Assembly (NCBI RefSeq): GCF_000737325.1
Contig: NZ_CP011125.1
Coordinates: forward strand, 124,001 to 188,000
Direction: 5' to 3'
DNA length: 64,000 bases
Origin: Sandaracinus amylolyticus
GTDB lineage: Bacteria; Myxococcota_A; Polyangia; Polyangiales; Sandaracinaceae
Shown: piece after piece, positions 1 through 64,000 of the stretch
Numbering within the stretch: position 1 is the first letter of the stretch
How the letters are laid out: each line of letters opens with the position of its first letter
Translations under genes and position numbers: made by a program
Notes under the pieces: generated by a model
Databases searched by the model: none
Seen by the model: the letters and a program-made list of their open reading frames with translations, nothing else
Told to the model about the DNA's origin: nothing

Positions 1-1
1 G

Positions 2-3000
2 CGCACGATCAGCGTGGCCGGCGTGATCAGCGCGAACGGCGCGAACGGCAGCGACGGGATCAGCGAGACCGGCGGCGGCGCGGGCGGCGCGGGCGGATCG
101 ATCCTCCTCCAGGCCGAGAGCGCGAGCATCGGCACGTCGCGCGTGACCGCGACCGGCGGTGCGCAGGGCACGTCGCTCGGGCGTCCCGAGAACAGCGGCG
201 GCGCGGGCGGCAGCGGACGCATCCACGTCGACTCGACGAGCGCGCTGGTGGGCACGACCGCGCCGGCCGCCGACGTGTCGTCCGCGCTCTATGCGACGAG
301 CGGTCGCGTGCAGTCGCGCAACCTGCTCGATGGCGCGACGTTCGTCGGCTCGATCGATCAGTTCGCGTACGACCTCTCGGCGCTGCCCTCGGGCACGACG
401 GCGCGCGTGCAGTTCAGCCGCGACGGCGCGGCGTGGCTCAGCAGCGCCGGCACCGACGGCGGGCACGACGTGCTGAGCGCGGGCGCGGGCACGGTCTCGC
501 TCGCGGCGCTCGCGTGGCGCGGAGCGACGTTCTTCTACCGGCTCGACATGGGATCCTCGGGCGCGAGCACGCCCGCGATGAGCGCGGTGCGGGTCGACTA
601 CTGCTTCGACCCATCGGGCGCCGACGCCGACGGCGACGGCGTGTTCGACGCGTGCGACGGCGACGACGACGCGGACGCGATCGCGGACGCGAGCGACAAC
701 TGCCCGCTGATCGCCAACGCCGATCAGGTGAACACCGACGGCGACACGATGGGCGACGCGTGCGACCTCGACGACGACGGCGACGCGGTGGTCGACGTGC
801 TCGACAACTGCGTGCTGATCGTGAACTCGGCGCAGGAGAACAACGACGGTGACGCCGAGGGCGACGCGTGCGATCTCGACGACGACAACGACACCGTCGC
901 GGACACCACTGACAACTGCGCGCTCATCGCGAACACGTCTCAGTCGAACAATGACGGTGACGCCGAGGGCGACGCGTGCGACCTCGACGACGACAACGAC
1001 AGCGTCGCTGACACCACTGACAACTGCGCGCTGATCGCGAACACGTCTCAGTCGAACAACGACTCCGACGCCGAGGGCGACGCCTGCGACCTCGACGACG
1101 ACAACGACAGCGTCGCGGACACGAGCGACAACTGCGCGCTGATCGCGAACACGTCTCAGTCGAACAACGACTCCGACGCCGAGGGCGACGCCTGCGACCT
1201 CGACGACGACAACGACACGGTCGCGGACACGGGCGACAACTGCGCGCTGATCGCGAACACGTCTCAGTCGAACAACGACTCCGACGCCGAGGGCGACGCC
1301 TGCGACGCCGACGACGACAACGACAGCGTCGCGGACACCACTGACAACTGCGCGCTGATCGCGAACACGTCTCAGTCGAACAACGACGGTGACGCCGAGG
1401 GCGACGCCTGCGACCTCGACGACGACAACGACACGGTCGCGGACACGACCGACAACTGCGCGCTGCTCGCGAACACGTCGCAGTCGAACAACGACTCCGA
1501 CGCCGAGGGTGACGCCTGCGACCTCGACGACGACAACGACACGGTGGCGGACACCACCGACAACTGCGCGCTGATCGCGAACACGTCTCAGTCGAACAAC
1601 GACGCCGACGCCGAGGGCGACGCGTGCGACCTCGACGACGACAACGACACCGTCGCGGACACCACCGACAACTGCGCGCTGATCGCGAACACGTCTCAGT
1701 CGAACAACGACGCTGACGCCGAAGGCGACGCCTGCGACGCCGACGACGACGACGACACCGTCGCCGACACGACCGACAACTGCGCGCTGATCGCGAACAC
1801 GTCGCAGTCGAACAACGACGCTGACGCCGAAGGCGACGCCTGCGACGCGGACGACGACAACGACACCGTCGCGGACACGAGCGACAACTGCGCGCTGATC
1901 GCGAACACGTCGCAGTCGAACAACGACGCCGACGCCGAGGGCGACGCCTGCGACCTCGACGACGACGACGACACGGTCGCGGACACCACCGACAACTGCG
2001 CGCTGATGGCGAACACCGATCAGGCGAACGCCGACGGTGACGCCGAGGGCGACGCGTGCGACACCGACGACGACGGCGACGGCCTGCTCGACGGCGCCGA
2101 CAACTGCGCGCTCGTCGCGAACCCCGACCAGGCGGACGCCGACGGCGACACGATCGGCGACGCGTGCGACGGCGATCTCGACGGCGACTCGGTCGCCGAC
2201 GATGCCGACAACTGCCCTGCGGTCGCCAACGGCGACCAGCTCGACACCGACGCCGACGACGCGGGCGACGCGTGCGACACCGACGACGACGGCGACTCGG
2301 TGCTCGACGGCGCCGACAACTGCGCGCTCGCCGCGAACGCCGACCAGCTCGATACCGACGGCGACGACGCGGGCGACGCGTGCGACGCCGACGACGACGA
2401 GGACGGCCTCTCCGACGAGGACGAGGAGACGCTCGGCACCGACCCGCTCGAGGTCGACAGCGACGGCGACACGATCGGCGACGCGCTCGAGGTCGGCGAC
2501 GACACGAGCGCGCCGCTCGACACCGACGGCGACGAGATCATCGACGCGCTCGACGACGACAGCGACGGCGACGGCATCGACGACGCGGTCGAGGTCGGCG
2601 ACGACGATCCCGCGACCGATCCGGTCGACACCGACGGCGACGAGACGCCGGACCACCTCGACGACGACTCCGACGCCGACGGCGTGGACGACGGCGAGGA
2701 CAACTGCCGCCTCGTCGACAACGCCGCCCAGACCGACACCGACTCGGACGGCGAGGGCGACGCGTGCGACGGCGACGAGGACGGCGACGGCGTCGACGAC
2801 GTCGACGACAACTGCGCGTCGATCGCCAACCCCGATCAGCTCGACACCGACTCCGACGACGCCGGCGACGTGTGCGACGGCGACGACGACGCGGACGGGG
2901 TCGACGACGGCGCCGACAACTGCGCGCTCGTCGCGAACGCCGACCAGCTCGACGCCGACGGCGACGGGGTCGGCGCCGCGTGCGACGACGACGACGAGCC

Positions 3001-3214
3001 GAGCACGCCCGACGGCGGCATGCCGATGGGCGATGCCGGCACGGCGAATCGCGACGCCGGCGTGGGCACGGACGCGGGCACGATGGTCGCGGCCTCGGGC
3101 TCGGGCTGTGGCTGCGTCGTGCTCGGCCGCAGCGCGAGCGGCTCGACCACGGGCGCGCTCGCGGCGCTCGCGGCGCTCGCGATGGCCATCGTGATGCGCC
3201 GCCGCCGCGCCTGA
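2..3214 (+). CDS. Thrombospondin type 3 repeat surface protein, 5' end cut by window
   Basis: The frame is open from base 2, so the protein very likely starts before the window; the first in-frame start (GTG at 14) is probably internal. The visible part is about 1070 residues. Residues 1-200 are Gly/Ala-rich with a domain resembling the C-terminal part of large myxobacterial surface proteins. About residues 205-1000 are thrombospondin type 3 repeats with the calcium-binding pattern DxDxDG and DNCxxxxNxxQxxxD, including eleven nearly identical 36-residue units. The tail has SGCGC, a hydrophobic stretch and a final RRRR, matching the MYXO-CTERM sorting pattern. TSP3 repeats bind calcium and form rigid extracellular stalks; an outer-surface role is inferred. 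A strong hairpin follows the stop. Confidence 0.88.
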   Translation, partial: RTISVAGVISANGANGSDGISETGGGAGGAGGSILLQAESASIGTSRVTATGGAQGTSLGRPENSGGAGGSGRIHVDSTSALVGTTAPAADVSSALYATSGRVQSRNLLDGATFVGSIDQFAYDLSALPSGTTARVQFSRDGAAWLSSAGTDGGHDVLSAGAGTVSLAALAWRGATFFYRLDMGSSGASTPAMSAVRVDYCFDPSGADADGDGVFDACDGDDDADAIADASDNCPLIANADQVNTDGDTMGDACDLDDDGDAVVDVLDNCVLIVNSAQENNDGDAEGDACDLDDDNDTVADTTDNCALIANTSQSNNDGDAEGDACDLDDDNDSVADTTDNCALIANTSQSNNDSDAEGDACDLDDDNDSVADTSDNCALIANTSQSNNDSDAEGDACDLDDDNDTVADTGDNCALIANTSQSNNDSDAEGDACDADDDNDSVADTTDNCALIANTSQSNNDGDAEGDACDLDDDNDTVADTTDNCALLANTSQSNNDSDAEGDACDLDDDNDTVADTTDNCALIANTSQSNNDADAEGDACDLDDDNDTVADTTDNCALIANTSQSNNDADAEGDACDADDDDDTVADTTDNCALIANTSQSNNDADAEGDACDADDDNDTVADTSDNCALIANTSQSNNDADAEGDACDLDDDDDTVADTTDNCALMANTDQANADGDAEGDACDTDDDGDGLLDGADNCALVANPDQADADGDTIGDACDGDLDGDSVADDADNCPAVANGDQLDTDADDAGDACDTDDDGDSVLDGADNCALAANADQLDTDGDDAGDACDADDDEDGLSDEDEETLGTDPLEVDSDGDTIGDALEVGDDTSAPLDTDGDEIIDALDDDSDGDGIDDAVEVGDDDPATDPVDTDGDETPDHLDDDSDADGVDDGEDNCRLVDNAAQTDTDSDGEGDACDGDEDGDGVDDVDDNCASIANPDQLDTDSDDAGDVCDGDDDADGVDDGADNCALVANADQLDADGDGVGAACDDDDEPSTPDGGMPMGDAGTANRDAGVGTDAGTMVAASGSGCGCVVLGRSASGSTTGALAALAALAMAIVMRRRRA
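872..2059 (+). repeat. Eleven tandem 108-bp repeats
   Basis: Eleven consecutive 36-codon units lie within the TSP3 protein, each starting D(L/A)DDD(N/D)D and ending EGDAC. They differ by only a few residues per copy and are also very similar at DNA level, unlike the diverged TSP3 units before and after them. The block is therefore a recent in-frame expansion. Confidence 0.93.
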
Positions 3215-3234
3215 GCGGATCGCGCACGACCGAC

Positions 3235-3270
3235 GAAGGGCCGCGCTCCCGAGCCGGAGCGCGGCCCTTC
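3235..3270 (+). terminator. Strong GC hairpin after the TSP3 gene
   Basis: Perfect 15-bp inverted repeat (3235-3249 and 3256-3270) with a 6-nt loop, starting 20 bp after the stop. There is no T-run, so it may act as a Rho-assisted terminator or as a 3' stabiliser. Confidence 0.75.
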
Positions 3271-3286
3271 GCGTTCGTGATCCAAT

Positions 3287-3303
3287 TTGACAGGCACCTG
3301 TCA
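3287..3303. promoter_or_regulatory. Palindromic operator with embedded -35 box
   Basis: TGACAGG-CA-CCTGTCA (3288-3303) is a perfect inverted repeat centred 26 bp upstream of the marR start. Together with the T at 3287 it creates TTGACA, a consensus -35 hexamer. MarR proteins commonly autoregulate through palindromes of this size, so this is the likely operator of the adjacent regulator. Confidence 0.6.
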
Positions 3304-3321
3304 TCCGCCCATCGTCGCGCG

Positions 3322-3768
3322 ATGACGCTCACACGCGCCGGGACGGCGCTCTCGGGGCTCGCGGTCGAGGTGTTCCGGCTGAACGGGCTTCTGCTCGAGG
3401 CAGGTGATCGCCTCACCGCGCCCGCGGGGCTCACGAGCGCGCGCTGGCAGGTGCTCGGCGTCGTCGAGCACGAGCCGGCGAGCGTCGCCGACGTCGCGCG
3501 CGCGATGGGCTTGCGCCGGCAGACGGTGCAGCAGACCGCCGACGCGCTCGCGCGCGAGGGTCTGGTGCGCTGGAAGGACAACCCGGGGCACGCGCGCGCG
3601 AAGCTCATGGTCGTCACTGCGAAGGGCGCGCGAGCGCTCGCGCGGGTGCACCAGGCCCACGCGCGGTGGGCGAACGCGCTCGGGCGCGCGCTCGGGACGA
3701 CCGAGCTCGAGGAAGCTGCGCGGATGCTGCGATGCATCGCGGAGCACCTCGAGCGGAAGGAGGCGTGA
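3322..3768 (+). CDS. MarR family transcriptional regulator
   Basis: A 148-residue winged-helix regulator, the usual MarR length. An N-terminal dimerisation helix is followed by a helix-turn-helix at about residues 54-81 (SVADVARAMGLRRQTVQQ), then the wing (VRWKDNPGHARAKLMVVT) and a C-terminal dimerisation helix. The frame stays open far upstream through the TSP3 gene, but that part is a shadow; the ATG at 3322 begins the conserved domain. The ligand is unknown. It is followed 3 bp later by a VOC-fold gene, so the pair is probably one operon, consistent with control of a small detoxification or resistance module. Confidence 0.85.
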   Translation: MTLTRAGTALSGLAVEVFRLNGLLLEAGDRLTAPAGLTSARWQVLGVVEHEPASVADVARAMGLRRQTVQQTADALAREGLVRWKDNPGHARAKLMVVTAKGARALARVHQAHARWANALGRALGTTELEEAARMLRCIAEHLERKEA

Positions 3769-3771
3769 GCG

Positions 3772-4386
3772 ATGGCCGGCGAGGTGACGATCCCGATCCT
3801 GCCCGTGCGCTCGATCGACGAGACGATCGCGTTCTACGAGGCGCTGGGGTTCGCGGTCACGCACCGGCAGGTACGGCCCAACGGGTACGTCGTGGTCCGG
3901 CGCGAGGACATCGAGCTGCACTTCTTCGCGATGCCTCGCTACGACCCGGCGACGTCGTACAGCACCTGTTACATCCGGGTGCCCGATCCCGACGCGCTGC
4001 ACGCGTCGTTCGCGGCGGGGCTGAAGCGCGCGCTCGGTCGCGTGCCCATCCGCGGCATGCCGCGCCTCACCAAGCCGATCGACACGTCGTACGGCACGCG
4101 GCAGTTCGGCGCGGTCGATCCCAGCGGCAATTGGCTGCGCATCGGCAAGCCGAACGCGCGCTCGATCGAGGACGATCCGGTGGCGCTGGCGAGCGAGAGC
4201 GAGCTCGCGCGTGCGCTCCGCATCGCCACCCGTCTCGCCGAGTCGAAGGGTGATGTCGAGGCCGCGCTGCGCGTGCTCGAGGTCGCGCTGCGCCGCGGCG
4301 GAGGGAGCGAGGCCGAGCGCGCCGCGGCGACGGCGTACCACGACGAGCTCGGGACCCGCGATGCGCCGGACGATCCGCGCCCGTGA
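3772..4386 (+). CDS. VOC (glyoxalase/bleomycin-resistance) family protein
   Basis: A 204-residue protein whose first 125 residues form one VOC module: start PILPVRSIDETIAFYEALGF, middle HFFAMP, and end FGAVDPSGNWLRIGKP, which is typical of bleomycin-resistance-like proteins. The C-terminal 80 residues are helical and look like an added TPR-like tail. VOC proteins bind a metal or small molecule; the substrate cannot be told. A good Shine-Dalgarno AAGGAGG lies at 3757-3763 inside the end of marR, 8 nt before the ATG, so translation is probably coupled. Confidence 0.8.
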   Translation: MAGEVTIPILPVRSIDETIAFYEALGFAVTHRQVRPNGYVVVRREDIELHFFAMPRYDPATSYSTCYIRVPDPDALHASFAAGLKRALGRVPIRGMPRLTKPIDTSYGTRQFGAVDPSGNWLRIGKPNARSIEDDPVALASESELARALRIATRLAESKGDVEAALRVLEVALRRGGGSEAERAAATAYHDELGTRDAPDDPRP

Positions 4387-4451
4387 GCACGATGCGAGCT
4401 GGCCGCTCGGCTCGGGTGATGCATCGACCGCGGCGCGAGAGGAGCGAGAGG

Positions 4452-4796
4452 ATGTACCTGGCCGTCCGCAAGTACCGGAAGGTGGAAGGCGACGAGAAGG
4501 AGCTGATGGCGCGCATCCAGCGCGGCTTCGTCCCGCTGATCTCGCGAATCGACGGATTCGTCGACTACTACTGCTTCATTGCCGAGGATGGCTCGCTGAT
4601 CTCGGTGAGCGTCTACCGGGACGAGCGCGGCGCGGAGGAGTCGGTGCGCGCGGCCTCGCGGTTCGTCGAGCAGCAGCTCGCCGAGTTCCTCCCCGAGAAG
4701 CCGGAGGTCATCGCCGGCGAGGTGCTCGCGCATGCATCGGGCCAGAGCCGCGGCGAGCTCACGACCAACGCAGCGCGAGACGATCGTCGTCCGTGA
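4452..4796 (+). CDS. Small antibiotic-biosynthesis-monooxygenase-like protein
   Basis: A 114-residue ferredoxin-like alpha/beta protein (MYLAVRKYRKVEGD, then FVPLISRIDGFVDYYCF and ISVSVYRD) resembling ABM-domain or stress-responsive dimeric barrel proteins. The longer frame begins with a GTG at 4383 overlapping the VOC stop, but those extra residues are Arg-rich and unconserved in look. The ATG at 4452 follows a purine-rich GAGAGG and starts the domain. It may be the third gene of the MarR operon. Its 3' end overlaps the convergent CapA gene by 38 bp. Whether it is an enzyme or just shares the fold is not clear. Confidence 0.7.
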   Translation: MYLAVRKYRKVEGDEKELMARIQRGFVPLISRIDGFVDYYCFIAEDGSLISVSVYRDERGAEESVRAASRFVEQQLAEFLPEKPEVIAGEVLAHASGQSRGELTTNAARDDRRP

Positions 4797-5871
4797 GCAC
4801 GACGCGACTGCCGAAGCGCTCGCACACCCGATCGAGCCGTGCCGCGAGCCACTCCGCGTCCTCGCGCGACGCGCGCTCGAGCCGCAGCTTGCGCATCCGC
4901 AGCGGCTGCATGACGAGCGACACCAGCGCGCCGCTCGATCGCTCGAGCTCCGCGAAGTACGCGAGCGCGAGATCGGGACGGTGCGCCTCGTGGCCGTGGA
5001 TGCCCTCGTAGTCGTTCAGCAGATCGCCGCAGCCGTAGAAGATCGGGCGCCCGCCGTGCACCTCGATCGCGCGCGGATGGTGCGACGAGTGCCCGTGCAC
5101 CACGTCGCCGCCCGCGTCGATCACGCGGTGCGCGAGCTCGACGTGCGAGAGCGTCACGTCGTCGCCCCAGTTGCTGCCCCAGTGGATCGACACCACGACG
5201 AGATCGCCCGCGCGATCGATCGCGCGCACGCGGTCGCAGAGACGCGCGATCGACTGCGACGTGAGATCCGGCAGCAGGTCGACCCCGGCCCGCTCCGCGC
5301 TCGCGGCCCACTCGCTCGGGATCCCCGCGTCCTCGCAGCCCACCGCGAGCACCACGAGATCGCCACCGCCTGCGAGCGGCACGCGCGCCGGGCGCTGCGC
5401 GTGCGGGCCGTCGATGCCCGCGCCCGCGACCGCGATGTGTGCGCGCGCGAGCGTGTCGAGCGTGTCCGCGAGCCCCACTTCGCCGTAGTCGAGCACGTGG
5501 TTGTTCGCGAGCGTGCACACGTCGATGCGCGCCGCGCGCAGGCACCCGACGTTCGACGGGCTCATCCGGTAGCACACCGGCTTGTCCGGCCAGGGCTCAC
5601 CCCGCGCGGTGAGGCTCGTCTCGAGGTTCACCACGCGCGCCGACGGCGCCACGCGCGCGAGCTCGTCCGCGAGCTCGCCCCACACATACCCGTCCTCGAC
5701 CTCACGCGGGATCGGACCGTTGGCGTCCTCGGCGAGCCGCACGTAGTCGCGCGCGTCGCGCACCCACTCCTCGTGGAGCTCGGGCGACGCGGGCGCGCGC
5801 AGGATCTGATCGATGCCGCGCCCGGTCATCACGTCACCGCCGAGGAAGACCGTCGTGGTGTCGCTCTGCAT
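4759..5871 (-). CDS. CapA family metallophosphatase-like protein
   Basis: A 370-residue protein of the CapA/PGA_cap family (calcineurin-like fold), related to poly-gamma-glutamate capsule proteins. Visible motifs in order are GGDVMTGRG at residues 11-19, NLETSLT at 82-88, LANNHVLDYG at 121-130, SIHWGSNW at 227-234 and HGHSSHHP at 258-265, which together give the expected Asp/Asn/His metal site. No signal peptide is seen from the ATG at 5871; an extension to 5970 would add only low-complexity sequence and overlap the divergent promoter. Members occur outside capsule loci, and no capsule genes are here, so the substrate is unknown. Confidence 0.85.
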   Translation of the reverse strand: MQSDTTTVFLGGDVMTGRGIDQILRAPASPELHEEWVRDARDYVRLAEDANGPIPREVEDGYVWGELADELARVAPSARVVNLETSLTARGEPWPDKPVCYRMSPSNVGCLRAARIDVCTLANNHVLDYGEVGLADTLDTLARAHIAVAGAGIDGPHAQRPARVPLAGGGDLVVLAVGCEDAGIPSEWAASAERAGVDLLPDLTSQSIARLCDRVRAIDRAGDLVVVSIHWGSNWGDDVTLSHVELAHRVIDAGGDVVHGHSSHHPRAIEVHGGRPIFYGCGDLLNDYEGIHGHEAHRPDLALAYFAELERSSGALVSLVMQPLRMRKLRLERASREDAEWLAARLDRVCERFGSRVVLTDDDRLALRWS

Positions 5872-5924
5872 CGCGCGGAGGGCGTGCACGATCGAGTCCT
5901 GCGGGACCGTGCTACTGGGATCGC

Positions 5925-6728
5925 ATGTCGAGCGATCACGCCGGTCCCAAGCCCACCGCGAGCGCGACACCCCGCGCGGGCGCTCGCGCGCCGAGCCACG
6001 CCGAGCGCTGCCGCACCCTCGCCGCGCAGGTGCGCTCGGGCACCCTGTGCACGATCGCGCGCGACCCCGAGGGGTACCCCTACGGATCGCTGGTCGCAGT
6101 CGCGATCGACGCGCGCGGCAGGCCGCTCCTGCTCCTCTCGAGGCTCGCCGAGCACACCCAGAACCTCGACGCGCGCGCCGACGCGTCGATCCTGCTGAGC
6201 GAGCCCGCGGACCGTCACGCGCAGCGCCTCGCGCTCGGCCGCGTCACGCTGCTCGGGCCCTGCCGCGTCGTGCCCGAGCCCGAGCGCGCCGCGGCGCGCG
6301 CCGCGTTCCTCGCGATCCAGCCCGAGGCCGCGTCGTACGTCGACTTCGGCGACTTCGCGTTCTACCGCCTCGACCCGATCGCGCTGCGCTACGTCGGTGG
6401 GTTCGGCCGCATGTCGTGGGTGAGCGCGGAGGACTACGCGGCGGCGGAGCCCGATCCGCTCGCCGACGCGGCCGCCGGGATCCTCGAGCACATGAACGAC
6501 GATCACGCCGACGCGGTGCTCGCGTACGCGCGCGCGCTCGCCGGGATCGCCGAGGCGAGCGCCGCGACGATGACCGCGGTCGATCGTTACGGCTTCGAGC
6601 TCGCCGCGATCACGCCCGCGGGCCCGAAGGCGGCGCGCATCGCGTTCGACGCGCCGGTCGCGACGTCGAACGAGGTGCGCAAGGCGATGGTCGCGCTGGT
6701 CGCCCGCGCGCGTGCGGCGGGTGGCTGA
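5925..6728 (+). CDS. HugZ-like haem-utilisation / pyridoxamine-oxidase-fold protein with DUF2470
   Basis: A 267-residue protein with an N-terminal split-barrel flavin-binding-like domain (RSGTLCTIARDPEGYPYGSLVAV, about residues 35-175) and a C-terminal DUF2470 domain beginning HMNDDHADAVLAYA at about 189. This two-domain order is that of HugZ/HutZ proteins involved in haem use or degradation. No haem-transport genes are nearby. A TACTGG hexamer lies 6 nt before the ATG, suggesting leaderless expression from the intergenic gap shared with the divergent CapA gene. Confidence 0.85.
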   Translation: MSSDHAGPKPTASATPRAGARAPSHAERCRTLAAQVRSGTLCTIARDPEGYPYGSLVAVAIDARGRPLLLLSRLAEHTQNLDARADASILLSEPADRHAQRLALGRVTLLGPCRVVPEPERAAARAAFLAIQPEAASYVDFGDFAFYRLDPIALRYVGGFGRMSWVSAEDYAAAEPDPLADAAAGILEHMNDDHADAVLAYARALAGIAEASAATMTAVDRYGFELAAITPAGPKAARIAFDAPVATSNEVRKAMVALVARARAAGG

Positions 6729-6748
6729 CGCGGGCGCGCGAAACCGAC

Positions 6749-6754
6749 TAACGT
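6749..6754 (+). promoter_or_regulatory. -10-like hexamer TAACGT, 10 nt before kinase start
   Basis: TAACGT ends 10 nt before the ATG at 6765, with CTGACG 18 bp upstream as a plausible -35. Transcription would begin at or just before the start codon. Confidence 0.45.
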
Positions 6755-6764
6755 CGCGCTCCGG

Positions 6765-8627
6765 ATGTCCGACGAGTCGATCTCCTGGGCGCACACGCTC
6801 GCCGACAAGGCGCAGACGATCGCCGCGATCGATCGCCGGCTGCCCGTGACGCGCTCCGAGGACGGCGCCGAGCGCTCGTTCGAGGGCGACCTGCGCGACC
6901 TGGTCGGACCGCCGGCGCAGGTCGATCTCGGTCGCGTGCTCGGCGAGGGCGGCATGGGGGTCGTGCGGCTCGGCACCCAGCGCTCGCTCTCGCGTCAGGT
7001 CGCGGTGAAGTCGGTGAAGGCCACGGGGCCCGAGCACGCGGCGCGCCTTCTCCGCGAGGCGTGGGTCACGGGCTACCTCGAGCACCCGAACATCGTCCCG
7101 GTCTACGACATCGTGCTCGATCAGGGCGCGCCGCTGATCGTGCTGAAGCGCATCGACGGCACCGAGTGGAGCGCGCTCTTGCGCGATCCCGCCGAGGTCA
7201 CGCGCCGCTTCGGCGTCGCCGACGTGCTCGCGTGGCACGTCGGCATCCTCGTGCAGGTCTGCAACGCGGTGCACTACGCGCACACCAAGGGGATCATCCA
7301 CCGCGATCTGAAGCCCGAGAACGTGATGATCGGCGAGTTCGGCGAGGTGTACGTGCTCGACTGGGGCATCGCGCTCTCGCTCACCCACGATCACGGCGGG
7401 CGCATCCTCCGCGCGACCGACGCGACCGAGATGGCAGGCACGCCGGTGTACATGGCGCCCGAGATGGTGCTCGCGCCGCCCTCCGGGCTCGACGAGCGCA
7501 CCGACGTCTACCTGCTCGGCGCGATCCTGTTCGAGATCATCGCGGGCTCGGCGCCGCACCTCGCGGAGACACCGCTCGCCGTGTTGCTGCAGGCCGCGCG
7601 CTCCGCGCCCGAGATCCCCGCCGACGTCGACGACGAGCTCGCGTCGATCGTGCGGCACGCGATGGCGCGCGATCGCTCCGCGCGCTGTGCGTCCGCCGAC
7701 GCGCTCAAGAAGGCGCTCACCGCGTACCTCGAGCACCGCGGCTCGTCGCTGCTCGCGCGCGACGCGGAAGCGCGGCTCGTCGCGCTGCGCGAGGCGATCG
7801 CGGCCCCACCGGACGCCGAGCACCGGGTGCGCGTCGCCGCGCTCTTCAGCGAGTGTCGCTTCGCGCTCGAGCACGCGCTCGCGCGCTGGCCCGAGAGCCC
7901 CGTCGCGCAGCGCGCGCTGCGCGAGGCCCAGCTCGCGATGGTCGAGCACGCGCTCGCCTCGCAAGCGCCGGAGCGGGCACGGGAGATCCTCGCGACGATC
8001 GCCACGCCGCCCGCGGAGCTCGCGCAGCGCGTCGACGAGGCGCTCTCCCGCGCGTCGCGAGCGCGCGAGGAGATCGAAGCGCTCGCCGCGCGAGGACGCG
8101 AGGCCGACCCCGCGATCCACCATCGCGCGCGCGCACGCCTGAACCTCGCGTTCGGCAGCGTGTGGGTCGCGCTCCCGCTCCTCGGGCTCTTCGGCGAGCG
8201 CATCGGCGCGGGCACCTGGAGCGGGCTCGCCGGCCTCCATCTCGTCCTCGCGGTCAGCGCGATCGTCGCGGTGGTGCTGGGACGCGACTGGATCGTCGCC
8301 ACGGTGTTCAACCGCGTCGCGCACCTCTCGTTCTGCGTCGCGGTCGTCGCGACCAGCGCGCTCCACGCCGCCGCGTACCTCGTGGGGCTCGAGCCGAGCA
8401 CGTCCGAGGTGCTCTCGATCGCCGTGTGGCTCGGCGTCTCGGGGATGGCGGTGGTCGCGCTCGACGTGCGGCTCGCGCTCATCCCGCTCGCGAACCTCGT
8501 CGCGTTGCTCGTCTCCGCGCGCTGGCCCGAGGTGCGGTACTTCGCGATGTCGGCCGCGCTCTTCGTGCTGCTCGTGAACGCGCAGTGGCTCTACCGCGAG
8601 CAGGGCCGCCGCGCGGCCTCGGAGTGA
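6765..8627 (+). CDS. Ser/Thr protein kinase with C-terminal membrane domain
   Basis: A 620-residue Hanks-type kinase. The glycine loop GEGGMGVV starts at residue 60, the ATP lysine is K82 (VAVK), and the catalytic loop is HRDLKPEN at 179-186. The magnesium motif is D199-W-G instead of DFG, and the activation segment ends GTPVYMAPEM. The catalytic residues are all present, so it should be active. A helical region (about 330-450) follows, then a hydrophobic C-terminal domain with about six membrane segments (about 465-610), placing the kinase on the inner face of the membrane. Substrates are unknown. The next gene starts 2 bp after the stop. Confidence 0.92.
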   Translation: MSDESISWAHTLADKAQTIAAIDRRLPVTRSEDGAERSFEGDLRDLVGPPAQVDLGRVLGEGGMGVVRLGTQRSLSRQVAVKSVKATGPEHAARLLREAWVTGYLEHPNIVPVYDIVLDQGAPLIVLKRIDGTEWSALLRDPAEVTRRFGVADVLAWHVGILVQVCNAVHYAHTKGIIHRDLKPENVMIGEFGEVYVLDWGIALSLTHDHGGRILRATDATEMAGTPVYMAPEMVLAPPSGLDERTDVYLLGAILFEIIAGSAPHLAETPLAVLLQAARSAPEIPADVDDELASIVRHAMARDRSARCASADALKKALTAYLEHRGSSLLARDAEARLVALREAIAAPPDAEHRVRVAALFSECRFALEHALARWPESPVAQRALREAQLAMVEHALASQAPERAREILATIATPPAELAQRVDEALSRASRAREEIEALAARGREADPAIHHRARARLNLAFGSVWVALPLLGLFGERIGAGTWSGLAGLHLVLAVSAIVAVVLGRDWIVATVFNRVAHLSFCVAVVATSALHAAAYLVGLEPSTSEVLSIAVWLGVSGMAVVALDVRLALIPLANLVALLVSARWPEVRYFAMSAALFVLLVNAQWLYREQGRRAASE

Positions 8628-8629
8628 TC

Positions 8630-9232
8630 ATGGCGACCAAGAAGACGACGAAGACCGCGAGCGCGCTCGACCAGCTCGAGCGCCTGCAGCCCGAGGATCG
8701 CGCCGCGTGGCGCGCGTGGCTCGCCAAGCACCACGAGACCTCGCGCGGCGTGTGGCTCGTCACCTACAAGAAATCGAGCGGCAAGCAGACGTTCGACTAC
8801 GAGCAAGCGATCGAAGAGGCGCTCTGCTTCGGATGGATCGACAGCAAGGCCTCGAAGCTCGACGACGAGCGCACGATGCTGCTCTACACGCCGCGCAAGC
8901 CGAAGAGCGTGTGGTCCAAGCCCAACAAGGAGCGGGTCGCGCGGCTGCTCGCGGCGGGACGCGTCGAGCCGCGCGGGCTCGACGCGATCGAGCTCGCGAA
9001 GCGGACCGGCGCCTGGGACGCGCTGAACGACAGCGACGCGCTGAAGGTCCCCGACGATCTCGCGGCGCGCCTCGACGCGCTCCCGAACGCGCGCGCGCAC
9101 TTCGAGGCGTTCCCGAAGTCCACCAAGCACATGATCCTCGAGTGGATCCGCACCGCGAAGAAGCCCGAGACGCGCGCGGCGCGGATCGAGCAGACCGCGA
9201 CGCTGGCCGCGAAGAACCTGCGCGCGCGCTGA
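8630..9232 (+). CDS. YdeI/OmpD-associated family protein
   Basis: A 200-residue protein matching the bacteriocin-protection YdeI/OmpD-associated family: a Lys/Thr-rich start, then WLAKHHETSRGVWLVTYKKSSGK, EALCFGWIDSKASKLDDERTMLLYTPRKPKSVWSKPN split across about residues 60-100, and a helical tail ending in HFEAFPKSTKHMILEWI and ARIEQTATLAAKN. The ATG at 8630 is 2 bp after the kinase stop, so the two are probably co-transcribed. The family's biochemical role is poorly known; related proteins have been linked to peptide or bacteriocin tolerance. No signal peptide is visible, so it is cytoplasmic. Confidence 0.82.
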   Translation: MATKKTTKTASALDQLERLQPEDRAAWRAWLAKHHETSRGVWLVTYKKSSGKQTFDYEQAIEEALCFGWIDSKASKLDDERTMLLYTPRKPKSVWSKPNKERVARLLAAGRVEPRGLDAIELAKRTGAWDALNDSDALKVPDDLAARLDALPNARAHFEAFPKSTKHMILEWIRTAKKPETRAARIEQTATLAAKNLRAR

Positions 9233-9272
9233 CGGATGACGCCCGCCGCCGCGGGGACCATCTGGATCGCGG

Positions 9273-10271
9273 ATGTCTGCGAGCGCGCCTCACGGAGCGA
9301 CTCGGATCCGCGATCTCGGCCTGACGATCGAGGGCACGCGCCTCGAGCGGGTGTGCCAGCGCTTCCTCGCCGAGTGCGACGCGCTGGGGCTCCCCTTCCG
9401 GCCACGGCTGTATCTCTCGACGGAGTGGGGCGTCCCGTTCGGCACGATCGCGATCGCGATCCCGTTCTATCTCGCGCACCCCGAGCTCGAGCGGCTGCAG
9501 CTCGAGCGCTTCGGTCACGTCGAGGGCTACGCCGAGTACGACGTGCTCCGCTACCTGCGCCACGAGATGGGGCACGTCGTCAGCTACGCGTACCGGCTCT
9601 ACGAGCGCGAGGACTTCGTCGAGCGCTACGGCTCGATCACGCGCCCCTACGTCGAAGACTACCGGCCCGAGCCGTTCAGCCGCGCGTTCGTGCGGCACCT
9701 GCCGGGCTGGTACGCGCAGAAACATCCCGACGAGGACTGGTCCGAGACGTTCGCGGTGTGGATGACGCCGGGCCTCGACTGGCGTCGCGAGTACGCGGGG
9801 TGGCCCGTCGCGCTCGCCAAGCTCGAGCACTGCGATCAGACGATGCGCTCGCTGCGCGGGCGCCCGCCGATCGTGCTCGAGGACGCGCTCGATCTGCCGG
9901 TGAGCGAGGTCGACGCGACGCTCGACGAGGTGTACCGGCCGCTCGACGACGAGTCGCTGCCGCCCGGCATCGAGGGCGCGCTCAAGGCGGTGTTCGACGA
10001 TCTCGGCAACGACTCGAGCGCGCCGCGCGGCGAGCAGAGCGCCGCGACGTTCATGCGCGCGCTCGAGCGGCACCTGCCCGCCGAGGTGTACCGCTGGACC
10101 GGGCACTTCCCCGAGCGCACGCACGCGCTGCTGCGCGCGATGGAGCGCATCGCGCAGCACCTCGATCTCCGCGTGCGCGCCGGCGACGAGGCGCGCTGCA
10201 CGATCGCGCTCACCGCGCTCGTCACCGCGCTCGCCGAGAGCTGGGTGCGCCACGGCACCTATCTTCCTTGA
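9273..10271 (+). CDS. Putative zinc metallopeptidase
   Basis: A 332-residue protein with a clear HExxH zinc site, H97-E-M-G-H101, and a downstream acidic segment DWSETFAVWMTPGLDW that could supply the third zinc ligand. This layout matches the bacterial 'putative zinc-binding metallo-peptidase' family (Peptidase_Mx type). No signal peptide is visible, so it is probably cytoplasmic. The C-terminal 100 residues are helical. It is followed 6 bp later by the symporter gene on the same strand, but the two functions have no obvious link. Confidence 0.75.
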   Translation: MSASAPHGATRIRDLGLTIEGTRLERVCQRFLAECDALGLPFRPRLYLSTEWGVPFGTIAIAIPFYLAHPELERLQLERFGHVEGYAEYDVLRYLRHEMGHVVSYAYRLYEREDFVERYGSITRPYVEDYRPEPFSRAFVRHLPGWYAQKHPDEDWSETFAVWMTPGLDWRREYAGWPVALAKLEHCDQTMRSLRGRPPIVLEDALDLPVSEVDATLDEVYRPLDDESLPPGIEGALKAVFDDLGNDSSAPRGEQSAATFMRALERHLPAEVYRWTGHFPERTHALLRAMERIAQHLDLRVRAGDEARCTIALTALVTALAESWVRHGTYLP

Positions 10272-10277
10272 GCGACG

Positions 10278-11546
10278 ATGCGGGGAGACCGGCACGCGAT
10301 CGGGATCCTCGTCGGGCTCGTGATCGGCGCGGGGCTCGGCGCGCTCGCGCACGCGCTCTTCGCGGGACATCCGGTGCTCGATGGCGTCGTTCGCTACGTG
10401 ACCGAGCCGATCGGCGACGTGTTCCTGCGCCTCTTGTTCATGCTCGTGATCCCGGTCGTGGTCTCGTCGCTCGCGACCGGGATCGCGGGGCTGCGCGATC
10501 TGCGCGCGCTCGGCCGCGTCGGGCTGCGCACGCTCGGCTTCACCGTCGTGGTGTCGTCGATCGCGGTGCTGCTCGGCATCGTGATGGTGAACGTGCTGCG
10601 TCCCGGTGACGGCCTGTCGAGCGCGGCGCGCGAGCAGCTCGTCGCGTCGGCGACGAGCCCGCCGGTCGACGCGGCGGCCGAGCGCTCGCCCGGTGATCTC
10701 TTCGTCGAGCTGGTCCCGTCGAACCCGTTCGCCGCGATGGCGGCGGGCGACATGCTGCCGATCATCGTGTTCGCGGCGCTGCTCGGCGTCGGGCTCGTGC
10801 TCACGCGCACCGACGACGCGCGGCGCTTCGAGGACGCGCTGCGCGGCCTCAACGACGTGCTGCTGCGCCTCCTCCAGCTCGTGCTGCGCGCCGCGCCGCT
10901 CGGGGTCGCGTGCCTGCTCTTCACGAAGACCGCGCAGCTCGGCTGGGCGCTGCTCGGACAGCTCGCGGGCTACGTCGGCACCGTGCTCGGCGCGCTCGCG
11001 ATCCAGCAGCTCGTCGTCTACCCGCTGGTCGTCCGGGTGATCGGTGGGACGAGCCCGCGCGCGTTCTTCCGCGGGGCGCGCGACGCGATGCTCACCGCGT
11101 TCGCGACCGCGTCGAGCAGCGCGACGTTGCCCACGTCGCTGCTCGTCGCGGAGCGCGAGCTCGCGCTGCCCCCGCACGTGAGCCGCTTCGTGCTCACGGT
11201 CGGCGCGACCGCGAACCAGAACGGCACCGCGCTGTTCGAGGGGATCACCGTGCTGTTCCTCGCGCAGCTCTACGGCGTCGAGCTGAGCGTGGGACAGCAG
11301 GTGATCGTCGTGCTGGTGTGCATCCTCGGCGGGATCGGGACCGCGGGCGTGCCCGCGGGATCCCTCCCCGTGATCGTGATGCTCTGCGGGATGATCGGCG
11401 TGCCCGCCGAGGGTGTCGGCATCGTGCTCGGCGTCGACCGGCTGCTCGACATGTGCCGGACGACGCTCAACGTGACCGGCGATCTCGTCGCCGCGGTCGT
11501 GGTCTCGCGCGGCGAGCCGCCCGCGATCACTCCCGCTCGTTCTTGA
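10278..11546 (+). CDS. Na+/H+:dicarboxylate (DAACS family) symporter
   Basis: A 422-residue membrane transporter of the glutamate/dicarboxylate:cation symporter family. Signatures are the serine-rich re-entrant loop SSSATLP from residue 279, ATANQNGTALFEG with NQNGT at 313-317 in place of the usual NMDGT, and the final-helix motif DRLLDMCRTTLNVTGD. It imports C4-dicarboxylates or acidic amino acids with Na+ or H+ across the inner membrane. The M-to-Q change in the NMDGT motif could alter cation or substrate preference. Its 3' end overlaps the convergent H1-like gene by 20 bp. Confidence 0.92.
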   Translation: MRGDRHAIGILVGLVIGAGLGALAHALFAGHPVLDGVVRYVTEPIGDVFLRLLFMLVIPVVVSSLATGIAGLRDLRALGRVGLRTLGFTVVVSSIAVLLGIVMVNVLRPGDGLSSAAREQLVASATSPPVDAAAERSPGDLFVELVPSNPFAAMAAGDMLPIIVFAALLGVGLVLTRTDDARRFEDALRGLNDVLLRLLQLVLRAAPLGVACLLFTKTAQLGWALLGQLAGYVGTVLGALAIQQLVVYPLVVRVIGGTSPRAFFRGARDAMLTAFATASSSATLPTSLLVAERELALPPHVSRFVLTVGATANQNGTALFEGITVLFLAQLYGVELSVGQQVIVVLVCILGGIGTAGVPAGSLPVIVMLCGMIGVPAEGVGIVLGVDRLLDMCRTTLNVTGDLVAAVVVSRGEPPAITPARS

Positions 11547-12012
11547 GCACGTCCGCGAGGAACGAGAACTGATCGAGCAGCGCGGGATCCTGGCGCGCGT
11601 GGTACTTCACCGCCGCGTGGAGCTCGAGCAGCGCGCTCCACGCCTCGCCCTCGCGCACCAGGCGCGCGTCGGAGAGCGGACGCAGCGAGCGCGCCTGCTT
11701 CGCGGCGAGCTCGCGCTCGCGCTCCGCGGCCTTGCCGGCCTGGGTGCCGAGGCGCGTGAGCTTCGCGAGCGTGAGGCCGGGCACCTTGAGCCTCGGCGTG
11801 GCCTCCCAGGTGTCGAGCGCGCGCTCGAGCACCTGCTCCCAGCCCTCGCGCGGCTTCGGCACGCGCTGTCGCGCGTCGGCCGAGAGCACGATCGGCTCGC
11901 GCTTGCTCGCGCTCTTCTTGCTCGTCTTCGTGATCGTCTTCTTGGTCGCCTTCGCGACGGTCTTCTTCGCGGCCTTCTTGCGCGTCGCCGGTGTCTTCTT
12001 GCGGGTCGCCAT
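11527..12012 (-). CDS. Histone H1-like Lys/Ala-rich protein
   Basis: A 161-residue protein. The first 37 residues are almost only K, A, T, R and S in KKA/KKT patterns like eukaryotic histone H1 tails and bacterial H1-like proteins, so nucleic-acid binding is likely. Residues 38-161 form a helical domain not recognised (EGWEQVLERALDTWEATPRLKVPGLT and similar). A Shine-Dalgarno-like GGGAGGGC precedes the ATG. Upstream on the same strand are a TAGGAT -10 (12038-12043), a weak TTGAGA -35 with a 19-bp spacer, and an array of phased palindromes, suggesting strong regulation. Confidence 0.72.
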   Translation of the reverse strand: MATRKKTPATRKKAAKKTVAKATKKTITKTSKKSASKREPIVLSADARQRVPKPREGWEQVLERALDTWEATPRLKVPGLTLAKLTRLGTQAGKAAERERELAAKQARSLRPLSDARLVREGEAWSALLELHAAVKYHARQDPALLDQFSFLADVLKNERE

Positions 12013-12037
12013 GACGAAATTGCCCTCCCGAGGCGCG

Positions 12038-12068
12038 ATCCTACCCGCGAGATCGCGCGTTTCTCAAG
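12038..12068 (-). promoter_or_regulatory. Candidate promoter of the H1-like gene
   Basis: On the minus strand TTGAGA (12068-12063) is followed after 19 bp by TAGGAT (12043-12038). The predicted start is near 12031, giving a leader of about 18 nt that contains a Shine-Dalgarno sequence. Confidence 0.4.
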
Positions 12069-12086
12069 GAGAACTGGCCCGTTTTC

Positions 12087-12205
12087 GCGAACGGTCACCA
12101 CCGACCGTTCGAGCGGTCGCCTCGCACCGCTCGAGCGGTCGACCCCTCGAGCTCGTGCGGTGCGACCTGCCGGACGAGCGGCGCGGAGAGCCGCTCGAAC
12201 GGTCG
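12087..12205. promoter_or_regulatory. Array of helically phased palindromic operators
   Basis: Three full copies of a 14-18 bp near-palindrome of form ACCG(C/T)TCGA(G/A)CGGT lie at 12102-12119, 12124-12141 and 12188-12205, with a right half-site (GAACGGTC) at about 12089-12096. The centre copy contains the perfect palindrome ACCGCTCGAGCGGT. Centres are at 12088.5, 12110.5, 12132.5 and 12196.5, so the spacings of 22, 22 and 64 bp are all near whole helical turns. They sit just upstream of the H1-like gene's -35, as expected for activator or repressor sites. Confidence 0.65.
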
Positions 12206-12231
12206 CGCGCGCTCACCCCGGCGGTGCGCGC

Positions 12232-13233
12232 TCACTTCCCGGCGCGGCGGCGCTCCTTCGCGCGCGGGTGATGACGCTCGATCGCGAGGTCCACGATCTT
12301 CTGCACGAGGTCCTCGTACTCGATGCCCGCGGCCTTCGCGGCCATCGCGAGCTCGCTCGAGCGCTCGAGGTAGCAGCTCGGGTTCACCTCGATCACGTAG
12401 ATCTCGCCGGTCGGCGCGAGCCGCAGATCGACGCGCCCGTAGTCGCGCACCCGCAGCGCGCGGTACGCGTCCACCGCGACCTTCTTCACGCGCGCCTCGA
12501 GCTCGGGCTCGAGCTTCGCCACCACCGACTTCGTGCCCTTGTAGGCGGCGCTCTCGGTCTCCCACTTCGCCGCGCGGTCGAGCACGTGGAGCGCGCCCTC
12601 GGGCATGCCCGAGAAGTCCACCTCGATCGGCGGCAGCGCGATCGGCTCCGCGTTGCCGATCACGCCGACGTAGACCTCGCGCCCCTCGATGTACTCCTCG
12701 GCGAGCGCGGCGTCGTTGACCTCGTCGTGGATCTTCAGCACGCGCCGCATCAGCTCGTTCGCGTCGTGCACCAGCGCGTGCGAGTCGATGCCGATCGACG
12801 CGTCGGCGCAGAGCGGCTTCACGAAGAGCGGCATGCGCAGGTTGCCGCCGGTCTCGAGCCCGGCGTGCTTCGGGAACACCGCGAAGCGCGGGTAGAGGAT
12901 CTGCTCGTACGCGAGCAGCTTCTTCGCGAGCGCCTTGTCCTGCGCGAGATAGAACTCGCCGGGCCCGCCGCCGGTGTGCGGCACGTGCAGCAGGTCGTAG
13001 ACGCCGGCCGCCGGCACCTCGAGCAGGAGGTCGTCGGCGAACATCTCGAGCAGGTTGAAGACGAGGTCTGGGCGGTGATCGCGCAGCTCGCCGATGAAGC
13101 GCTCGAGCTCGTCGTGCACCGGCAGCACGGCGACCTCGTGGCCCTTGCTGCGCAGCGCGTCCTCGACCTGCGGGACGACGACGTCCGGTGCTTCGCCCGC
13201 GTGCTCGACGTACGTGAGGATCGTGACGCGCAT
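12232..13233 (-). CDS. ATP-grasp enzyme, D-alanine--D-alanine ligase-like
   Basis: A 333-residue ATP-grasp protein. The N-terminal domain (MRVTILTYVEHAGEAPDVVVPQVEDAL) resembles the Ddl substrate domain. HTGGGPGEFYLAQDKALAKKLL and FVKPLCADASIGIDSHALVHD match the ATP-binding core, with DLRLAPTGEIYVIEVNPSCYLE carrying the E-x-N metal ligands. It would form a carboxylate-amine bond using ATP. No mur or dcw gene is nearby, so it is more likely a peptide or amino-acid ligase of specialised metabolism than the cell-wall Ddl. The ATG at 13233 is chosen over 13272 because the fold begins there. Confidence 0.8.
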   Translation of the reverse strand: MRVTILTYVEHAGEAPDVVVPQVEDALRSKGHEVAVLPVHDELERFIGELRDHRPDLVFNLLEMFADDLLLEVPAAGVYDLLHVPHTGGGPGEFYLAQDKALAKKLLAYEQILYPRFAVFPKHAGLETGGNLRMPLFVKPLCADASIGIDSHALVHDANELMRRVLKIHDEVNDAALAEEYIEGREVYVGVIGNAEPIALPPIEVDFSGMPEGALHVLDRAAKWETESAAYKGTKSVVAKLEPELEARVKKVAVDAYRALRVRDYGRVDLRLAPTGEIYVIEVNPSCYLERSSELAMAAKAAGIEYEDLVQKIVDLAIERHHPRAKERRRAGK

Positions 13234-13426
13234 GTCGCGGTGCGCGGCTGCAACGTCGATGCCGCGTCGCATCGCGCCGGATCACCACGCAGCGAGTGGC
13301 GGCGCGCCGCGCGCGCCTCGCGCGGCGGTCACGGCTGTGGCGCGTCGCGTCGATCGGGTCGCGCGGTCGAGGGTCACCGCGTGGCACGTCGATCGCCTTG
13401 CTCGCGCCAGGAGGTCCGAGGAAGTC

Positions 13427-13690
13427 ATGAAGATCTCTCTCCCCGCGATCACGATCGCGCTCGGTGGTGTGGTGAGCGTCGTCGCGCTCGTGAGCGGCAT
13501 CGTGGCGGGATGCGGCGCGCGCGCCGACGCCGGCGCGACCAGCTCGTCGACGACCTACGTCGCGGCGTCGGGCGGCGGCGACGCGCCCGCGCCGGAGGGC
13601 GCGAAGCAGCCCTTCAGCCTCGACGCAGGCGTCGTGCTCCCGATGCCCGACGCCGGCATCGGCGCCTTCCCGCTCGAGCCGACGCCGTGA
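13427..13690 (+). CDS. Small lipoprotein
   Basis: An 87-residue protein with a lysine-initiated signal peptide (MKISLPAITIALGG...) and a lipobox VAGC with the lipidated Cys near residue 29. The mature part is only about 58 residues, rich in Ala, Gly, Ser and Pro, with no recognised domain. It has AGGAGG at 13409-13414, 12 nt before the ATG. The codon pattern is as GC-rich as in the neighbours, supporting real coding. Function unknown. It converges on the GST gene with 4 bp between the two stop codons. Confidence 0.65.
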   Translation: MKISLPAITIALGGVVSVVALVSGIVAGCGARADAGATSSSTTYVAASGGGDAPAPEGAKQPFSLDAGVVLPMPDAGIGAFPLEPTP

Positions 13691-13694
13691 TCGA

Positions 13695-14429
13695 TCAGCG
13701 ATCGAGCTCGGGATAGTGGCGGAAGATCCCGGCCTCGGAGAACGCGAGCCGTCGCGGTGACGCGAGGTACGCGGCGATGCGCGGTCGCGCCCAGGTGCGA
13801 TCGCGCAGCGCGAGGAGGCCGGGGATCGACGCGCGCCACGACGCGAAGCCGCGCGGGAACGCGTAGGCGAGCCCGTCGAGCACGTGCGCGATCGAGAGCT
13901 CGACGTAGCCGAAGCGCGCGCCGACGAGGTGCTCGCCGCCGCCGCGCGCGAGCACGTCCTCGAAGTACGCGAGGAACTTCGGCGCGCGCTCGCGCACGAA
14001 CGACGCGGCGCGGCGCGCGGACTCCGCCTTCTGCTCCTCGTAGGTGAGCGCGACCGAGATCGGGTGGTGCGTGTCGTGGGCCTCGCTGACGAGGTCGGCG
14101 ATCGTGAGCTGGAGCTGCAGCGCGCCGACGCGCCGCGCGTGGTCGCCGCCGCCCGCGAGCGCGCGATGTCGCGACGCGAGGTGATCGAGGATGGCTGCGG
14201 TCTGCGCGATGACGAGCTCGCCGTCGGGATCGAAGAGCACCGGCGGCGCGAAGGGAGGCAGCGCGCCGAGCTCGCCGTCGAGCACGCGCAGGATCGCGGG
14301 CACGCCGCCGCCCTTCTTCGCCGGGGTGCGCGCCACGTCGACGTACTCCGCGCCGGCATCCTCGAGCGCGAGCCGCACGAATTCGCCGCGCCCCGGGATC
14401 TCGGGCCAGTAGTAGAGCCGGTACGTCAT
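13695..14429 (-). CDS. Glutathione S-transferase family protein
   Basis: A 244-residue protein with a thioredoxin-like N-domain starting MTYRLYYWPEIPGRGEFVRLAL, a pattern resembling sigma-class GSTs with the catalytic Tyr near residue 6-7. An E-x-A-I-like element (VIAQTAAILDHLASRH) and an all-helical C-domain ending YLASPRRLAFSEAGIFRHYPEL follow. It would conjugate or reduce electrophiles using glutathione. Its ATG overlaps the stop of the upstream TPR gene as ATGA, so the two genes are translationally coupled. Confidence 0.87.
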   Translation of the reverse strand: MTYRLYYWPEIPGRGEFVRLALEDAGAEYVDVARTPAKKGGGVPAILRVLDGELGALPPFAPPVLFDPDGELVIAQTAAILDHLASRHRALAGGGDHARRVGALQLQLTIADLVSEAHDTHHPISVALTYEEQKAESARRAASFVRERAPKFLAYFEDVLARGGGEHLVGARFGYVELSIAHVLDGLAYAFPRGFASWRASIPGLLALRDRTWARPRIAAYLASPRRLAFSEAGIFRHYPELDR

Positions 14430-16213
14430 GCGGGCTGCTCGTTCGCGTCCGACGGGCCGGCGGCGCGCGCGGGCATGCCGGGCACGCGGAGGATCGAACG
14501 CAAGGCGTCGGCCCACGCGACGTGGCCGTGATCGGGCTGCGCGTCGAGCACGCGCTCGCACCAGGTGCGCGCGTCGTCGAGCGCGTCGGGCTCGTCGAGC
14601 AGCACCTCGCGCAGCGCGACCAGCGCGGCAGCGCGCGTCCAGTCCGCGGGGCCGAGCACGAGCGCGCGGAGGCTCTCGCGGCGGCGCGACGCGAGCCAAG
14701 GGCGGCCGCGATCCTGCGCGCCGAGCATCAGCGCGGCGACGACCTGGCGATCGAAGACCCAGGGCACCACGTCCGACCACGCGTCGGGCGCCGTCGGGTG
14801 CACCATCGCGGCGATCAGCTCGTGCGGATCGATCGCGTCGAGCTCGGGGGTGTGGCGCGCGGCGCGCCACGCCTCGGCGATCCCGAGCAGCGGAGGCGCG
14901 CCGTCGCGGATCCGCCCCCAGAGCGCGCGCACCACGCCGTCGATCGTCGCGGAGACCGCGGCGCTCGGCGCGGGGATGGTCTGGATCGCGCGCGCCCCGT
15001 CGGCGCTCCACAGCGACGCGCCGAGCGTGCGATCGAGCGGCTCGAACGGATGCGGCGCCGGCACCGTGCCCGCGGAGTACTCGAGCGCGCGCGCGTCGGC
15101 GGTGCCGAGCGTGCGCAGCGCGAGCGTGACGATCGCGCTCGGCGCCTCGAGGCAGGTGGCCGCGAGCTGCAGCGTCATCGGCGGGGGCTGGCGCAGGCTC
15201 GCGAGCACGTTCGTCGATGCGTCGCCCATCGGCGCGGCGAGCGCGTGACCGAGCGCGAGGCGACGCACCGCGTCGTAGCTCGCGCGCTCACCGACGACCT
15301 TCGACCATCGCGGCGGCGCGGTGGGATCGAGCCGCTCGTCGAGCACCTCCATCGCGATCGCCTCTTCGCGCGTCGGGTTGCCGGCGCGCTCGAACCACAC
15401 GCGCGCGTCGTCGAGCCTGCCGGCGTCCCACCACGTGCGCCCGACCTCGTACGCGTTCTCGACGCGACCGCCGGGCGCGCGCATCGAGGCCTCGAACACG
15501 CGCGCGGCCTCGTCCCAGCGGCCGAGCGCGCGCAGCGCGAAGCCGCGCGCGGTGAGCAGGTGCGCGCTCGCCTCCGCGTGCACCGGCGCCATCACGTCGA
15601 GCGCGCGCTGGTACGCGCCGGCGCGCCGCAGGAGCGCGCTCGTCGCCATGCGCAGCAGCGCGGTGCGATCATCGCCCGGCGCCTGGCACGCGATCAGGAT
15701 CTCGCCGAGCTCGCCCCACGGCGCGAAGAAGCGCTGCTCGGTCGGGCGCAGGTGGAGCAGGCCCATCGTGCTCGCGCCGAGCTCGGCGTACGCGCGGAAG
15801 TAGGGCGCGGCGTCGAGCGCGATCCCGCGCTGCGCGGCGGCGCGCGCGATGTCGAGCGCCCACGACACGAAGGGCCGATCGGAGACCTGCGCCGCGAGGT
15901 CGACGGCGCGTGGGAACGCGGCCGCGAGATCGCCGCTCGTCCACGATGCGCGCGCGCGCGCGGCGACGTCGCCCGCGAACCCGTCCTTCGCGAAGTGCGG
16001 CGCGGGATCTCCGTCACGCTTGCCGAAGAAGCGCGCGATCGCCGCGCCGAGCCCGGGCGCGGGGAGCGCGTTCAGGTGATCGACGAGCGCGAGCGCGCCG
16101 GCGTCGAGTGGATCGAGCGCGATCGCCGCCGCGGCGTGGTGCGCGGCGTGTCGCGTGTCGCCGTGCTCCAGCGCGCGCTGGGCGAGCGCGATCTCCTGCC
16201 TGACCGAGGTCAC
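14426..16213 (-). CDS. TPR-repeat protein of unknown function
   Basis: A 595-residue, mostly helical protein. The start resembles a TPR unit (QRALEHGDTRHAAHHAAAAIALDPLDAGAL), and further TPR-like units occur around residues 200-290 (AGAYQRALDVMAPVHAEASAHLLTARGFALRALGRWDEAARVFE, seen in pieces). The C-terminal half is not recognised. No signal peptide is seen. The start codon is GTG, preceded by TAGAGT 6 nt upstream, suggesting a leaderless transcript that also carries the GST gene. TPRs mediate protein-protein contacts; nothing indicates the partner. Confidence 0.75.
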   Translation of the reverse strand: MTSVRQEIALAQRALEHGDTRHAAHHAAAAIALDPLDAGALALVDHLNALPAPGLGAAIARFFGKRDGDPAPHFAKDGFAGDVAARARASWTSGDLAAAFPRAVDLAAQVSDRPFVSWALDIARAAAQRGIALDAAPYFRAYAELGASTMGLLHLRPTEQRFFAPWGELGEILIACQAPGDDRTALLRMATSALLRRAGAYQRALDVMAPVHAEASAHLLTARGFALRALGRWDEAARVFEASMRAPGGRVENAYEVGRTWWDAGRLDDARVWFERAGNPTREEAIAMEVLDERLDPTAPPRWSKVVGERASYDAVRRLALGHALAAPMGDASTNVLASLRQPPPMTLQLAATCLEAPSAIVTLALRTLGTADARALEYSAGTVPAPHPFEPLDRTLGASLWSADGARAIQTIPAPSAAVSATIDGVVRALWGRIRDGAPPLLGIAEAWRAARHTPELDAIDPHELIAAMVHPTAPDAWSDVVPWVFDRQVVAALMLGAQDRGRPWLASRRRESLRALVLGPADWTRAAALVALREVLLDEPDALDDARTWCERVLDAQPDHGHVAWADALRSILRVPGMPARAAGPSDANEQPA

Positions 16214-16219
16214 GCGTCG

Positions 16220-16225
16220 ACTCTA
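16220..16225 (-). promoter_or_regulatory. -10-like hexamer TAGAGT before TPR-GST operon
   Basis: TAGAGT on the minus strand is separated by 6 nt from the GTG start at 16213. Confidence 0.45.
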
Positions 16226-16416
16226 CACGCGGCGGCCTGCGACGCGTTCTGCCGCGTGGGATCCGAGCCCGCGTGACGATTCGCCTTCGGTGTGCTCACG
16301 CCGCGGACGGCGGCGAAGTGCGCGTCACGACGTGGGATTGTCCGCGAGATCGTTCGGAGATCCGGGCCCCCACGACGCGCTGCGTCGAATGATCGCGCGC
16401 TGGCGCGGCACTCTGG

Positions 16417-17379
16417 ATGCACCGCGCGCCGTCCATGCAGACGAGACAGCGATGGATGGTGGGTTGGCTCGCATGCGTCTTCGCGCTCTCGGGCGCGGCG
16501 AGCGCGAGCGCGCAGGCGGTCGTGGTCGACGACGAGACGGATGTCGTGGTCACCGACACCGGTGCCGACGACGACGTCATCGTGACCACCGGCGCGGACG
16601 AGACCGACGTGGTCGTCACCGAGACCGAGACCGTGCGCACCGCGCCGGCGGAGCCGGTCGAGGTGGAGCCCGCGGAGCAGCCGCACGACGCGAGACCGCG
16701 CATCGGCTTCGTCGAGGCGACCGGCGCGTACGGCGTGAACTTCGGCAGGACCGACTATCTGCCGGCCGGCGCGCCCGCGGACTGGATGCACCCGATCGTC
16801 CTCGGCTACGCGTTCGGCGCCACCGCGGGCATCTCGCTGGTGCCCGGCGTCGCGCTGATCGCGAACTACGAGTACGCGCGCTCCGAGTCGCGCGAGGGCT
16901 CGATCGATGGCGCGGTCGAGTCGGTGCAGGGCTCGATCGACAACCACTCCATCGTGGGCGGCGCGCGCTTCTACGTGCCGCTGCCTTACGGCGCGATCCA
17001 GGCGGAGCTCGCGCTCGGCGTCCTCTTGCCGTTCCAGACCGAGGTCGAGGTGCAGTACACGGGCGCGCTCGCGCAGCTCATCGGCGAGCGCGGCTCGCGC
17101 ATCGACGAGTACAGCGTCGGCTTCGGCGGGCACGCGCTCTTCGGCTACATGCTGCCCATCGGCGACGTGTTCTACACGTCGCTCAACGTGAAGCTGCGCA
17201 TGTTCGAGAGCGAGAACTCGGGCGAGCGGCGCATCTTGAACAACTACGTGACCGACTACACCACCACGCCGCCGACCGTGGTGACCGGCGAGACGCGGTT
17301 CGGCGACGGCGCGGCGCAGCCGACGACGAACTCGGTGCAGGACATCCGTCTGCAGCTCGCGCTCGGCGCCCGGTTCTGA
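16417..17379 (+). CDS. Outer-membrane beta-barrel protein with acidic V/T/D tract
   Basis: A 320-residue exported protein. The signal peptide ends SASAQA near residue 34; ATGs at 16435 or 16456 are alternative starts. Residues about 35-75 form a low-complexity tract built on TDVVVT and DDVIVTT. From about 95 on, alternating beta strands (RIGFVEATGAYGVNF, ALIANYEYARSES, AIQAELALGVLLPF, FYTSLNVKLRMF) end in LALGARF, with the terminal Phe typical of barrel proteins assembled by the BAM machinery. Role unknown; porin-like or structural. A hairpin follows between this gene and the convergent kinase. Confidence 0.78.
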   Translation: MHRAPSMQTRQRWMVGWLACVFALSGAASASAQAVVVDDETDVVVTDTGADDDVIVTTGADETDVVVTETETVRTAPAEPVEVEPAEQPHDARPRIGFVEATGAYGVNFGRTDYLPAGAPADWMHPIVLGYAFGATAGISLVPGVALIANYEYARSESREGSIDGAVESVQGSIDNHSIVGGARFYVPLPYGAIQAELALGVLLPFQTEVEVQYTGALAQLIGERGSRIDEYSVGFGGHALFGYMLPIGDVFYTSLNVKLRMFESENSGERRILNNYVTDYTTTPPTVVTGETRFGDGAAQPTTNSVQDIRLQLALGARF

Positions 17380-17402
17380 TCGTCGATCGTCGATCGCGAC
17401 GA

Positions 17403-17433
17403 GCGAGCACGGTGCATCACGCGCCGTGCTCGC
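17403..17433. terminator. Hairpin between convergent genes
   Basis: 10-bp perfect arms GCGAGCACGG (17403-17412) and CCGTGCTCGC (17424-17433) with an 11-nt loop, 24 bp after the OMP stop and 10 bp after the end of the opposing kinase gene. Probably a two-way terminator. Confidence 0.65.
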
Positions 17434-17442
17434 GCGCGTCCG

Positions 17443-19098
17443 TCAGCGGCGCGGCACGGCGATCGTCGTCGGCTGCTCGTTCGCGGTCGACGGCAGCTCG
17501 ACGGCGTCCTGCGTGGTCGCGAGCTGCGCGATCGACGGGCTGCTCGGCGGCGGCGGGGCGATCGACGGCGGCGCGGGCGCGGGGACCCACGTGCCCGCGA
17601 CGCTGCTCCGCGCGAGCGCCTCGGCGAGCGCGCGGCCGTCGGGGTACCGATCGCCCGGCTTCTTCTCGAGGCAGCGCAGGACGATCGCTTCGAGATCTTC
17701 GGGCACGTCGTGCGGCGCCCGCGCGCTCGGCGGCACCACGGCCTCGTGCAGGTGCGCGATCAGCGTGCTCGCCGCGACCTCGCCGACGAACGGCGGACGA
17801 CCGGTGAGCGCGTAGTAGAGCACCGCGCCGAGGCCGTAGACGTCGCTCGCGGAGGTCGCGCGATCACCGGTGATCACCTCGGGGCTCATCGTCGACGGAG
17901 TGCCCGCGACGGCGCCGGTGCGCGTCAGGTGGCCTCCGTCGGCCTCGACGCGCGCGATGCCGAAGTCGAGCACCTTCACGAAGTCGTTCTCGCCGCCGGC
18001 CGCGGTGACGAAGAGGTTCTCGGGCTTCACGTCGCGGTGGACGATCCCGCGATCGTGCGCTTCGGCGAGGGCGCGCGCGGCCTGGGTCACGAGGTGCACG
18101 GCGCGCGGCGCGGGCAGCGCGCCGTCGCGCTTCACGAGCTCGGCGAGGCTCACGCCGTTCAGCAGCTCCATCGCGTAGTAGAGGAGCCCGTCCTCGGTCG
18201 TGCCGTAGTCGAACACGCGCACGGTGTGCGGGTGCGTGAGGCCCGACGAGAGGCGCACCTCGCGCTCGAAGCGCAGCATCGCGCCCTCTTCGTCGTCCTC
18301 CAGCATCTTGAGGATCTTCAGCGCCACCTCGCGCTCGAGCCCGCGGTGCCACGCGGCCCAGACCTCGCCCATGCCGCCCTTGCCGATGCGGCGGCGCAGC
18401 TCGTACTTGCCGATGCTCCGCGCCTCGTAGACCTCTTTGCGCAGCGACCAGAGGCGGTGCGACGCGATGATCACGATCAGCGCCGTCGTCCACAGCATGA
18501 CGACGTGCACGCCGAGCGAGTTCACCGCCTGCGGGTCGGTGATCTGACCCTGCATGCGCGAGAAGAACATCTCGCCGACGAGCATGCCGATCGGATAGAT
18601 CAGCGCCGCGCCCGACATCGGCGCAGCGTGCTCGCGCCACGGTCGCGGCACGACCGTCGTCGCGGCGAGGACCGCGAGCCCCGCCTCCGCGTAGAGGCTG
18701 CGGAAGCCGCCGGTCATCGCGGACTGCAGCGTGATGGCAGCCATCATCACGTAGATCGCGCCGTACACGAGGAAGTAGAACTCGCGGCGCGTGATCGGTG
18801 GTCGGCGCGAGACGCGGACCGTCGCGACCGCGAACCACGGCAGCGGCAGCGCGCGGATCGCGACGAGCGTCCCGACGTCGCCCTCGCCGCCGGTCGCGAT
18901 GAACGCGACGTCCATCAGCGCGAAGAGCGGCCACACGAAGAGGCCGAAGAGCAGCGGTGCCTTGGCGCGACGGAGGTTGCCGAGGTGCTCCCACGTCGTC
19001 ACGGCACCGTGCACGTCGCTGCCGGTGCTGCCGCCGGTGCTGCCCGTGCTCGTGCCGTGGGTGCCGCGCGCCGTCACCACGGTCGCAGCATGCTCCAT
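17443..19098 (-). CDS. Ser/Thr kinase with N-terminal six-TM domain
   Basis: A 551-residue protein. After a Gly/Ser/Thr-rich start, residues about 46-215 hold six hydrophobic segments. The kinase domain (231-490) follows: glycine loop GKGGMGEV from 239, ATP lysine K261 (VALK), HRDVKPEN from 354, and D378-F-G. The tail is proline-rich (APAPPSIAPPPP). All catalytic residues are present. The order (membrane domain first, kinase second) is the reverse of the kinase at 6765-8627. The ATG at 19098 is chosen because longer frames run into the divergent lipase gene and lose normal composition. Confidence 0.9.
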   Translation of the reverse strand: MEHAATVVTARGTHGTSTGSTGGSTGSDVHGAVTTWEHLGNLRRAKAPLLFGLFVWPLFALMDVAFIATGGEGDVGTLVAIRALPLPWFAVATVRVSRRPPITRREFYFLVYGAIYVMMAAITLQSAMTGGFRSLYAEAGLAVLAATTVVPRPWREHAAPMSGAALIYPIGMLVGEMFFSRMQGQITDPQAVNSLGVHVVMLWTTALIVIIASHRLWSLRKEVYEARSIGKYELRRRIGKGGMGEVWAAWHRGLEREVALKILKMLEDDEEGAMLRFEREVRLSSGLTHPHTVRVFDYGTTEDGLLYYAMELLNGVSLAELVKRDGALPAPRAVHLVTQAARALAEAHDRGIVHRDVKPENLFVTAAGGENDFVKVLDFGIARVEADGGHLTRTGAVAGTPSTMSPEVITGDRATSASDVYGLGAVLYYALTGRPPFVGEVAASTLIAHLHEAVVPPSARAPHDVPEDLEAIVLRCLEKKPGDRYPDGRALAEALARSSVAGTWVPAPAPPSIAPPPPSSPSIAQLATTQDAVELPSTANEQPTTIAVPRR

Positions 19099-19153
19099 CC
19101 GGCCGGCGCGATCGATCCGTCCCTTCGGTAGGGGTCCGACTACGATGGTGGTG

Positions 19154-20398
19154 ATGCGAGGTGGGACGGCAGCGCTCGCGCTGATCGTGATGTGCGGATG
19201 TGCGGGCGCGCCGCCGATCGCGCCGGTCGCTCCGCGCGGGCTCGCGGTGTCGTGCGACGACGAGCTCGCGACGCTGCCCGACGCCGATCCCGCGGTGGCG
19301 CCGGGCGCGATCGTGCGGTGTGCGCGCGACGTGCACGGCCTGCGCATCGCGTACCGCACCACGCGCAGCGGCGACGTGCCCGCGATCGCGACGGCGCGCG
19401 TGATCGTGCCCGCGAGCGCGCACGAAGGCGCGCCGCACGTGGTGGTCGCGCACGGCACCGTGGGGCTCGCGGATGCGTGCGCGCCCTCGCTCGCCGCGCC
19501 CGACGAGCTGGTGCGCGCCTTCGCGTCGCGCGGCTGGCCGGTGATCGCGCCGGACTACGCGGGGCTCGGGAGCGCGGGCGTGCAGGGCTACGGCGACAAC
19601 GACGACACCGCGCGCTCGGTGCTCGATGCGGCGCGCGCGCTCGCGACGTTGCTCGGGGAGCGCGCGCCGGTCGTGCTCGCGGGCCACAGCCAGGGCGGCG
19701 GCGCGGTGCTCTCGGCGCAGTCGATCGCGCGGCGCTACGCCGGTGAGGACACGGCGATCGCGGCGGTGATCGCGATCGCGCCGGGATGGCCGGTGCGCGA
19801 TCGGCTCGAGACGTTGCGTGATCCCGCGCGACGGCTGCGCGGCGGTGACGAGCTGAGCGCGGTGGTCGGCGCGATGTTCCTCTACGCGTGGCACGCGCGC
19901 GCCTACGGCGAGACGCGCGCCGGGGAAGGGTTTCCACTCGCGAGCCGCGACGCGCTGGTGCACGCGCTCGAGCGCGGCTGCGTGGGCTCGTTGCTCACGA
20001 CCGTCCCGCGCCTCGCGCCGACGCTCGGCGCGCTCGTCGACGACGAGCTCCGCGCCGCGCTGGTCGCGTGCACCGACGCGGGCGAGTGCGACGATCGCGC
20101 GCGCGCGATCCTCGAGTGGTCGCGCGCGAACGTGATGCGCGGCGATCCCGAGGGCGCGCCGATCCACGTGCTCCAGGGCGATCACGACGGGATCACGACG
20201 CCGGCGCGCACGCGGTGCATCGTCGATCATCTGCGCGCGAGCGCGATCGAGCCGCACGTGTGCGTGATGGACGCGGATCACCTCTCGATCGTCCCGCGCG
20301 GGGTGGGCCACACGATCGCGATCGTGGAGTCCGCGCTGCGCGGCGATCCGGCGCCCGGCTGCGCGAACGACGCGCTCCCCGAGTGCGTGCCGGAGTGA
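19154..20398 (+). CDS. Lipase-like alpha/beta hydrolase lipoprotein
   Basis: A 414-residue secreted hydrolase resembling secretory lipases. The short signal peptide ends in a probable lipobox (MCGC). Key motifs are the oxyanion region VVVAHGTVG, DYAGLGSAGVQGYG, the nucleophile elbow GHSQGGG with S179, a late Asp (QGDHDGITTP) and His (DADHLSIV) completing the triad. Acyl-ester hydrolysis in the envelope is likely. An ATG at 19145 is also possible, but TACGAT at 19141-19146 would overlap it and fits as a -10 for the ATG at 19154. The gap to the divergent kinase is about 55 bp. Confidence 0.83.
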   Translation: MRGGTAALALIVMCGCAGAPPIAPVAPRGLAVSCDDELATLPDADPAVAPGAIVRCARDVHGLRIAYRTTRSGDVPAIATARVIVPASAHEGAPHVVVAHGTVGLADACAPSLAAPDELVRAFASRGWPVIAPDYAGLGSAGVQGYGDNDDTARSVLDAARALATLLGERAPVVLAGHSQGGGAVLSAQSIARRYAGEDTAIAAVIAIAPGWPVRDRLETLRDPARRLRGGDELSAVVGAMFLYAWHARAYGETRAGEGFPLASRDALVHALERGCVGSLLTTVPRLAPTLGALVDDELRAALVACTDAGECDDRARAILEWSRANVMRGDPEGAPIHVLQGDHDGITTPARTRCIVDHLRASAIEPHVCVMDADHLSIVPRGVGHTIAIVESALRGDPAPGCANDALPECVPE

Positions 20399-20599
20399 TC
20401 AGAAGCTTCGGTCGACGTCGACGCGCAGCGAGTCGTTCACGAACGCGAAGGGCATCCCGAGGCCGAACACGAAGCTCCCCGCGACTCCCGCGGTGATGCC
20501 GAACGCGGGTCGCACGTCCGGGCTCGCCAGCAGTGCGCCCGCGATCCCCACCGCCGTCGTCACGAGCGAGAGCACCCGAACGTGATCGCGCGCGACCAT
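20399..20599 (-). CDS. Short ORF, possible 3' part of a split membrane protein
   Basis: A 66-codon frame with third positions almost all G or C, ending one base after the lipase stop. It contains a hydrophobic stretch (RVLSLVTTAVGIAGALLAS) and a hydrophobic/beta-like end (GSFVFGLGMPFAFVNDSLRVDVDRSF). It overlaps the end of the upstream membrane-protein frame by 40 bp in another frame. It may be an independent small protein, or the remainder of that protein separated by a frameshift. Confidence 0.45.
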   Translation of the reverse strand: MVARDHVRVLSLVTTAVGIAGALLASPDVRPAFGITAGVAGSFVFGLGMPFAFVNDSLRVDVDRSF

Positions 20600-20853
20600 C
20601 GCACCCGCGTCGCGAACGACGCGTAGGCGAGCGCGAACACCATCGTGGGCGCGGCGCCGATCGCACAGCCGTACGCGGCGCGCGCGCCGAACGCGACGCC
20701 CTGCTCGGCGATCAGCAGCGCGAGGATCGGACCGCCGACGACCGGGAGCGCCGCGAGGAAGCCCGCGAGCGCCGGGCCGAACCGCCGGCCCAGCAGGCTC
20801 ACCGCGGCGACGAACGCGGGCGCGATCGTGAGCTTCGCGAGCAACAGCGCCAC
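20560..20853 (-). CDS. Small inner-membrane protein, possibly truncated
   Basis: A 97-residue protein with three hydrophobic helices: LLLAKLTIAPAFVAAVSLLG, PALAGFLAALPVVGGPILALLI and AAYGCAIGAAPTMVFALAYAS. It stops shortly after the third helix with RWSRAITFGCSRS. The repeated 'rrfGP..AG.laalPvvggPi' style looks like part of a longer family of membrane proteins, from memory of that style only. The GTG at 20853 is preceded by TACATG 8 nt upstream. Function unknown; a frameshift into the 20399-20599 frame is possible. Confidence 0.5.
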   Translation of the reverse strand: MALLLAKLTIAPAFVAAVSLLGRRFGPALAGFLAALPVVGGPILALLIAEQGVAFGARAAYGCAIGAAPTMVFALAYASFATRVRWSRAITFGCSRS

Positions 20854-20861
20854 GCGCGGCC

Positions 20862-20887
20862 CATGTAGCACGCGAATACGGCCGTAT
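20862..20887. promoter_or_regulatory. Divergent promoter region with ATACGGCCGTAT palindrome
   Basis: A perfect 12-bp palindrome ATACGGCCGTAT (20876-20887) lies between the small membrane-protein gene (minus) and the haem-site lipoprotein (plus), next to the minus-strand hexamer TACATG (20862-20867). It resembles a TetR-type operator; the cognate regulator is not in the window. Confidence 0.5.
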
Positions 20888-20944
20888 ACGGAAAGTCCAC
20901 CGCGTTCGTGACGGGCGGACACGGATCCGGCCAATACCGATCTC

Positions 20945-22525
20945 GTGACCACGAGCACGTCTCGCGACCGCGTCGCGATCCTCCTCGCGCTGTTCGCTCC
21001 GCTCGTCACCGCGTGCACCGAGCGCTCTCCAGGCGACGGTGCGGACTCGGGGCCCACCATCTTCGACATCGACGCCGACACGGTGCTCGACGCCGGGGGC
21101 TCGGATGCCTCGCTCGACGCGTACGTGCCGCGCGAGCCCGTGGTCTTCATCGCGTCGGGCGCGCCGAGCGACGCGCCCGATCGCTTCGCGGGCGATGGCC
21201 GCAGCGCGCAGCTGCCCGTCGTTCGTTATCCGGTCGACGGCACGATGGTGCCGCCGAACCTCAGCGGCCTCGAGATCCACTGGGAGCCCAACGGGCACAC
21301 GCTCTTCGAGCTGCGCTTCGATCAGGACGACGAGACGGTGCTGCTCGTCTACGCGCCGTGCTCGGTGCGCGGCGAGGGCTGCGCGCTCGAGCTCGGCGAT
21401 CTGATGTGGGACGAGCTCGCCGAAGATCGCGCGCGCGGCAGCTACGAGGTGCGGGTGCGCGGCGTCGGCGGCGAGGGCGCGCTCATCGGCGAGTCCGAGC
21501 CGATCACGATCGAGCTCGCGACCGAGGCGGTGACCGGCGGGCTCTACTTCTGGTCGACGGATCCCGCAGCAATCCACCGCTACGACTTCGATCGCGGCCA
21601 CCGCACGTCGGAGCTCTTCTTCGACTCGGCGGACTCGGGCGGTCACTGCGTCGGGTGTCACGCGCTCTCGCGCGACGGGCAGACGATCGCGATCGGCTAC
21701 GGCACGACGGGACCGATCGCGATGGTCGACGTCGCGACGCGCACCGAGTCGCGCCAGCTCGACGCGGAGATGTCGTCGTTCTCGCCCGACGGGATGGAGC
21801 TCGTGACCGGCGGCATCCCCGGCTCCGACGTGCGCCCGCTGCAGATCGTGCGCACCGACGGCACCGGCGAGCCGCTCGTGCTCGGCGAAGGCGCGGCCCC
21901 CGACTGGGCGCCCGATGGGCGCGCGATCGTGTTCACCGATCCCGCCGAGGCGCTGCGGATCACCGAGCGCGACGACGCGGGCACGTGGACGCTGCGCACC
22001 GCGCCGCTCGCGCGGACCGGCGCCCGCGACGAGTTCGGAGCGTTCGCGCCCGACTCGGAGTGGATCGCGTTCTCGCGCATCACCCCGAGCCACCTGCCGG
22101 GCGGGATCGAGTCGCACGTGTACGTCGTCGGCCGCGAGGGCGGCGGCACCGAGCAGCAGCTGATGCGCGCGTCGACGGGCACGCTCGACTCGATGCCGCG
22201 ATGGAACCCGTCGATCTTCCTCCACCGTCGCCCTGGTGAAGGAACGGGGCGTCGCCTCTTCTGGATCACGTTCACCAGCAACATGCAGTTCGGCGTCGAG
22301 CCCTCGGATCGGCGGCGCACGATCTGGATGGCGGCGTTCGACCCCGGCGCGGAGGACGGCGATCCGTCGTACCCCGCGTTCCGCCTGCCGTTCCAGCCGA
22401 CGACGGGCTCGAACTTCATCCCGCAGTGGACGACGCGCGTGCAGCGGATGCCGTGCGACGACAACGGCGACTGTCGGCGCGGCGAGATGTGCACGGACGG
22501 GATCTGCGTGCCGGAGATCATCTGA
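20945..22525 (+). CDS. Beta-propeller lipoprotein with one c-type haem site (paralogue 1)
   Basis: A 526-residue lipoprotein with GTG start and lipobox VTAC24. An N-terminal beta domain (FIASGAPSDAPDRFAGDGRS, then VRYPVDGTMVPPNLSGLEIHW) precedes a haem c attachment motif C235-V-G-C-H239, followed by TolB-like propeller blades (SFSPDGMELVTGG, WAPDGRAIVFTDP, FAPDSEWIAFSR). The end is Cys-rich (CDDNGDCRRGEMCTDGIC). It should be exported and may carry one haem, although the CxxCH could have lost that role. Paralogue 2 lies downstream on the same strand. Either electron transfer or binding of an unknown ligand is possible. Confidence 0.8.
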   Translation: MTTSTSRDRVAILLALFAPLVTACTERSPGDGADSGPTIFDIDADTVLDAGGSDASLDAYVPREPVVFIASGAPSDAPDRFAGDGRSAQLPVVRYPVDGTMVPPNLSGLEIHWEPNGHTLFELRFDQDDETVLLVYAPCSVRGEGCALELGDLMWDELAEDRARGSYEVRVRGVGGEGALIGESEPITIELATEAVTGGLYFWSTDPAAIHRYDFDRGHRTSELFFDSADSGGHCVGCHALSRDGQTIAIGYGTTGPIAMVDVATRTESRQLDAEMSSFSPDGMELVTGGIPGSDVRPLQIVRTDGTGEPLVLGEGAAPDWAPDGRAIVFTDPAEALRITERDDAGTWTLRTAPLARTGARDEFGAFAPDSEWIAFSRITPSHLPGGIESHVYVVGREGGGTEQQLMRASTGTLDSMPRWNPSIFLHRRPGEGTGRRLFWITFTSNMQFGVEPSDRRRTIWMAAFDPGAEDGDPSYPAFRLPFQPTTGSNFIPQWTTRVQRMPCDDNGDCRRGEMCTDGICVPEII

Positions 22526-22649
22526 CGTCTCGCTCGATCGAGTGATCGATGGCTCGCGGCCGGTCCGCGCTTCGCCGCGGCCCGGGCGCTCGCGGGTAGC
22601 ACCGCGCGTCGCGCGAGCGCGCGAGAATCGGACGCGACCTCGCGCGGAC

Positions 22650-22686
22650 GGTTGCGTGCGCAACCGTGACGGTTGCGTCTGCAACC
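22650..22686. promoter_or_regulatory. Two GGTTGC-N4-GCAACC inverted repeats 21 bp apart
   Basis: The 329-bp gap between the two propeller lipoprotein genes holds two copies of GGTTGC-N4-GCAACC, at 22650-22665 and 22671-22686, in register two helical turns apart. Downstream a TAGCGT hexamer (22773-22778) could be the -10 of the second gene, leaving a leader of about 70 nt. The repeats look like a double operator; nothing else in the gap is recognisable. Confidence 0.55.
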
Positions 22687-22854
22687 ATGTCTCGAGCGGC
22701 CGGAGTCTCGTCCGGATCGGCCGCGTGTGAAGGACCGCACGGTGTGGGCGGAACGCGCACGGATGCGTTTGATAGCGTCGCGAGCGGATTGGGGTCGCTC
22801 GCGCGTCGGGAGCTCGCGCGGGCCGGGTCGTGCTTTTTCGCGATCGAGGTGTCC

Positions 22855-24759
22855 ATGCTGTCTCGTGCGACTTCCTTCTCCGTCGCGGCGCTCGCGGTGG
22901 GGATCGTCCTCTCGGCCTGCACCGAAGGCGGCACGCGCCCACCCGGCGGCGGCGGTGACGGCGGCGCCGGTGGTCAGGACGGCGCGACGACGAGCAGCCC
23001 GCTGCGCATCGAGCCCGCGGATCACCGGGTCGCGGTCACGAGCGGCGCGTCGGTGAACGTCGACTACCGCGCGTTCCTCCGCCAGAGCGACGGCAGCGAG
23101 CGCGAGGTCACGAGCGAGGTCACGTGGCTCGCGACGGTGCCGACGCTCGGCAGCTTCTCGGGCGCGCGCTTCACGTCGACGCCCGACCGCGGCGGTCGCA
23201 CCGACATCCGCGCGACGATGGGCTCCACCGAGGCGCTCACCTCGCTGACGATCTCGCTCGAGCGCATCGTGATCACCGACGGAACGCCCGCCGACGCGCC
23301 CACGCGCTTCGGGGGCACCGCCGATCCCTCGCGCGCGCCCGAGCTCGTCTATCCCGACGACGCGACGATGGTTCCGTCGAACCTCGGCGAGCTCGAATTC
23401 CACTACCGCACCGCGGGCTCGACGCTCTTCGAGCTGCACGTGCAGGCGGGCGTGCTCGATCTGCGCATCTACTTCGGCTGTCCGGAGAGCGTCGGCGGTG
23501 GCTGCATCTACACGCCCGATCGCGACGTGTGGGAGTCGATCGCGACCGCGGCCGCGGGGCAGGGACCGATCACCTATCGCCTGCGCGGCGTGAACGACGC
23601 GGGGCAGCTCGGCGAGACCGCGGAGCGCACGCTCACCGTCTCCGAAGAGCCGATCACCGGCGGCATCTACTACTGGAACGCGGGCGCGGGCCGCGTCGAG
23701 CGCTTCGAGTTCGGTGTGCGCGGCGCGCAGGCCGAGCCGTTCATCGACTCGGCGCGCACCGGCGCGACCTTCTGCGTGGGCTGTCACACCGTCTCGCGCG
23801 ACGGTCAGCGCATCGCGGTGGGCACCGACATGCCGACCACGACGTTCCAGGTGTTCGACGTCGCGACGCGCAACCGCATCTTCTCGCGCGGCTCGAGCGG
23901 CGGCGGTCTCCCGGGCGGCGGGACGCCGACCCAGCCCAACTTCGCGTCGTTCTCGCCCGATCACCTGCAGATCGCGGCGAGCGCGATCGCGGGGCTGAGC
24001 ATCCTCGACGGCACGACCGGCGACGTGATCGCGGAGCGCCTCGGCGGCGGCGCGGTGTCGATGCCCGACTGGTCGCCCGACGGGAACCACATCGCGTTCG
24101 TGCGCTACGACGCACCTCCGTCGATCCCCGGCTTCCCGCTGGTCGACGTGAACGGCGTGACCGGCGGCGAGATCGTGCGGCTCGATCGCAGCGGCTCGAG
24201 CTGGACCGTGGGCCCCACGCTCGTCGCGGGCAGTGGCAACAACTACTACCCTGCGTATTCGCCCGACGGCGAGTGGATCGTCTTCAATCGGTCGGAGTCG
24301 AACAGCAACTCCGCGGGCATGGGAGACGCGATGAATCCCATGCCCACGCTCGATGCGACGTTGTGGATCGTGCCGAGCAGCGGGAGCGGCGTCGCGACGC
24401 GCTTGTCGCGCCTCGCGGGCCTCGCGGACTCGTGGGCGAAGTGGGATCCCACCGAATATCGCGATCGCGGTCGCCCGCTCTTCTGGCTGACGTGGACGAG
24501 CCGCCGCGCGTTCGGCCTGCGTCTCGCGGAGAACGCGCGATCGCAGCTGTGGATGGCGGCGTTCGATCCCGAGGCCGCGGCGGCGGGGCGCGACGGTGGA
24601 TATCCCGCGTTCCGACTGCCGTTCCAGAACATCGAGAGCGCCAATCACATCGGACAGTGGGTGACCCGGGTCGAGCGATTGACGTGCGACGACGACACGG
24701 ACTGTGGTGGTGAGTTCTGTGTCGACGGTCGCTGTTATTCGGTCCCGCCGCTGATCTGA
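22855..24759 (+). CDS. Beta-propeller lipoprotein with one c-type haem site (paralogue 2)
   Basis: A 634-residue lipoprotein with lipobox LSAC22, then a Gly/Asp-rich linker. An Ig-like domain (residues about 45-145: FLRQSDGSEREVTSEVTW, SFSGARFTSTPDRGG) is absent from paralogue 1. The shared core follows: TDGTPADAPTRFGG, VYPDDATMVPSNLGELEFHY, ITGGIYYWN, the haem motif C307-V-G-C-H311 in FCVGCHTVSRDGQ, and propeller blades (SFSPDHLQIAAS, WSPDGNHIAFVRYD, YSPDGEWIVFNRSE). The end is Cys-rich (CDDDTDCGGEFCVDGRC). The ATG at 22855 is chosen because the signal peptide starts there; the frame is open 189 bp further up. Likely periplasmic or surface. Confidence 0.82.
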   Translation: MLSRATSFSVAALAVGIVLSACTEGGTRPPGGGGDGGAGGQDGATTSSPLRIEPADHRVAVTSGASVNVDYRAFLRQSDGSEREVTSEVTWLATVPTLGSFSGARFTSTPDRGGRTDIRATMGSTEALTSLTISLERIVITDGTPADAPTRFGGTADPSRAPELVYPDDATMVPSNLGELEFHYRTAGSTLFELHVQAGVLDLRIYFGCPESVGGGCIYTPDRDVWESIATAAAGQGPITYRLRGVNDAGQLGETAERTLTVSEEPITGGIYYWNAGAGRVERFEFGVRGAQAEPFIDSARTGATFCVGCHTVSRDGQRIAVGTDMPTTTFQVFDVATRNRIFSRGSSGGGLPGGGTPTQPNFASFSPDHLQIAASAIAGLSILDGTTGDVIAERLGGGAVSMPDWSPDGNHIAFVRYDAPPSIPGFPLVDVNGVTGGEIVRLDRSGSSWTVGPTLVAGSGNNYYPAYSPDGEWIVFNRSESNSNSAGMGDAMNPMPTLDATLWIVPSSGSGVATRLSRLAGLADSWAKWDPTEYRDRGRPLFWLTWTSRRAFGLRLAENARSQLWMAAFDPEAAAAGRDGGYPAFRLPFQNIESANHIGQWVTRVERLTCDDDTDCGGEFCVDGRCYSVPPLI

Positions 24760-24768
24760 CGCGCCACC

Positions 24769-24796
24769 GAGGAGAGCAGGAATTCCTGCTCTCCTC
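24769..24796. terminator. 28-bp perfect palindrome, probable two-way terminator
   Basis: GAGGAGAGCAGG-AATT-CCTGCTCTCCTC lies 9 bp after the stop of the propeller gene. Before the IS inserted it would also have lain just beyond the stop of the opposing outer-membrane gene, serving both. Confidence 0.7.
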
Positions 24797-24813
24797 AGCG
24801 GCTCGGCTCTCTC

Positions 24814-24818
24814 TCAGA
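24814..24818. repeat. Left target-site duplication TCAGA
   Basis: TCAGA directly before the left IS end; the matching copy is at 26239-26243. Confidence 0.85.
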
Positions 24819-24834
24819 CTCGCCTTTCGCGCTT
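24819..24834 (+). repeat. IS left terminal inverted repeat
   Basis: 16 bp, identical to the complement of 26223-26238; the match extends 2 bp further into the duplicated target. Confidence 0.93.
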
Positions 24835-24906
24835 TTAATCGTCGGCGAGATCGAGTAGCCACGTGGCCCGAGTTCTTGGTTGTTGCAGCAACCGAGGGAG
24901 GGCCAC

Positions 24907-26223
24907 GTGGCCGAAAGCAGGCTTCGCACACTTGCCGAGGTTCTGGAAGTCGTCCGTCCAGCGTTCACGCGTCCGACGTTCGAGCGCTTCGTTGCGCTCA
25001 TGCGCGGGTGGCTGCTCACCCAGCAAGCGGGCGCGGTGACCAGCGCTCTGCTCGGCGCCGGTCTCGCGGGCAGGGCGCATCACGCTGCGTTCCATCGCTT
25101 GTTCGCGGAAGCCGCTTGGGACGTCGACGAGGTCGGCACCGAGCTGCTGAAGTGGATCGTGCGGACGTGCGCGACGCGCAGATCGCTGCAGCTCGCGATC
25201 GACGACACCGTCGTTCGGAAGAAGGGCCCGATGGTGTTCGGCCTCGGCACGTATCTCGACCCGGTGCGGTCGAGTCGACGCGTGCGGAACTTCGTGTTCG
25301 GTCACCTCTGGGTCGTGCTCGTCGCGATCGTGGAAGTTCCGTTCTCGAAGCGGCGCTGGGCCGTCCCGATCTTCTTCCGGCTCTACCGCCAGGAGCGCGA
25401 CTGCACGCGCACCAACGATCCCTACGCGAAGCGCACTTCTCTCGCGCGCGAGCTGATAGATCTCGCTGCGCGCGTCGCGCCAGAACTCACCATGCACGTC
25501 TCTGCGGATGCCGCGTACTGCTGCGAGACCGTGCTTCGCGGTCTGCCGAAGAACGTCGTGGTGTACGGCACGTTGCGAGACAACGCAGTGTTGACCGCCG
25601 CCCCGATTGCGCGTCGCGGTTGCACCGGTCGTCCGCGCGTTCGCGGAGAGCGGATGCCGACGCCTGCGCAGCTCGCGGCTGATCCGTCGCGGTGGCGGTC
25701 CACACGCGCGGCGCTCTACGGACGCACTCGAGCGCTCGCGTTCAAGCAGATGGATGCGCAGTGGTACCAGGGCCGTGGTCCCGAGCTGATGCGCGTGGTC
25801 GTCGTGCGCCTGAGCGCCGGTAAGCTCAAGCACCGCGTCTACTTCTGCACCGATCCGACTCGGACTCCCGCCGACATCGTCGAGCGGTACACCGCTCGAT
25901 GGCAGATCGAGGTCTGCTTCCGCGACCTGAAGCAGCACCTCGGATTCGGCGCGTCGCCGGCATGGTCGCGGCGAGCAGTCGAGCGTGTGACGCCCTTCGC
26001 TGGCTTCGTCTACTCGATCGTCGTGATGTGGGCACGACTGTCGCTGCGACGGCCCGAACGCGCTCCACAGATCCGACGACCGTGGTACCGCGACAAGGTC
26101 GGCTTGAGCTTCGCCGACCTGCTTCACATCGCGCGGACGGACCTTTTGGATCCAGCCGCGCGCACGCAGCTCGCGAGAAACTCGCCGGTGAGCGACCGGT
26201 CGCGCTCGTTTGCAGCTGCATGA
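24907..26223 (+). CDS. DDE transposase of the insertion sequence
   Basis: A 438-residue transposase. An N-terminal helical DNA-binding region is followed by the DDE core: first Asp in LAIDDTVVRKKGP (D99/D100), second in HVSADAAYCC (D201), and Glu E335 in ARWQIEVCFRDLKQHLG. The 'DDT..KKG' and 'IE..FRDLKQ' patterns resemble IS701/DDE_5-type IS4-superfamily enzymes. The GTG at 24907 is preferred because GAGGGAGGG precedes it; a TTG at 24880 would add nine residues. The gene runs toward the 3' end of the outer-membrane gene, so the two are convergent. Confidence 0.9.
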   Translation: MAESRLRTLAEVLEVVRPAFTRPTFERFVALMRGWLLTQQAGAVTSALLGAGLAGRAHHAAFHRLFAEAAWDVDEVGTELLKWIVRTCATRRSLQLAIDDTVVRKKGPMVFGLGTYLDPVRSSRRVRNFVFGHLWVVLVAIVEVPFSKRRWAVPIFFRLYRQERDCTRTNDPYAKRTSLARELIDLAARVAPELTMHVSADAAYCCETVLRGLPKNVVVYGTLRDNAVLTAAPIARRGCTGRPRVRGERMPTPAQLAADPSRWRSTRAALYGRTRALAFKQMDAQWYQGRGPELMRVVVVRLSAGKLKHRVYFCTDPTRTPADIVERYTARWQIEVCFRDLKQHLGFGASPAWSRRAVERVTPFAGFVYSIVVMWARLSLRRPERAPQIRRPWYRDKVGLSFADLLHIARTDLLDPAARTQLARNSPVSDRSRSFAAA

Positions 26224-26243
26224 AGCGCGAAAGGCGAGTCAGA
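26223..26243 (-). repeat. IS right terminal inverted repeat plus target duplication
   Basis: Right inverted repeat at 26223-26238, followed by TCAGA (26239-26243), whose first three bases are the complement of the outer-membrane gene's stop codon. Confidence 0.9.
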
Positions 26244-26922
26244 ACGCGAGCGCGAGACCGGCGCGGATCGTGATCTGACCGAAGTCGAGCGCGAGCTCGC
26301 GCTCGCCGATGATCGGGAACGAGAGGCGGTGCCACGCGAAGTGGTGCACGTAGCCGCCCTCGACGATCACGCCGAAGCTGTGGGTGAAGAAGAACTGCGC
26401 GCCGACGAGCCCACCGGCGTGCGCGCCCACGCCGATGTCGATGTCGCCGCCGAGCACGCCGACCGCGTCGGACCAGTCGTCGTTCGGGAAATTGAGCGTC
26501 AGGCCGAAGACGCCGCCGAGCGTGAACGCGCCGTGCGCGCCGCCACGGTTCGCGCTCGCCCACGGGATGCGGAAGCGCGGCACGACCGAGAGCTCTCCGA
26601 GCACGTTCGGTCCGATCTCCTGATCGGCCGCGTCGTCGTGGTTCCATACCAGCGCCGAGACCTCACCGCCGATCGAGAAGAGCTCGACCACCGGCAGCTC
26701 GAAGCCGAGCGCGCCGCCGCCCGACACCTGCATCCCGTCGGTGGCCTCGTCGTCGTCCTCGATCTGGACGTGGAGGTCGCCGATGAACGCGACCTGGCCC
26801 ATCGCGTAGATGCGCGGGGCCATCGTGTCGTACTCCTCGTACTGCGCCGCGGCGCCCGCTGGCATCGCGGCGGCGATCATCGCGAACAGCGCGGCACACT
26901 TCGAGATCCGGGATCCGTCCAT
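26239..26922 (-). CDS. Outer-membrane beta-barrel protein
   Basis: A 227-residue protein with a signal peptide ending PAGAAAQ near residue 27. Amphipathic strands follow (RIYAMGQVAFIGDLHV, GGGALGFELPVVELFSIGG, LSVVPRFRIPW, GVIVEGGYVHHF) with a terminal strand ITIRAGLALAF ending in Phe, as in 8-strand-like outer-membrane barrels. GGAGGAG precedes the ATG. The TGA stop overlaps the IS target duplication, so the coding sequence is complete although the element lies directly against it. No specific function can be given. Confidence 0.78.
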   Translation of the reverse strand: MDGSRISKCAALFAMIAAAMPAGAAAQYEEYDTMAPRIYAMGQVAFIGDLHVQIEDDDEATDGMQVSGGGALGFELPVVELFSIGGEVSALVWNHDDAADQEIGPNVLGELSVVPRFRIPWASANRGGAHGAFTLGGVFGLTLNFPNDDWSDAVGVLGGDIDIGVGAHAGGLVGAQFFFTHSFGVIVEGGYVHHFAWHRLSFPIIGERELALDFGQITIRAGLALAF

Positions 26923-26964
26923 CTGCGCTCCTCCGTCCGTAAGGTTTGCTCAAGATGCGCCCGT

Positions 26965-26970
26965 TAGGCT
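26965..26970 (+). promoter_or_regulatory. -10-like hexamer TAGGCT, 9 nt before esterase start
   Basis: TAGGCT ends 9 nt before the ATG at 26980 in a 57-bp divergent gap. Confidence 0.45.
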
Positions 26971-26979
26971 CGCCTGCCC

Positions 26980-27948
26980 ATGAACGACACCACACGCGCG
27001 CTCGTCTCGTCGCTGCTCGTCATCGTCTCCGCCTGCTCGACCGAACGTGGTGAGCCCGACGCGGCGCCGGCGAGCGACGCAGCGACGTGCGGCGCGTCCA
27101 CCTACCCAGCGGGCGCGACGACCGAGGGCTCGCTGGTGCACGACGGAGCGACCCGCACGTTCCGCGTGCACGTGCCGCCCGCCGGCGACGGCGCGTCGCG
27201 GCTCCCGCTCGTGCTCGTGCTGCACGGAGGCGGCGGCAGCGGTCGGCAGATCGAGATCGGCTCGCGGATGAACGCGATCGCGGATCGCGAGGGCTTCGTC
27301 GCGGTGTATCCCGACGGCACCGGGCACATCCGGACCTGGAACGGCGGCGGCTGCTGTGGCAGCGCCGTGACCGACGACGTCGACGACGTGGGCTTCTTCG
27401 CCGCGCTGCTCGATCATCTCGAGGCCTCGCTGTGCGTCGAAACGTCGCGCGTGTACGCCACCGGCATGTCGAACGGCGGGATCATGTCGCATCGGCTCGC
27501 CTGCGAGCTCGCGGATCGCATCGCGGCGATCGCGCCGGTCGCGGGCACCGACATGACCCGCGCGTGCACGCCCGCGCGACCGGTCGCGGTGCTGCAGGTG
27601 CACGGAACGGAGGACGGACACGTCCCGTGGGACGGCGGGATGGGGTGCGGTCCCGCGGGCGTGCCGTTCACGTCGGTGCCCGAGACGATCGCGCGCTGGC
27701 AGGCGCGCAGCGGATGCGGCGCATCGCTCGCCCGCTTCTTCGAGGAGGGCGACGGCCACTGCGCGCGCAGCGCCGACTGCACCGGCGCCGACGTCGCGCT
27801 CTGCACGATCGAGGGCGCCGGGCACAGCTGGCCTGGTGGCGGGCGGAGCGCCGACGTCGTCGAGTGCCCTGCCGACGGCGAGCAGAGCACGACGTTCCGC
27901 GCGAGCGAGGCGATCTGGCGCTTCTTCGCCGATCACCCGATGCGCTGA
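26980..27948 (+). CDS. PHB-depolymerase/feruloyl-esterase-like (CE1) lipoprotein
   Basis: A 322-residue lipoprotein (lipobox VSAC19) with the fold of LpqC-type esterases. Motifs are PLVLVLHGGGGSG (oxyanion), YPDGTGHIRTWNGGGCCG, the nucleophile GMSNGGIMS with S164, and a late GAGHSWPGG with the catalytic His. Cys pairs suggest disulfides, fitting an exported enzyme. It likely cleaves polyester or feruloyl/acetyl esters from outside polymers. The divergent neighbour is the outer-membrane barrel. Confidence 0.88.
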   Translation: MNDTTRALVSSLLVIVSACSTERGEPDAAPASDAATCGASTYPAGATTEGSLVHDGATRTFRVHVPPAGDGASRLPLVLVLHGGGGSGRQIEIGSRMNAIADREGFVAVYPDGTGHIRTWNGGGCCGSAVTDDVDDVGFFAALLDHLEASLCVETSRVYATGMSNGGIMSHRLACELADRIAAIAPVAGTDMTRACTPARPVAVLQVHGTEDGHVPWDGGMGCGPAGVPFTSVPETIARWQARSGCGASLARFFEEGDGHCARSADCTGADVALCTIEGAGHSWPGGGRSADVVECPADGEQSTTFRASEAIWRFFADHPMR

Positions 27949-27961
27949 GCGCGCGTCATCG

Positions 27962-28951
27962 TCACTCGAAGATCGCGCGCGGCTCCGCGCAGCCCCAGCT
28001 CTCGACGACGAGCCGCAGGTCCGACGCGCCCGAGAGCGAGAGGTTGCCGATCTGCTGGCGGATCTCCCAGGTGCGCCCGTTCGTCATCTCGAGCAGCGCG
28101 CCCGCGTCGATCGTCTGCTGCACGTCGAGGATCTGATCGTCCGACACCGCGCCGAGCGAGCTGCCGATGATCGTGCCGAGCACCGCGACCGCGCCGAACA
28201 CGTAGCCGTACTCGCCCGCGTGCTCGCTCGCCTCCGCGGCGCGATCGGCGATCGCGTCGAGGATGCCCTGCGCGCTCTCGGTGTCCGACGTGAGGAAGCA
28301 CGCGTACGTGATCGTGAGGTTCGAGATCGATCGGAAGAGATCGCCCTGGCCCCACAGCGTGCCCTCGCCGGGACGCAGGTTGAGCGTCGTGGTGTTGCGG
28401 TTGCCGGCGACGGGGCGCGGCGTGGTCAGCAGGAGCTCGGAGTGCGCGCCGTCCTCCGCGCTGATCACGCAGAAGAGGTTGCGCTCGACGTCGAAGAAGC
28501 CGCGCTCGATCGAGATCTCGCGGATGCGGATGCGCAGCTGGGGATCGGCGCACGTCGTCTCGTTGGGCGCGACGCCGAGATCCTCGCCGCACGCGTAGTT
28601 CGTGCGCTGCGTGCCCTCGAGCGTGTTGTCGCAGACCGCGAGCGGCTCGGTCGAGGTCGGCACCGCGAGCGCGCCGGTGCACGTCGGCGCCATGTCGCAC
28701 GTCGGGCACTCGTTGCAGTCGAGCGGGCACGTCTCGCAGGTCTCGGTCGGTCGATCACAGAAGAGATCGCCGCACCGGACCGTGCGCGCGGCATCGACCT
28801 CTTCGGTCGCGCCGGCGTCGACGTCGTCGTTCGCGCCCGCGTCGCCGCGCGATGCGTCTCGCGATGTCCCGCCGTTCGAGGCCGCGCACCCTGGAAGCGC
28901 CGCTGCGAGCAGGAGCGCCACCGACCCGATCGTTGCACTGACAAGCTTCAC
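27962..28951 (-). CDS. Cys-rich lipoprotein of unknown function
   Basis: A 329-residue lipoprotein with GTG start, lipobox PGC near residue 22 and a DAG-rich linker, then CGDLFCDRPTETCETCPLDC and CPTCDMAPTC (residues about 58-90), a motif repeated in many myxobacterial exported proteins. The remaining 240 residues look beta-rich and are not recognised, with a hydrophobic segment (YGYVFGAVAVLGTIIGSSLG) near 245-265. GATACT 7 nt before the GTG suggests a leaderless transcript. It is convergent with the esterase. Confidence 0.72.
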   Translation of the reverse strand: MKLVSATIGSVALLLAAALPGCAASNGGTSRDASRGDAGANDDVDAGATEEVDAARTVRCGDLFCDRPTETCETCPLDCNECPTCDMAPTCTGALAVPTSTEPLAVCDNTLEGTQRTNYACGEDLGVAPNETTCADPQLRIRIREISIERGFFDVERNLFCVISAEDGAHSELLLTTPRPVAGNRNTTTLNLRPGEGTLWGQGDLFRSISNLTITYACFLTSDTESAQGILDAIADRAAEASEHAGEYGYVFGAVAVLGTIIGSSLGAVSDDQILDVQQTIDAGALLEMTNGRTWEIRQQIGNLSLSGASDLRLVVESWGCAEPRAIFE

Positions 28952-28958
28952 GCGCGCA

Positions 28959-28964
28959 AGTATC
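28959..28964 (-). promoter_or_regulatory. -10-like hexamer GATACT
   Basis: On the minus strand GATACT lies 7 nt before the GTG start at 28951. Confidence 0.45.
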
Positions 28965-29132
28965 TTCGCCGCGCTGCGTCGAATCCAGATGGGCCGCGAC
29001 GATTCTCGCGCTCACGACGACAGAGTTAACGCGCCGATTAACCGGGTCTCCGTGCGGGAGCCCGCGTCGAGCGACAAACGCGCCACGCGTGTCCACGTCC
29101 TGCGTCACACGCTCGTCGCTCGACCGGCTCGC

Positions 29133-29537
29133 TCACGGGATCGAGCGGTGGAGCACGATCGGCCCGGTCGGCCCGCGCGCGAGGTCGTCGCGCTCCGCGG
29201 TGACGAGCACCTCGAAGCGATCGTACGGCGTCGTCGCGCGCAGCACGCCGCGCTGGCTGTCGCGATCGAGATCGAGCGTGCCCGCGAGGATCGGGAGCCG
29301 TCCTTCGGGCACGATCCACACGGCGTACTGCGAGTATCCGTCGCCGACGTGCTCGGGCAGCGCGAGGTGCCGGACGTCGACGTCGACCGCGTTCGCGCCC
29401 TCCGCCTTGCCCACGGAGATCCGCGCCGCGCTCGCCGGCGACGTCGCGGTGCCGCGCGCTTCGTAGGTTCCACTGCCGCCGCACGCGATCACGCACGGGA
29501 TCCCGGCGGCGAGGAGCCACCATCGCCATCGCTTCAT
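29133..29537 (-). CDS. Lipoprotein with RskA-like (anti-sigma-K C-terminal) domain
   Basis: A 134-residue lipoprotein: MKRWRWWLLAAGIPCVIAC with lipobox VIAC19, then a beta domain. YAVWIVPEGRLPILAGTLDLDRDSQRGVL and FEVLVTAERDDLARGPTGPIVLHRSIP resemble the extracytoplasmic half of RskA anti-sigma factors (yxVWlv..., ...vTvE...PTgPvvl). The usual N-terminal sigma-binding zinc domain and TM helix are missing, so it cannot be a complete anti-sigma factor. GGAGGAA precedes the ATG. It is divergent from the next operon. Confidence 0.7.
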   Translation of the reverse strand: MKRWRWWLLAAGIPCVIACGGSGTYEARGTATSPASAARISVGKAEGANAVDVDVRHLALPEHVGDGYSQYAVWIVPEGRLPILAGTLDLDRDSQRGVLRATTPYDRFEVLVTAERDDLARGPTGPIVLHRSIP

Positions 29538-29605
29538 CGTTCGTTCCTCCGGCGCGACCGAGTGCAGCCGTCGTGCCCGCGTGCGCGCCGTGGCACGCTC
29601 GCGCG

Positions 29606-30226
29606 ATGCGGATCGGATGGATCGCCGCGCTCGTCGTGGCGTCGGTCGCGTGGCCGGCGCGCGCCGACGTCGTGTGGACCGAGCGATGTCCATGGGGCGC
29701 GCGCGAGCGCACGTCGCACTCGGGGCCGCGCTGCGAGCCGTGGTCCTGCGAGAGCGACGCGCAATGCGATCAGGGCCTGGTGTGTCGGCCCTGGCGCGTG
29801 TGCACCCAGACCCACGAGGTGATGCCCGGCGGGCGCGGCGCGTACCGCGATCCGCCCCCTCCGCCGACGCGCGAGGAGCAGGTCGTGCAGTCGTGCGATC
29901 CGTCGCTCGAGTGCACCGGGGAAGAGCTGCCGCGCGCGCCGACCGCGGGACGCGCGGTCGGGGCCGTGCAGTGCCGCGTGATGCGGGCGTGCGTGCGACC
30001 GGACCTGCCGTCGTTGCCGCGCGATCTCTCGACGATCGATCCCGGCGTCGGCAGCGCGCCGCCTCCGCCCGCGACGAGCGCGGAGCCGCCGCCGCAGAAC
30101 CCACCGAGCGCACCGCCGGCGCGTGGATGCGCGTGCCGGGTGCAGGATCGATCGCACGACGGCGCGTCGCTGATCGCGCTCGTGATCGTGCTCGCCGCGC
30201 TCGTCGTGCGGCGGAGGTCGCGATGA
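29606..30226 (+). CDS. Exported Cys-rich protein with MYXO-CTERM-like tail
   Basis: A 206-residue protein with a signal peptide ending WPARA near residue 22, then a Cys-rich domain (CPWGARERTSHSGPRCEPWSC, QCDQGLVCRPWRVC), a proline-rich spacer (about 150-175) and a C-terminal GCAC, hydrophobic helix and RRRSR matching the myxobacterial sorting tail. It is likely anchored on the cell surface. The ATG at 29606 gives a proper signal peptide; the longer frame does not. Its stop overlaps the next ATG as ATGA. Confidence 0.75.
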   Translation: MRIGWIAALVVASVAWPARADVVWTERCPWGARERTSHSGPRCEPWSCESDAQCDQGLVCRPWRVCTQTHEVMPGGRGAYRDPPPPPTREEQVVQSCDPSLECTGEELPRAPTAGRAVGAVQCRVMRACVRPDLPSLPRDLSTIDPGVGSAPPPPATSAEPPPQNPPSAPPARGCACRVQDRSHDGASLIALVIVLAALVVRRRSR

Positions 30227-31164
30227 GGCGCATCGCGATCGTGATGGCGTGCGTCGCGGTGGCCGCGCCCGCGCGCGCGCAGGACGTTCCGCTCCCGGCC
30301 GGCTTCACGCGCGTGCAGATCCGTCCGGCGCCGCTCTTCCAGGCGATCGGGCTCGCGTGCGGTCGCGACCGCGCGTACGTGCGCGACTGGCAGGGCGAGG
30401 TGATGGAGTGGAACGGCACCGCGTGGACCGCGCTGCCGCCGCCCGCGAGCGAGCCGCGCGGACAGGCGATCTGGGTCGCGGCCGACGGCGCCGTCGTGAT
30501 CGAGGCGAACGAGTCGCTGGCGCGCTGGGACGGTCGCGCGTGGTCGACCATCGCGGTGGATCCGTGGTTCCGCGGGCGGCACGGCGGGCTCGACATCGGC
30601 GCGCTCGGCGGGGCCACCGTGCCGTGGGTGCTGGGCCGTGGCGCGATCGGCGTGGCGATCGACGGCACGGTGCGCCCGTTCGAGGTGGCGCAGACGTGGA
30701 GCGAGCTGATCGACTTCGTGGTGCTCGGGACCGACGACCTGCTCGTCGCGCACGCGGGCGGCTTGATGCACTGGGACGGAGTCGCATGGAGCCAGGACCA
30801 CCCGCACATCGAGGGCGAGGTCTTCGACCTGCTCGCGAGCGGGCCGGACGACGTGTGGGCGCTCGGGGCCGACGGCGCGGCGCACTTCGACGGCGATCGA
30901 TGGGTGCGCGCGAGCGACGGGCTCGACGCGTCGATGTTGCCGCCGCGCCGTCATGGACACTCCGCGCGCCTCGGCGGCGCGTCGCCGGATCACGTGTACG
31001 TGAGCACGACGGATCGCGTGCTGCATTGGACGGGCGCGCGCTGGGAGACGGTGCTCGACGCGACGCATCGCAGCGGGTTCGGCCGCGGGTACGGGCGCAT
31101 CTGCGCGACGTCGCGGCACGTGCTGATCGAAGAGGGCGGTCACGTGCTGGTGCGCGCGCGGTGA
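30223..31164 (+). CDS. Exported propeller-like protein
   Basis: A 313-residue protein with a short signal peptide ending APARAQ near residue 20. Repeated Trp-containing blades (VMEWNGTAWTALPP, LARWDGRAWSTIAV, LMHWDGVAWSQDHP, AAHFDGDRWVRASDG, VLHWTGARWETVLD), spaced by DDVWALG-type turns, indicate a 5-6-bladed beta propeller. No lipobox or anchor is seen, so it is probably periplasmic or secreted. It is coupled to the gene before it by a 4-bp overlap, so the sorted Cys-rich protein and this propeller may work together. Confidence 0.72.
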   Translation: MRRIAIVMACVAVAAPARAQDVPLPAGFTRVQIRPAPLFQAIGLACGRDRAYVRDWQGEVMEWNGTAWTALPPPASEPRGQAIWVAADGAVVIEANESLARWDGRAWSTIAVDPWFRGRHGGLDIGALGGATVPWVLGRGAIGVAIDGTVRPFEVAQTWSELIDFVVLGTDDLLVAHAGGLMHWDGVAWSQDHPHIEGEVFDLLASGPDDVWALGADGAAHFDGDRWVRASDGLDASMLPPRRHGHSARLGGASPDHVYVSTTDRVLHWTGARWETVLDATHRSGFGRGYGRICATSRHVLIEEGGHVLVRAR

Positions 31165-31196
31165 CGATCGCGCGAGCGCGATACACGATGCGCCGC

Positions 31197-32342
31197 ATGT
31201 GGATGCCACGCGTGCTCGTGCTGCTCGCGGTCTGTCTCGCCGGGTGCGCGTCGAGCGCGCCCCGCCCCGAGGTGCCGACGCGCCCCGAGCGGCTCGTGAT
31301 GGTGGTCGGTGAGAAGTCCGACGCGATCGGCATCGAGCAGGCGCGCGATGCGTCGCGCGCGGTCGTCGAGGTCGCGTTCCACGACGGCGCGCGAGCGTGG
31401 GTCGAGGACTGGAGGGTGCGCGATCTCGATCTGCCCGCGGGCGCGCGCGTGGTGGTGCGACGCGAGGGCGCGCTGGCGGTGACGACCCTCGTCGAGCGCA
31501 TCGATCGTATGGCGTGGATCGCCGATGGGGACGCGCCGCGGCTCGTCACGATCGGCGAGCTGATCGCGGTGCTGCGGCGCAGCGACGTCGTCGACGCGCC
31601 CGAGCCGACCGAGGACGACGACGAGGACACGGAAGAAGCCACTGCGCCGCCGATCGACCCCGCGCGCGTGGTCGCGTACGACGGGCTCGAGGTCTGGCTC
31701 GTCGCGCGCCTCGCCGCGTGCGGCGCGAGCGACGCGACCGTGATCGCCGCGGATCGCAGCGAGCCTCTGAGCGTGCCGTTCGAGCGCATCGCGCCGCTGG
31801 CGATCGACGCCGGCGATCGGGTGTGGGCGCCGTGGCAGGGCACGTCGTATCGCGCGCTCGTGATCGAGACGCGCGGCGAGGTGGTGCACCTGCGCTGGGA
31901 GGACGGCACCGACGCGTGGATGCCCGCGAGCGACGTGCGCCGCGTGCTGCGTGCGGCCGTGCCGCGGTCCGGACGAGCGCGTCGTCCTCCCGCGTGCAGC
32001 GCGCGCGCTGCGCCGGTGTTGGTGCACGTCGGGCGCACGCGCATCGCGGGCGTGGTCGAGTCGTGCGACGAGACCCACGCCACGCTCGCGCTCCCCGACG
32101 GCACGCGCGAGCGGCGCGCGCGCACCGAGCTCGCGCCGCTGACGCTCGCGCCGGGCGACACGATCGACGCGACGTGGCGCGGCTCGGGCGACTACGTCGC
32201 GACCGTGAGCGCGATCGAGGGCGCCACGGTGCAGGTGCAGTGGGAGGACGGCAGCGAGGAGACGATCCCGCTCGCGACCGTGATCTCCGCGCTCGAGCCC
32301 GCCGGTGAGACGCGCCCGCGCGGCGCGCTCGTGTGCCCGTGA
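31197..32342 (+). CDS. Lipoprotein with Tudor/Agenet-like modules
   Basis: A 381-residue lipoprotein (MWMPRVLVLLAVCLAGC, lipobox LAGC). Three similar beta modules are visible: AVVEVAFHDGARAWVEDWRV, then VWAPWQGTSYRALVIETRGEVVHLRWEDGTDAW, and IDATWRGSGDYVATVSAIEGATVQVQWEDGSEE. The W-x-G...Y.A.V.....v.V.WeDG pattern is that of Tudor/Agenet SH3-like barrels. An acidic linker (EDDDEDTEEA) separates the first. An ATG at 31188 is possible, but it would overlap TACACG (31182-31187), which fits as a -10 for 31197. Ligand unknown; in other systems this fold binds modified peptides or nucleic acid, which is unexpected in the envelope. Confidence 0.72.
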   Translation: MWMPRVLVLLAVCLAGCASSAPRPEVPTRPERLVMVVGEKSDAIGIEQARDASRAVVEVAFHDGARAWVEDWRVRDLDLPAGARVVVRREGALAVTTLVERIDRMAWIADGDAPRLVTIGELIAVLRRSDVVDAPEPTEDDDEDTEEATAPPIDPARVVAYDGLEVWLVARLAACGASDATVIAADRSEPLSVPFERIAPLAIDAGDRVWAPWQGTSYRALVIETRGEVVHLRWEDGTDAWMPASDVRRVLRAAVPRSGRARRPPACSARAAPVLVHVGRTRIAGVVESCDETHATLALPDGTRERRARTELAPLTLAPGDTIDATWRGSGDYVATVSAIEGATVQVQWEDGSEETIPLATVISALEPAGETRPRGALVCP

Positions 32343-32375
32343 TCACCGGAGGGCGAGAACGACGCGCCGTCGGCG

Positions 32376-32381
32376 TAGCGT
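32376..32381 (+). promoter_or_regulatory. -10-like hexamer TAGCGT, 6 nt before MopE/propeller gene
   Basis: TAGCGT ends 6 nt before the ATG at 32388. Confidence 0.45.
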
Positions 32382-32387
32382 ACCGGC

Positions 32388-35207
32388 ATGCTGCACCGCC
32401 CGCGCGCCGCCTGCGCGCCGCTCTGCTTCGCCTTCGTGCTCCTCGCTTGCTCCGATCCAGCCGATCCCCCGGGTGACGACGGCGGGTCGCAGCGCACGTG
32501 CGAGCGCGATCTCGACTGCGCCGACGACCTCTTCTGCAACGGCGCGGAGCGCTGTGCGCCCGACGATCCCGACGCCGACGAGCGGGGCTGCGCGCCCGCG
32601 ACGAGCGAGCGCTGCGAGGAGACGCAGGCCTGCGACGAGGACGACGACGCGTGCCGCAGCGACTGCGCCGTCGCGCCCGACGCCGACGGAGACGGCGCCG
32701 AGGCGATCGAGTGCGGCGGCGACGACTGCGACGACGCCGAGCGCCGCGCGTTCCCCGGCAACGTCGAGCTCTGCGATCCCGAGGGCCTCGACGAGGACTG
32801 CGATCCCACGACGCTGGGCCCCGACGGTGACGTCGACGGCTTCGTGCGCGCGACGTGCTGCAACCTCCAGCGCGACGGCTCGCTGCGCTGCGGCGACGAC
32901 TGCGACGACGCGAACCGCGAGGTGAGCCCCGACGCGCCCGAGGTGTGCGGCCCGCGCGACGACGACTGCGACACGCGCGTCGACGAGATGCTCTCGGGGG
33001 CGTTCCACGCGGACTGCGACGGCGACATGTTCGGCGGAGCGACCGGCGAGATGGTGCTCGGCTGCGCGCCGCCGCCGGTCGTCCCTGCGAGCTGCGGGAG
33101 CGCGCCGCTCGCGCGATGGTCGGACAACGACGACGACTGCGACGACGCGCGCGCCGGTCGCAACCCCGGGAACCCCGAGGTCTGCAACGGCATCGACGAC
33201 GACTGCGACCTCCGGACGGACGAAGGCTTCGAGGACGCGAGCTACCACCCCGACTGCGACGGCGACGGGCACGGCGCGGCGGGCGGCGAAACGTCCGCGG
33301 GATGCACGCCGCCGCCCGTGCTCCCTGCGAGCTGCGGGAGCGCGCCGAGCGCGCGATGGGCCCTCGGCGTCGACGACTGCGACGATGCGCGCGCCGCGGT
33401 GTACCCCGGCGCCGTCGAGGTGTGCGGCAACACGATCGACGACGACTGCGACACGCGCACCGACGAGGGCGGCACGCCGTTCCATCCCGACGGCGACGGC
33501 GACGGCTTCGGCCGCTCGGGGTCGACCGCGGTGATCGCGTGCAGCGCGCCCGCGGGCCACTCGCCGAACGCGAGCGACTGCGACGACACGCGCGCGTCGG
33601 TGCGGCCCGGCGCGCAGGAGCTCTGCGACGGAACGCGCGACGACGACTGCGACGGCGCGGTCGACGAGCTGCCGGCCGCGGCGATCGGCTGCGGATCGGT
33701 CGCGGGCACCACGTTCGGGTGCAGCGCGGGCACGTGCGAGATCACCGCGTGCGCCGCGCCGCGCGACGACTGCGACACGACGGTCGACAACGGATGCGAG
33801 TCCGACACGTCGACCTCGCGCTCGCACTGCGGCGCGTGCGGCAACGAGTGCACGACCGGTCTCTATTGCGCGGCGAGCGCGTGCCGTCCGCGCCACGTCT
33901 GGTCGTACACGGTCGGCGGCAGCGGGTCGGGCTTCGACGTCGTCGACTCGATGGTGATCGACGGCGCGGGCAACGTGACGGCGGTCGGTCTCTTCGCGGG
34001 CGCCGCGAGCTACGGGCCGACGTCGGTCACGACGCTGGGCATGCAGGACGGATACGTCGTGAGCTACACGCCCGCGGGCGCGATCCGCTGGTCGCAGCGC
34101 GTCGGCGGCGCGGGCGCGACCTCGATGCTCACCGAGATCGCGCGCGACGCCGCCGGAAACGTGTTCGTGGTCGGGCACTTCGACATGGCGATCAGCGCCG
34201 GGAGCGGCACGCTCGCGTCGGTCGGCGGCACCGACGTCGTCGTCGCGAGCTACACGGCGGGTGGAGCGCATCGCTGGTCGCGCCGCTTCGGCGGAGCGGG
34301 CGGCGAGCTCGCGAAGTCGATCGCGGTCGATCCCGCGGGCAACGTGATCGTCGCGGCGCTGATCAACGGCGTCTTCGACGTCGGCGGCGGGCCGATGGGC
34401 ACCGCGACGCGCAGCTCGATGGTCGTGCTCTCGCTGAGCAACGCGAGCGGCGCGTACCAGTGGGCGCGCGCGATCACGCCCGCGAGCACGAACGGCGTGC
34501 AGCCCGAGCGCCTCACCACCGACGCGAGCGGCAACGTCCATGCGGTCGGCTACTTCAGCAACGCGACCGACTTCGGCACCGGGACGCTCACGCCGATCGG
34601 CAACGACGTCTTCGTCGTCTCGCTCTCGCCCGCGGGCGCGACGCGGTGGGTGCGGCACATCGGGAGCAGCGGCGTCGACCTCGGGCGCGCGATCGCGATC
34701 GAGCCCGGCGGCGACGTGATCGTCGCGGGCGAGTTCGACGACACCGTCGACTTCGGCACCGGCTCGCTCTCGGCGCGCGGCGCGACCTGGCGCGACGTGT
34801 TCGTCGCGCGTCTCGACGCTGCGACCGGCGCGACCGAGTGGGCGCGTCGCTTCGGCGACGTCGAGAGCGAGATCGTGCACGCGGTCGCGGTCGACGCGAG
34901 CGGCGAGATCTTCGTCGGCGGGAGCTTCGACGGCGTGGTCGACTTCGGCGGCGGCGTGGTCACCGGCACGAGCGGCAGCGCGTCGGGGTCACCGTTCCTG
35001 CTCGGGCTGAGCTCGACCGGGGCGTACCGCTTCGTGCGCGCGATGAGCGGCGACGGATCGCTCGCGTCGATCGCGCCGAGCGCATCGCGGCTCCACGTCG
35101 GCGGCTCGTTCGGGCGCAGCATGGACGTCGGAGGAGGCGCGCTCCCCGCGTACGACGCGCTGAACAGTGTCTCGCCCGACGGATGGATCGCGGTCTACGA
35201 GCGTTGA
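32388..35207 (+). CDS. MopE-repeat and beta-propeller lipoprotein
   Basis: A 939-residue lipoprotein (lipobox LLAC21). Residues about 35-430 are Cys/Asp-rich and carry five complete MopE-type units, each DDCDD...PG..E.C followed by (I/R)DDDCDxxxDE, the motif of the Methylococcus MopE metal-binding family. Residues about 500-930 are repeated propeller blades (VDSMVIDGAGNVTAVGLFAG, EIARDAAGNVFVVGHFD, SIAVDPAGNVIVAALING, RLTTDASGNVHAVGYFSN) as in SBBP-like repeats. Calcium or copper binding is inferred from the family. It probably stands on the cell surface. Confidence 0.85.
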   Translation: MLHRPRAACAPLCFAFVLLACSDPADPPGDDGGSQRTCERDLDCADDLFCNGAERCAPDDPDADERGCAPATSERCEETQACDEDDDACRSDCAVAPDADGDGAEAIECGGDDCDDAERRAFPGNVELCDPEGLDEDCDPTTLGPDGDVDGFVRATCCNLQRDGSLRCGDDCDDANREVSPDAPEVCGPRDDDCDTRVDEMLSGAFHADCDGDMFGGATGEMVLGCAPPPVVPASCGSAPLARWSDNDDDCDDARAGRNPGNPEVCNGIDDDCDLRTDEGFEDASYHPDCDGDGHGAAGGETSAGCTPPPVLPASCGSAPSARWALGVDDCDDARAAVYPGAVEVCGNTIDDDCDTRTDEGGTPFHPDGDGDGFGRSGSTAVIACSAPAGHSPNASDCDDTRASVRPGAQELCDGTRDDDCDGAVDELPAAAIGCGSVAGTTFGCSAGTCEITACAAPRDDCDTTVDNGCESDTSTSRSHCGACGNECTTGLYCAASACRPRHVWSYTVGGSGSGFDVVDSMVIDGAGNVTAVGLFAGAASYGPTSVTTLGMQDGYVVSYTPAGAIRWSQRVGGAGATSMLTEIARDAAGNVFVVGHFDMAISAGSGTLASVGGTDVVVASYTAGGAHRWSRRFGGAGGELAKSIAVDPAGNVIVAALINGVFDVGGGPMGTATRSSMVVLSLSNASGAYQWARAITPASTNGVQPERLTTDASGNVHAVGYFSNATDFGTGTLTPIGNDVFVVSLSPAGATRWVRHIGSSGVDLGRAIAIEPGGDVIVAGEFDDTVDFGTGSLSARGATWRDVFVARLDAATGATEWARRFGDVESEIVHAVAVDASGEIFVGGSFDGVVDFGGGVVTGTSGSASGSPFLLGLSSTGAYRFVRAMSGDGSLASIAPSASRLHVGGSFGRSMDVGGGALPAYDALNSVSPDGWIAVYER

Positions 35208-35647
35208 GCGCAGCACGCGCCCCGACGCGTGAAGGGCGAGCCGGCGCACCCGGAGGTGCGCACGCGGCGGGGAGTTGCTCGACTCGCCGGGCTCGCACCG
35301 GGCATCAGCACGATGCGTTCCGAGCGCGCGCGCCGCGAGCTCACGAGGCGCGCGGCGTCGCGCGCCGCCACGACCGTGTGCGCGCCGTCGCGGCGACGCG
35401 GATCGCCGTGTGGGTCGAGCGAGATCGACCGCGCGGTCGGGCGCCGCGACCGTGACGCCGCGCGCGCGAGCACCTCGTCGTGGGCGCGACACCTCGGCGC
35501 GATCGAGGCGATCGTGCGAGCACCCGTGGCGGCGCGCACCGGCCGTGTCGCGGAACGTCACGCCCGCTCGCTGCCAGCGTGCGACGTCCGCGCAAGAACG
35601 AACGAGAATTCGCTGTGGCGCGCCGCCTGCTATGCGGTCGACCCGAC
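35208..35647. other. 440-bp gap without a convincing gene
   Basis: A 7-bp-arm hairpin (35244-35261) near its start may terminate the MopE/propeller gene. The rest is GC-rich with several overlapping Arg-rich frames of poor composition on both strands; no start, domain or promoter stands out. Confidence 0.5.
35244..35261 (+). terminator. Short hairpin after the MopE/propeller gene
   Basis: GCGCACC-CGGA-GGTGCGC, 37 bp after the stop; small, without a T-run. Confidence 0.4.
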
Positions 35648-35848
35648 ATGGAACGTCGCACAGTCCTTCGTCCTTCGAGCTCGGCTCCTTCGACCACCTC
35701 GCGCGAGGGCGACTCGCTCATCCATCGTCTGCTCGCGCCCTCCAGCGCGCCTCCGTCGCGGACCACGCAGACGCGCATGAAGCCCGCGTCGCGCAAGAAG
35801 AGCGACGCGCTCCCGCGCTTCCCGTTCTCGATCCGCCGCGCGCACTGA
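35648..35848 (+). CDS. Possible small basic protein
   Basis: A 66-codon frame whose third positions are mostly G/C over its last 45 codons. The product is basic and Ser/Pro-rich, ending DALPRFPFSIRRAH. No Shine-Dalgarno sequence is apparent and no family is recognised; the 5' part has less typical codons. It may be a real small gene or chance. Confidence 0.3.
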   Translation: MERRTVLRPSSSAPSTTSREGDSLIHRLLAPSSAPPSRTTQTRMKPASRKKSDALPRFPFSIRRAH

Positions 35849-35979
35849 GCCCGAGCAAGGGTTGCGCGGGCGTGCGTCGATGCCCGCCGCAGATCGCGCG
35901 AATTCCCTCGTGAACACGGCGTTTCGCGCCCGGTCACGCAGCTTGCACCGCCCGCCCGCGCCTCGAAGGAGCGATCGAG

Positions 35980-38900
35980 ATGCGGGACGAGCTGGACGCG
36001 ATCGACTGGGCCGCGCTGGAGCACGCGTACGGACGCGCCGACGACGTCCCGCAGCTCCTGCTCGATCTCCGCAGCGACGATCCAGTGACGCGCGAGCGTG
36101 CGCGCTACTGGCTCGGCGGGACGATCGTCCACCAAGGCACGCTCTACTCCGCGACGGCGCCCGCGGTGCCGTTCGTGGCGCGGCTCGCGCGCGATCGCTC
36201 GACTCCCGATCGCGCGTGGATCGTCACGTATCTCCCGCGCCTCGCGGTGAGCGATCCCGACGCGTGGATCGCGACCGGCTTCGACGTGACCTCGCCGCGT
36301 TGGGGGAGCTACTTCGACGGCGACGAGGGCGCGACCTTCCGCGCCGCATACGACGCGGTGGATCGCGAGATCCCGACGCTGATCGCGCTCCTCGGCGACG
36401 ACGACGCCGGCGTGCGCGCCGCGGTGCCCTACGCGATCGCGTGGTTCGCGCCGCGCGCGCGCGACGTGCGTGAGGCGTGCCTCGCTGCGCTCGCGCTCGA
36501 GCAGGACGCCACGGTGCGCGCGAGCCTGCTCCAGTGCGCCGCGCTGCAGGATCGTTACCTCGCCGAGCGCGTGTGCTTGCCTCGCCTCGACGACGCGATC
36601 TCGTCGAGCGACGAGCGCGTCGCGCTGGTCGCGGCGCACGCGCGGATCGCGCACTACGACGACGGTCCGAGCGCGTCGAGCGCGATCGAGCGCATCGCGG
36701 CGATCGTCGCGCGCGGGCTCGACCTGCGCGCGTGGGCCGGGCTGCCGTGGCGTGGCGGCGACCTCGGCGTGCTCGCGATCGACGCGCTCGGCGCGGCGAA
36801 GGGCACGCGGGATCGCCGCGTCGAGGGCTCGCTGTTCGCGATCGTGGAGCGACCGGCGGACGAGCTCTCGGACGAGACCGCGACGTCGCTCGCGCGCCGT
36901 GCGCTGCGGCCGCTGTACTGGATGGTCACCGATCACGCGCCGCCCGACGGCGGGTGGACGGCGAGCACGATCCCGCCGCGCCTGCGCCGCTTCGCGACCG
37001 CGATCGTGACGCGCCCGTTCCTCGCGGAGCCCGCGCTCTTCGACGCGCTGCCGGGTGACGGATTGCCCGGTGATCTCGATGTGTTGCGCGAGCGGCTCGG
37101 CATCGCGCGGCCGAGCGGCGCGCTCGACGTCGAGGTGATCGTCGGCGGCGTGGTGACGCCGGCGCGCGCGCTCGCGAAGGTGCTCACCGGCGGGGGCGGC
37201 GCGACCACGCTGCTCGGTGGCTTCGGCGGGATGAAGGTCTCGATGACGCCCGGGCCCGGCGCGCCCGCGTCGCCCGAGGAATCGCGCGCGCGCGATGCTG
37301 CGATCGACGCCCTCGCTGCGCTCGGCCGACGCGCGATCCCGGTGGCGTTCGCGCTCGCCGCCGAGGAAGGCGTGCCGTTCGCGCCGCTGCGCGCGCTGAT
37401 CGATCGCGCGGTGCCGCACGAGCCCGCGGGCGCGCTCGAGGAGGCGCGCGTGCTCGCCGCGCGTCACGCCGAGGTCGGCCCGCCGCGCCGGACGACGAAG
37501 CAGGGCACGCAGATCGGCTTCCCCGCGCTCGTCGTCGCGCTCACCGCCGCGCGCCACGCCGCGACGATGCTCGCGCAGGAGCCGCCGCCCGAGCTCGACG
37601 CGATCGCGCGCGCGGCGATCCCCAGCGACGCGTTCTGGCCCGAGCTCGTCGCGTACCTCGACGTCGTGCCCGCGGAGCGACGCCAGCGCTTCCTGCTCGC
37701 GCACGCGGAGCGCGCATGGAAGCTCGGGTGGCGCGGCTACGACTTCCCCCACGCGCCGCGCGATCTCCTGCTCGCGCGCGCGCTCGGTTGGCTCGAGCCG
37801 GCGCAGCTCGCGACGTACGTCGCGTCGATCGCGCCGCTCGACGTGCTGCCCCATCTGCGCGGGCCGCGCGCGGCACCGCTGCTCGCGGCGCTCGTCCCGC
37901 GCATCGCCACGTCGATCGACGAGCAGAGCCGCTGGCGCAAGGACGACCTCGACGCCGAGATCGATCGTCACGCCGAGGCGCTCGCTGCGCTCGGTCACTC
38001 GGTGGCGCCGGTCCTCTCGCGCGCGATCGGCGATCGATCGCTGCCGCGGCGCGACGTCTTCGAGCGCGCGCTCGTGCTGCTGCCGTCGCGCTCGCAGGTC
38101 GCGTCCGCGCTGCGCGACGCGGCGGTGTCGTCGCTCGACGAGCGCGGGCTGATGCCGCTCGGCGAGGCGCGCGCGCTGCTCGAGGGCACGAGCGTGTACG
38201 AGCGCGGTGACGACGAGACGATCGACGGCAAGTCGGTGCTGTGCAGCGATCGCGTCTGGGCCGCGCTGCTCTCGCTCGAGAGCGCCGAGGAATTCGTGCG
38301 CACCGCGAAGCGCATCGAGCTCCGGTTCCACGTGCGGGGCCGCGAGAACACCGCGCTCGTGGAGCGCTACGGCGACGGCGTGCTGCCCTGGCTCGAGAGC
38401 CGCCTCGAGCGCGGCGTGATGCGCAACGTGCCGTGGTGCGTGGTGCCGAGCCTGCTCGCGATCGCGCGCCCGCGCGCGCTCGAGATCGCGCTGCGCACGG
38501 AGGTCGTCGATCCGCGCGTCTCCGAGCGCGACGGGCCGGCGCCGCGTCCCGCGCCGTTCGCGCTGGCGCGCGCGTGGATCGCGGCGCAGCGGGAGGGATA
38601 CGCGACGCTCGCGTTCCTCGCCGCGTCGGGCAACCGTCGCGCCGAGGCGCTGCTGCGCGAGGAGTGGTCGCGCATCGGGCCCGCGGTGCGCGAAGCGGTC
38701 GAGACCGCGCTCGGCACGACGGACGCGCTCGCGCTGGCGCGCCGGCTCCGCCTGCCCGACACGCGCCTGCCCGCGCCGGTCGAGGCGGTGCTCGCGGAGG
38801 TCGCGCCCGAGCCGATCGCGCGCGGTCCGGTGTTCGGCATCGCGACGCTCGACGAGGCCGCGGCGCGCTTCGATCTGCCGCTGTGGGACAACGCGAACTA

Positions 38901-40593
38901 CACGACGGGCGCGATGCGCGTGACCGGCTACGCGTCGCCCGAGGGCGACGCGCTGGTGATCGAGAGCATCGTGTGCTGGCCCGGCGCGGGCGAGTGGGTC
39001 GCGCGCTCGACGCGCGCGTTCGGCGCGGGCGCGCGCGGCGCGCGGCTGGCGAGCGACGCGCTGGTGCCGGCATCGGACCTCGACCCGATCGAGATCGACT
39101 CGGGCACGCGCGTCGACGGCGCGTCGAGCATGCTCGTGCTCTCGGGCGAGCGCGACGAGTCGGGCGCGTCGATCGAGAGCGCGCCGTGGGCCTCGCGCAT
39201 GGTGCCGATCCCGATGCCGCCCGAGCACCACGTCGTCGCGGTCGACGGCACCGACGTGCACGTCACGAATCGCCTGCCGCGGCGCTTCGCGGACGCCGAC
39301 CTCGCCGAGCTACGGCGCGTGACGCCCCACGAAGGGATCCTGCTGCAGCTCTGCGAGCACCATCGGCCGCTGCTCTTCGCGAGCGACGCGAAGCTTCGCG
39401 AGACGGCAGGAATTCCGCGCGGCGCGCGCCGTCTCTTCGCGTTCGACGACGTGCGATGGCCCGCGGCGGGAGAGCGCGCGAGCACCTCGCTCGACCTCGT
39501 CGCGATCTGCGAGGCACTGCGCACGAGGCGCGCGATCCGGCGCCTGCCAGGACCGCCGAGCGGCGGTGCCGCGCCGTGGATCGCGAGCGCGGCGAGGCTG
39601 CGCTCGTTCGCGGGGGGTGATGCGTGGCCCGAGGGCGACGATCCGGTGGATCGCGCACCGATCGAGCGCGGCCCGGGGGTGACGCCCTACGCAAGCCTGC
39701 TGCTCGAGCGCGGCTGGCCGCACGGCGTGCAGCTGCTGCACGACGCGGCGCACCACGCGCCGGGCGCGTCACGCGCGACCGCGGCCCACGTGATCGACGC
39801 CGTGGGGCCGGTGCTGCGCGTGCACTGGCCGCGCGGCGCGGCGACGATGCTCGTGCGCGCGGCGGGCGCGGTCGAAGATCGTTGGAGCTCCAACGATCTC
39901 GGCATCGCGCGCGCGCTCGAGGACGAGCGTGCGATGCATCCCGCGGAGGCACGCGCGTGCGTGCGTCGGTTCGTCGCGCACAGCGAGCGCGTCGCGCCGC
40001 ACGCCGCGGCGGACGTGGTGCTGCTCGCGGAGGCGCTCGTCGGTGGGGCCGCGGTGGTCGACGGAATGGTGCAGGGGCTCGCGGCGCTCGGGGCGTGGGA
40101 GGACGATCGTCCGGCGCTCGCCGCGGCGGTGCGCGAGCTCGGCTTCGTGCTGCGCCGCATGCCGCGATCGGGCGCGGAGCGCGACGTCGCGTGGGCGCGC
40201 GCGCGGCTCGCTTCGCTCGGCCAGGGCGGAGGGCCGAACGACGTGGGGCGTGCGCTCGACCTCGTGCTGCACGGTGCGAGCGGCGCGGCGCGCAGCGCGC
40301 GATCGCAAGCGGACTGGGTGCACGCGGTCGACGACGTCGCGCGGGCGCGCGCCGCGATCCTCGATCCGCGCACCCCGCGCTCGGGACCCGACGCGCAGCT
40401 GCTCGCCCTCGCAGGCGACGCGCTCCTCGACGTGTGGATGGCGGACGTCGACGTCGTCGAGGACGCGACGTTCCTCGCGACGACGCTCGCGATGTTCGGC
40501 GGCGCGCGCGCGACCGCCGCGCTCCGGGCGCTCGCCGTCGCGCGACCGGAGACCGGGCCCATCGTCGCGCAGGCGCTCGCCGAGCGCGGGTGA
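35980..40593 (+). CDS. Giant HEAT-like repeat protein
   Basis: A 1537-residue protein, mostly helical pairs of HEAT type (PQLLLDLRSDDPVTRERARYWLGG, VPFVARLARDRSTPDRAW, IPTLIALLGDDDAGVRAAVPYA, CLAALALEQDATVRASLLQC). A less repetitive central part (about 380-950) contains a Gly-rich loop (TGGGGATTLLGGFGG). A beta-containing segment (about 965-1180) includes ALVIESIVCWPG and RPLLFASDAKLRETAGI, and the C-terminus is again helical. No signal peptide, so cytoplasmic. GAAGGA sits 10 nt before the ATG. HEAT arrays are scaffolds; no enzymatic motif was seen. Followed by the DUF1444-like gene. Confidence 0.8.
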   Translation: MRDELDAIDWAALEHAYGRADDVPQLLLDLRSDDPVTRERARYWLGGTIVHQGTLYSATAPAVPFVARLARDRSTPDRAWIVTYLPRLAVSDPDAWIATGFDVTSPRWGSYFDGDEGATFRAAYDAVDREIPTLIALLGDDDAGVRAAVPYAIAWFAPRARDVREACLAALALEQDATVRASLLQCAALQDRYLAERVCLPRLDDAISSSDERVALVAAHARIAHYDDGPSASSAIERIAAIVARGLDLRAWAGLPWRGGDLGVLAIDALGAAKGTRDRRVEGSLFAIVERPADELSDETATSLARRALRPLYWMVTDHAPPDGGWTASTIPPRLRRFATAIVTRPFLAEPALFDALPGDGLPGDLDVLRERLGIARPSGALDVEVIVGGVVTPARALAKVLTGGGGATTLLGGFGGMKVSMTPGPGAPASPEESRARDAAIDALAALGRRAIPVAFALAAEEGVPFAPLRALIDRAVPHEPAGALEEARVLAARHAEVGPPRRTTKQGTQIGFPALVVALTAARHAATMLAQEPPPELDAIARAAIPSDAFWPELVAYLDVVPAERRQRFLLAHAERAWKLGWRGYDFPHAPRDLLLARALGWLEPAQLATYVASIAPLDVLPHLRGPRAAPLLAALVPRIATSIDEQSRWRKDDLDAEIDRHAEALAALGHSVAPVLSRAIGDRSLPRRDVFERALVLLPSRSQVASALRDAAVSSLDERGLMPLGEARALLEGTSVYERGDDETIDGKSVLCSDRVWAALLSLESAEEFVRTAKRIELRFHVRGRENTALVERYGDGVLPWLESRLERGVMRNVPWCVVPSLLAIARPRALEIALRTEVVDPRVSERDGPAPRPAPFALARAWIAAQREGYATLAFLAASGNRRAEALLREEWSRIGPAVREAVETALGTTDALALARRLRLPDTRLPAPVEAVLAEVAPEPIARGPVFGIATLDEAAARFDLPLWDNANYTTGAMRVTGYASPEGDALVIESIVCWPGAGEWVARSTRAFGAGARGARLASDALVPASDLDPIEIDSGTRVDGASSMLVLSGERDESGASIESAPWASRMVPIPMPPEHHVVAVDGTDVHVTNRLPRRFADADLAELRRVTPHEGILLQLCEHHRPLLFASDAKLRETAGIPRGARRLFAFDDVRWPAAGERASTSLDLVAICEALRTRRAIRRLPGPPSGGAAPWIASAARLRSFAGGDAWPEGDDPVDRAPIERGPGVTPYASLLLERGWPHGVQLLHDAAHHAPGASRATAAHVIDAVGPVLRVHWPRGAATMLVRAAGAVEDRWSSNDLGIARALEDERAMHPAEARACVRRFVAHSERVAPHAAADVVLLAEALVGGAAVVDGMVQGLAALGAWEDDRPALAAAVRELGFVLRRMPRSGAERDVAWARARLASLGQGGGPNDVGRALDLVLHGASGAARSARSQADWVHAVDDVARARAAILDPRTPRSGPDAQLLALAGDALLDVWMADVDVVEDATFLATTLAMFGGARATAALRALAVARPETGPIVAQALAERG

Positions 40594-40645
40594 GCACGCG
40601 CGCACGCTGGTGCCGCGTCCCACGCGCGTGCAGCATGGGCGACGC

Positions 40646-41239
40646 ATGTGGTCCTGGCTCCGCGGCAAGACCGCTCCATCGATCGCCGAGCCGCCGCGCG
40701 ACGTCATCGTCCCGCGCGTCTACGACGCGCGCCTCGCGGACGAGCTCGTCGGCGTGCTCGAGCGCGAGCGCGACGTGATGATCCTCGAGCCGCTCGTGGG
40801 CGAGCTGGTCATCGGGTACGGCTTCGACCTGCCTCGCCGATACCAGGGCGTCGCGCTGCGCGATCTCGAGCGGCTCGGCATCGCGACGTCGGAGCTACGC
40901 GGCGTCGCGACCGACAACCTGCTGCGCATGCTGGGAGACCGCGTCTATTGCGTGCAGGCCGGACCGCTCTTCGAGGTGCGGGTCGGGCATCATCTCGACG
41001 CGAGCACGCTCGTCGTCGACGCGTTCTGGGATGACCTCCGCGACGAGCTCGAGGCGGACGTCGTGGTGGCTGTCATCGATCGCGATCACGTGCTCGCGTG
41101 CTCGGTGGAGAGCACGGAGACGGTCGAGACGCTCGCGCTGATCGTCTCCGACGAGGCCGAGCGGTCCGGGCGTGTTCTCTCCGAGGATCTCCTGCTCTGG
41201 ACCGGCGCTTGGGAGCTCCTCGACGAATCCGATGCGTGA
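40646..41239 (+). CDS. DUF1444-like protein
   Basis: A 197-residue protein. The core LVGELVIGYGFDLPRRYQGVALRDLERLGIATSELRG-VATDNLLRML (in parts), FEVRVGHHLDASTLVVDAFWDDL and VVAVIDRDHVLACSVES match the DUF1444 pattern of a small alpha/beta protein of unknown function. No signal peptide or TM. It lies 52 bp after the giant HEAT-like gene on the same strand and may be co-transcribed. A hairpin follows its stop, between it and the convergent MopE/FGE gene. Confidence 0.68.
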   Translation: MWSWLRGKTAPSIAEPPRDVIVPRVYDARLADELVGVLERERDVMILEPLVGELVIGYGFDLPRRYQGVALRDLERLGIATSELRGVATDNLLRMLGDRVYCVQAGPLFEVRVGHHLDASTLVVDAFWDDLRDELEADVVVAVIDRDHVLACSVESTETVETLALIVSDEAERSGRVLSEDLLLWTGAWELLDESDA

Positions 41240-41243
41240 GCAC

Positions 41244-41265
41244 GCGCGCCGCTCTCACGGCGCGC
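41244..41265. terminator. Hairpin between convergent genes
   Basis: 8-bp arms GCGCGCCG (41244-41251) and CGGCGCGC (41258-41265) with a 6-nt loop; it overlaps the last codons of the minus-strand gene. Confidence 0.5.
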
Positions 41266-43660
41266 TCGTCCGGCAGCACCGGAAGCCGACGCCCGGCGTC
41301 GCGTACGCGTCGCCTGCGACGACGAAGTCGAACTGGCACGTGGTGCCGCCGCTCGGGCTCGTGCTCGACCCGCCGCGCAGCGGGTTCACGCCGGCGGCGC
41401 GACGCTCGGTCCACTCGGCGACGTTGCCGCTGAGATCGTAGACGCGCGCGCTTCCCCAGCTCGCGTAACACATCGCGCGGGCGCCGGTCGCGAGCACGTC
41501 GTCTTGATCGCCCGACGCCGAGCCAGTGTCGTTCTCGTTGCCGTTGCACGTGCTCGCCGAGAACGTCGAGCACCCCGACGCGTACGACCACGTGCACGCC
41601 GAGCCCGCGCTCGTCTCGCACGCGCGCTCCCACTCGCCCTCGGTGCAGAGCCGCGCGCCGACGCTCGCGCACGCCGCCTGCGCCTGCGCGTACGTGACGT
41701 TCACCCACGGCCGCCGCCCCGGCTCGGAGCACACGCGATGGCTCGCCGACCCCGCGCTCGTCGCGCTCGCGTCGGGGCGCGACGCTTCGTACGCCATCAC
41801 CCAGCGCGTGCCGAACGCACCGGAGATCGGCGTCCACTGGCCGGGTGCGCCTTCGTCGAGGCGACCGTCGCAGTCGTCGTCGCGATCGTTGCACGTCTCG
41901 GCGCTGCCTCCGCCGCCCGCGGGCGCGGTGCACACTGCCGCGCTCCCCGTCGCGTTGCACACGTAGCTGCCGGTGCGCCGGCACGCGCCGAGCTCGCCGT
42001 TGCTGCACGACGTGCCGACCTGCGGGAACGGATCGTCGACGCGCCCGTTGCAGTCGTTGTCGAGCCCGTCGCAGCGCGTCTCGCTCGCCTGGTGGGTCGC
42101 GGGGTAGTCGCAGGTCCAGCCCGCAGCGCCCGCGCATCGCGCGGTCGTGCCGGCGCAGACGCCGTTCGGATTGCAGAGCGCGGCGGGCGCGGCGACGCCC
42201 TCGTCGACGCGCGTGTCGCAGTCGTCGTCGCGCCCGTTGCACAGCTCGGCGCCCGCGATGCTGCACGCGAGCTCGCACCCGTTCGCCGGGTTGCGATCGG
42301 CGTCGACGTAGCCCGGCAGGCACGGGCCGATCGCGCAGCTGCCCGCGCTGCACGTCGCGACCGCGTTCGTGAACGTGCACACGCGACCGCAGGTGCCGCA
42401 GTTGCGCGGATCGATCGCGAGCGCGAAGCCGTCGTCGACGGTGCCGTTGCAGTCGTCGTCCGCGCCGTTGCACACCTCGAGCGCGGGGCCGGTCGCGCCG
42501 GCGCACGAGAGCGCGCCGCCCACGCACGAGAGCGCGCCTGCCGTGCACGCGCCGGTGTCGGTGCCGCACGACGCGCCGCCGCCGGGATTGCCCTCGTCGA
42601 GGCGCGCGTCGCAGTCGTCGTCGATCGCGTTGCAGCGCTCGGTGCTCGGGCCGACCGCGCCGACGCAGACGAGCGCGCCCGAGGTGCACTGCTCGCGGCC
42701 CGGCTCGCACGCGCCCTCGCCGCTGCCGCAGTAACGACCGCCCTCGGGGTTGCCCTCGTCGGTGCTTCCGTCGCAGTCGTCGTCGTCGCCGTTGCACACC
42801 TCCGTCGTGGTCGACACGCCTCCGGTGCAGGTGAGCGCGCCCGAGACGCAGCGCAGCGTGCCCGATGCGCACTCGCCGGCATCGCTCCCACACGCGCCGC
42901 CGCCGCCGGGATCGCCTTCGTCGACCCGACCGTCGCAGTCGTCGTCGCGCAGGTTGCAGGACTCCGTCGCGGGCACCGCGGGCGTGCACGCGTACTCGCA
43001 TCCGTTGGTGCTCACACGATCGAGGTCGTGATGCCCGGGCTCGCACGCGCCGAGCGCGCACGCGCCGTCGACGCAGCTCGCCGCGGCGTGCGCGGCCCGG
43101 CAGACGCGGCCGCATGCTCCGCAATTCGCGGGATCGGCGGCGAGGTCGAAGTCCTCGTCGATCGTGCCGTCGCAGTCGTCGTCGCGGCGATCGCAGCGCG
43201 CGTCGCGCTCGTCGCTCGGCAGGCAGCGGTACTCGCAGCCGTTCGCGGGATCGCCGTCGAGGTCGACTCGACCGACGTCGCACGACTCGATCGTGCACGC
43301 GCCGGCGACGCACGCGCCGAACGCACCGATCGGAGCGCATCGAGCGCCGCACGCACCGCAGTGCTCGAGGCTCGTCGAGGTGTCGACGCCCTCGTCGGTG
43401 CGCCCGTCGCAGTCGTCGTCGAGCTCGTTGCAGCGCTCGACCGCGCCGCCGACGCAACCGTCCGGCTCCTCGCCGGCGTCGATGGCGGCGTCGAGCGCGA
43501 CCCACGCATCGAGCCCGCCGTCGTGCGGCGCCGCATCGCCGGCGTCGACGTCACCGCCGTCGGCGACGCCCACGCACGTGAAGCAGTACGGGTCGAGCTC
43601 GCACGCGGTGAGCGACCCGCCGAGCGCGGCGATCGCGAGGACGCGCCCCACGCGGCTCAT
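41255..43660 (-). CDS. MopE-repeat lipoprotein with C-terminal formylglycine-enzyme-like fold
   Basis: An 801-residue lipoprotein (MSRVGRVLAIAALGGSLTAC20). Residues about 65-605 contain nine half-MopE motifs of form (V/R)CNGxDDDCDGxxDEG separated by Cys pairs, plus CGACGRVC-type Stig1-like units. The C-terminal 195 residues match the FGE-sulfatase/SUMF1 fold: ARLCTEGEWERAC, YDLSGNVAEWTE, LRGGSS and VGFRCC. The paired active-site cysteines of true formylglycine-generating enzymes are not evident, so it may serve as a binding (lectin-like) domain. Its ATG overlaps the stop of the upstream VWA gene. Confidence 0.87.
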   Translation of the reverse strand: MSRVGRVLAIAALGGSLTACELDPYCFTCVGVADGGDVDAGDAAPHDGGLDAWVALDAAIDAGEEPDGCVGGAVERCNELDDDCDGRTDEGVDTSTSLEHCGACGARCAPIGAFGACVAGACTIESCDVGRVDLDGDPANGCEYRCLPSDERDARCDRRDDDCDGTIDEDFDLAADPANCGACGRVCRAAHAAASCVDGACALGACEPGHHDLDRVSTNGCEYACTPAVPATESCNLRDDDCDGRVDEGDPGGGGACGSDAGECASGTLRCVSGALTCTGGVSTTTEVCNGDDDDCDGSTDEGNPEGGRYCGSGEGACEPGREQCTSGALVCVGAVGPSTERCNAIDDDCDARLDEGNPGGGASCGTDTGACTAGALSCVGGALSCAGATGPALEVCNGADDDCNGTVDDGFALAIDPRNCGTCGRVCTFTNAVATCSAGSCAIGPCLPGYVDADRNPANGCELACSIAGAELCNGRDDDCDTRVDEGVAAPAALCNPNGVCAGTTARCAGAAGWTCDYPATHQASETRCDGLDNDCNGRVDDPFPQVGTSCSNGELGACRRTGSYVCNATGSAAVCTAPAGGGGSAETCNDRDDDCDGRLDEGAPGQWTPISGAFGTRWVMAYEASRPDASATSAGSASHRVCSEPGRRPWVNVTYAQAQAACASVGARLCTEGEWERACETSAGSACTWSYASGCSTFSASTCNGNENDTGSASGDQDDVLATGARAMCYASWGSARVYDLSGNVAEWTERRAAGVNPLRGGSSTSPSGGTTCQFDFVVAGDAYATPGVGFRCCRTSAP

Positions 43661-46600
43661 CGCGCACCTCCTTCGCCGGCGCGGCGCCTTCGCGCGCGTC
43701 TGCCGAGCACGAGCGCGAGCGCGACGAGGCCGAGCAGCGCAGGCATCTCGCTCTCGCTTCGCGCAGCACCGACCGCGCAGATCGCGCCGCCACCGCCCGC
43801 GGCGACCACGCGCACGTCGTCGTCGCCGCTCGTGCCCGCGTCGATGCGGCCGCCGTCGCGCGCGACGCCCGCGTCGACGTCGCGCGCTTCCTGGGCGCAG
43901 TCGCCGTCGATGCAGATCTGCCCGGCGGGGCAGCGCAGCGCATCGCACGGATCGACGCCGCACTCGCCGGTCACCGGCGCGCACACCGTCCCTTCGGGGC
44001 AGACGCGCCCGGCGCAGCGATCCTCGACGCAGTCGCCGCTCGCGGGATCGCACACCTCGCGCGCCGCGCACTCGACGTCGGCGCACCGATCGATCTCGCA
44101 CGCGCCCGCGTGACAGCGCGCGCCGGGCGGGCACTCGACGTCGGCGCAGCTCGTCTCGCAGACGCCGGCGCGGCACGCGAGCGCGTCGTCGCAGTCGGTC
44201 GTGGCGCAGGGATCGGGCACACACGCGCCGGTCGCACGATCGCAGAGCTCGCCGTCACCGCAGCCGAGCCCGCGGCAGTCGTCCTCGACGCAGCGCCCGG
44301 TGGTGTCGCGCGGGTCGCACGCGAGCCCCGGCGGGCACTGCACGCCCGCGCACGCGAACGTGCACTCGTTGTTGCGGCACACGCAGCGCGCGACGTCGTC
44401 GCTCTCCGGCGCGCACGCGACCTCGCCTGCGAGCTCGACCGTCTCCGTCGCGCAGCGCGCGTCGTCGCAGCGATCCGCGACGCAGTGACAGACGCCGTCC
44501 TCGACGCGCGGGGATCGACCGGTCGGGCACTGGTACCCGAACTCGCCGTCGACGCACGGGCGCGCGCACTGGCAGTCGACGCACGCGCTCCCCGGCGGAC
44601 AGAGGCTGCCCGAGGGCGGCGGCTCGTCGGTCGCGCCGTCGCAGTCGTTGTCGTCGCAGTCGCAGACCTCGACGTCGGGCGGGACCTCGCCCACGCAGAT
44701 CTCGACGCCACCGACGCAGCGCAGCGCGCCCGCCATGCAGAGCCCTTCGTCGGCGCCGCACGTCGCGCCGTCCGCGAGCGCTTCGTCGATCCGGGTGTCG
44801 CAGTCGTCGTCGAGCAGGTTGCACGCCTCGGCCGTCGGGCCGATCGCGCCCGAGCACACGAGCGTGCCGCTCTCCGCGTCGCACACGTTCACGCCCGGGA
44901 CGCACTCGCCGACGTCGCTCCCGCACGCCGCGCCGACCGGGATCTCGTCGTCGATCGCGCCGTCGCAGTCGTCGTCGAGGCCGTTGCACACCTCGGCGCT
45001 CGGGCCCGCGCCGCCGTCGCAGACGAGCGTGCCGCCGCGACATCGCGTGGTCCCGGCGGAGCACTCGCCGGTGTCGTCGCCGCAGGGCGCGCCCGCCTCG
45101 GGATCGCCCTCGTCGACGCGGGTGTCGCAGTCGTCGTCGAGCGTGTTGCAGAGCTCGCCGCGCGGACCGCGCGCGCCGCTGCACACGAGCGCGCCGCCGG
45201 TGCACTGCAGCGTCCCGAGGTGGCACTCGCCGACGTCGCTCTCGCCGCACGACGCGCCACCGCCGGGGTTGCCCTCGTCGACGCGACCGTCGCAGTCGTC
45301 GTCGTCGCCGTCGCAGACCTCGCTCATCGGTCCGACGCCGCCGGTGCAGGTGAGCGTGCCCGCGACGCAGCGCAGCGTCCCGCCGCGACACGCGCCCACG
45401 GTGCTCCCGCACGCCGCGCCGCTGCCCGGGTCGCCCTCGTCGACGCGCGTGTCGCAGTCGTCGTCGCTCGCGTTGCAGCGCTCGGTCGTGGGATCGATCG
45501 CGCCGATGCACGCGCCGTAGCTGCCGGCGGTGCACGCGCGCGAGCCGCGCTGGCACGCGCCGGTGTCGCTCCCGCACGGCTCGACGAAGCCGTCGACCGC
45601 GCCGTCGCAGTCGTCGTCGAGGCCGTTGCACGTCTCGGTGCGCGGCCCCGTCGAGCCGACGCAGAGGCCCCACTCGCCGCTGCCTCCGACGACACACGTC
45701 TGGGTGCCGGCGGTGCACTCGCCGACGTCGGTGCCGCAGGGCCGCGTGAGCGGTCCCTCGTCGACGCGGGTGTCGCAGTCGTTGTCGAGCCCGTCGCAGA
45801 TCTCGGGCGCGGGCGCGGGGCAGCTGCACGCGCGCTCGTCGATCGCTCCGTCGCAGTCGTCGTCCGCGGCGTTGCACACCTCGGACGGCGCGGGCCCGCA
45901 CGAGCCGCACGCGTTCACGAGCCCTTCGTCGATCGCGCCGTCGCAGTTGTCGTCGGTGCCGTTGCACACGCGCTCGCCGGGATCGGCGCACAGTCTCGGC
46001 GCGCTCACGCCGCCCGGGCGATCGCAGTAGAGCGTGAAGCCCTCGTCGATCCGGGTGTCGCAGTCGTCGTCGGCGCCGTTGCACGTCTCGAAGCGCGTCG
46101 AGTCCGCGATGATCTGCGAGAACGCGAGCGCGAGGCTCGTCTCGTCGGTCGCGTAGAAGCCGCGGCTCGCGCCCGGCGCGTCGGTGCCGCCCGCCGCCGC
46201 GATCGCCTCGATCGCCGCGTCGCCCGCGGGCACGCCGAACCCGATCACGTACGTGCGGATGTCGTACGTCGTGCCGCCGACGGTCGTCGATCGCAGCAGC
46301 GACGCGGCGCTGCGCGCGTCACCGCCGCACGTCTCCTCGCCGTCGGTCAGCAGGATCACGTTCACCGGGCGACACGCGCCGAAGGTGTCGCCGACGAGCG
46401 GGCTCGCACCGCCCGTGTAGTACGCGCGCGCAGCGAGGAGCGCGCCGCCGAGCGGGGTGTTGCCGCTCGCGACGAGCTCGGGGTCGGTGCCCGGCGCCAT
46501 CGCGCTGCACTGGTCGCACGAGAAGTCGACCCACTCGAGGATGTCGCGCTGGTTGTCCGCGCGGACCGGCACGATCACCTGCCCGCTCGACGCCGTCGCG

Positions 46601-46938
46601 GTGCAGCTCGCGCTGCAGCTGCAGTTGCACGTGCCACCGGCGCAGCTCCGGCATCGCCCGCTGCAGCTCTGCGCGAACCGCTCGAGCCCGAACGTGACGT
46701 CGCCGTAGCCGTTGACGACGCGCTGGAGGACGCACTTCGCGTCGTTGAGGCGCACGCGCGGCTGCCCGCACGAGTTGTCGCCGCCTCCGGTCGACGCGTC
46801 CATCGAGCCGGATGTGTCGAAGATCACCAGGAAGTACGGCGAGACCGTGGCCTGCGCCTCGGCGACGTCCGCCGTCGCCCACACCGCGCAAGCCGAGACG
46901 AGCGCCACGAAATGCCAAGCCCATCGCGCGAAGCGCAT
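43657..46938 (-). CDS. VWA domain, MopE-repeat surface protein with C-terminal anchor
   Basis: A 1093-residue exported protein. The signal peptide ends near AEAQ29. A von Willebrand A domain (about 33-285) has a complete MIDAS: D41-T-S43-G-S45, the Thr in GNTPLGGA and the Asp in ILLTDGEE, so it should bind a metal and a ligand. Inserted Cys clusters (CSGRCRSCAGGTCNCSCSASC) decorate it. Eleven CNGxDDDCDxxxDE half-MopE motifs follow (about 290-690), then EGF-like Cys repeats (about 690-1010). The end has a hydrophobic helix and RRARRRR, a sorting or anchor tail. The ATG at 46938 gives the best signal peptide. Confidence 0.88.
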   Translation of the reverse strand: MRFARWAWHFVALVSACAVWATADVAEAQATVSPYFLVIFDTSGSMDASTGGGDNSCGQPRVRLNDAKCVLQRVVNGYGDVTFGLERFAQSCSGRCRSCAGGTCNCSCSASCTATASSGQVIVPVRADNQRDILEWVDFSCDQCSAMAPGTDPELVASGNTPLGGALLAARAYYTGGASPLVGDTFGACRPVNVILLTDGEETCGGDARSAASLLRSTTVGGTTYDIRTYVIGFGVPAGDAAIEAIAAAGGTDAPGASRGFYATDETSLALAFSQIIADSTRFETCNGADDDCDTRIDEGFTLYCDRPGGVSAPRLCADPGERVCNGTDDNCDGAIDEGLVNACGSCGPAPSEVCNAADDDCDGAIDERACSCPAPAPEICDGLDNDCDTRVDEGPLTRPCGTDVGECTAGTQTCVVGGSGEWGLCVGSTGPRTETCNGLDDDCDGAVDGFVEPCGSDTGACQRGSRACTAGSYGACIGAIDPTTERCNASDDDCDTRVDEGDPGSGAACGSTVGACRGGTLRCVAGTLTCTGGVGPMSEVCDGDDDDCDGRVDEGNPGGGASCGESDVGECHLGTLQCTGGALVCSGARGPRGELCNTLDDDCDTRVDEGDPEAGAPCGDDTGECSAGTTRCRGGTLVCDGGAGPSAEVCNGLDDDCDGAIDDEIPVGAACGSDVGECVPGVNVCDAESGTLVCSGAIGPTAEACNLLDDDCDTRIDEALADGATCGADEGLCMAGALRCVGGVEICVGEVPPDVEVCDCDDNDCDGATDEPPPSGSLCPPGSACVDCQCARPCVDGEFGYQCPTGRSPRVEDGVCHCVADRCDDARCATETVELAGEVACAPESDDVARCVCRNNECTFACAGVQCPPGLACDPRDTTGRCVEDDCRGLGCGDGELCDRATGACVPDPCATTDCDDALACRAGVCETSCADVECPPGARCHAGACEIDRCADVECAAREVCDPASGDCVEDRCAGRVCPEGTVCAPVTGECGVDPCDALRCPAGQICIDGDCAQEARDVDAGVARDGGRIDAGTSGDDDVRVVAAGGGGAICAVGAARSESEMPALLGLVALALVLGRRARRRRAGEGGAR

Positions 46939-47105
46939 GCAGCCAACCCCCCCTGCCGGTGCCGCGACACGACGCATCGCGCAGCACGCGAGGCGTGATC
47001 CCGCGCCTCAACTCCGCGCCGCGCCGTGCGTCTCCAAGTCCGATCGCCGTGCACACCGCATCGGCGTCGCGTGCTCGGGCTCACCGAGCAGATGCCGCGC
47101 GCGGG

Positions 47106-47120
47106 TATGCTCGCGGGATG
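47106..47120 (+). promoter_or_regulatory. -10-like TATGCT and ATG just before the intron
   Basis: TATGCT (47106-47111) lies 6 nt before an ATG (47118-47120) that directly precedes the intron's GTGCG 5' end. This is probably the original promoter of the hydrolase lipoprotein gene that now starts at 49176. Confidence 0.5.
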
Positions 47121-47609
47121 GTGCGTCGTGACGCAGACGAAGGTCGAGCCGTAGGGCCGACGTCTGCGCGCTGCGCTTCTCCTGCGGGTGAGAGTCCCGC
47201 CTCGGTAGGCACCGGAGCGGCGAGTAGCAGGCCCCGGGCGTCGGGAGAGATCCCGTCGTCCCGAGCGGGGCGTCGAAAGCCCGTCAGGCAGCGAGAGCTG
47301 TGCAGCGGGGAGCAAGATCGCGGGCCGCAACATGAAGTGAAGCCTGCAGCCTCGTCAGATGAACAATCCGAGAGCCGAGCCGCTCATTTCACGGCGAAGG
47401 CCACGCTCGAAGCGTCTGTTCCGGAGCGCGCATCGAGTCTCGGCGGGGTATGGGGCGCAGCACGCGATCACGGAGAAGCGCGGAACACGAGAGGCCCGTC
47501 TGCGCAGCCCTCGTCGGGGCGAAGCGCGCCGTATAAGCCGAAGGCGAAATCGGCCGCCGCGCAGCGGGAGTCCGAGGGGATCGTAGTACCGCACGGCATC
47601 GCCACGGCG

Positions 47610-49061
47610 ATGTCGACGAACGTCGTGCAGAACAACGCGACGGGAGGGAAGGGTCCCTGGGGCAGTCACGTCGAGGAAGCAGGTAAGCGCGAGGGAATGG
47701 CCGGCAGGACCGGACCTAACGACCCCGGCGGCCGTAGGCCGCGCGAAGAAGTGCGACAACTGCAGAGGCGACTGTGGGTCGCGGCCAAGCGAGCACCTGG
47801 AAGACGTTTTCACGCTCTTTATGACCACATCTGGAGGAGTGACGTCCTTCGGGAAGCGTGGAAGCGAGTCGAGGCGAACAAGGGCGCGGCGGGCGTCGAT
47901 GGCCAGACGATCGCCGAGGTGAAGCAGTACGGAGTCGAGCGCTTCCTCGAAGAGCTCGGCGAGGCACTGCGGAGCAAGACGTACCGGCCCGAGGTGGTGC
48001 TGCGCCGGTACATCCCGAAGGCAGATGGAAGGAAGCGGCCGCTGGGGATTCCGACGGTCCGGGATCGAGTGGTCCAGATGGCGGCGAAGCTGGTGCTGGA
48101 GCCGATCTTCGAGGCGGACTTTCTTCCGTGCTCGTGGGGCTTCCGGCCGAAGCGGGGCGCGCTGGGTGCGCTGGAGACGCTGAGGAAGCTCGGCGCGAAG
48201 AGGCATCACCACGTGCTCGACGCCGACATCCGCGACTACTTCGGGAGCATCGATCACGACAAGCTGATGAAGCTGGTCGCTCGACGCATCTCGGATCGGC
48301 GGATGCTCAAGCTGGTGCGGCAGTGGCTCGAAGCGGGCGTGATGGACGGGGGCGTCGTGACTCGCAACATCGCGGGAACGCCGCAGGGCGGAGTCATCTC
48401 TCCGCTGCTCTCGAACATCTACCTGCACGTGCTCGACGTGACGTGGATGCGTAAGAGCGCCCCGCTCGGGACGCTGGTGCGCTACGCGGACGACTTCGTC
48501 GTGATGTGCAAGACGAAGCGCGAGTGCGAAGAGGCAGAGAGGCGCATTCGAGTCATCCTCGGGCGCCTCGGTCTCGAGCTGCATCCGGACAAGACGAGGC
48601 GAGTCGAGCTCTACGACGGCAAGCAGGGCTTCGATCTTCTCGGACATCACCTGCACAAACGCATGAGCGGAGCGCTGTGGGAGAAGAAAGGCAGACGCCT
48701 CTATTTCCTGCATCGCTGGCCGTCCGCGCGCGCGATGAAGCGGGTGAGACAGCGCGTGAAGGAGCTGACTCCGATGAGGCGGTGCCACGCGGATCTCCGC
48801 GAGGTGATCGCCGATCTCAACCCCGTGCTGCGGGGCTGGGGCAACTACTTCCGCACCGGAAATGCCGCCAAGAAATTCAACCAACTCGACAGCTACGTCT
48901 GGCGTCGGCTGCGGGACCTGCGCGTGGAGCGCAAGGGCCGGCATCTGAAGCCGGGGGAGTCGAGCAGGTGGACGCGCGAGTACTTCTGGAGCCTCGGACT
49001 TCATCGCCTGCGAGGGACCGTGCAGTACCCCGAGCGAGCCTTCTTCCAGGAGGTCGCGTAA
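47610..49061 (+). CDS. ltrA: Group II intron reverse transcriptase/maturase
   Basis: A 483-residue protein with the reverse-transcriptase domains in order: KGAAGVDGQTI and YRPEVVLRRYIPKADGRKRPLGIPTVRDRVVQ, then ADIRDYFGSIDH, TPQGGVISPLLSNIYLH, the catalytic RYADDFV (Y292-A-D-D295) and LHPDKTRRV. The maturase domain X (HADLREVIADLNPVLRGWGNYF) is near 390-415. No HNH endonuclease domain follows. The frame is open far upstream, but the ATG at 47610 begins the known protein part; earlier residues are translated ribozyme sequence. It would splice the intron and drive its retrohoming. Confidence 0.93.
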   Translation: MSTNVVQNNATGGKGPWGSHVEEAGKREGMAGRTGPNDPGGRRPREEVRQLQRRLWVAAKRAPGRRFHALYDHIWRSDVLREAWKRVEANKGAAGVDGQTIAEVKQYGVERFLEELGEALRSKTYRPEVVLRRYIPKADGRKRPLGIPTVRDRVVQMAAKLVLEPIFEADFLPCSWGFRPKRGALGALETLRKLGAKRHHHVLDADIRDYFGSIDHDKLMKLVARRISDRRMLKLVRQWLEAGVMDGGVVTRNIAGTPQGGVISPLLSNIYLHVLDVTWMRKSAPLGTLVRYADDFVVMCKTKRECEEAERRIRVILGRLGLELHPDKTRRVELYDGKQGFDLLGHHLHKRMSGALWEKKGRRLYFLHRWPSARAMKRVRQRVKELTPMRRCHADLREVIADLNPVLRGWGNYFRTGNAAKKFNQLDSYVWRRLRDLRVERKGRHLKPGESSRWTREYFWSLGLHRLRGTVQYPERAFFQEVA

Positions 49062-49086
49062 TGCAGCGACTCGAGAGACTGCCCGT

Positions 49087-49120
49087 AAGCCGTGTGCGGG
49101 AAATCCGCACGCACGGTTTG
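49087..49120 (+). ncRNA. Group II intron domain V
   Basis: 34-nt catalytic hairpin with the AGC triad near its start, a GAAA-type tetraloop region and the pairing GTGCG/CGCAC. It lies 26 nt after the maturase stop, as usual. Confidence 0.85.
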
Positions 49121-49175
49121 AACGGGGGTCTTGACCAACCGCCGGCGCAGGCCGGTAGCAGGTAAGGATCTACCA

Positions 49176-50558
49176 ATGACGTCGCTGCGCGCTCCGCTGT
49201 GGGTCTCGATGCTGCTCGCGCTCTGCGCGTGCGACGACGGTGCGCCGGCCGAGCCGCTCGATGCGTCGACACCGACGCCCGACGCGCCCGCGGCGCGCGC
49301 GTGGTCGTTCGAGACGATCGCGACGCAGACGATCACCGCGGTCGAGGTTCCGCGCCAGGTCGAGCTCGTGCGCGCGACGCGGCCCGACGGCGCGTCGAGC
49401 TACCTGCTCTACGTGCCCGCCGCGGCGGCCGGCGCGCCGCTCGTCGTGATGAACGAGCCCTACGCGGGCATCCGCTGGACCGGCGAGGACGTCGACGCGC
49501 GCTGGGCCGCGCTCGGCGCGGGCGTGCATCCCGACGTCGACGCGGCCGGGTACGACGGCGACGACGTGATCGCGTACCAGGAGCAGACGGTGCAGCAGGC
49601 GGTCGACGGCGCGATCGCGTGGCTCGTCAACGGCTTCGCCGTCGTGCACGCGTACGCGCGCTTCTACGGCGGCGGCTCGCTCGAGGACGACGTGCTCGAC
49701 GCCGCCGCGCCCTATCACTTCGCGCTCTCGCGCGCCGGCGACGGCTCGCTCGACGTCGCGCGCATCGGCGCGTTCGGCGGATCGTGGGGCGGGATGATGG
49801 CGCTCTACGGCGCGTCGCGCGCCCCCGAGGGCGCCGCGCCCGTCGCGGTCGTCGCGCTCGCGCCGCCGAGCGACTTCGCCGATCTCTGGGCGCACACCGA
49901 CGCGCTGCCCGGCGTGTTCCCGCAGCCCGACGCGGCGCGCGCGTTCTACTCGCCGTACCGGCGGCGCATCGCCGCTGCGACCGGCGGTGCGCCCGGCGAG
50001 GGCGACTTCGCGCCCTATCGCGCCGACGCGCTCTGCGCGGGGCTGCGCGGCCGCGCGCTCGTGCCGCACGACGAGTGGGACGTGCTCGTGCCCTTCGCGC
50101 AGACCACCACGCTCGAGTCGACCTGCGGCGATCGCGTCGAGCCGCTGATCTGGCATCGCCAGGGCGCGACGATCGACTACGCGCGCGTCGGCCTCGATCA
50201 CGGTCCGCTCACGCAGGAGCCCGGCTTCGCGAGCTGGACGACGTTCGCGATCACCTGGCTCGCGAGCGAGCTCGCGGGCCCGAGCGCGCCGCTCGTGGTG
50301 ACCGTCGGCGCGAGCGCGGGGCTCGAGGCGTTCCTCGGCACGGTGCGCGACGAGCAGCTCGCAGGAGGCGATCCGATCGAGGCGCTGCCGCGCCTGCGCG
50401 AGCTCGCCGCGCCGCGGGTGCGCGCGTGGGACGTGGCGAGCGAGACGTTCGTGCTCGGCGCCGACTTGCTCGCGACCGCGGTGAACGCGGTGTACGGCAC
50501 GACCTACGACGGCGCGACGCTGCGCGCCGCGCTCGACGATGGCCTGCCGACGCCCTGA
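49176..50558 (+). CDS. Alpha/beta hydrolase lipoprotein
   Basis: A 460-residue lipoprotein (MTSLRAPLWVSMLLALCAC, lipobox CAC19). Motifs include PLVVMNEPYAGIRWTGE, the nucleophile elbow GAFGGSWGGMMALYG, an acid region (HDEWDVLVPFAQT) and a late His in GLDHGPLTQEPG, the order of an esterase/peptidase-like hydrolase. The C-terminal 110 residues are not recognised. The ATG follows the end of the group II intron by 2 bp; the intron supplies TAAGGA as a Shine-Dalgarno-like sequence about 9 nt before the ATG. Before insertion it would have been read from the promoter at about 47106. Confidence 0.8.
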   Translation: MTSLRAPLWVSMLLALCACDDGAPAEPLDASTPTPDAPAARAWSFETIATQTITAVEVPRQVELVRATRPDGASSYLLYVPAAAAGAPLVVMNEPYAGIRWTGEDVDARWAALGAGVHPDVDAAGYDGDDVIAYQEQTVQQAVDGAIAWLVNGFAVVHAYARFYGGGSLEDDVLDAAAPYHFALSRAGDGSLDVARIGAFGGSWGGMMALYGASRAPEGAAPVAVVALAPPSDFADLWAHTDALPGVFPQPDAARAFYSPYRRRIAAATGGAPGEGDFAPYRADALCAGLRGRALVPHDEWDVLVPFAQTTTLESTCGDRVEPLIWHRQGATIDYARVGLDHGPLTQEPGFASWTTFAITWLASELAGPSAPLVVTVGASAGLEAFLGTVRDEQLAGGDPIEALPRLRELAAPRVRAWDVASETFVLGADLLATAVNAVYGTTYDGATLRAALDDGLPTP

Positions 50559-50632
50559 TCGCCTGGCCCTCGGCGCGTCCGCGCCTACGCTGTCCGCGCG
50601 TGCTGCGCGATGCGGCGCGCGGAGGATCGGCG

Positions 50633-51901
50633 ATGGAGCGACTGCGGCGGGTGGCGTGTGTGATCGCGATCGGTGCGCTGATGGGCGCGTGTGGGAGCGG
50701 CACCAGCCAGTCCCCGACCGAGCGCGGCCCGTCGGCGCACAGCACCGAGCCGCTCGTCACACCGGACGACGACGCGCCCGCACCCGTCGCGCAGCCCGAG
50801 CCGATCGCGCAGCCCGAGCCCGCGACGACGCCGGAGCCCGAGCCCGTCGCGCAGCCCGAGCCCACGCCGGTGCAGACGACGACACCGCCGTCGCGTGATC
50901 GCTTCGCGTTCTTCGTCAGCGGTCACAGCCTCACCGACGACCCGCTCGCCGATCGCATCGTCGACATCGCGCGCGGCCTCGGTGTGAGCGCGCAGTACAA
51001 CGAGCAGATCGGCATCGGCTCGCCGATCCGCCTGCGCACCCGCGGCATGGACGATCGCCCCGGGCTCTGGGCGGGCTACCGCACCGGCAAGAACCGCGGC
51101 GGCACCGAGGGCCTCGACGTGATCGCGGAGCTGCGCGCGCCGCGCACCATCGAGGGCCGCTACGACGCGCTGATCATCACCGAGCGCCACGACCTCGTCG
51201 ACGTGCTGATGTGGGAGAACACGGTGCGCCACCTGCGCCACTTCCACGATCGCCTCACGGCCGGGAACCCGCAGGCGACGACGTACCTCTACGAGTCGTG
51301 GCTGGGCGTGCGCGACCTCGCCGATCCGCGCGACTGGATCGCGTACGAGCGCGCCGCGCAGCCGGTGTGGGACTGCGTCGCGGATCGCGTCGAGCTCTCG
51401 CTGCGCGACGAGCGTCGCCCGTCGCACGTGCGCTCGATCCCGACCAACGCCGCGCTCGCGCTGCTGGTCGAGCGTGCGGTCGCGGGGCGCGTCGACGGCC
51501 TGCGCGGCGCGAACGCGCGCGCGATCACGCAGCGCATCTTCCACGACGACGTGCACATGACCCCGCTCGGCGTGTACTTCGTCGCGCTCGTCACCTCGGC
51601 GGTGGTGCTCGAGCGCTCGCCGGTCGGCGCGCCGGTGCCGCCGGGGATCGAGCCCGCGCTCGCCGCGTCGCTCCAGTCGATCGCGTGGGAGGCCGCCCGC
51701 GCGCACGCCGCGCGCACGCCGCGGACGCCCGCGCAGTGCCGGGCGCTGATGCGCGACTCGTTCTGCGCGCAGTACGGCGCGTACACCCGGCGCACCGACG
51801 GCGTCGAGAACTGCCGCCGCACGTTCGCCGACGGGAACGCCGAGGGCCCGTTCCACCACGATCCGGCGTCCGACGCGTCGCGCTGGTTCGCGGCGCCGTG
51901 A
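50633..51901 (+). CDS. Lipoprotein with SGNH-hydrolase-like domain
   Basis: A 422-residue lipoprotein (lipobox MGAC20). Residues about 45-85 are a proline-glutamate linker of PEPIAQPEP/PEPVAQPEP repeats. The domain then begins FAFFVSGHSLTDDP, with S99 as candidate nucleophile of a GDSL-like block, and ends with IFHDDVHMTPLGVYFVAL, resembling the DxxH block of SGNH esterases. A C-terminal Cys-containing segment (CRALMRDSFCAQYG) follows. GGAGGA precedes the ATG, with TACGCT about 40 nt upstream. The enzyme class is inferred from these two blocks only; the Gly and Asn blocks are less clear. Confidence 0.68.
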   Translation: MERLRRVACVIAIGALMGACGSGTSQSPTERGPSAHSTEPLVTPDDDAPAPVAQPEPIAQPEPATTPEPEPVAQPEPTPVQTTTPPSRDRFAFFVSGHSLTDDPLADRIVDIARGLGVSAQYNEQIGIGSPIRLRTRGMDDRPGLWAGYRTGKNRGGTEGLDVIAELRAPRTIEGRYDALIITERHDLVDVLMWENTVRHLRHFHDRLTAGNPQATTYLYESWLGVRDLADPRDWIAYERAAQPVWDCVADRVELSLRDERRPSHVRSIPTNAALALLVERAVAGRVDGLRGANARAITQRIFHDDVHMTPLGVYFVALVTSAVVLERSPVGAPVPPGIEPALAASLQSIAWEAARAHAARTPRTPAQCRALMRDSFCAQYGAYTRRTDGVENCRRTFADGNAEGPFHHDPASDASRWFAAP

Positions 51902-51943
51902 CGACGGATATTTCGGTTCACGGCGCGTCCTGGTTCGTGGGGA

Positions 51944-52315
51944 ATGCGCCGCATGCTCCGGACGCTGTTCCCAGCGCTGGCGTGCGTCGCGTTGCTCGTG
52001 CTCGCGCCCGTGTGCCGTCGTTCCCAGACACGCCCACTCGCAGCGGCGAGCGTCGCTTGCAGCCCACCGTGCTCTCCCGGCTTCGCGTGCGTCCCGCCCG
52101 GCGCGTGCATTCCCGTGTGCACGCCGGCGTGCGAGCCGGGCTGGGCGAGCTCGAACGGCAGCTGCATCCCGCTCTGCAACCCGGGGTGCGGACCGGGCAC
52201 GCACTGCGCCGAGGATCGCGTCTGCCGTCCCGGCGCAGCGCTTCCGCCGCGCGGCGGTGAGCCCACGCAGGAGTGGTGGCCCGCGCCGCCGCAGCACCCG
52301 GGCTCGGGCGCGTGA
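51944..52315 (+). CDS. Small exported Cys-rich protein
   Basis: A 123-residue protein with a hydrophobic N-terminus (TLFPALACVALLVLAPVC) followed by CSPPCSPGFACVPPGACIPVCTPACEPGW and CNPGCGPGTHCAEDRVC (in parts), i.e. regularly spaced Cys pairs like knottin or EGF fragments. The lipobox is poor (APVC), so it may be secreted or membrane-anchored. First gene of a four-gene operon: its stop overlaps the next start as GTGA. Confidence 0.68.
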   Translation: MRRMLRTLFPALACVALLVLAPVCRRSQTRPLAAASVACSPPCSPGFACVPPGACIPVCTPACEPGWASSNGSCIPLCNPGCGPGTHCAEDRVCRPGAALPPRGGEPTQEWWPAPPQHPGSGA

Positions 52316-53328
52316 GGGCCGCGCTCTCGGTCCTCGCCGCGATCGCGCTCGCGGGGTGCATCTGCGGTCCGGGCGAGACGCTCTGCGAGGGTCGCTGCGT
52401 CGATCTGCACAGCGATCTCGAGAGCTGCGGCGGCTGCGGCTTCACGTGCTCGACGGCGTGCGTCGACGGCGCGTGCCTGCCGGGGCGCCGGTGCGACTCG
52501 ATCGCCGACTGCGACGACGGGCTCGCGTGCAATGGTCGCGAGGGTTGCGTCGGCTTCGTCGGTGGGGTCGCGACGTGTCGGGCGGGCGAGCCCGTGGTCT
52601 GCGACGACGGCGTGATGTGCACGCGTGATCGCTGCGCCGAGCCCTCGGGAACGTGCGAGGCGGTGCCCGACGACACGCGCTGCTCGGGCGGTCGCTGCAC
52701 CGGCGAAGGCGTGTCGGGCTGCGCGTTCGCGTGCGCGCGAACGCCGTGCGGCGTCGTCGAGCCGCAGTGTGGATGTGCCGACACCGAGGGCTGCTACCTC
52801 GGCGACGACGGCGCCGCGTGCCTGCCCGCGGGCTTCCTCGAGGAAGGCGCGCCGTGCGCGACGGTCAACGACTGCCGTCCCGGCCTCGCGTGCGCCGACT
52901 GGTCGATCGACCTCGATCGCCCGGACGTCCGCTGCGTCGCGCTCTGCTCGGAGCACTCGGACTGCGCGAGCCGCGTGTGCGCGACGACCGGCGTCCCCGG
53001 GGTCTCGGAGCGTGTCGGTCGATGCGGATCGAATTGCCGCCCTCACGATCACGGCAGCTGCTGGAACGACATGGCCTGCGTGGTGCTCGGGACGTCGACG
53101 CTCACCTGGACGCAGTGCGTGAGCGGGTACGGCACCGCGCGACAGGGCGAGCCCTGCGAGACGGACGCGAGCTGCGCGCCCGAGCACGTCTGCATCCGCA
53201 CCGACGTGGGGCTCCGCTGCGCGCACTGGTGCCGCAGCGCCGCCGACTGCCCGTCGACGTCGCACTCCTGCTGGCCGCTCGACCCCGAGGTCGTGCTCGC
53301 GGGCGTCTCCTACGGAGTCTGTCTCTGA
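52312..53328 (+). CDS. Cys-rich lipoprotein with Stig1-like N-terminus
   Basis: A 338-residue lipoprotein with GTG start and lipobox LAGC16, immediately followed by CGPGETLCEGRCVDLHSD-LESCGGCGFTC, a Stig1-like Cys unit also found at the start of the RCC1 protein in this operon. The rest has about 40 cysteines in DxDC/CxxGxxC patterns (CDSIADCDDGLACNG, CATVNDCRPGLACAD, CETDASCAPEHVC), probably all in disulfides. Function unknown; surface binding is plausible. Its start overlaps the previous stop (GTGA) and its stop overlaps the next start (TGATG). Confidence 0.77.
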   Translation: MRAALSVLAAIALAGCICGPGETLCEGRCVDLHSDLESCGGCGFTCSTACVDGACLPGRRCDSIADCDDGLACNGREGCVGFVGGVATCRAGEPVVCDDGVMCTRDRCAEPSGTCEAVPDDTRCSGGRCTGEGVSGCAFACARTPCGVVEPQCGCADTEGCYLGDDGAACLPAGFLEEGAPCATVNDCRPGLACADWSIDLDRPDVRCVALCSEHSDCASRVCATTGVPGVSERVGRCGSNCRPHDHGSCWNDMACVVLGTSTLTWTQCVSGYGTARQGEPCETDASCAPEHVCIRTDVGLRCAHWCRSAADCPSTSHSCWPLDPEVVLAGVSYGVCL

Positions 53329-55049
53329 TGCGCCGCTCCACGTGCTGGTCGCTCCTGATCACGCTGCTGCTCGGCGCGCGCATCGCGTCCGCGCAGGACG
53401 CCGTGCCACCGACCGACGCGCCCGCCGCGGCAGTCGCGCCGCCGAGCGATCCGCTCGGGTACTCGACGATCGATCGCGCGACCGTGCGCGTGTTCGCGGT
53501 GCGCGGCGTCGACGCGATGCGCATCGACAGCCAGTCGGGCCGAGCGCGCATGCTCGCGACACCCGACGCCGGCCACGGCAGCGGCGTCCTCGTCGATCCG
53601 AGCGGCATCGTGGTCACCGCCGCGCACGTCGTGTCCGACGCAGCGCTGCTCGCGGTGTGGGTCCCGGGGCACGACCGCGCGTTCCCCGCTGCCGTGATCC
53701 ATCGCGACACCGAGCGCGACATCGCGTTCCTCGCGGTCGGCGCGACGTTCGAGTCCTTCGTCGCGCTCGAGGAGCGACCGGCGCTCCACGTGCGACAAGA
53801 GGTGCACGCGATCGGCTATCCGCTCGATCCGCGCCGCACCGATCCGCAGTCGAGCCGCGGCATCGTGTCCGGCGTGCTGCCCGAGGGCTTCCTGCAGCTC
53901 GACATGGCGCTCAACCCGGGCAATTCGGGCGGTCCGCTGATCGACGCGGACGAGCGCATCGTCGGCTTCGTCGTCGCGCGCGGGAACCCCGAGGCCGGCG
54001 TGCAGAGCATCGGGTTCGCGCAGCCGGTCGGTCCGGTGATCGAGCTCCTCCGCGCCCACGTGACGGGCTCGAGCGCGCTCGAGACGGCGCGCGCGCGGCT
54101 CACGGACGGCGCGCGCTCCACGGAGATCGCGGATCTCGTCGCGCTGCTGGTGCGCGTCGGCGCGCACGAGCTCATCCGCGACGTGATCGCGGTGCTCGAC
54201 GACGGGCGCCACAGCGAGATCCTCGATCGGCTGCGCCGGCTCTCGGAGTCGACGCAGGACCCCGAGGTGCTCGCGCTCACCGCCGCGTACTTCTGGGACG
54301 CCGCGGCGGTCGTGCTCGAGCGCGCCGGCGGTGCGATGCGCGCGTCGCAGCTCCCCGAAGGTCCGGAGCGCACGCTCGTGATCGAGCTCCTGCGTCGCTC
54401 GGTCGCGCTCTGCCATCGCGCGGCGCAGCTCGATCCGCTGTTGCCGCGTCGCGCGCCGTTCGTCGCGCGCGTCGTCTACTACTTCGACGCGGAGCCGCAC
54501 GACGAGGCGCCGCAGGTCATCACGCCGGTCGTCGCGGTGACGCCCGACACGACCGTCGACGTGCCCGCGCCGCCGGCGATCACGCCCGCGCGACCGCCCT
54601 CGCCGTATCGCGATCCGCGCGTGCTCTACCGGTTCGGCATCGCGGCGCTGACCGCGCCGAGCGGCGGCTTCGCGCTCGACGTCGGCGCCGCGTCGTTCGG
54701 CGTCGCATGGTCGCCCGCCACGCTGCGCCTCGGGCTGCTCGCGCTCGACGCGCGCATCGGCGGCACGTTCACCGGCGGAAGCTGGAGCGGCGAGGGGCTC
54801 TTCTCCGCGCACTTCGACGTCGGCGCGACGGTGCGGCTCGGCGAGCGCTACGGCGCGGCGATCGGCGCCGCGTGGACGCCGGGCGGGCTGTGGAGCGGGC
54901 AGGCGAGCGGGCTCACCGTCGCGGGTTGGCGCGCGTTCGCGGGCGTGCAGCTCGACGTCGCGACCGTCGGCCTCGGATGGCGCGGGATGCAGCTCGATCG
55001 CGCCCCCGCGTTCCACGCGCTCGAGGCGTACGTGGAGCTCGGCTGGTGA
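53328..55049 (+). CDS. Trypsin-like (HtrA-type) serine protease with C-terminal beta domain
   Basis: A 573-residue exported protein with a signal peptide ending ASAQ near residue 23. The chymotrypsin-fold domain (about 45-245) has the full triad: H100 in VVTAAHVV, D131 in ERDIAFLAV and S200 in NPGNSGGPL. No PDZ domain is visible. A helical middle (about 250-390) is followed by a C-terminal beta-rich region (about 430-573: RFGIAALTAPSGGFALDVGAASFGV, ending VELGW) resembling a small outer-membrane barrel. This suggests a protease displayed on or tethered to the outer membrane. It sits between two Cys-rich lipoproteins in the operon. Confidence 0.85.
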   Translation: MRRSTCWSLLITLLLGARIASAQDAVPPTDAPAAAVAPPSDPLGYSTIDRATVRVFAVRGVDAMRIDSQSGRARMLATPDAGHGSGVLVDPSGIVVTAAHVVSDAALLAVWVPGHDRAFPAAVIHRDTERDIAFLAVGATFESFVALEERPALHVRQEVHAIGYPLDPRRTDPQSSRGIVSGVLPEGFLQLDMALNPGNSGGPLIDADERIVGFVVARGNPEAGVQSIGFAQPVGPVIELLRAHVTGSSALETARARLTDGARSTEIADLVALLVRVGAHELIRDVIAVLDDGRHSEILDRLRRLSESTQDPEVLALTAAYFWDAAAVVLERAGGAMRASQLPEGPERTLVIELLRRSVALCHRAAQLDPLLPRRAPFVARVVYYFDAEPHDEAPQVITPVVAVTPDTTVDVPAPPAITPARPPSPYRDPRVLYRFGIAALTAPSGGFALDVGAASFGVAWSPATLRLGLLALDARIGGTFTGGSWSGEGLFSAHFDVGATVRLGERYGAAIGAAWTPGGLWSGQASGLTVAGWRAFAGVQLDVATVGLGWRGMQLDRAPAFHALEAYVELGW

Positions 55050-56680
55050 TGCGCGCACGGCTGTCGTCGATCGCGCTCGCGTGGGCCCTCGCGTCGTGCG
55101 TGTGCGGGCCGGGACAGAGCCTCTGCGGCGATCGATGCGTCGACCTCGCGAGCACGCCGACCGACTGCGGCGCGTGTGGGCGCGCGTGCCCGACGCCGTG
55201 GACCTGCGAGCGCGGCGAGTGCGCGCCCCCGCCGGGCGTGTGCCGCACGCCGTGCGGCGCCGGCGAGGCGTGCGTCGACGGCGTCTGCGTCTGCGCTGCG
55301 GGCCTGACGGACTGCGGCAACGCGTGCGTCGATCTCGCGCGCGACCCGTCGAGCTGCGGCGCGTGCGGCGAGCCGTGTCCGGCCGGCGCGTCGTGCGAAG
55401 GGGGCGCGTGCGTGTGCCCGCCGTCCGCGCCCGACACCTGCGACGGCGCGTGCGTCGATCTCACGACCGACGTCGCGCACTGCGGCGCATGCGGCACCGC
55501 GTGCCCCGAGACCGCGCGCTGCGCGAGCGGCGCGTGCGCGTGCCCCGGCGCGCTCGCGCTCGCGTGCGACGGCGCGTGCGTCGACGGCGCGACCGACCCG
55601 CGCCACTGCGGCGCGTGCGGCAGCGGGTGCACGATCGAGTGCGACGGCGGCGCGTGTCTCTCGGTGCGCGAGGTCGCGATCGGCGGCTCGCACGTCGTGG
55701 TCCTGATGAGCGACGAGGTGCCGTGGACGTGGGGCTACAACGTCTACTGCCAGCTCGGCGACGGCACGTGCTCCACCCGCGGCGAGCGCCCCGAGCGCGT
55801 GTATCCGCTCGATCGCATCAGCCAGATCACGGCGGGGCAGGGCCACACCTGCGCGCGCGTCGGCGGCGAAGCGTACTGCTGGGGATGGAACGAGGACGGA
55901 CAGCTCGGCGTCGGCAACACCGAGTTCGCGTACCGCAGCGCGCTCCGCATCTTCACCGCGGGCGTGGCGGAGATCGACGCGGGCTACCGCACGACGTGCG
56001 TGCGCGGCGTCGACGGAACCGTCTGGTGCTGGGGCGACGAGCAAGAGGGGCTCGCCGCGTCGCCGGGCGCCGGCGCGATCTCGACGCCGGTGCAGTGGAG
56101 CACGTTCGACGACGTGATCGACGTCGACGTCGGCGGCGAGGTCTGCGTGCGGCGCGCGAGCGGCGCCGTGCACTGCAGCGCGTTCGGCAGCGAGGGATCG
56201 TGGCCGCGCGAGGTCCCGGCGTGGCACGGCGCGTCGCAGGTCGCGGTCGGCAGCGAGCACGCGTGCGCGATCGTCGCGGGCTCGGTGTCGTGCACCGGGC
56301 GCAACCGCTACGGACAGATCGGCAACGGCGCGGTCTCCTCGACGGCGTGGGTCGCGCCGACGACCGTCCCGGTCGGCGAGACGGTGGTCGAGATCGCGCT
56401 CGCGACCAGCACGACCTGCGCGCGCGGCGCGAGCGGTCGCGTGTACTGCTGGGGCTCGGGCTACGACGAGCTCACCGGTCCGTTCGGCGACCGCGAGACG
56501 CCCACGCCGCAGCCGATCCCGTCCACGGCCGGCGCGCAGCGTCTCGTGTGCGGGATGTCGACGTGCTGCGTGCACTTCGGCGGCACCGACCTGCGCTGCT
56601 GGGGCAACGACTACAACGGCGAGCTCGCGGACGGCATGTTCCGGGAGGATCGCGACACGCCGTACCCCGTGCAGTGGTGA
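55049..56680 (+). CDS. Stig1-like Cys-rich lipoprotein with RCC1-type propeller
   Basis: A 543-residue lipoprotein (lipobox LASC17). Residues 17-210 hold four Stig1-like units (CVDLASTPTDCGACGRAC, CVDLARDPSSCGACGEPC, CVDLTTDVAHCGACGTAC, CVDGATDPRHCGACGSGC). Residues about 215-543 are RCC1/BLIP-II-like propeller blades with GGxHxxxL.....vwcWGxNxxGQLGdG (ITAGQGHTCARVGGEAYCWGWNEDGQLGVGN, seen in pieces, is the clearest). These are binding scaffolds; BLIP-II relatives inhibit enzymes. As last gene of the protease operon it might recognise a substrate or control the protease, which is inference. Start overlaps the protease stop (TGATG). Confidence 0.84.
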   Translation: MRARLSSIALAWALASCVCGPGQSLCGDRCVDLASTPTDCGACGRACPTPWTCERGECAPPPGVCRTPCGAGEACVDGVCVCAAGLTDCGNACVDLARDPSSCGACGEPCPAGASCEGGACVCPPSAPDTCDGACVDLTTDVAHCGACGTACPETARCASGACACPGALALACDGACVDGATDPRHCGACGSGCTIECDGGACLSVREVAIGGSHVVVLMSDEVPWTWGYNVYCQLGDGTCSTRGERPERVYPLDRISQITAGQGHTCARVGGEAYCWGWNEDGQLGVGNTEFAYRSALRIFTAGVAEIDAGYRTTCVRGVDGTVWCWGDEQEGLAASPGAGAISTPVQWSTFDDVIDVDVGGEVCVRRASGAVHCSAFGSEGSWPREVPAWHGASQVAVGSEHACAIVAGSVSCTGRNRYGQIGNGAVSSTAWVAPTTVPVGETVVEIALATSTTCARGASGRVYCWGSGYDELTGPFGDRETPTPQPIPSTAGAQRLVCGMSTCCVHFGGTDLRCWGNDYNGELADGMFREDRDTPYPVQW

Positions 56681-56739
56681 CGAGCGCGCGCAGCAAGATC
56701 CTCCTGGTCCCGGCGCGCCGCGCGCGATAGCTCGAACGG

Positions 56740-57135
56740 ATGGCATCCATCCGACGAGAGATCTCGATCGACGCGCCTGCCGATCGTGTGTGGGGCGCGT
56801 TCCGTGACGTGGGCGCGGTGCACACGAAGCTCGCGAGGGGCTTCGTCACCGACTGCCGCCTCGAGGACGGCGCGCGCGTGGTCACGTTCGCGAACGGCTT
56901 CGTCGCGCGCGAGCTGCTCGTCGACGTCGACGACGCGCGCCGCCGCATCGCGTACTCCGCGCGCGCCGAGCGCATCGCGCACCACCACGCCTCGTTCGAG
57001 GTGATCGCCGAGGGCGACGCGCGCACGCGCGTGATCTGGGTCGCCGACGTGCTGCCGAACGAGATGGCGGGCCCGATCGCGGCGATGATGGACCAGGGCT
57101 GCGCCGCGATGAAGAAGACGCTCGAGAGCGCGTGA
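56740..57135 (+). CDS. SRPBCC (START-like) family protein
   Basis: A 131-residue protein of the polyketide cyclase/START helix-grip fold: MASIRREISIDAPADRVWGAFRDVGAVHTKLARGF begins with the usual strand and 'aPadrVW..l.D' motif, and it ends with a long helix (GPIAAMMDQGCAAMKKTLES). It binds a hydrophobic ligand; the identity is unknown. No signal peptide. TAGCTC lies 6 nt before the ATG, suggesting its own leaderless promoter after the operon. Confidence 0.82.
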   Translation: MASIRREISIDAPADRVWGAFRDVGAVHTKLARGFVTDCRLEDGARVVTFANGFVARELLVDVDDARRRIAYSARAERIAHHHASFEVIAEGDARTRVIWVADVLPNEMAGPIAAMMDQGCAAMKKTLESA

Positions 57136-57163
57136 CGTCTCCATCGCGGCGCGCCCGCGCGCG

Positions 57164-57523
57164 TCACTCCATGCAGACCGCCTCGACGTTGTGCCCGTCG
57201 GGGTCGAGCAGGAACGCCGCGTAGTAATTCGGCGCGTAGTCGGCGCGCACGCCGGGCGCGCCGTGGTCACGCCCGCCCGTGTCGACGCCGGCCGCGTGGA
57301 AGCGATCGACCGCGCGTCGATCGCTCGCGCGCAGCGCGAGGTGCGCCGTCGTGGTCACCGTGTCGCTCGCATACAGCCACAGCGCGGGCGCGTCCTTCGG
57401 GCCGAAGCCCGCGCTCGTCGAATCGTGTGCGCAGAGCACATATCCGAGCGGCGCGAGCGCCGCTTCGTAGAAGCGCACGCTGCGCGCGAGATCCTTCACC
57501 TTCAGTCCGACGTGATCGATCAC
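57164..57523 (-). CDS. VOC family protein
   Basis: A 119-residue single-module glyoxalase-fold protein: IDHVGLKVKDLARSVRFYEAALAPLGY at the start and YYAAFLLDPDGHNVEAVC at the end, with His and Glu at the usual metal positions (H near residue 4, E near 115). GTG start. It lies 35 bp downstream of the AraC regulator on the same strand, so it is probably part of that unit. The substrate is unknown. Confidence 0.82.
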   Translation of the reverse strand: MIDHVGLKVKDLARSVRFYEAALAPLGYVLCAHDSTSAGFGPKDAPALWLYASDTVTTTAHLALRASDRRAVDRFHAAGVDTGGRDHGAPGVRADYAPNYYAAFLLDPDGHNVEAVCME

Positions 57524-57558
57524 GAGAGCCCTCCGTGGTTTCGAGAGAGGCTCGTGTG

Positions 57559-58392
57559 TCAGATCGCGTTGCGCGCCTCTTGGCAGATCTTGCGGCGCCC
57601 GCGCGCGACGTCGCGATACGCACGCGGCGTGAGCCCGGCCGCGCGCCGGAACGTGCGCACGAAGTTGCTGAGATCGCCGAAGCCCACGTCGAACGCGATC
57701 TCCGCGATCGCGCGATCGCCCTCCGAGAGCGCGTGCGCCGCGCGGCGGATGCGCGCGCGCACGAGGTACTGGTGCGGCGTGACGCCGACGACGCTCGAGA
57801 ACACGCGCAGGAAGTGGAACGGGCTCAGATCGACCTCGCGCGCGGTGCGCTCGAGATCGATCTCCTCGCGCGAGCACGCATCGAGGAAGAGCGCGGCGTC
57901 GATCGCGCGCCGGCGATCGCGCGCGCCCGCCTTCGTCGGTGTGGGCGTGCGGCCGAGCGCGAGCGCGACGAAGCGATGCGCCAGCGCGAGCCCGATCTCG
58001 TCGAGCCCCACGTCGCTCGCGCCCGACGCCGCCGCCTGCGCGAGCTCGCCGAGCACGACGATCTCGGGCAGGGGCGGCAGCGCCGCGACGCGCGTGAACG
58101 CATCACCGAACGCGCCGACGAGCGCGGGCGAGAGCTGGAACGACAGGCACTCGTCCCCGCACGCGTGCTCGTGGCTGCACACGTACTCGTCGCCGGGACG
58201 GCCGACGAGCACCGAGCCCGGGACCAGCTCGTGCCGCACGCCGCGCGTGCGATATCCGAACGTGCCCTTGCGGACGTACGCGAGCGTGTGCGCGCGATGC
58301 TGCTCGGGGAACGGCACGCTGCCGAGCCCGACGGTGCATCGGTAGTCGATCACCGAGAGCATCGCGCACTGCATGAGGGCTCGCGCCGGCAT
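57559..58392 (-). CDS. AraC family transcriptional regulator
   Basis: A 277-residue regulator with an N-terminal cupin-like sensor domain (LAYVRKGTFGYRTRGVRHELVPGSVLVGRPGDEYVC) and a C-terminal double helix-turn-helix (about 165-265: LERTAREVDLSPFHFLRVFSSVVGVTPHQYLVRARIRRA, then IAFDVGFGDLSNFVRTFRRAAGLTP). Cysteines near the sensor (CSHEHACGDEC) could bind metal or react. A TAGGAT hexamer sits 6 nt before the ATG, so the mRNA is probably leaderless. It likely controls the VOC gene that follows. Confidence 0.88.
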   Translation of the reverse strand: MPARALMQCAMLSVIDYRCTVGLGSVPFPEQHRAHTLAYVRKGTFGYRTRGVRHELVPGSVLVGRPGDEYVCSHEHACGDECLSFQLSPALVGAFGDAFTRVAALPPLPEIVVLGELAQAAASGASDVGLDEIGLALAHRFVALALGRTPTPTKAGARDRRRAIDAALFLDACSREEIDLERTAREVDLSPFHFLRVFSSVVGVTPHQYLVRARIRRAAHALSEGDRAIAEIAFDVGFGDLSNFVRTFRRAAGLTPRAYRDVARGRRKICQEARNAI

Positions 58393-58398
58393 CGCGCG

Positions 58399-58404
58399 AT
58401 CCTA
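58399..58404 (-). promoter_or_regulatory. -10-like hexamer TAGGAT
   Basis: On the minus strand TAGGAT is separated by 6 nt from the araC-family ATG. Confidence 0.5.
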
Positions 58405-58448
58405 CCTCCCGCAGCGGGTCCGGAGCGGCTTGGCGAAAGTTGCGATCG

Positions 58449-59078
58449 TCAGCGCTTGCGGCGCACCAGCCGGAGCCGGCCGTTCTCGCCAGCGCACCAG
58501 AAGCCGCCGTCGCGCGTGCCCTCGATGCCGGCGACGCGCGGGACCGGCACGCGCATCGCCTCCTCGACCGTGCCGTCCTCGCCGAGCCGCCGCAGCTCGC
58601 ACGGCTCCCCGTCCTTCATCGTCCCGTGCCACAGCGCTCCGTCGATCACCGACACGCCGGTCACGAATCGATCCGACGTCAGCGTGCGCACCACCTCGCC
58701 GGTCTTCGCGTCGACCTTGTGGATGCGCGCGCCGCGGCCCTGCCCGATCCACAGGTGCCCGTCGGCCCACGCCATGCCGGTGTCGTCGCCCTTGCCCGGC
58801 GCGGGCATCGTGCGCACCACCCGACCATCGCGCGGATCGAGCACCAGGATCGTGCCCTTCGCGAGCTGGTAGAGATGCTCTCCGTCGAACGCGGTGCCCG
58901 CGTCCGCCGCGCCCACCGGCAGACGGCGCACCACCTCGTCGCGCGCGGGATCGAACGCGACCAGCTCTCCGTCGCGCGCGAACCACACGAGCGCGTGGTC
59001 GATCGTCACGCCGTGCATGCGCCCTCCGTCGGCGACCGGCACCACCTCGCGCACCACCTCTGCTTCGCTCTGCATCAT
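58449..59078 (-). CDS. Cytoplasmic beta-propeller protein
   Basis: A 209-residue protein with propeller blades of WxxxxDGxLxAFDPxxxExVRRLPVG type (LVWFARDGELVAFDP, HLYQLAKGTILVLDPRDGRVVRTMP, HLWIGQGRGARIHKVDAKTGEVVRTL, GFWCAGENGRLRLVRRK), similar to PQQ-like or SMP-30-like domains but short. No signal peptide. A strong GGAGGTGA precedes the ATG-ATG start. It is 25 bp downstream of the TPR/winged-helix regulator on the same strand, so probably co-transcribed and perhaps related in function. Confidence 0.72.
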   Translation of the reverse strand: MMQSEAEVVREVVPVADGGRMHGVTIDHALVWFARDGELVAFDPARDEVVRRLPVGAADAGTAFDGEHLYQLAKGTILVLDPRDGRVVRTMPAPGKGDDTGMAWADGHLWIGQGRGARIHKVDAKTGEVVRTLTSDRFVTGVSVIDGALWHGTMKDGEPCELRRLGEDGTVEEAMRVPVPRVAGIEGTRDGGFWCAGENGRLRLVRRKR

Positions 59079-59103
59079 CGCGTCACCTCCTACGAAGAGC
59101 GAT

Positions 59104-60315
59104 CTACGACGCGGGCAGCAGACCGAGGAGTAACATCCGCGACGCGATGGGCGTGCCCGGCCGCGCGTACCGCACGCGCGCGCCGCGCCCCGTGCGGATC
59201 GCACGCCCGCTCTCGACGAGCGATGCGAGCGCGCGCTGCACCGTGCGGATCGAGAGCCTGGTGTGCGTCGCGACCTCGCGCGCCGACCACGACGCGCCGT
59301 CGCCCAGCAGCAGCGCGATCCGCGCGCCCTCGCCGTCGTCGTGCGGCGAGAGCACGACGACCTCGCGCTGCGACACGAGCGCGTAGCCTTCCTTCGTCGC
59401 GACGGGCTCCGCGGCGAGACCGAGCATCGCCTTGCGCAGCCGCCCGACCTCGACGCGCAGCCGCGCGCGGTGCGAGGGGTTCACGCGCCGCACGTCGAAC
59501 GCACGCGCCGCGAGCTCGTCGCGCCCGATCCCACCGGGCCATGCGCGCGCGAGCTCGAGCAAGAGCGCGAAGAGCACGGGCCGACGCCCGAGCCGCACGA
59601 TCAGCCGCGCGCCGATCGCGACGCGCCGGCACCCGTCGATCAGCAACACCTCGCCGCGCGAGAGCTCCTCGATCGCGAAGAGATCCGCGTCGCTCGAGAC
59701 ACCGTCGCGCACGACCCGCGCGACCGGCGCCGAGAGCTCGCGCTCGAGCGAGACCAGCGCGCGAGACAGCAGCTCGTGGGGCGCGACGTCGAGCGCCGCG
59801 CGCGCGCGTCCCAGCGCATCGCGCGACTCCGACGCGGCGAGCGCGCGCATCGCGATCTCGGCCTGCGCGAGCGACGCGACCGCGCGCAGATCGGCGGGCT
59901 GCTCTCGCGAGAGCACGTCCTCCACGACGCCTCGCGCTTCGGGGAGCCGACCGCGCAGCACCTCGGCGCGCGCGAGCACGAGCCGCTGCATCGCCGCGTT
60001 GCGCGGATCTCCGAGCGCCTCGAGCGCGCTCGCGCATGCGATCGCCTCGCGCGCGGCGCGCGCCGGGTCGCCGCTCGCGAGCGCGATCTCGGCCAGCGCG
60101 GCGCGCGCGCGCGAGGTCGTGTGCGCATCCGTCGAACGCTCCGACGCGTCCTCGAGCGCCCCGCGCGCGAGCTCGAGATCGCCGAGCTGCGCATACGCGA
60201 TGCCGCGCAGCGTGAGCCCGAGCGCGCTCTCGTCGCGCCCCGCGATCCCGAGCGCGTGCAGCGCATCGCCGCGCGCGAGCGCGCGCGCCGCCTCACCGAG
60301 CGCTCCGTCGATCAT
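59104..60315 (-). CDS. TPR plus winged-helix transcriptional regulator
   Basis: A 403-residue protein. Residues about 5-150 are TPR-like helices (AIACASALEALGDPRNAAMQRLVLARAEVLRG). Residues about 215-315 form an OmpR-like DNA-binding fold (VLFALLLELARAWPGGIGRDELAARAFDV..RLRVEVGRLRKAML). The C-terminal part has a second winged helix (GASWSAREVATHTRLSIRTVQRALASLVESGRAIRTG). It is a predicted regulator without a receiver domain; TPRs may sense a partner protein or peptide. It is divergent from the lipoprotein at 60375. Confidence 0.75.
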   Translation of the reverse strand: MIDGALGEAARALARGDALHALGIAGRDESALGLTLRGIAYAQLGDLELARGALEDASERSTDAHTTSRARAALAEIALASGDPARAAREAIACASALEALGDPRNAAMQRLVLARAEVLRGRLPEARGVVEDVLSREQPADLRAVASLAQAEIAMRALAASESRDALGRARAALDVAPHELLSRALVSLERELSAPVARVVRDGVSSDADLFAIEELSRGEVLLIDGCRRVAIGARLIVRLGRRPVLFALLLELARAWPGGIGRDELAARAFDVRRVNPSHRARLRVEVGRLRKAMLGLAAEPVATKEGYALVSQREVVVLSPHDDGEGARIALLLGDGASWSAREVATHTRLSIRTVQRALASLVESGRAIRTGRGARVRYARPGTPIASRMLLLGLLPAS

Positions 60316-60361
60316 CGCCGCGAGGATGTCACGCGCGAGGGCTCGACGGCCCGCGATCGAC

Positions 60362-60367
60362 TACGCT
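60362..60367 (+). promoter_or_regulatory. -10-like hexamer TACGCT
   Basis: TACGCT ends 7 nt before the ATG at 60375. Confidence 0.45.
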
Positions 60368-60374
60368 CTCCGAC

Positions 60375-61301
60375 ATGCCCACCGCACGTCGCACCGCTCT
60401 CCTCGTCGCGATCACCGCGCTCGCGCTCCCCGGCTGCTCGGAGCGCTCGGGCGACCCATTCCGCCCGGGCACGCTGTCCGACGGCGGCTCGCAGAGCGAC
60501 GGCGGGGGCACGCCGATCACGCCGCGGCCCGACGGCAGCACCGCGTCGTCGTGCGTCGCGCAGGCGCGCTGGATCTACCTCGTCGACAGCGCGAACGCGC
60601 TGCTCCGGTACGAGCCCGACAGCGGCTCGCTCACCTCGATCGGCACGCTCGCGTGCCCGTCTTCCGGAACGCCGTTCTCGATGGCCGTCGATCGCAACGC
60701 GACCGCGTACGTGCTCCACAACGACCACCGCATCTACCGCGTGAGCACCACCGACGCGTCGTGCACCGCGACGACGTTCGCGCCCGATCAGATGGGCTTC
60801 GAGCTCTTCGGCATGGGGTTCGTCGCCGACGCGTCGGGCAGCGCCAACGAGACGCTCTTCATCTCGGGCGGGCCCGAAGAGGGCATCGGCAGCGGCCGGT
60901 CGGTGCTCGGCCGCATCGACGTGGGCTCGTGGACGGTCTCGCGCATCGGCAACGTCGACGGCTCGCCCGAGCTCACCGGGACGGGCACCGCGGAGCTCTG
61001 GGGCTTCTTCCCCGATGGAGATCCGATGGCGGTGCGCCAGCTCGACAAGACCACCGCGGCCACGATCACCGAGATCGACGTCTCGAGCATCGACCCGTCG
61101 ATCATCCCCACGCCGGCGGCGTGGGCCTTCGCGTTCTGGGGTGGCCGTTATTACATCTTCTATCAGGGCGCATTCGACGACTCGACTGGCATCTATCGAG
61201 TCACGCCCGGCAGCACGAACGTCGAGACGGTGCGCACCGACATCGGCTATCGCATCGTCGGCGCGGGTGTCTCGACCTGCGCCCCCACGGACCTGATCTG
61301 A
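60375..61301 (+). CDS. Lipoprotein with propeller-like repeats
   Basis: A 308-residue lipoprotein (lipobox LPGC21) with a Ser/Asp/Gly-rich linker (residues 22-55). The domain has propeller-like blades (WIYLVDSANALLRYEPDSGSLTSIGTL, FSMAVDRNATAYVLHNDHRIYRVSTTD, LFISGGPEEG..VLGRIDVGSWTVSRIG). It is not assigned to a family. A 34-bp palindrome follows 15 bp after the stop and serves both this gene and the converging beta-helix gene. Function unknown, exported. Confidence 0.73.
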   Translation: MPTARRTALLVAITALALPGCSERSGDPFRPGTLSDGGSQSDGGGTPITPRPDGSTASSCVAQARWIYLVDSANALLRYEPDSGSLTSIGTLACPSSGTPFSMAVDRNATAYVLHNDHRIYRVSTTDASCTATTFAPDQMGFELFGMGFVADASGSANETLFISGGPEEGIGSGRSVLGRIDVGSWTVSRIGNVDGSPELTGTGTAELWGFFPDGDPMAVRQLDKTTAATITEIDVSSIDPSIIPTPAAWAFAFWGGRYYIFYQGAFDDSTGIYRVTPGSTNVETVRTDIGYRIVGAGVSTCAPTDLI

Positions 61302-61316
61302 GCCGGAAAAAAGAGA

Positions 61317-61350
61317 AAGAGCGCCCGATCCGCGCGGATCGGGCGCTCTT
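61317..61350. terminator. Two-way intrinsic terminator
   Basis: A perfect 34-bp palindrome (AAGAGCGCCCGATCCGC and complement). On the minus strand it is followed by TTTCTCTTTTTT, a classic T-run, so it strongly terminates the beta-helix gene; on the plus strand the T-rich CTTCTTC gives weaker termination of the lipoprotein gene. Confidence 0.88.
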
Positions 61351-61360
61351 CTTCATTCCG

Positions 61361-62383
61361 TCACTTCGCCGGCGGCGCGCGATAGGGGAACATCCGATTC
61401 CCCTCTTCGACCCAGCCCGACGGGACCTCGCGACAGAGGAAACAGCTCCACACGTCGCTGTAGATCGTGTTGCGACGCAGCGTGACGCTCGGCGACTCGT
61501 CGAGGAGGATCTCGATGAGGCTCGGCATGCGGTGATAGAACGTGTTGTTCTCGAACCACTGCTTGCCGATCGAGTCGTCCGCCATCGTCCCGAGCATGAT
61601 GCCGGAGTTGATGAGCACGTTGCCCGACGCCCAGTTCATGTCGGCGCGGCCGTGCGTGCGGTAGTTGTGCTTCGCGCCGTTCTCGAGCCGATTGTCGACC
61701 GTCGCGCTGCGCACCACGTGCACCAGACGCACCGTCGCTTCGGGGCCCTCCGAGCTGAGCTCGTTGCCCGCGAGGATCACGTCCTCGCTCTCGAAATCAC
61801 CGGAGTCGCCGAACCACACCGAATAACGACCCGCGGTCGCGCGGCTGTTGGTGATCGCGATGCGCTTGCCCGCGCGCATGAGGAACGCAGTGTCCTCGGC
61901 GTTCGCCTCGACGGCGTCGAGCAGCACGTCGGTGGTCATCAGGTCTTCGCGATACTGCAGCTGGCCCTCGAACACGGCGGGCAGCTCCATCTCGACGTGA
62001 TCGACCTCGCCGCCGCGCACCGCGATGCGCTCGAGGCCCTTCGCGATCTGCACCGAGCCCGCGCTCGCGTTCGGCGCGAACTCGATCTCCACGTCCGACG
62101 CGGTGACCTTCACGTCACCGTCGAGCGCGCCGGCGACGTGCACGCGCGTGCCGGGCGTCGCCGCTGCCGCGTTCGCCTCCGCGATCGTGCGCGCGTTCAC
62201 CTCGCGCTCGATCTCGGGCGGCGCGGGCCACTCGATCTCCAGCTCGCTCGGCGGGGTGCCGAGGTCGTAAGGGGCGTCGTCGGGATCCTCGTAGGTCAGC
62301 GCGCTCGCGCTCGCCGTGCTCCCCAGCGCGGCGAGCGAGAGAAGAAGAGATCCCGCCCAGTGGGCTCGTTCACGAGAAAACAT
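61361..62383 (-). CDS. Exported parallel beta-helix protein
   Basis: A 340-residue protein with a signal peptide (HWAGSLLLSLAALGSTASASA). A repetitive beta domain of pectate-lyase-like (right-handed helix) pattern follows: VHVAGALDGDVKVTASDVEIEFAPNASAGSVQIAKGLERIAVRGG, DTAFLMRAGKRIAITNSRATAG, VRLVHVVRSATVDNRLENG, NWASGNVLINSGIMLG and IGKQWFENNTFYH (in parts). This fold often cleaves polysaccharides, but no catalytic motif could be fixed. The ATG at 62383 is used; a TTG at 62419 extends through an inverted repeat. TACATC lies 8 nt before the ATG. Confidence 0.74.
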   Translation of the reverse strand: MFSRERAHWAGSLLLSLAALGSTASASALTYEDPDDAPYDLGTPPSELEIEWPAPPEIEREVNARTIAEANAAAATPGTRVHVAGALDGDVKVTASDVEIEFAPNASAGSVQIAKGLERIAVRGGEVDHVEMELPAVFEGQLQYREDLMTTDVLLDAVEANAEDTAFLMRAGKRIAITNSRATAGRYSVWFGDSGDFESEDVILAGNELSSEGPEATVRLVHVVRSATVDNRLENGAKHNYRTHGRADMNWASGNVLINSGIMLGTMADDSIGKQWFENNTFYHRMPSLIEILLDESPSVTLRRNTIYSDVWSCFLCREVPSGWVEEGNRMFPYRAPPAK

Positions 62384-62411
62384 CGGCCGCCGATGTAGAG
62401 CATCTCTCGTG
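62371..62411. promoter_or_regulatory. Nested inverted repeats around the beta-helix start codon
   Basis: CATCGGC-C-GCCGATG (62381-62395) contains the start codon and the -10-like hexamer overlaps its edge; outer arms CACGAGA (62371-62377) and TCTCGTG (62405-62411) enclose it. This could be an operator or an mRNA structure over the start. Confidence 0.5.
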
Positions 62412-62468
62412 ATACGCAAGTACGAATTCTGCGGGAAAAGCGCCCCTACATCGCGGCACCCGGCGCGC

Positions 62469-63881
62469 TCAGCGCAGGCCCATCGTGGTCAGCACGAGCT
62501 CGAAGTTCGCGCGCCGATCGGCGGCTCCGTCGAGCGGTCCGGTGCCGCACGGCGGGTTGTGGCAGCCGCGGTTCACGATGCCCGAGACGCCGTCGATGAA
62601 CGTGCCGTCGGTCATCCCGCCGTCGACGAACGCGCGCAGCCGATCCTTGTAGACCCATCCGTCCCGCGAGTACGGCTCGACCGAGCTCATCCAATAGAAG
62701 AGGCCCGCGATCCACTTCAGCTCGGGGTGCTCGGTGCTCGCGCAGATCGCCTCGGGGTCGCGGCAGAAGTTCACGTCGGGGTAGAGCGCGCCCGCGGGTC
62801 GCGGGAAGCGCGCCGGGTCGAGGTGGCCCGCGCCGAGGTAGTGGTTGAGCATCCCGAAGTTGCAGCGACCCGTCGTCTGGATGACGCCGCGGCCCCACCA
62901 ACAACAGCCCTCCACCGACCCGCCCGAGCCGTCCCACTCGTACCGTCCGGCGCGCTGGCCTTCGTAGACCTCGCACTGCGGGCGCGTCCACGCGTCACCG
63001 CCCGGCGCGACGAAGCCCGGCTGCGACGCGGGGTACGGATAGCAGTCGAACCCGTAGTTCCAGCGCCCGGTGCGCCCGTCGCTGCGACCGCTCACCGATG
63101 CGAGCGTCGCGTTCGGCGCGCAGAAGAGCGGCCCCGGCGCGCCGTACCACTGCGCGTGCGTGACTGCCGTCATCCGCATCGACGGATCGCGCGGACAGGC
63201 CATCTCGCAGTCGTATCCCGCGCCCGCGTAGTCCTGTCCCAACTGACCACATGCGTTCGAGATCGCATATCCGTTGGTCATGTCCCAGTTGTTCTCGTCG
63301 CACGCGTCGTAGCGAATCGTCTCCTTCATGCTCTGCGCGAGGAACGCCGCGAGGTTCACGAGCGCATAGCGGCTGCGCGCGGGCTCGGGATCGCCGGGCT
63401 CGCCGAGCCAGAGCCGCATGTCGCCGATGCCGCGCGTGTGCATCGTCGTCACCGCCTGCACGAAGTCGCGCCACTTGTAGATGCGCGACGGGCGCCAGCT
63501 GAGGTCCGGGTTCTGCGAGATGAGCACTTCCTCGTCGAAGCGCGTGGGATCGCCGAGCAGCACCGAGTCGATCCCCGGCACGCCGCTCACGCGCTCGACG
63601 CACTCGCCGTCGACGCACACCGTCCCGCTGCCGCACGCGGGCGCGCAGCTCGCGGGCGCGCCGCCGTCCGTCGTGCCCGACGAGCCTCCGTCGCGGTCGG
63701 ACGCGGTGCCTCCGTCGCCGTCGATCGGCCCGCCTCCTCCGTCACGCTCGTCGATCGGCGTCGCCCCGTCGCGCCGCGGCGCGCTGCCGCCGTCGCTCGT
63801 GTCGTCGGGCGACACCGCGGAGCAGGCTTGGAGCGCGAGCAGCAGCGCCGGAACGATCGTCACGAGTCGGGACACGCTCAT
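62469..63881 (-). CDS. GH19-like (chitinase/lysozyme superfamily) lipoprotein
   Basis: A 470-residue lipoprotein (lipobox LQAC20) with a Gly/Asp linker (21-80) and a small Cys unit (CAPACGSGTVCVDGEC). The catalytic region (about 120-450) has FLAQSMKETIRYD, with a Glu in the usual first position, and CCWWGRGVIQTTGRCNFGMLNHYLG, which resembles the GH19 chitinase signature (Y/WGRGpiQlt...NYg). Many Cys residues suggest disulfides. It would cut chitin or peptidoglycan outside the cell, fitting a predatory lifestyle. GGAGGT precedes the ATG. Confidence 0.75.
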   Translation of the reverse strand: MSVSRLVTIVPALLLALQACSAVSPDDTSDGGSAPRRDGATPIDERDGGGGPIDGDGGTASDRDGGSSGTTDGGAPASCAPACGSGTVCVDGECVERVSGVPGIDSVLLGDPTRFDEEVLISQNPDLSWRPSRIYKWRDFVQAVTTMHTRGIGDMRLWLGEPGDPEPARSRYALVNLAAFLAQSMKETIRYDACDENNWDMTNGYAISNACGQLGQDYAGAGYDCEMACPRDPSMRMTAVTHAQWYGAPGPLFCAPNATLASVSGRSDGRTGRWNYGFDCYPYPASQPGFVAPGGDAWTRPQCEVYEGQRAGRYEWDGSGGSVEGCCWWGRGVIQTTGRCNFGMLNHYLGAGHLDPARFPRPAGALYPDVNFCRDPEAICASTEHPELKWIAGLFYWMSSVEPYSRDGWVYKDRLRAFVDGGMTDGTFIDGVSGIVNRGCHNPPCGTGPLDGAADRRANFELVLTTMGLR

Positions 63882-63973
63882 TCGAGACCTCCGCGGCTTC
63901 GAGTGCGGCGACGCGACGAGATCGGGTCACGCTCGACGTGGGGTGCGCGCGCGCGGGGTCTACATCGGGCGCA
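63882..63973. other. Divergent intergenic region
   Basis: 92 bp between the GH19-like gene and the probable response-regulator start. TACATC at 63961-63966 is 7 nt before the GTG at 63974. Nothing else is recognised. Confidence 0.4.
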
Positions 63974-64000
63974 GTGCGCCTCCTCGTGCTCGACGACGAC
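63974..64000 (+). CDS. Probable response regulator, first codons only
   Basis: Nine codons remain before the window ends: GTG then R-L-L-V-L-D-D-D, the typical first strand and acidic pocket of a CheY-like receiver domain. The TACATC hexamer 7 nt upstream matches the leaderless pattern of many neighbours. Too short to identify further. Confidence 0.4.

Follow-up and report, generated by a model that had tools for sequence, protein, structure and literature searches.

Two genes lie next to each other on the reverse strand of the window, the whole stretch of 64,000 nucleotides of Sandaracinus amylolyticus DNA that was analysed (Table 1). A sequence-only reading had described their products as two exported proteins whose genes overlap by 4 bp, with eleven copies of a short motif in one and nine in the other. 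The coordinates, the reading frames, the ATGA overlap and both motif counts are confirmed. To judge from the sorting signals and domains described below, both proteins are probably found at the cell surface.

Table 1. Features of the two-gene locus, in positions of the window.
Feature	Position	Strand	Basis
Gene 1, P0001, 1093 aa: exported protein with a VWA domain, MopE repeats, a Cys-rich region and a MYXO-CTERM-like tail	43657..46938	-	translation, Pfam, relatives
VWA domain, MIDAS complete (residues 29-284)	46087..46854	-	invariant residues, profile and fold matches
Gene 1 array of 11 short MopE motifs (residues 286-772), most units ~54 aa long	44623..46083	-	Pfam, motif count
Cys-rich region of gene 1, limits approximate; EGF-like by eye only	43894..44622	-	sequence
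MYXO-CTERM-like tail: VVAAGGGGAIC, then a hydrophobic helix and an Arg-rich end (RRARRRR)	43660..43809	-	TIGR03901, sequence
Gene 2, P0002, 801 aa: lipoprotein combining MopE repeats with an FGE-fold domain	41255..43660	-	translation, Pfam, relatives
ATGA overlap of gene 1 stop and gene 2 start, 4 bp	43657..43660	-	sequence; identical in copies B, C, D
Lipoprotein signal, lipobox LTAC at its end, then ELDPYC	43601..43660	-	sequence
Gene 2 array of 9 short MopE motifs (residues 77-603)	41852..43432	-	Pfam, motif count
FGE-fold domain without catalytic Cys pair	41258..41848	-	PF03781, AF2, fold matches

The sequence of P0001 begins with a signal peptide. Its VWA domain goes unnamed by Pfam at E<=1; among the other copies of the pair in this genome (copies B to D, see below), copy C exceeds the Pfam VWA cut-off, as does one family relative, and copy D falls just under it. 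A profile of 30 relatives matches complement factor B (7.9e-08), and the structural model of the domain matches BatB, complement C2 and pilus adhesins in Foldseek, which corresponds to a Rossmann-like VWA fold. The AF2 model, which covers the domain and the first repeats, has a mean pLDDT of 78.8. The metal-dependent adhesion site (MIDAS), earlier called complete, is indeed so, as its D, S, S, T and D residues (DxSxS, T, D) are invariant in 30/30 aligned relatives. The repeats that follow match PF11617 with an E-value of 1.5e-24. EGF-like repeats had been claimed for the Cys-rich region, and the likeness is visible by eye, but no Pfam EGF domain was detected there at E<=1.

An anchor had also been proposed for P0001, and here the layout of the tail agrees, while the score of the window copy does not. 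A Cys, a transmembrane stretch and an Arg-rich end are present in the tails of copies A to D and of relatives. TIGR03901, the model for MYXO-CTERM, has a cut-off of 20 bits, which is passed by copies C (27.3 bits) and D (20.2 bits) and by one relative (L170, 29.6 bits), whereas the window copy (10.3 bits) and copy B (17.3 bits) both lie under it. The best match to the myxosortase model in this genome, at 92 bits, is below the 180-bit cut-off, and may be only a relative.

P0002 carries a lipoprotein signal, and the C-x-x-DP[YF] pattern after its lipobox recurs among relatives of gene 2, several of which have Asp after the lipobox Cys. By the E. coli rule, such an Asp would keep a lipoprotein at the inner membrane if no secretion system carried it onward, a point against the surface complex proposed below. 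The MopE motifs of P0002 match PF11617 with an E-value of 9.5e-31. The remaining domain had been assigned a formylglycine-enzyme (FGE) fold lacking evident catalytic cysteines, and this assignment holds: PF03781 matches at E 5.8e-10 and 39.7 bits (Pfam cut-off 23.3 bits), the AF2 model of this part has a mean pLDDT of 91.6, and its Foldseek matches include CalU17, SUMF2 and FGE. Mtd and TvpA are also among the fold matches; variable proteins of diversity-generating retroelements (DGRs) share the FGE fold. None of 42 relatives has a Cys between RGG and C266, so the catalytic Cys pair is absent family-wide. In the profile alignment, the Cys after RGG falls on the third Cys of that stretch in human FGE and on neither of the two catalytic ones. 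Nine other Cys of the domain are invariant across the 42 relatives, a pattern that would fit an extracellular domain held together by disulfides. Because the fold is common to FGE, EgtB and SenA, gene 2 could encode an enzyme that modifies the gene 1 product or its ligand, by chemistry of the FGE, EgtB or sulfoxide-synthase type. With the catalytic pair missing from every relative and the other Cys retained, such an enzyme is very unlikely.

Two other candidate explanations were rejected. The FGE-fold domain as the target of a DGR is dismissed since the neighbouring reverse transcriptase belongs to a group II intron, whose end recurs in 8 near-identical copies across the genome; no direct repeat of at least 40 nt within positions 40600-50000 touches the 3' end of the FGE region. 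A PilY1 reading, which was prompted by the VWA domain alone, was also dropped, since no pilY1 cluster is present in Sandaracinus amylolyticus DSM 53668 according to the available part of the source (PMC13190605).

Within its own genome, the VWA query matches 4 places and the FGE query 7. The four best FGE places each adjoin a VWA match, so that 4/4 VWA matches are paired, and the ATGA overlap is found in all four pairs (copies A to D). A fifth locus, copy E (L023), has the same plan in a single 2380-aa frame with 11 + 9 motifs, where DUF4114 and BNR replace the VWA and FGE heads. Rare adjacency in other genomes had been named in advance as the outcome that would speak against a pair. Searches of 144 genomes of the class at E<=1e-15 revealed a VWA match in 81 and an FGE match in 105, and among the VWA matches listed, 84/150 lie within 15 kb of a listed FGE match in the same orientation, compared with 0.78 expected by chance, so adjacency is clearly not rare. 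These 84 pairs, again among the matches listed, comprise 61 with VWA first and FGE in another frame, 14 with both in one frame, and 9 with FGE first. The other 66 of the 150 VWA matches listed have no listed FGE match within 15 kb; some are cut by contig ends, and others probably are not. Many of the relatives are metagenome-assembled genomes. FGE matches at E<=1e-25 occur in 59 of 235 genomes of the phylum, and VWA is present in 31 of the 46 named loci collected with the FGE profile, whose record titles give Myxococcota or its members, Deltaproteobacteria, or just "bacterium".

At the resolved junctions between separate genes, the offset of the gene 2 start from the gene 1 stop is -4 or -1. 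Two VWA genes precede the FGE gene in some lineages (L170 and L172). Distances between VWA heads agree with those between FGE heads, with a Mantel r of 0.61 as compared to a permutation maximum of 0.13. When the flanks of 94 loci were compared in search of a third partner, no family of neighbours recurred beyond 10 loci (a query and 9 others); by eye, these neighbours are generic kinases. Judged by these comparisons, the VWA/MopE-MopE/FGE pair is real and recurrent, and its two genes are probably translationally coupled where they are not fused.

In 24 unique fused frames, MopE arrays lie on both sides of the junction and both sorting signals are kept inside, back to back: GGxxC and a hydrophobic stretch, then a Lys/Arg-rich loop, and then a second hydrophobic stretch followed by the lipobox Cys. 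The two junction Cys are 50-67 residues apart where the first was correctly picked, and larger distances are an artefact of choosing an earlier Cys. Further fused junctions occur at L028, L134, L139, L143 and L144, and TIGR03901 recognises the internal signal of fused L132 (21.4 bits), while fused L207 apparently has no membrane hairpin. On a tree of 53 pairs, at least 8 changes between fused and separate states are needed. In the MYXO-CTERM model, as presented in the available portion of PMC11980579, the Cys is lipidated, myxosortase cleaves the protein and the T2SS exports it. If both signals work in the fused chain as they do elsewhere, the hairpin would be excised and the same two lipidated proteins would be left.

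The number of motifs in gene 1 closely follows that in gene 2. Motifs were counted after the VWA domain and before the FGE domain, and in 50 unique pairs, each required to have a recognisable lipobox, the correlation is r 0.97 over ranges of 3-22 and 3-19. For 49 independent contrasts on the VWA tree r is 0.966, against a permutation maximum of 0.46, with 37 contrasts of the same sign, 0 opposite and 12 zero. For separate genes alone r is 0.978 (n=27), and for fused genes alone it is 0.954 (n=23). When the lipobox filter was dropped and loci were added, 77 unique pairs gave r 0.967; 60 are within 2 motifs and 74 within 3, and the three misfits (22/17, 13/9 and 13/9) are 4 or 5 motifs apart. 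This larger set leaves out 12 VWA frames (6 without an FGE frame and 6 cut by locus ends), and its fused frames were divided at the longest motif-free gap. Counts were run with --max, since some FGE domains in very long frames are otherwise missed, probably through HMMER filters. With a relaxed motif, r is 0.956. In L022 and L130, spacings near 108 conceal motifs that were missed, and motif spacing assigns 12/12 to L207. As controls, the Pearson correlation of gene 2 motif number is -0.07 with the length before the VWA domain, -0.16 with VWA length, 0.04 with FGE length, 0.02 with the linker and 0.11 with the length of the Cys-rich region (Spearman 0.46 for the last); across all six segment measures compared, Pearson r with motif number lies between -0.16 and 0.16, and these other segment lengths thus do not track the motif counts.

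The pairs seem to conserve the count of units and not the length in residues, since in a group of pairs with 4/4 motifs the arrays measure ~144 and ~219 residues. Twelve pairs follow a Sandaracinaceae-type pattern, in which gene 1 exceeds gene 2 by about two motifs. In 11 of them the gene 2 array is 37-61 residues longer, although gene 1 arrays range from 358 to 952 residues, and the twelfth (L032) has a stray motif close to the tail. Beyond this group, the residue lengths of the two arrays can differ despite matched motif numbers. In L043 a block is repeated three times in both arrays, with ~289 and ~292 residues by summed spacings.

The idea that the two genes encode one two-protein system gains strong support from these matched numbers. 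Alternatively, a VWA adhesin and an FGE-fold lipoprotein might be co-expressed because both are needed simultaneously, and yet be physically independent. The exchange of both heads in copy E would suit such an arrangement. However, independent proteins would not be expected to match in motif number across 77 pairs and under contrasts, or to have fused repeatedly, and we regard independence as unlikely. The matching could also be mutational and not selected, arising from recombination between the arrays or from a genome-wide tendency, and similar units of ~54 aa do occur in both arrays. On the other hand, units of same-locus partners have a mean likeness of 0.500 and units of unrelated loci one of 0.476, and the maximum is 0.74; this near-equality speaks against conversion between arrays, and partner arrays, on this comparison of their units, are not homogenised with each other. 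A genome-wide tendency must also contend with a single genome that has pairs of 4/4, 11/9, 13/10 (13/11 with the relaxed motif) and 19/17. A mutational origin is thus decidedly unlikely. We found no paper on this gene pair among open-licence PMC papers; by that literature, we judge the pair and its matched stalks to be undescribed so far, and the matching of motif numbers over a range of 3-22 to be a new finding.

The sequence-only reading had also proposed a metal-binding surface, a proposal that has fared differently for different metals. Calcium binding by the acidic MopE loops is plausible, in that the acidic, Cys-bracketed motif resembles the calcium loop of EF-hand and TSP3 (D-x-D-x-DG-x-x-D). 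No Pfam EF-hand or TSP3 match was found in the pair at E<=1, and a search of the MopE repeat block against the PDB gave no credible relative. Calcium is reported to protect MopE against proteolysis (available part of PMC3423442). Copper is a different matter. The Pfam name Cu-binding_MopE and the PF11617 matches in both proteins could indicate a system for the acquisition or storage of metal (copper). The motif is shared with Methylococcus MopE, but the pair has only the second half of the unit, as had been claimed: among the matches listed, those of the pair begin at profile positions 11-13, and those of the MopE protein at 32388 in the window begin at 1. The copper site of MopE consists of two His and a kynurenine, according to the accessible text of PMC3423442, and these residues lie outside the short motif, which has no His, Met or Trp. 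His is also scarce overall (4 in the 1093 residues of P0001 and 7 in the 801 of P0002). Copper binding by the pair is not supported by these sequences, and a copper system is the least probable of the readings weighed here.

That the stalks lengthen and shorten in step suggests that the two proteins act as a single two-headed device at the surface, which may serve grip or recognition. We therefore lean, somewhat beyond even odds, towards a single two-headed, two-stalked surface complex, with matched stalks that hold both heads at the same height. Gene 1 would contribute a VWA head towards its N-terminus, with extra or different domains in the heads of other copies, and a C-terminal anchor of the MYXO-CTERM type. 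Gene 2 would contribute an N-terminal lipoprotein anchor and, at its C-terminus, a non-catalytic, lectin-like FGE-fold head. With anchors at opposite termini, both heads would point away from the membrane. Each stalk would be a row of Cys-paired, acidic-loop MopE units, probably stiffened by calcium, and two side-by-side stalks with matched unit numbers could raise the heads equally high, so that they could jointly engage a ligand, or bind one another. The proteins would be expressed from two coupled genes or as one chain with its sorting signals back to back; in the latter, cleavages of the myxosortase and LspA types would remove the membrane hairpin of ~50-60 residues and leave the same two lipid-anchored proteins. 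The simplest use of this complex would be a composite head, with VWA/MIDAS beside an FGE (C-type-lectin-like) domain. Based on these two folds, we infer an adhesive function, and the likely roles are adhesion to cells, matrix or prey, or kin recognition.

A more specific version is offered tentatively, at somewhat less than an even chance. The pair may be a self-measuring twin-stalk receptor, in which the stalks pair unit by unit and repeat numbers must consequently change together, encoded by coupled genes or as a polyprotein whose central hairpin, made up of the MYXO-CTERM and lipoprotein signals, would be excised by two intramembrane peptidases, with one lipid left behind by each. The length of a repeat-stalk adhesin normally varies on its own. 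Matched repeat numbers in two different proteins, over a range of 3 to 22, offer a testable, sequence-based indication that the proteins pair physically on a bacterial surface. Sorting signals placed back to back could provide a natural test case for the unsettled steps of MYXO-CTERM lipidation and cleavage, and the family is a candidate contact or recognition system of Polyangia.

Several known systems share some of these features. GldK/PorK and SUMF2 use the FGE fold in non-FGE roles, and PorK is a lipoprotein, but they have no MopE stalk and no VWA partner, and PorK is part of a secretion ring. TraA and TraB, which act in Myxococcus outer membrane exchange, differ from the pair in having another head and no MopE stalk: the TraA head is PA14-like with Cys-rich repeats, TraB is not a repeat lipoprotein, and we know of no matched stalks in this system. 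Like the pair, they are two partners, and a MYXO-CTERM anchor holds TraA, a surface receptor (available part of PMC11980579). Bdellovibrio Bd0875 is a surface VWA/MIDAS protein used in cell-cell contact; unlike the pair, it is a small single lipoprotein with no repeat stalk, and the accessible portion of its description mentions no such partner (PMC11003981). Periscope proteins (SasG, Rib, SHIRT) also place a head on a tandem-repeat rod of variable repeat number, but are single proteins, with no matched-number partner in the part of the source available (PMC9704523). The same text reports that the lengths of two surface structures, YadA and the injectisome needle, are correlated (PMC9704523). 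Those two are unrelated machines, whereas the pair described here constitutes one operon with one type of unit in both proteins.

A group II intron carrying a reverse transcriptase lies between gene 1 of the pair, which encodes the VWA/MopE-repeat protein, and the next plus-strand gene, whose start is a short way past the intron end. That end occurs in eight copies in the genome at ~100% identity, which indicates that the intron moved recently. The promoter of the VWA/FGE pair may be affected by this element.

In two loci of relatives (L170 and L172), VWA genes with nearly identical C-terminal parts are duplicated in tandem and followed by one FGE lipoprotein gene; here gene 1 is duplicated and gene 2 is single. 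A fifth copy in the S. amylolyticus genome (L023) occupies one frame with DUF4114 and BNR as its heads, and a tandem repeat of about 21 nt is placed exactly where its two halves join.

Coordinates of the additional features
Feature	Location	Strand
MopE-repeat protein, full units	window 32388-35207	+
Group II intron with reverse transcriptase	window about 47182-49144	+
Fifth copy, one frame	L023 4701-11843	+

Matches to the MopE motif family (PF11617) number 146 in this genome, a strikingly large number, and are spread over many frames. In the two proteins of the pair, the MopE unit is represented by its second half alone. The further MopE-repeat protein in the window partially matches the model for the Leptospira SBBP beta-propeller lipoprotein.

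Follow-up and report, generated by a model that had tools for sequence, protein, structure and literature searches.

A PDZ-less HtrA-type serine protease with a predicted C-terminal β-barrel, encoded with Cys-rich envelope proteins in a conserved operon of Sandaracinaceae

What can be read from the sequences analysed here is an overlapping operon of Sandaracinus amylolyticus in which two Cys-rich proteins precede a DegS/HtrA-type serine protease with an intact catalytic triad, no detectable PDZ domain and a recurrent pairing with Cys-rich lipoproteins; the protease is predicted to carry its own outer-membrane β-barrel. The operon lies in a window of 64,000 nucleotides (the whole stretch of DNA that was analysed), corresponding to bases 124001-188000 of a genome assembled into a single contig of 10,327,335 bp; the complete genome of S. 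amylolyticus DSM 53668 has been reported to comprise 10.33 Mb (PMC5010890). The component parts are of known kinds, but their combination was not found described: the open-access literature searched yielded neither an HtrA protein carrying a C-terminal barrel of its own nor a PDZ-less HtrA-type protease joined to both an outer-membrane barrel and coupled Cys-rich lipoproteins, although a subscription-only description is possible. To this extent the module is undescribed, as an earlier note on this DNA had suggested.

The known envelope proteases of HtrA type are either soluble periplasmic enzymes or held by an inner-membrane anchor; misfolded outer-membrane proteins are sensed via their PDZ domains. 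A PDZ-less relative fused to an outer-membrane barrel would, if the prediction is true, put proteolysis at the outer membrane itself, and the paired Cys-rich lipoproteins would be a directly testable client or regulator. Cys-rich surface proteins are numerous in myxobacteria, and little is understood of how they mature and are quality-controlled.

Organization and conservation of the operon

Four open reading frames on the + strand occupy positions 51944-56680 of the window: g1 (51944..52315; 123 aa) encodes a small exported Cys-rich protein, g2 (52312..53328; 338 aa, GTG start) a Cys-rich lipoprotein, g3 (53328..55049; 573 aa) the PDZ-less HtrA/DegS-type serine protease with its C-terminal β-barrel, and g4 (55049..56680; 543 aa) a lipoprotein combining a Cys-rich part with an RCC1 propeller. 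The junctions are GTGA (g1/g2), TGATG (g2/g3) and again TGATG (g3/g4), exactly as the earlier note had read them, and its broader picture of an exported envelope operon centred on a trypsin-like protease is supported, the genes being translationally coupled. In the correct frame, codon scores are strongly positive for g2, g3 and g4 and marginal for g1 (2.8); g1 is nevertheless regarded as real because its orthologues are found in place, immediately before g2, in two further species (G002 and G003), which also rules out a spurious open reading frame. A promoter and terminator scan, which does not cover myxobacterial promoters, returned nothing exceeding chance. Just upstream of the region, a group II intron was identified (Rfam RF02003 at 47182-47335 and RF00029 at 49085-49144 of the window) with a reverse-transcriptase-like ORF at 48069-49061; the element appears to be multi-copy, since a further RCC1 gene of this genome, at L144, has an ORF with the same first residues close by.

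The main evidence for regarding g1-g2-g3 as a functional unit is that the cluster is kept amid unrelated surroundings. The same order recurs in G002 and G003, two species of another Sandaracinaceae genus, with an ATGA overlap at every readable junction (near 4575 and 5600 in L035, near 12238 and 13281 in L036). The g2 orthologues are 36-38% identical over their full length and keep the Cys pattern, and the g3 orthologues are about 49-52% identical; the g3 gene of G002 appears split between two contigs (C74 and C143), and its barrel was read from the second. Beyond g1-g2-g3, L035 and L036 have nothing in common, and the other genes of the window share with these two loci only generic kinase-type or repeat matches. 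Synteny, which the earlier note had put forward as a check, is thus conserved, but limited to three genes: the proposed four-gene module stands for g1-g2-g3 and falls for g4, which is missing from both relatives. Following the operon of G003, a tandem barrel-less paralogue of the protease (L035 7558-8670) is found where the window has the RCC1 gene.

The distribution of the operon is patchy, since two genomes of the same genus (G008 and G009) yielded no g3 orthologue at E 1e-30. A contig scan with the single g3 sequence as query gave no match; an alignment-based scan of 84,980 species genomes detected four MAG loci only, namely the two known Sandaracinaceae-type copies and two more distant ones.

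Architecture of the protease

The trypsin-like nature of g3 is evident from its match to Trypsin_2 (E 9.4e-25; 88.5 bits against a cut-off of 27.6), accompanied by a match to Trypsin, and the closest solved structures are DegQ and DegS. An AF2 model built from 28 homologues (mean pLDDT 84) divides the protein into four parts. The protease domain (residues 47-233; 53466..54026, + strand; pLDDT mostly >90) resembles that of DegS (Z 26, rmsd 2.2, 182 residues) and contains the catalytic triad H100, D131 and S200, invariant in nine homologues. It is followed by a predicted helical domain (residues 234-386; 54027..54485, + strand), which occupies the position of the PDZ domain in HtrA proteins, by a putatively disordered, Pro-rich linker (residues 389-427; 54492..54608, + strand; pLDDT <50) and by a predicted C-terminal β-barrel (residues 431-572; 54618..55043, + strand; pLDDT mostly 77-96), in which eight long strands form an even-stranded, antiparallel arrangement. 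The Trypsin_2 match and the modelled barrel agree with the earlier description of a trypsin-like protease with a C-terminal barrel-like domain; a fold search with the whole model returned, among the matches listed, protease-domain chains only. The last residue, Trp 573, is aromatic as for a BAM signal, and Phe or Trp occupies the last position in 14 of the 24 homologues with a long C-terminal extension versus 7.6% of 619 sampled genes. On the basis of the model, the barrel is predicted to serve g3 as an outer-membrane anchor, and both of its ends would be periplasmic because the strand number is even; the protease and helical domains are accordingly expected, if the model holds, on the side of the outer membrane that faces the periplasm.

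The relationship of g3 to the HtrA family is close but incomplete. Members of this family (S1C) are defined by a chymotrypsin-type catalytic domain with a His-Asp-Ser triad, at least one C-terminal PDZ domain and trimerization via the protease domains (PMC11642142). Since the definition includes at least one PDZ domain, and no PDZ Pfam match was obtained for g3 or for any of its 28 homologues, g3 has a DegS/HtrA-like catalytic domain and fails a defining feature of the family. It shares with DegS, DegP and DegQ (MEROPS S1C) the chymotrypsin-like domain, the triad, the NPGNSGGP motif and the envelope location, whereas it differs from them in having a helical domain instead of a detected PDZ; furthermore, DegS is anchored in the inner membrane, in contrast to the outer-membrane barrel predicted for g3, and the partner genes also differ.

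A second point of reference is provided by the autotransporter serine proteases (SPATE/IgA1 protease type), which likewise combine an N-terminal serine protease and a C-terminal outer-membrane barrel in one chain. However, classical autotransporters have 12 strands as opposed to the eight predicted here, and the SPATE/IgA1 type carries an S6-type protease, whereas g3 has an HtrA-type protease and a long linker predicted to be disordered. The Autotransporter Pfam family is unmatched in g3, with one weak match among the 28 homologues (E 0.016); judged by its model and its Pfam matches, g3 has neither the 12-stranded barrel nor the Autotransporter domain by which type Va autotransporters are recognized.

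The Cys-rich proteins

The g1 protein contains three C-x-P-x-C-x-P-G repeats of ~20 residues and a conserved tail, EP[ST]QEW[RW]P[AP]PP. Its N-terminus has a hydrophobic stretch, but the lipobox is non-canonical (APVC); its orthologues, with LGAC or LSAC at this position, are by their sequence probable lipoproteins. In g2, 47 Cys residues are distributed over 338 residues in a string of small disulphide-type modules. Canonical lipoboxes are present in g2 (LAGC) and g4 (LASC) and are followed in each by a Stig1-type module, the two modules being identical at 23 of 44 residues. The earlier note had drawn attention to this shared start directly after the lipidated Cys: both proteins indeed have it, but it is an ordinary module of a large family, and g2 remains under both curated cut-offs (Stig1, 14.9 versus 24.1 bits; NF041328, 27.3 versus 100), whereas its orthologue in G003 is above that for Stig1. 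The first module of g4 scores higher against the second module of the same protein (152; 25 of 46 residues identical) than against g2 (131). That the two starts are recent copies of each other is unsupported; their likeness is ordinary within the module family.

The modules of g2 after the first match no named family above threshold. The AF2 model of g2 consists of small β-hairpin modules (mean pLDDT 75.9), and a fold search with g2 gave no significant match, the best rows being EGF-type proteins with E 0.08 or worse. Among known proteins, the first module of g2 resembles the MXAN_6577-like (NF041328) and Stig1 (PF04885) families, within both cut-offs of which the N-terminus of g4 falls; MXAN_6577 itself was mentioned in no paper found in the open-access literature. 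At the level of gene organization, a resemblance exists to TraAB of Myxococcus xanthus, an operon in which the gene for a Cys-rich protein of the cell envelope overlaps that for a partner carrying an OmpA-like domain (PMC3325183), as g1-g3 likewise form an overlapping myxobacterial operon with a Cys-rich envelope protein. The differences lie in the components: TraB has an OmpA-like domain, presumed to bind peptidoglycan, and no protease, whereas g3 is a protease, and the PA14 and MYXO-CTERM elements of TraA (PMC3325183) both have no counterpart here.

Relatives of g2 also occur as stand-alone genes in other genera, where they adjoin, in conserved order, a predicted membrane permease of the GFINTLAGGG type, perhaps TSUP (L110 4507-6568, L115 5639-7553, L116 5688-7606). 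In G031 (L098 4023-9163), a barrel-less protease homologue is oriented divergently to a small gene cluster, the last member of which is a g2 relative with 61 Cys, possibly a rearranged version of the same protease/Cys-rich pairing.

Lipoprotein partners across the protease family

Of the 183 genomes of the order, 24 contain the protease family, which is rare elsewhere; its tree falls into two halves with strong support (100/99). Within the Sandaracinaceae, an overlapping gene for a Cys-rich lipoprotein adjoins the protease gene at each of the five barrel-bearing loci, as opposed to none of the six barrel-less loci; in this count, G006 and G007, which are close species, account for two pairs of loci, and one protease runs off its contig. 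The partners are of two kinds, unrelated to each other: a Stig1-like protein upstream of the protease (window, L035 and L036) and a PSI-type protein downstream of it (L039 and L043; PSI 1.1e-13 and 4.7e-6), the latter pairing being repeated in a different family (L105). Because the two partner types fall in different halves of the tree, the pairing of protease and Cys-rich protein arose at least twice. The PSI (plexin-type) lipoproteins overlap the stop of the barrel-bearing homologues in three genera (L039 7227-7934, L043 6390-6893, L105 6589-7164).

Outside the Sandaracinaceae, a Cys-rich neighbour is missing from most barrel-bearing homologues, which indicates that not every such protease needs a partner of this kind. 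Genes for Cys-rich proteins are moreover frequent in these genomes (19 of 255 sampled genes, partners included), and the independent pairings number only two or three; the link between the barrel-bearing protease and a Cys-rich lipoprotein is, on this genomic evidence, suggestive.

Five of the six barrel-less Sandaracinaceae loci have a lipoprotein of ~340 residues upstream. A family of proteins of ~320-345 residues, mostly lipoproteins, is found directly upstream of barrel-less homologues in three taxonomic families (L037 8709-9746, L040 8766-9797, L041 3216-4244, L093 2518-3555, L100 4309-5274); three members scanned gave no Pfam family above cut-off, and this combination is another undescribed protease pairing.

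Possible function and alternative explanations

The best explanation of these observations, although we hold it tentatively and at somewhat less than an even chance, is that g1-g3 form a conserved, coupled envelope operon in which the outer-membrane-tethered protease g3 acts on g2, and perhaps g1, as clients. g3 would be a DegS/HtrA-type protease that has lost, or never had, a PDZ domain; its C-terminal eight-stranded barrel would tether it to the outer membrane, and the even number of strands would put the protease and helical domains at the periplasmic side. The g2 protein, perhaps also g1, would be a dedicated client, that is, a disulphide-rich lipoprotein destined for the outer membrane, which g3 may trim or, when misfolded, remove. 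Proteolysis would then take place locally, at the outer membrane's inner face; both the role of g2 as client and proteolysis as the output are what we infer here. That the system even represents a distinct class, in which an HtrA-type protease is its own outer-membrane protein, a helical domain replaces the PDZ, and dedicated Cys-rich lipoproteins, independently recruited from Stig1-like and PSI types, serve as clients or regulators at this inner face, is a more far-reaching and doubtful proposal.

Alternatively, the Cys-rich lipoprotein might be an adaptor or sensor, which would take over the role of the PDZ domain, bind substrates or ligands at the outer membrane and switch the protease. The lack of a PDZ match throughout the 28 homologues, the occupation of the neighbour position by two unrelated Cys-rich families, and the lipoprotein next to the barrel-less paralogues, as if each case needed a lipoprotein partner, are in keeping with such a role; however, many homologues with a barrel occur on their own beyond the Sandaracinaceae, and we consider this reading rather unlikely. 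Similarly improbable is mere co-expression, whereby exported surface proteins (the protease and the Cys-rich and RCC1 lipoproteins) would share a transcript so as to be regulated jointly, e.g., during predation or surface remodelling, and never contact each other: the abundance of Cys-rich and RCC1 lipoproteins in these genomes and the joining of the non-conserved g4 would fit, but only g1-g2-g3 persist while all flanks differ, and overlapping, coupled junctions are retained in three species.

The RCC1 propeller lipoprotein

The N-terminal part of g4 consists of four Stig1/MXAN_6577-type Cys modules (55094..55663, + strand), which are above the curated cut-offs of PF04885 (Stig1, 62.3 versus 24.1 bits) and NF041328 ('MXAN_6577-like', 142.6 versus 100 bits). 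The remainder is an RCC1-type propeller (55664..56677, + strand), the repeats of which are likewise above cut-off (PF13540, 82.4 bits; PF00415, 80.4 bits). Sequence matches of the propeller in the PDB include UVR8 (E 4e-27), RPGR, HERC and RCC1; g4 is of the same type as these propellers but differs from them in being a bacterial lipoprotein with a Cys-rich stalk.

By its position, g4 is co-transcribed with g1-g3, but it is outside the conserved unit and has been appended in this species. Among the 32 RCC1 genes called from Pfam matches in the genome, g4 is the only one with a serine protease as neighbour and the only one with such a Cys-rich N-terminus. Among the 183 genomes of the order, the closest relatives of g4 show about 40% identity to it, and no g3-type protease is present at their loci. 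An RCC1 protein as a conserved partner of the protease is thereby rejected, and membership of g4 in the module is unsupported. BLIP-II, an RCC1-type inhibitor, binds class A β-lactamases, not trypsin-like enzymes. The suggestion in the earlier note that g4 recognizes or restrains the protease in the manner of BLIP-II is supported by adjacency only (the one-base TGATG overlap of the genes for two exported proteins) and is highly improbable, because g4 is not conserved with g3, no such protease occurs near its closest relatives, and its sequence matches in the PDB, listed to E 0.01, do not include BLIP-II.

Elsewhere in this genome, several RCC1 lipoprotein genes lie very close to, or overlap with, genes for exported proteins other than proteases (L135, L152, L154, L156); judged by this spacing, RCC1 genes may often be operon add-ons in first or last position.
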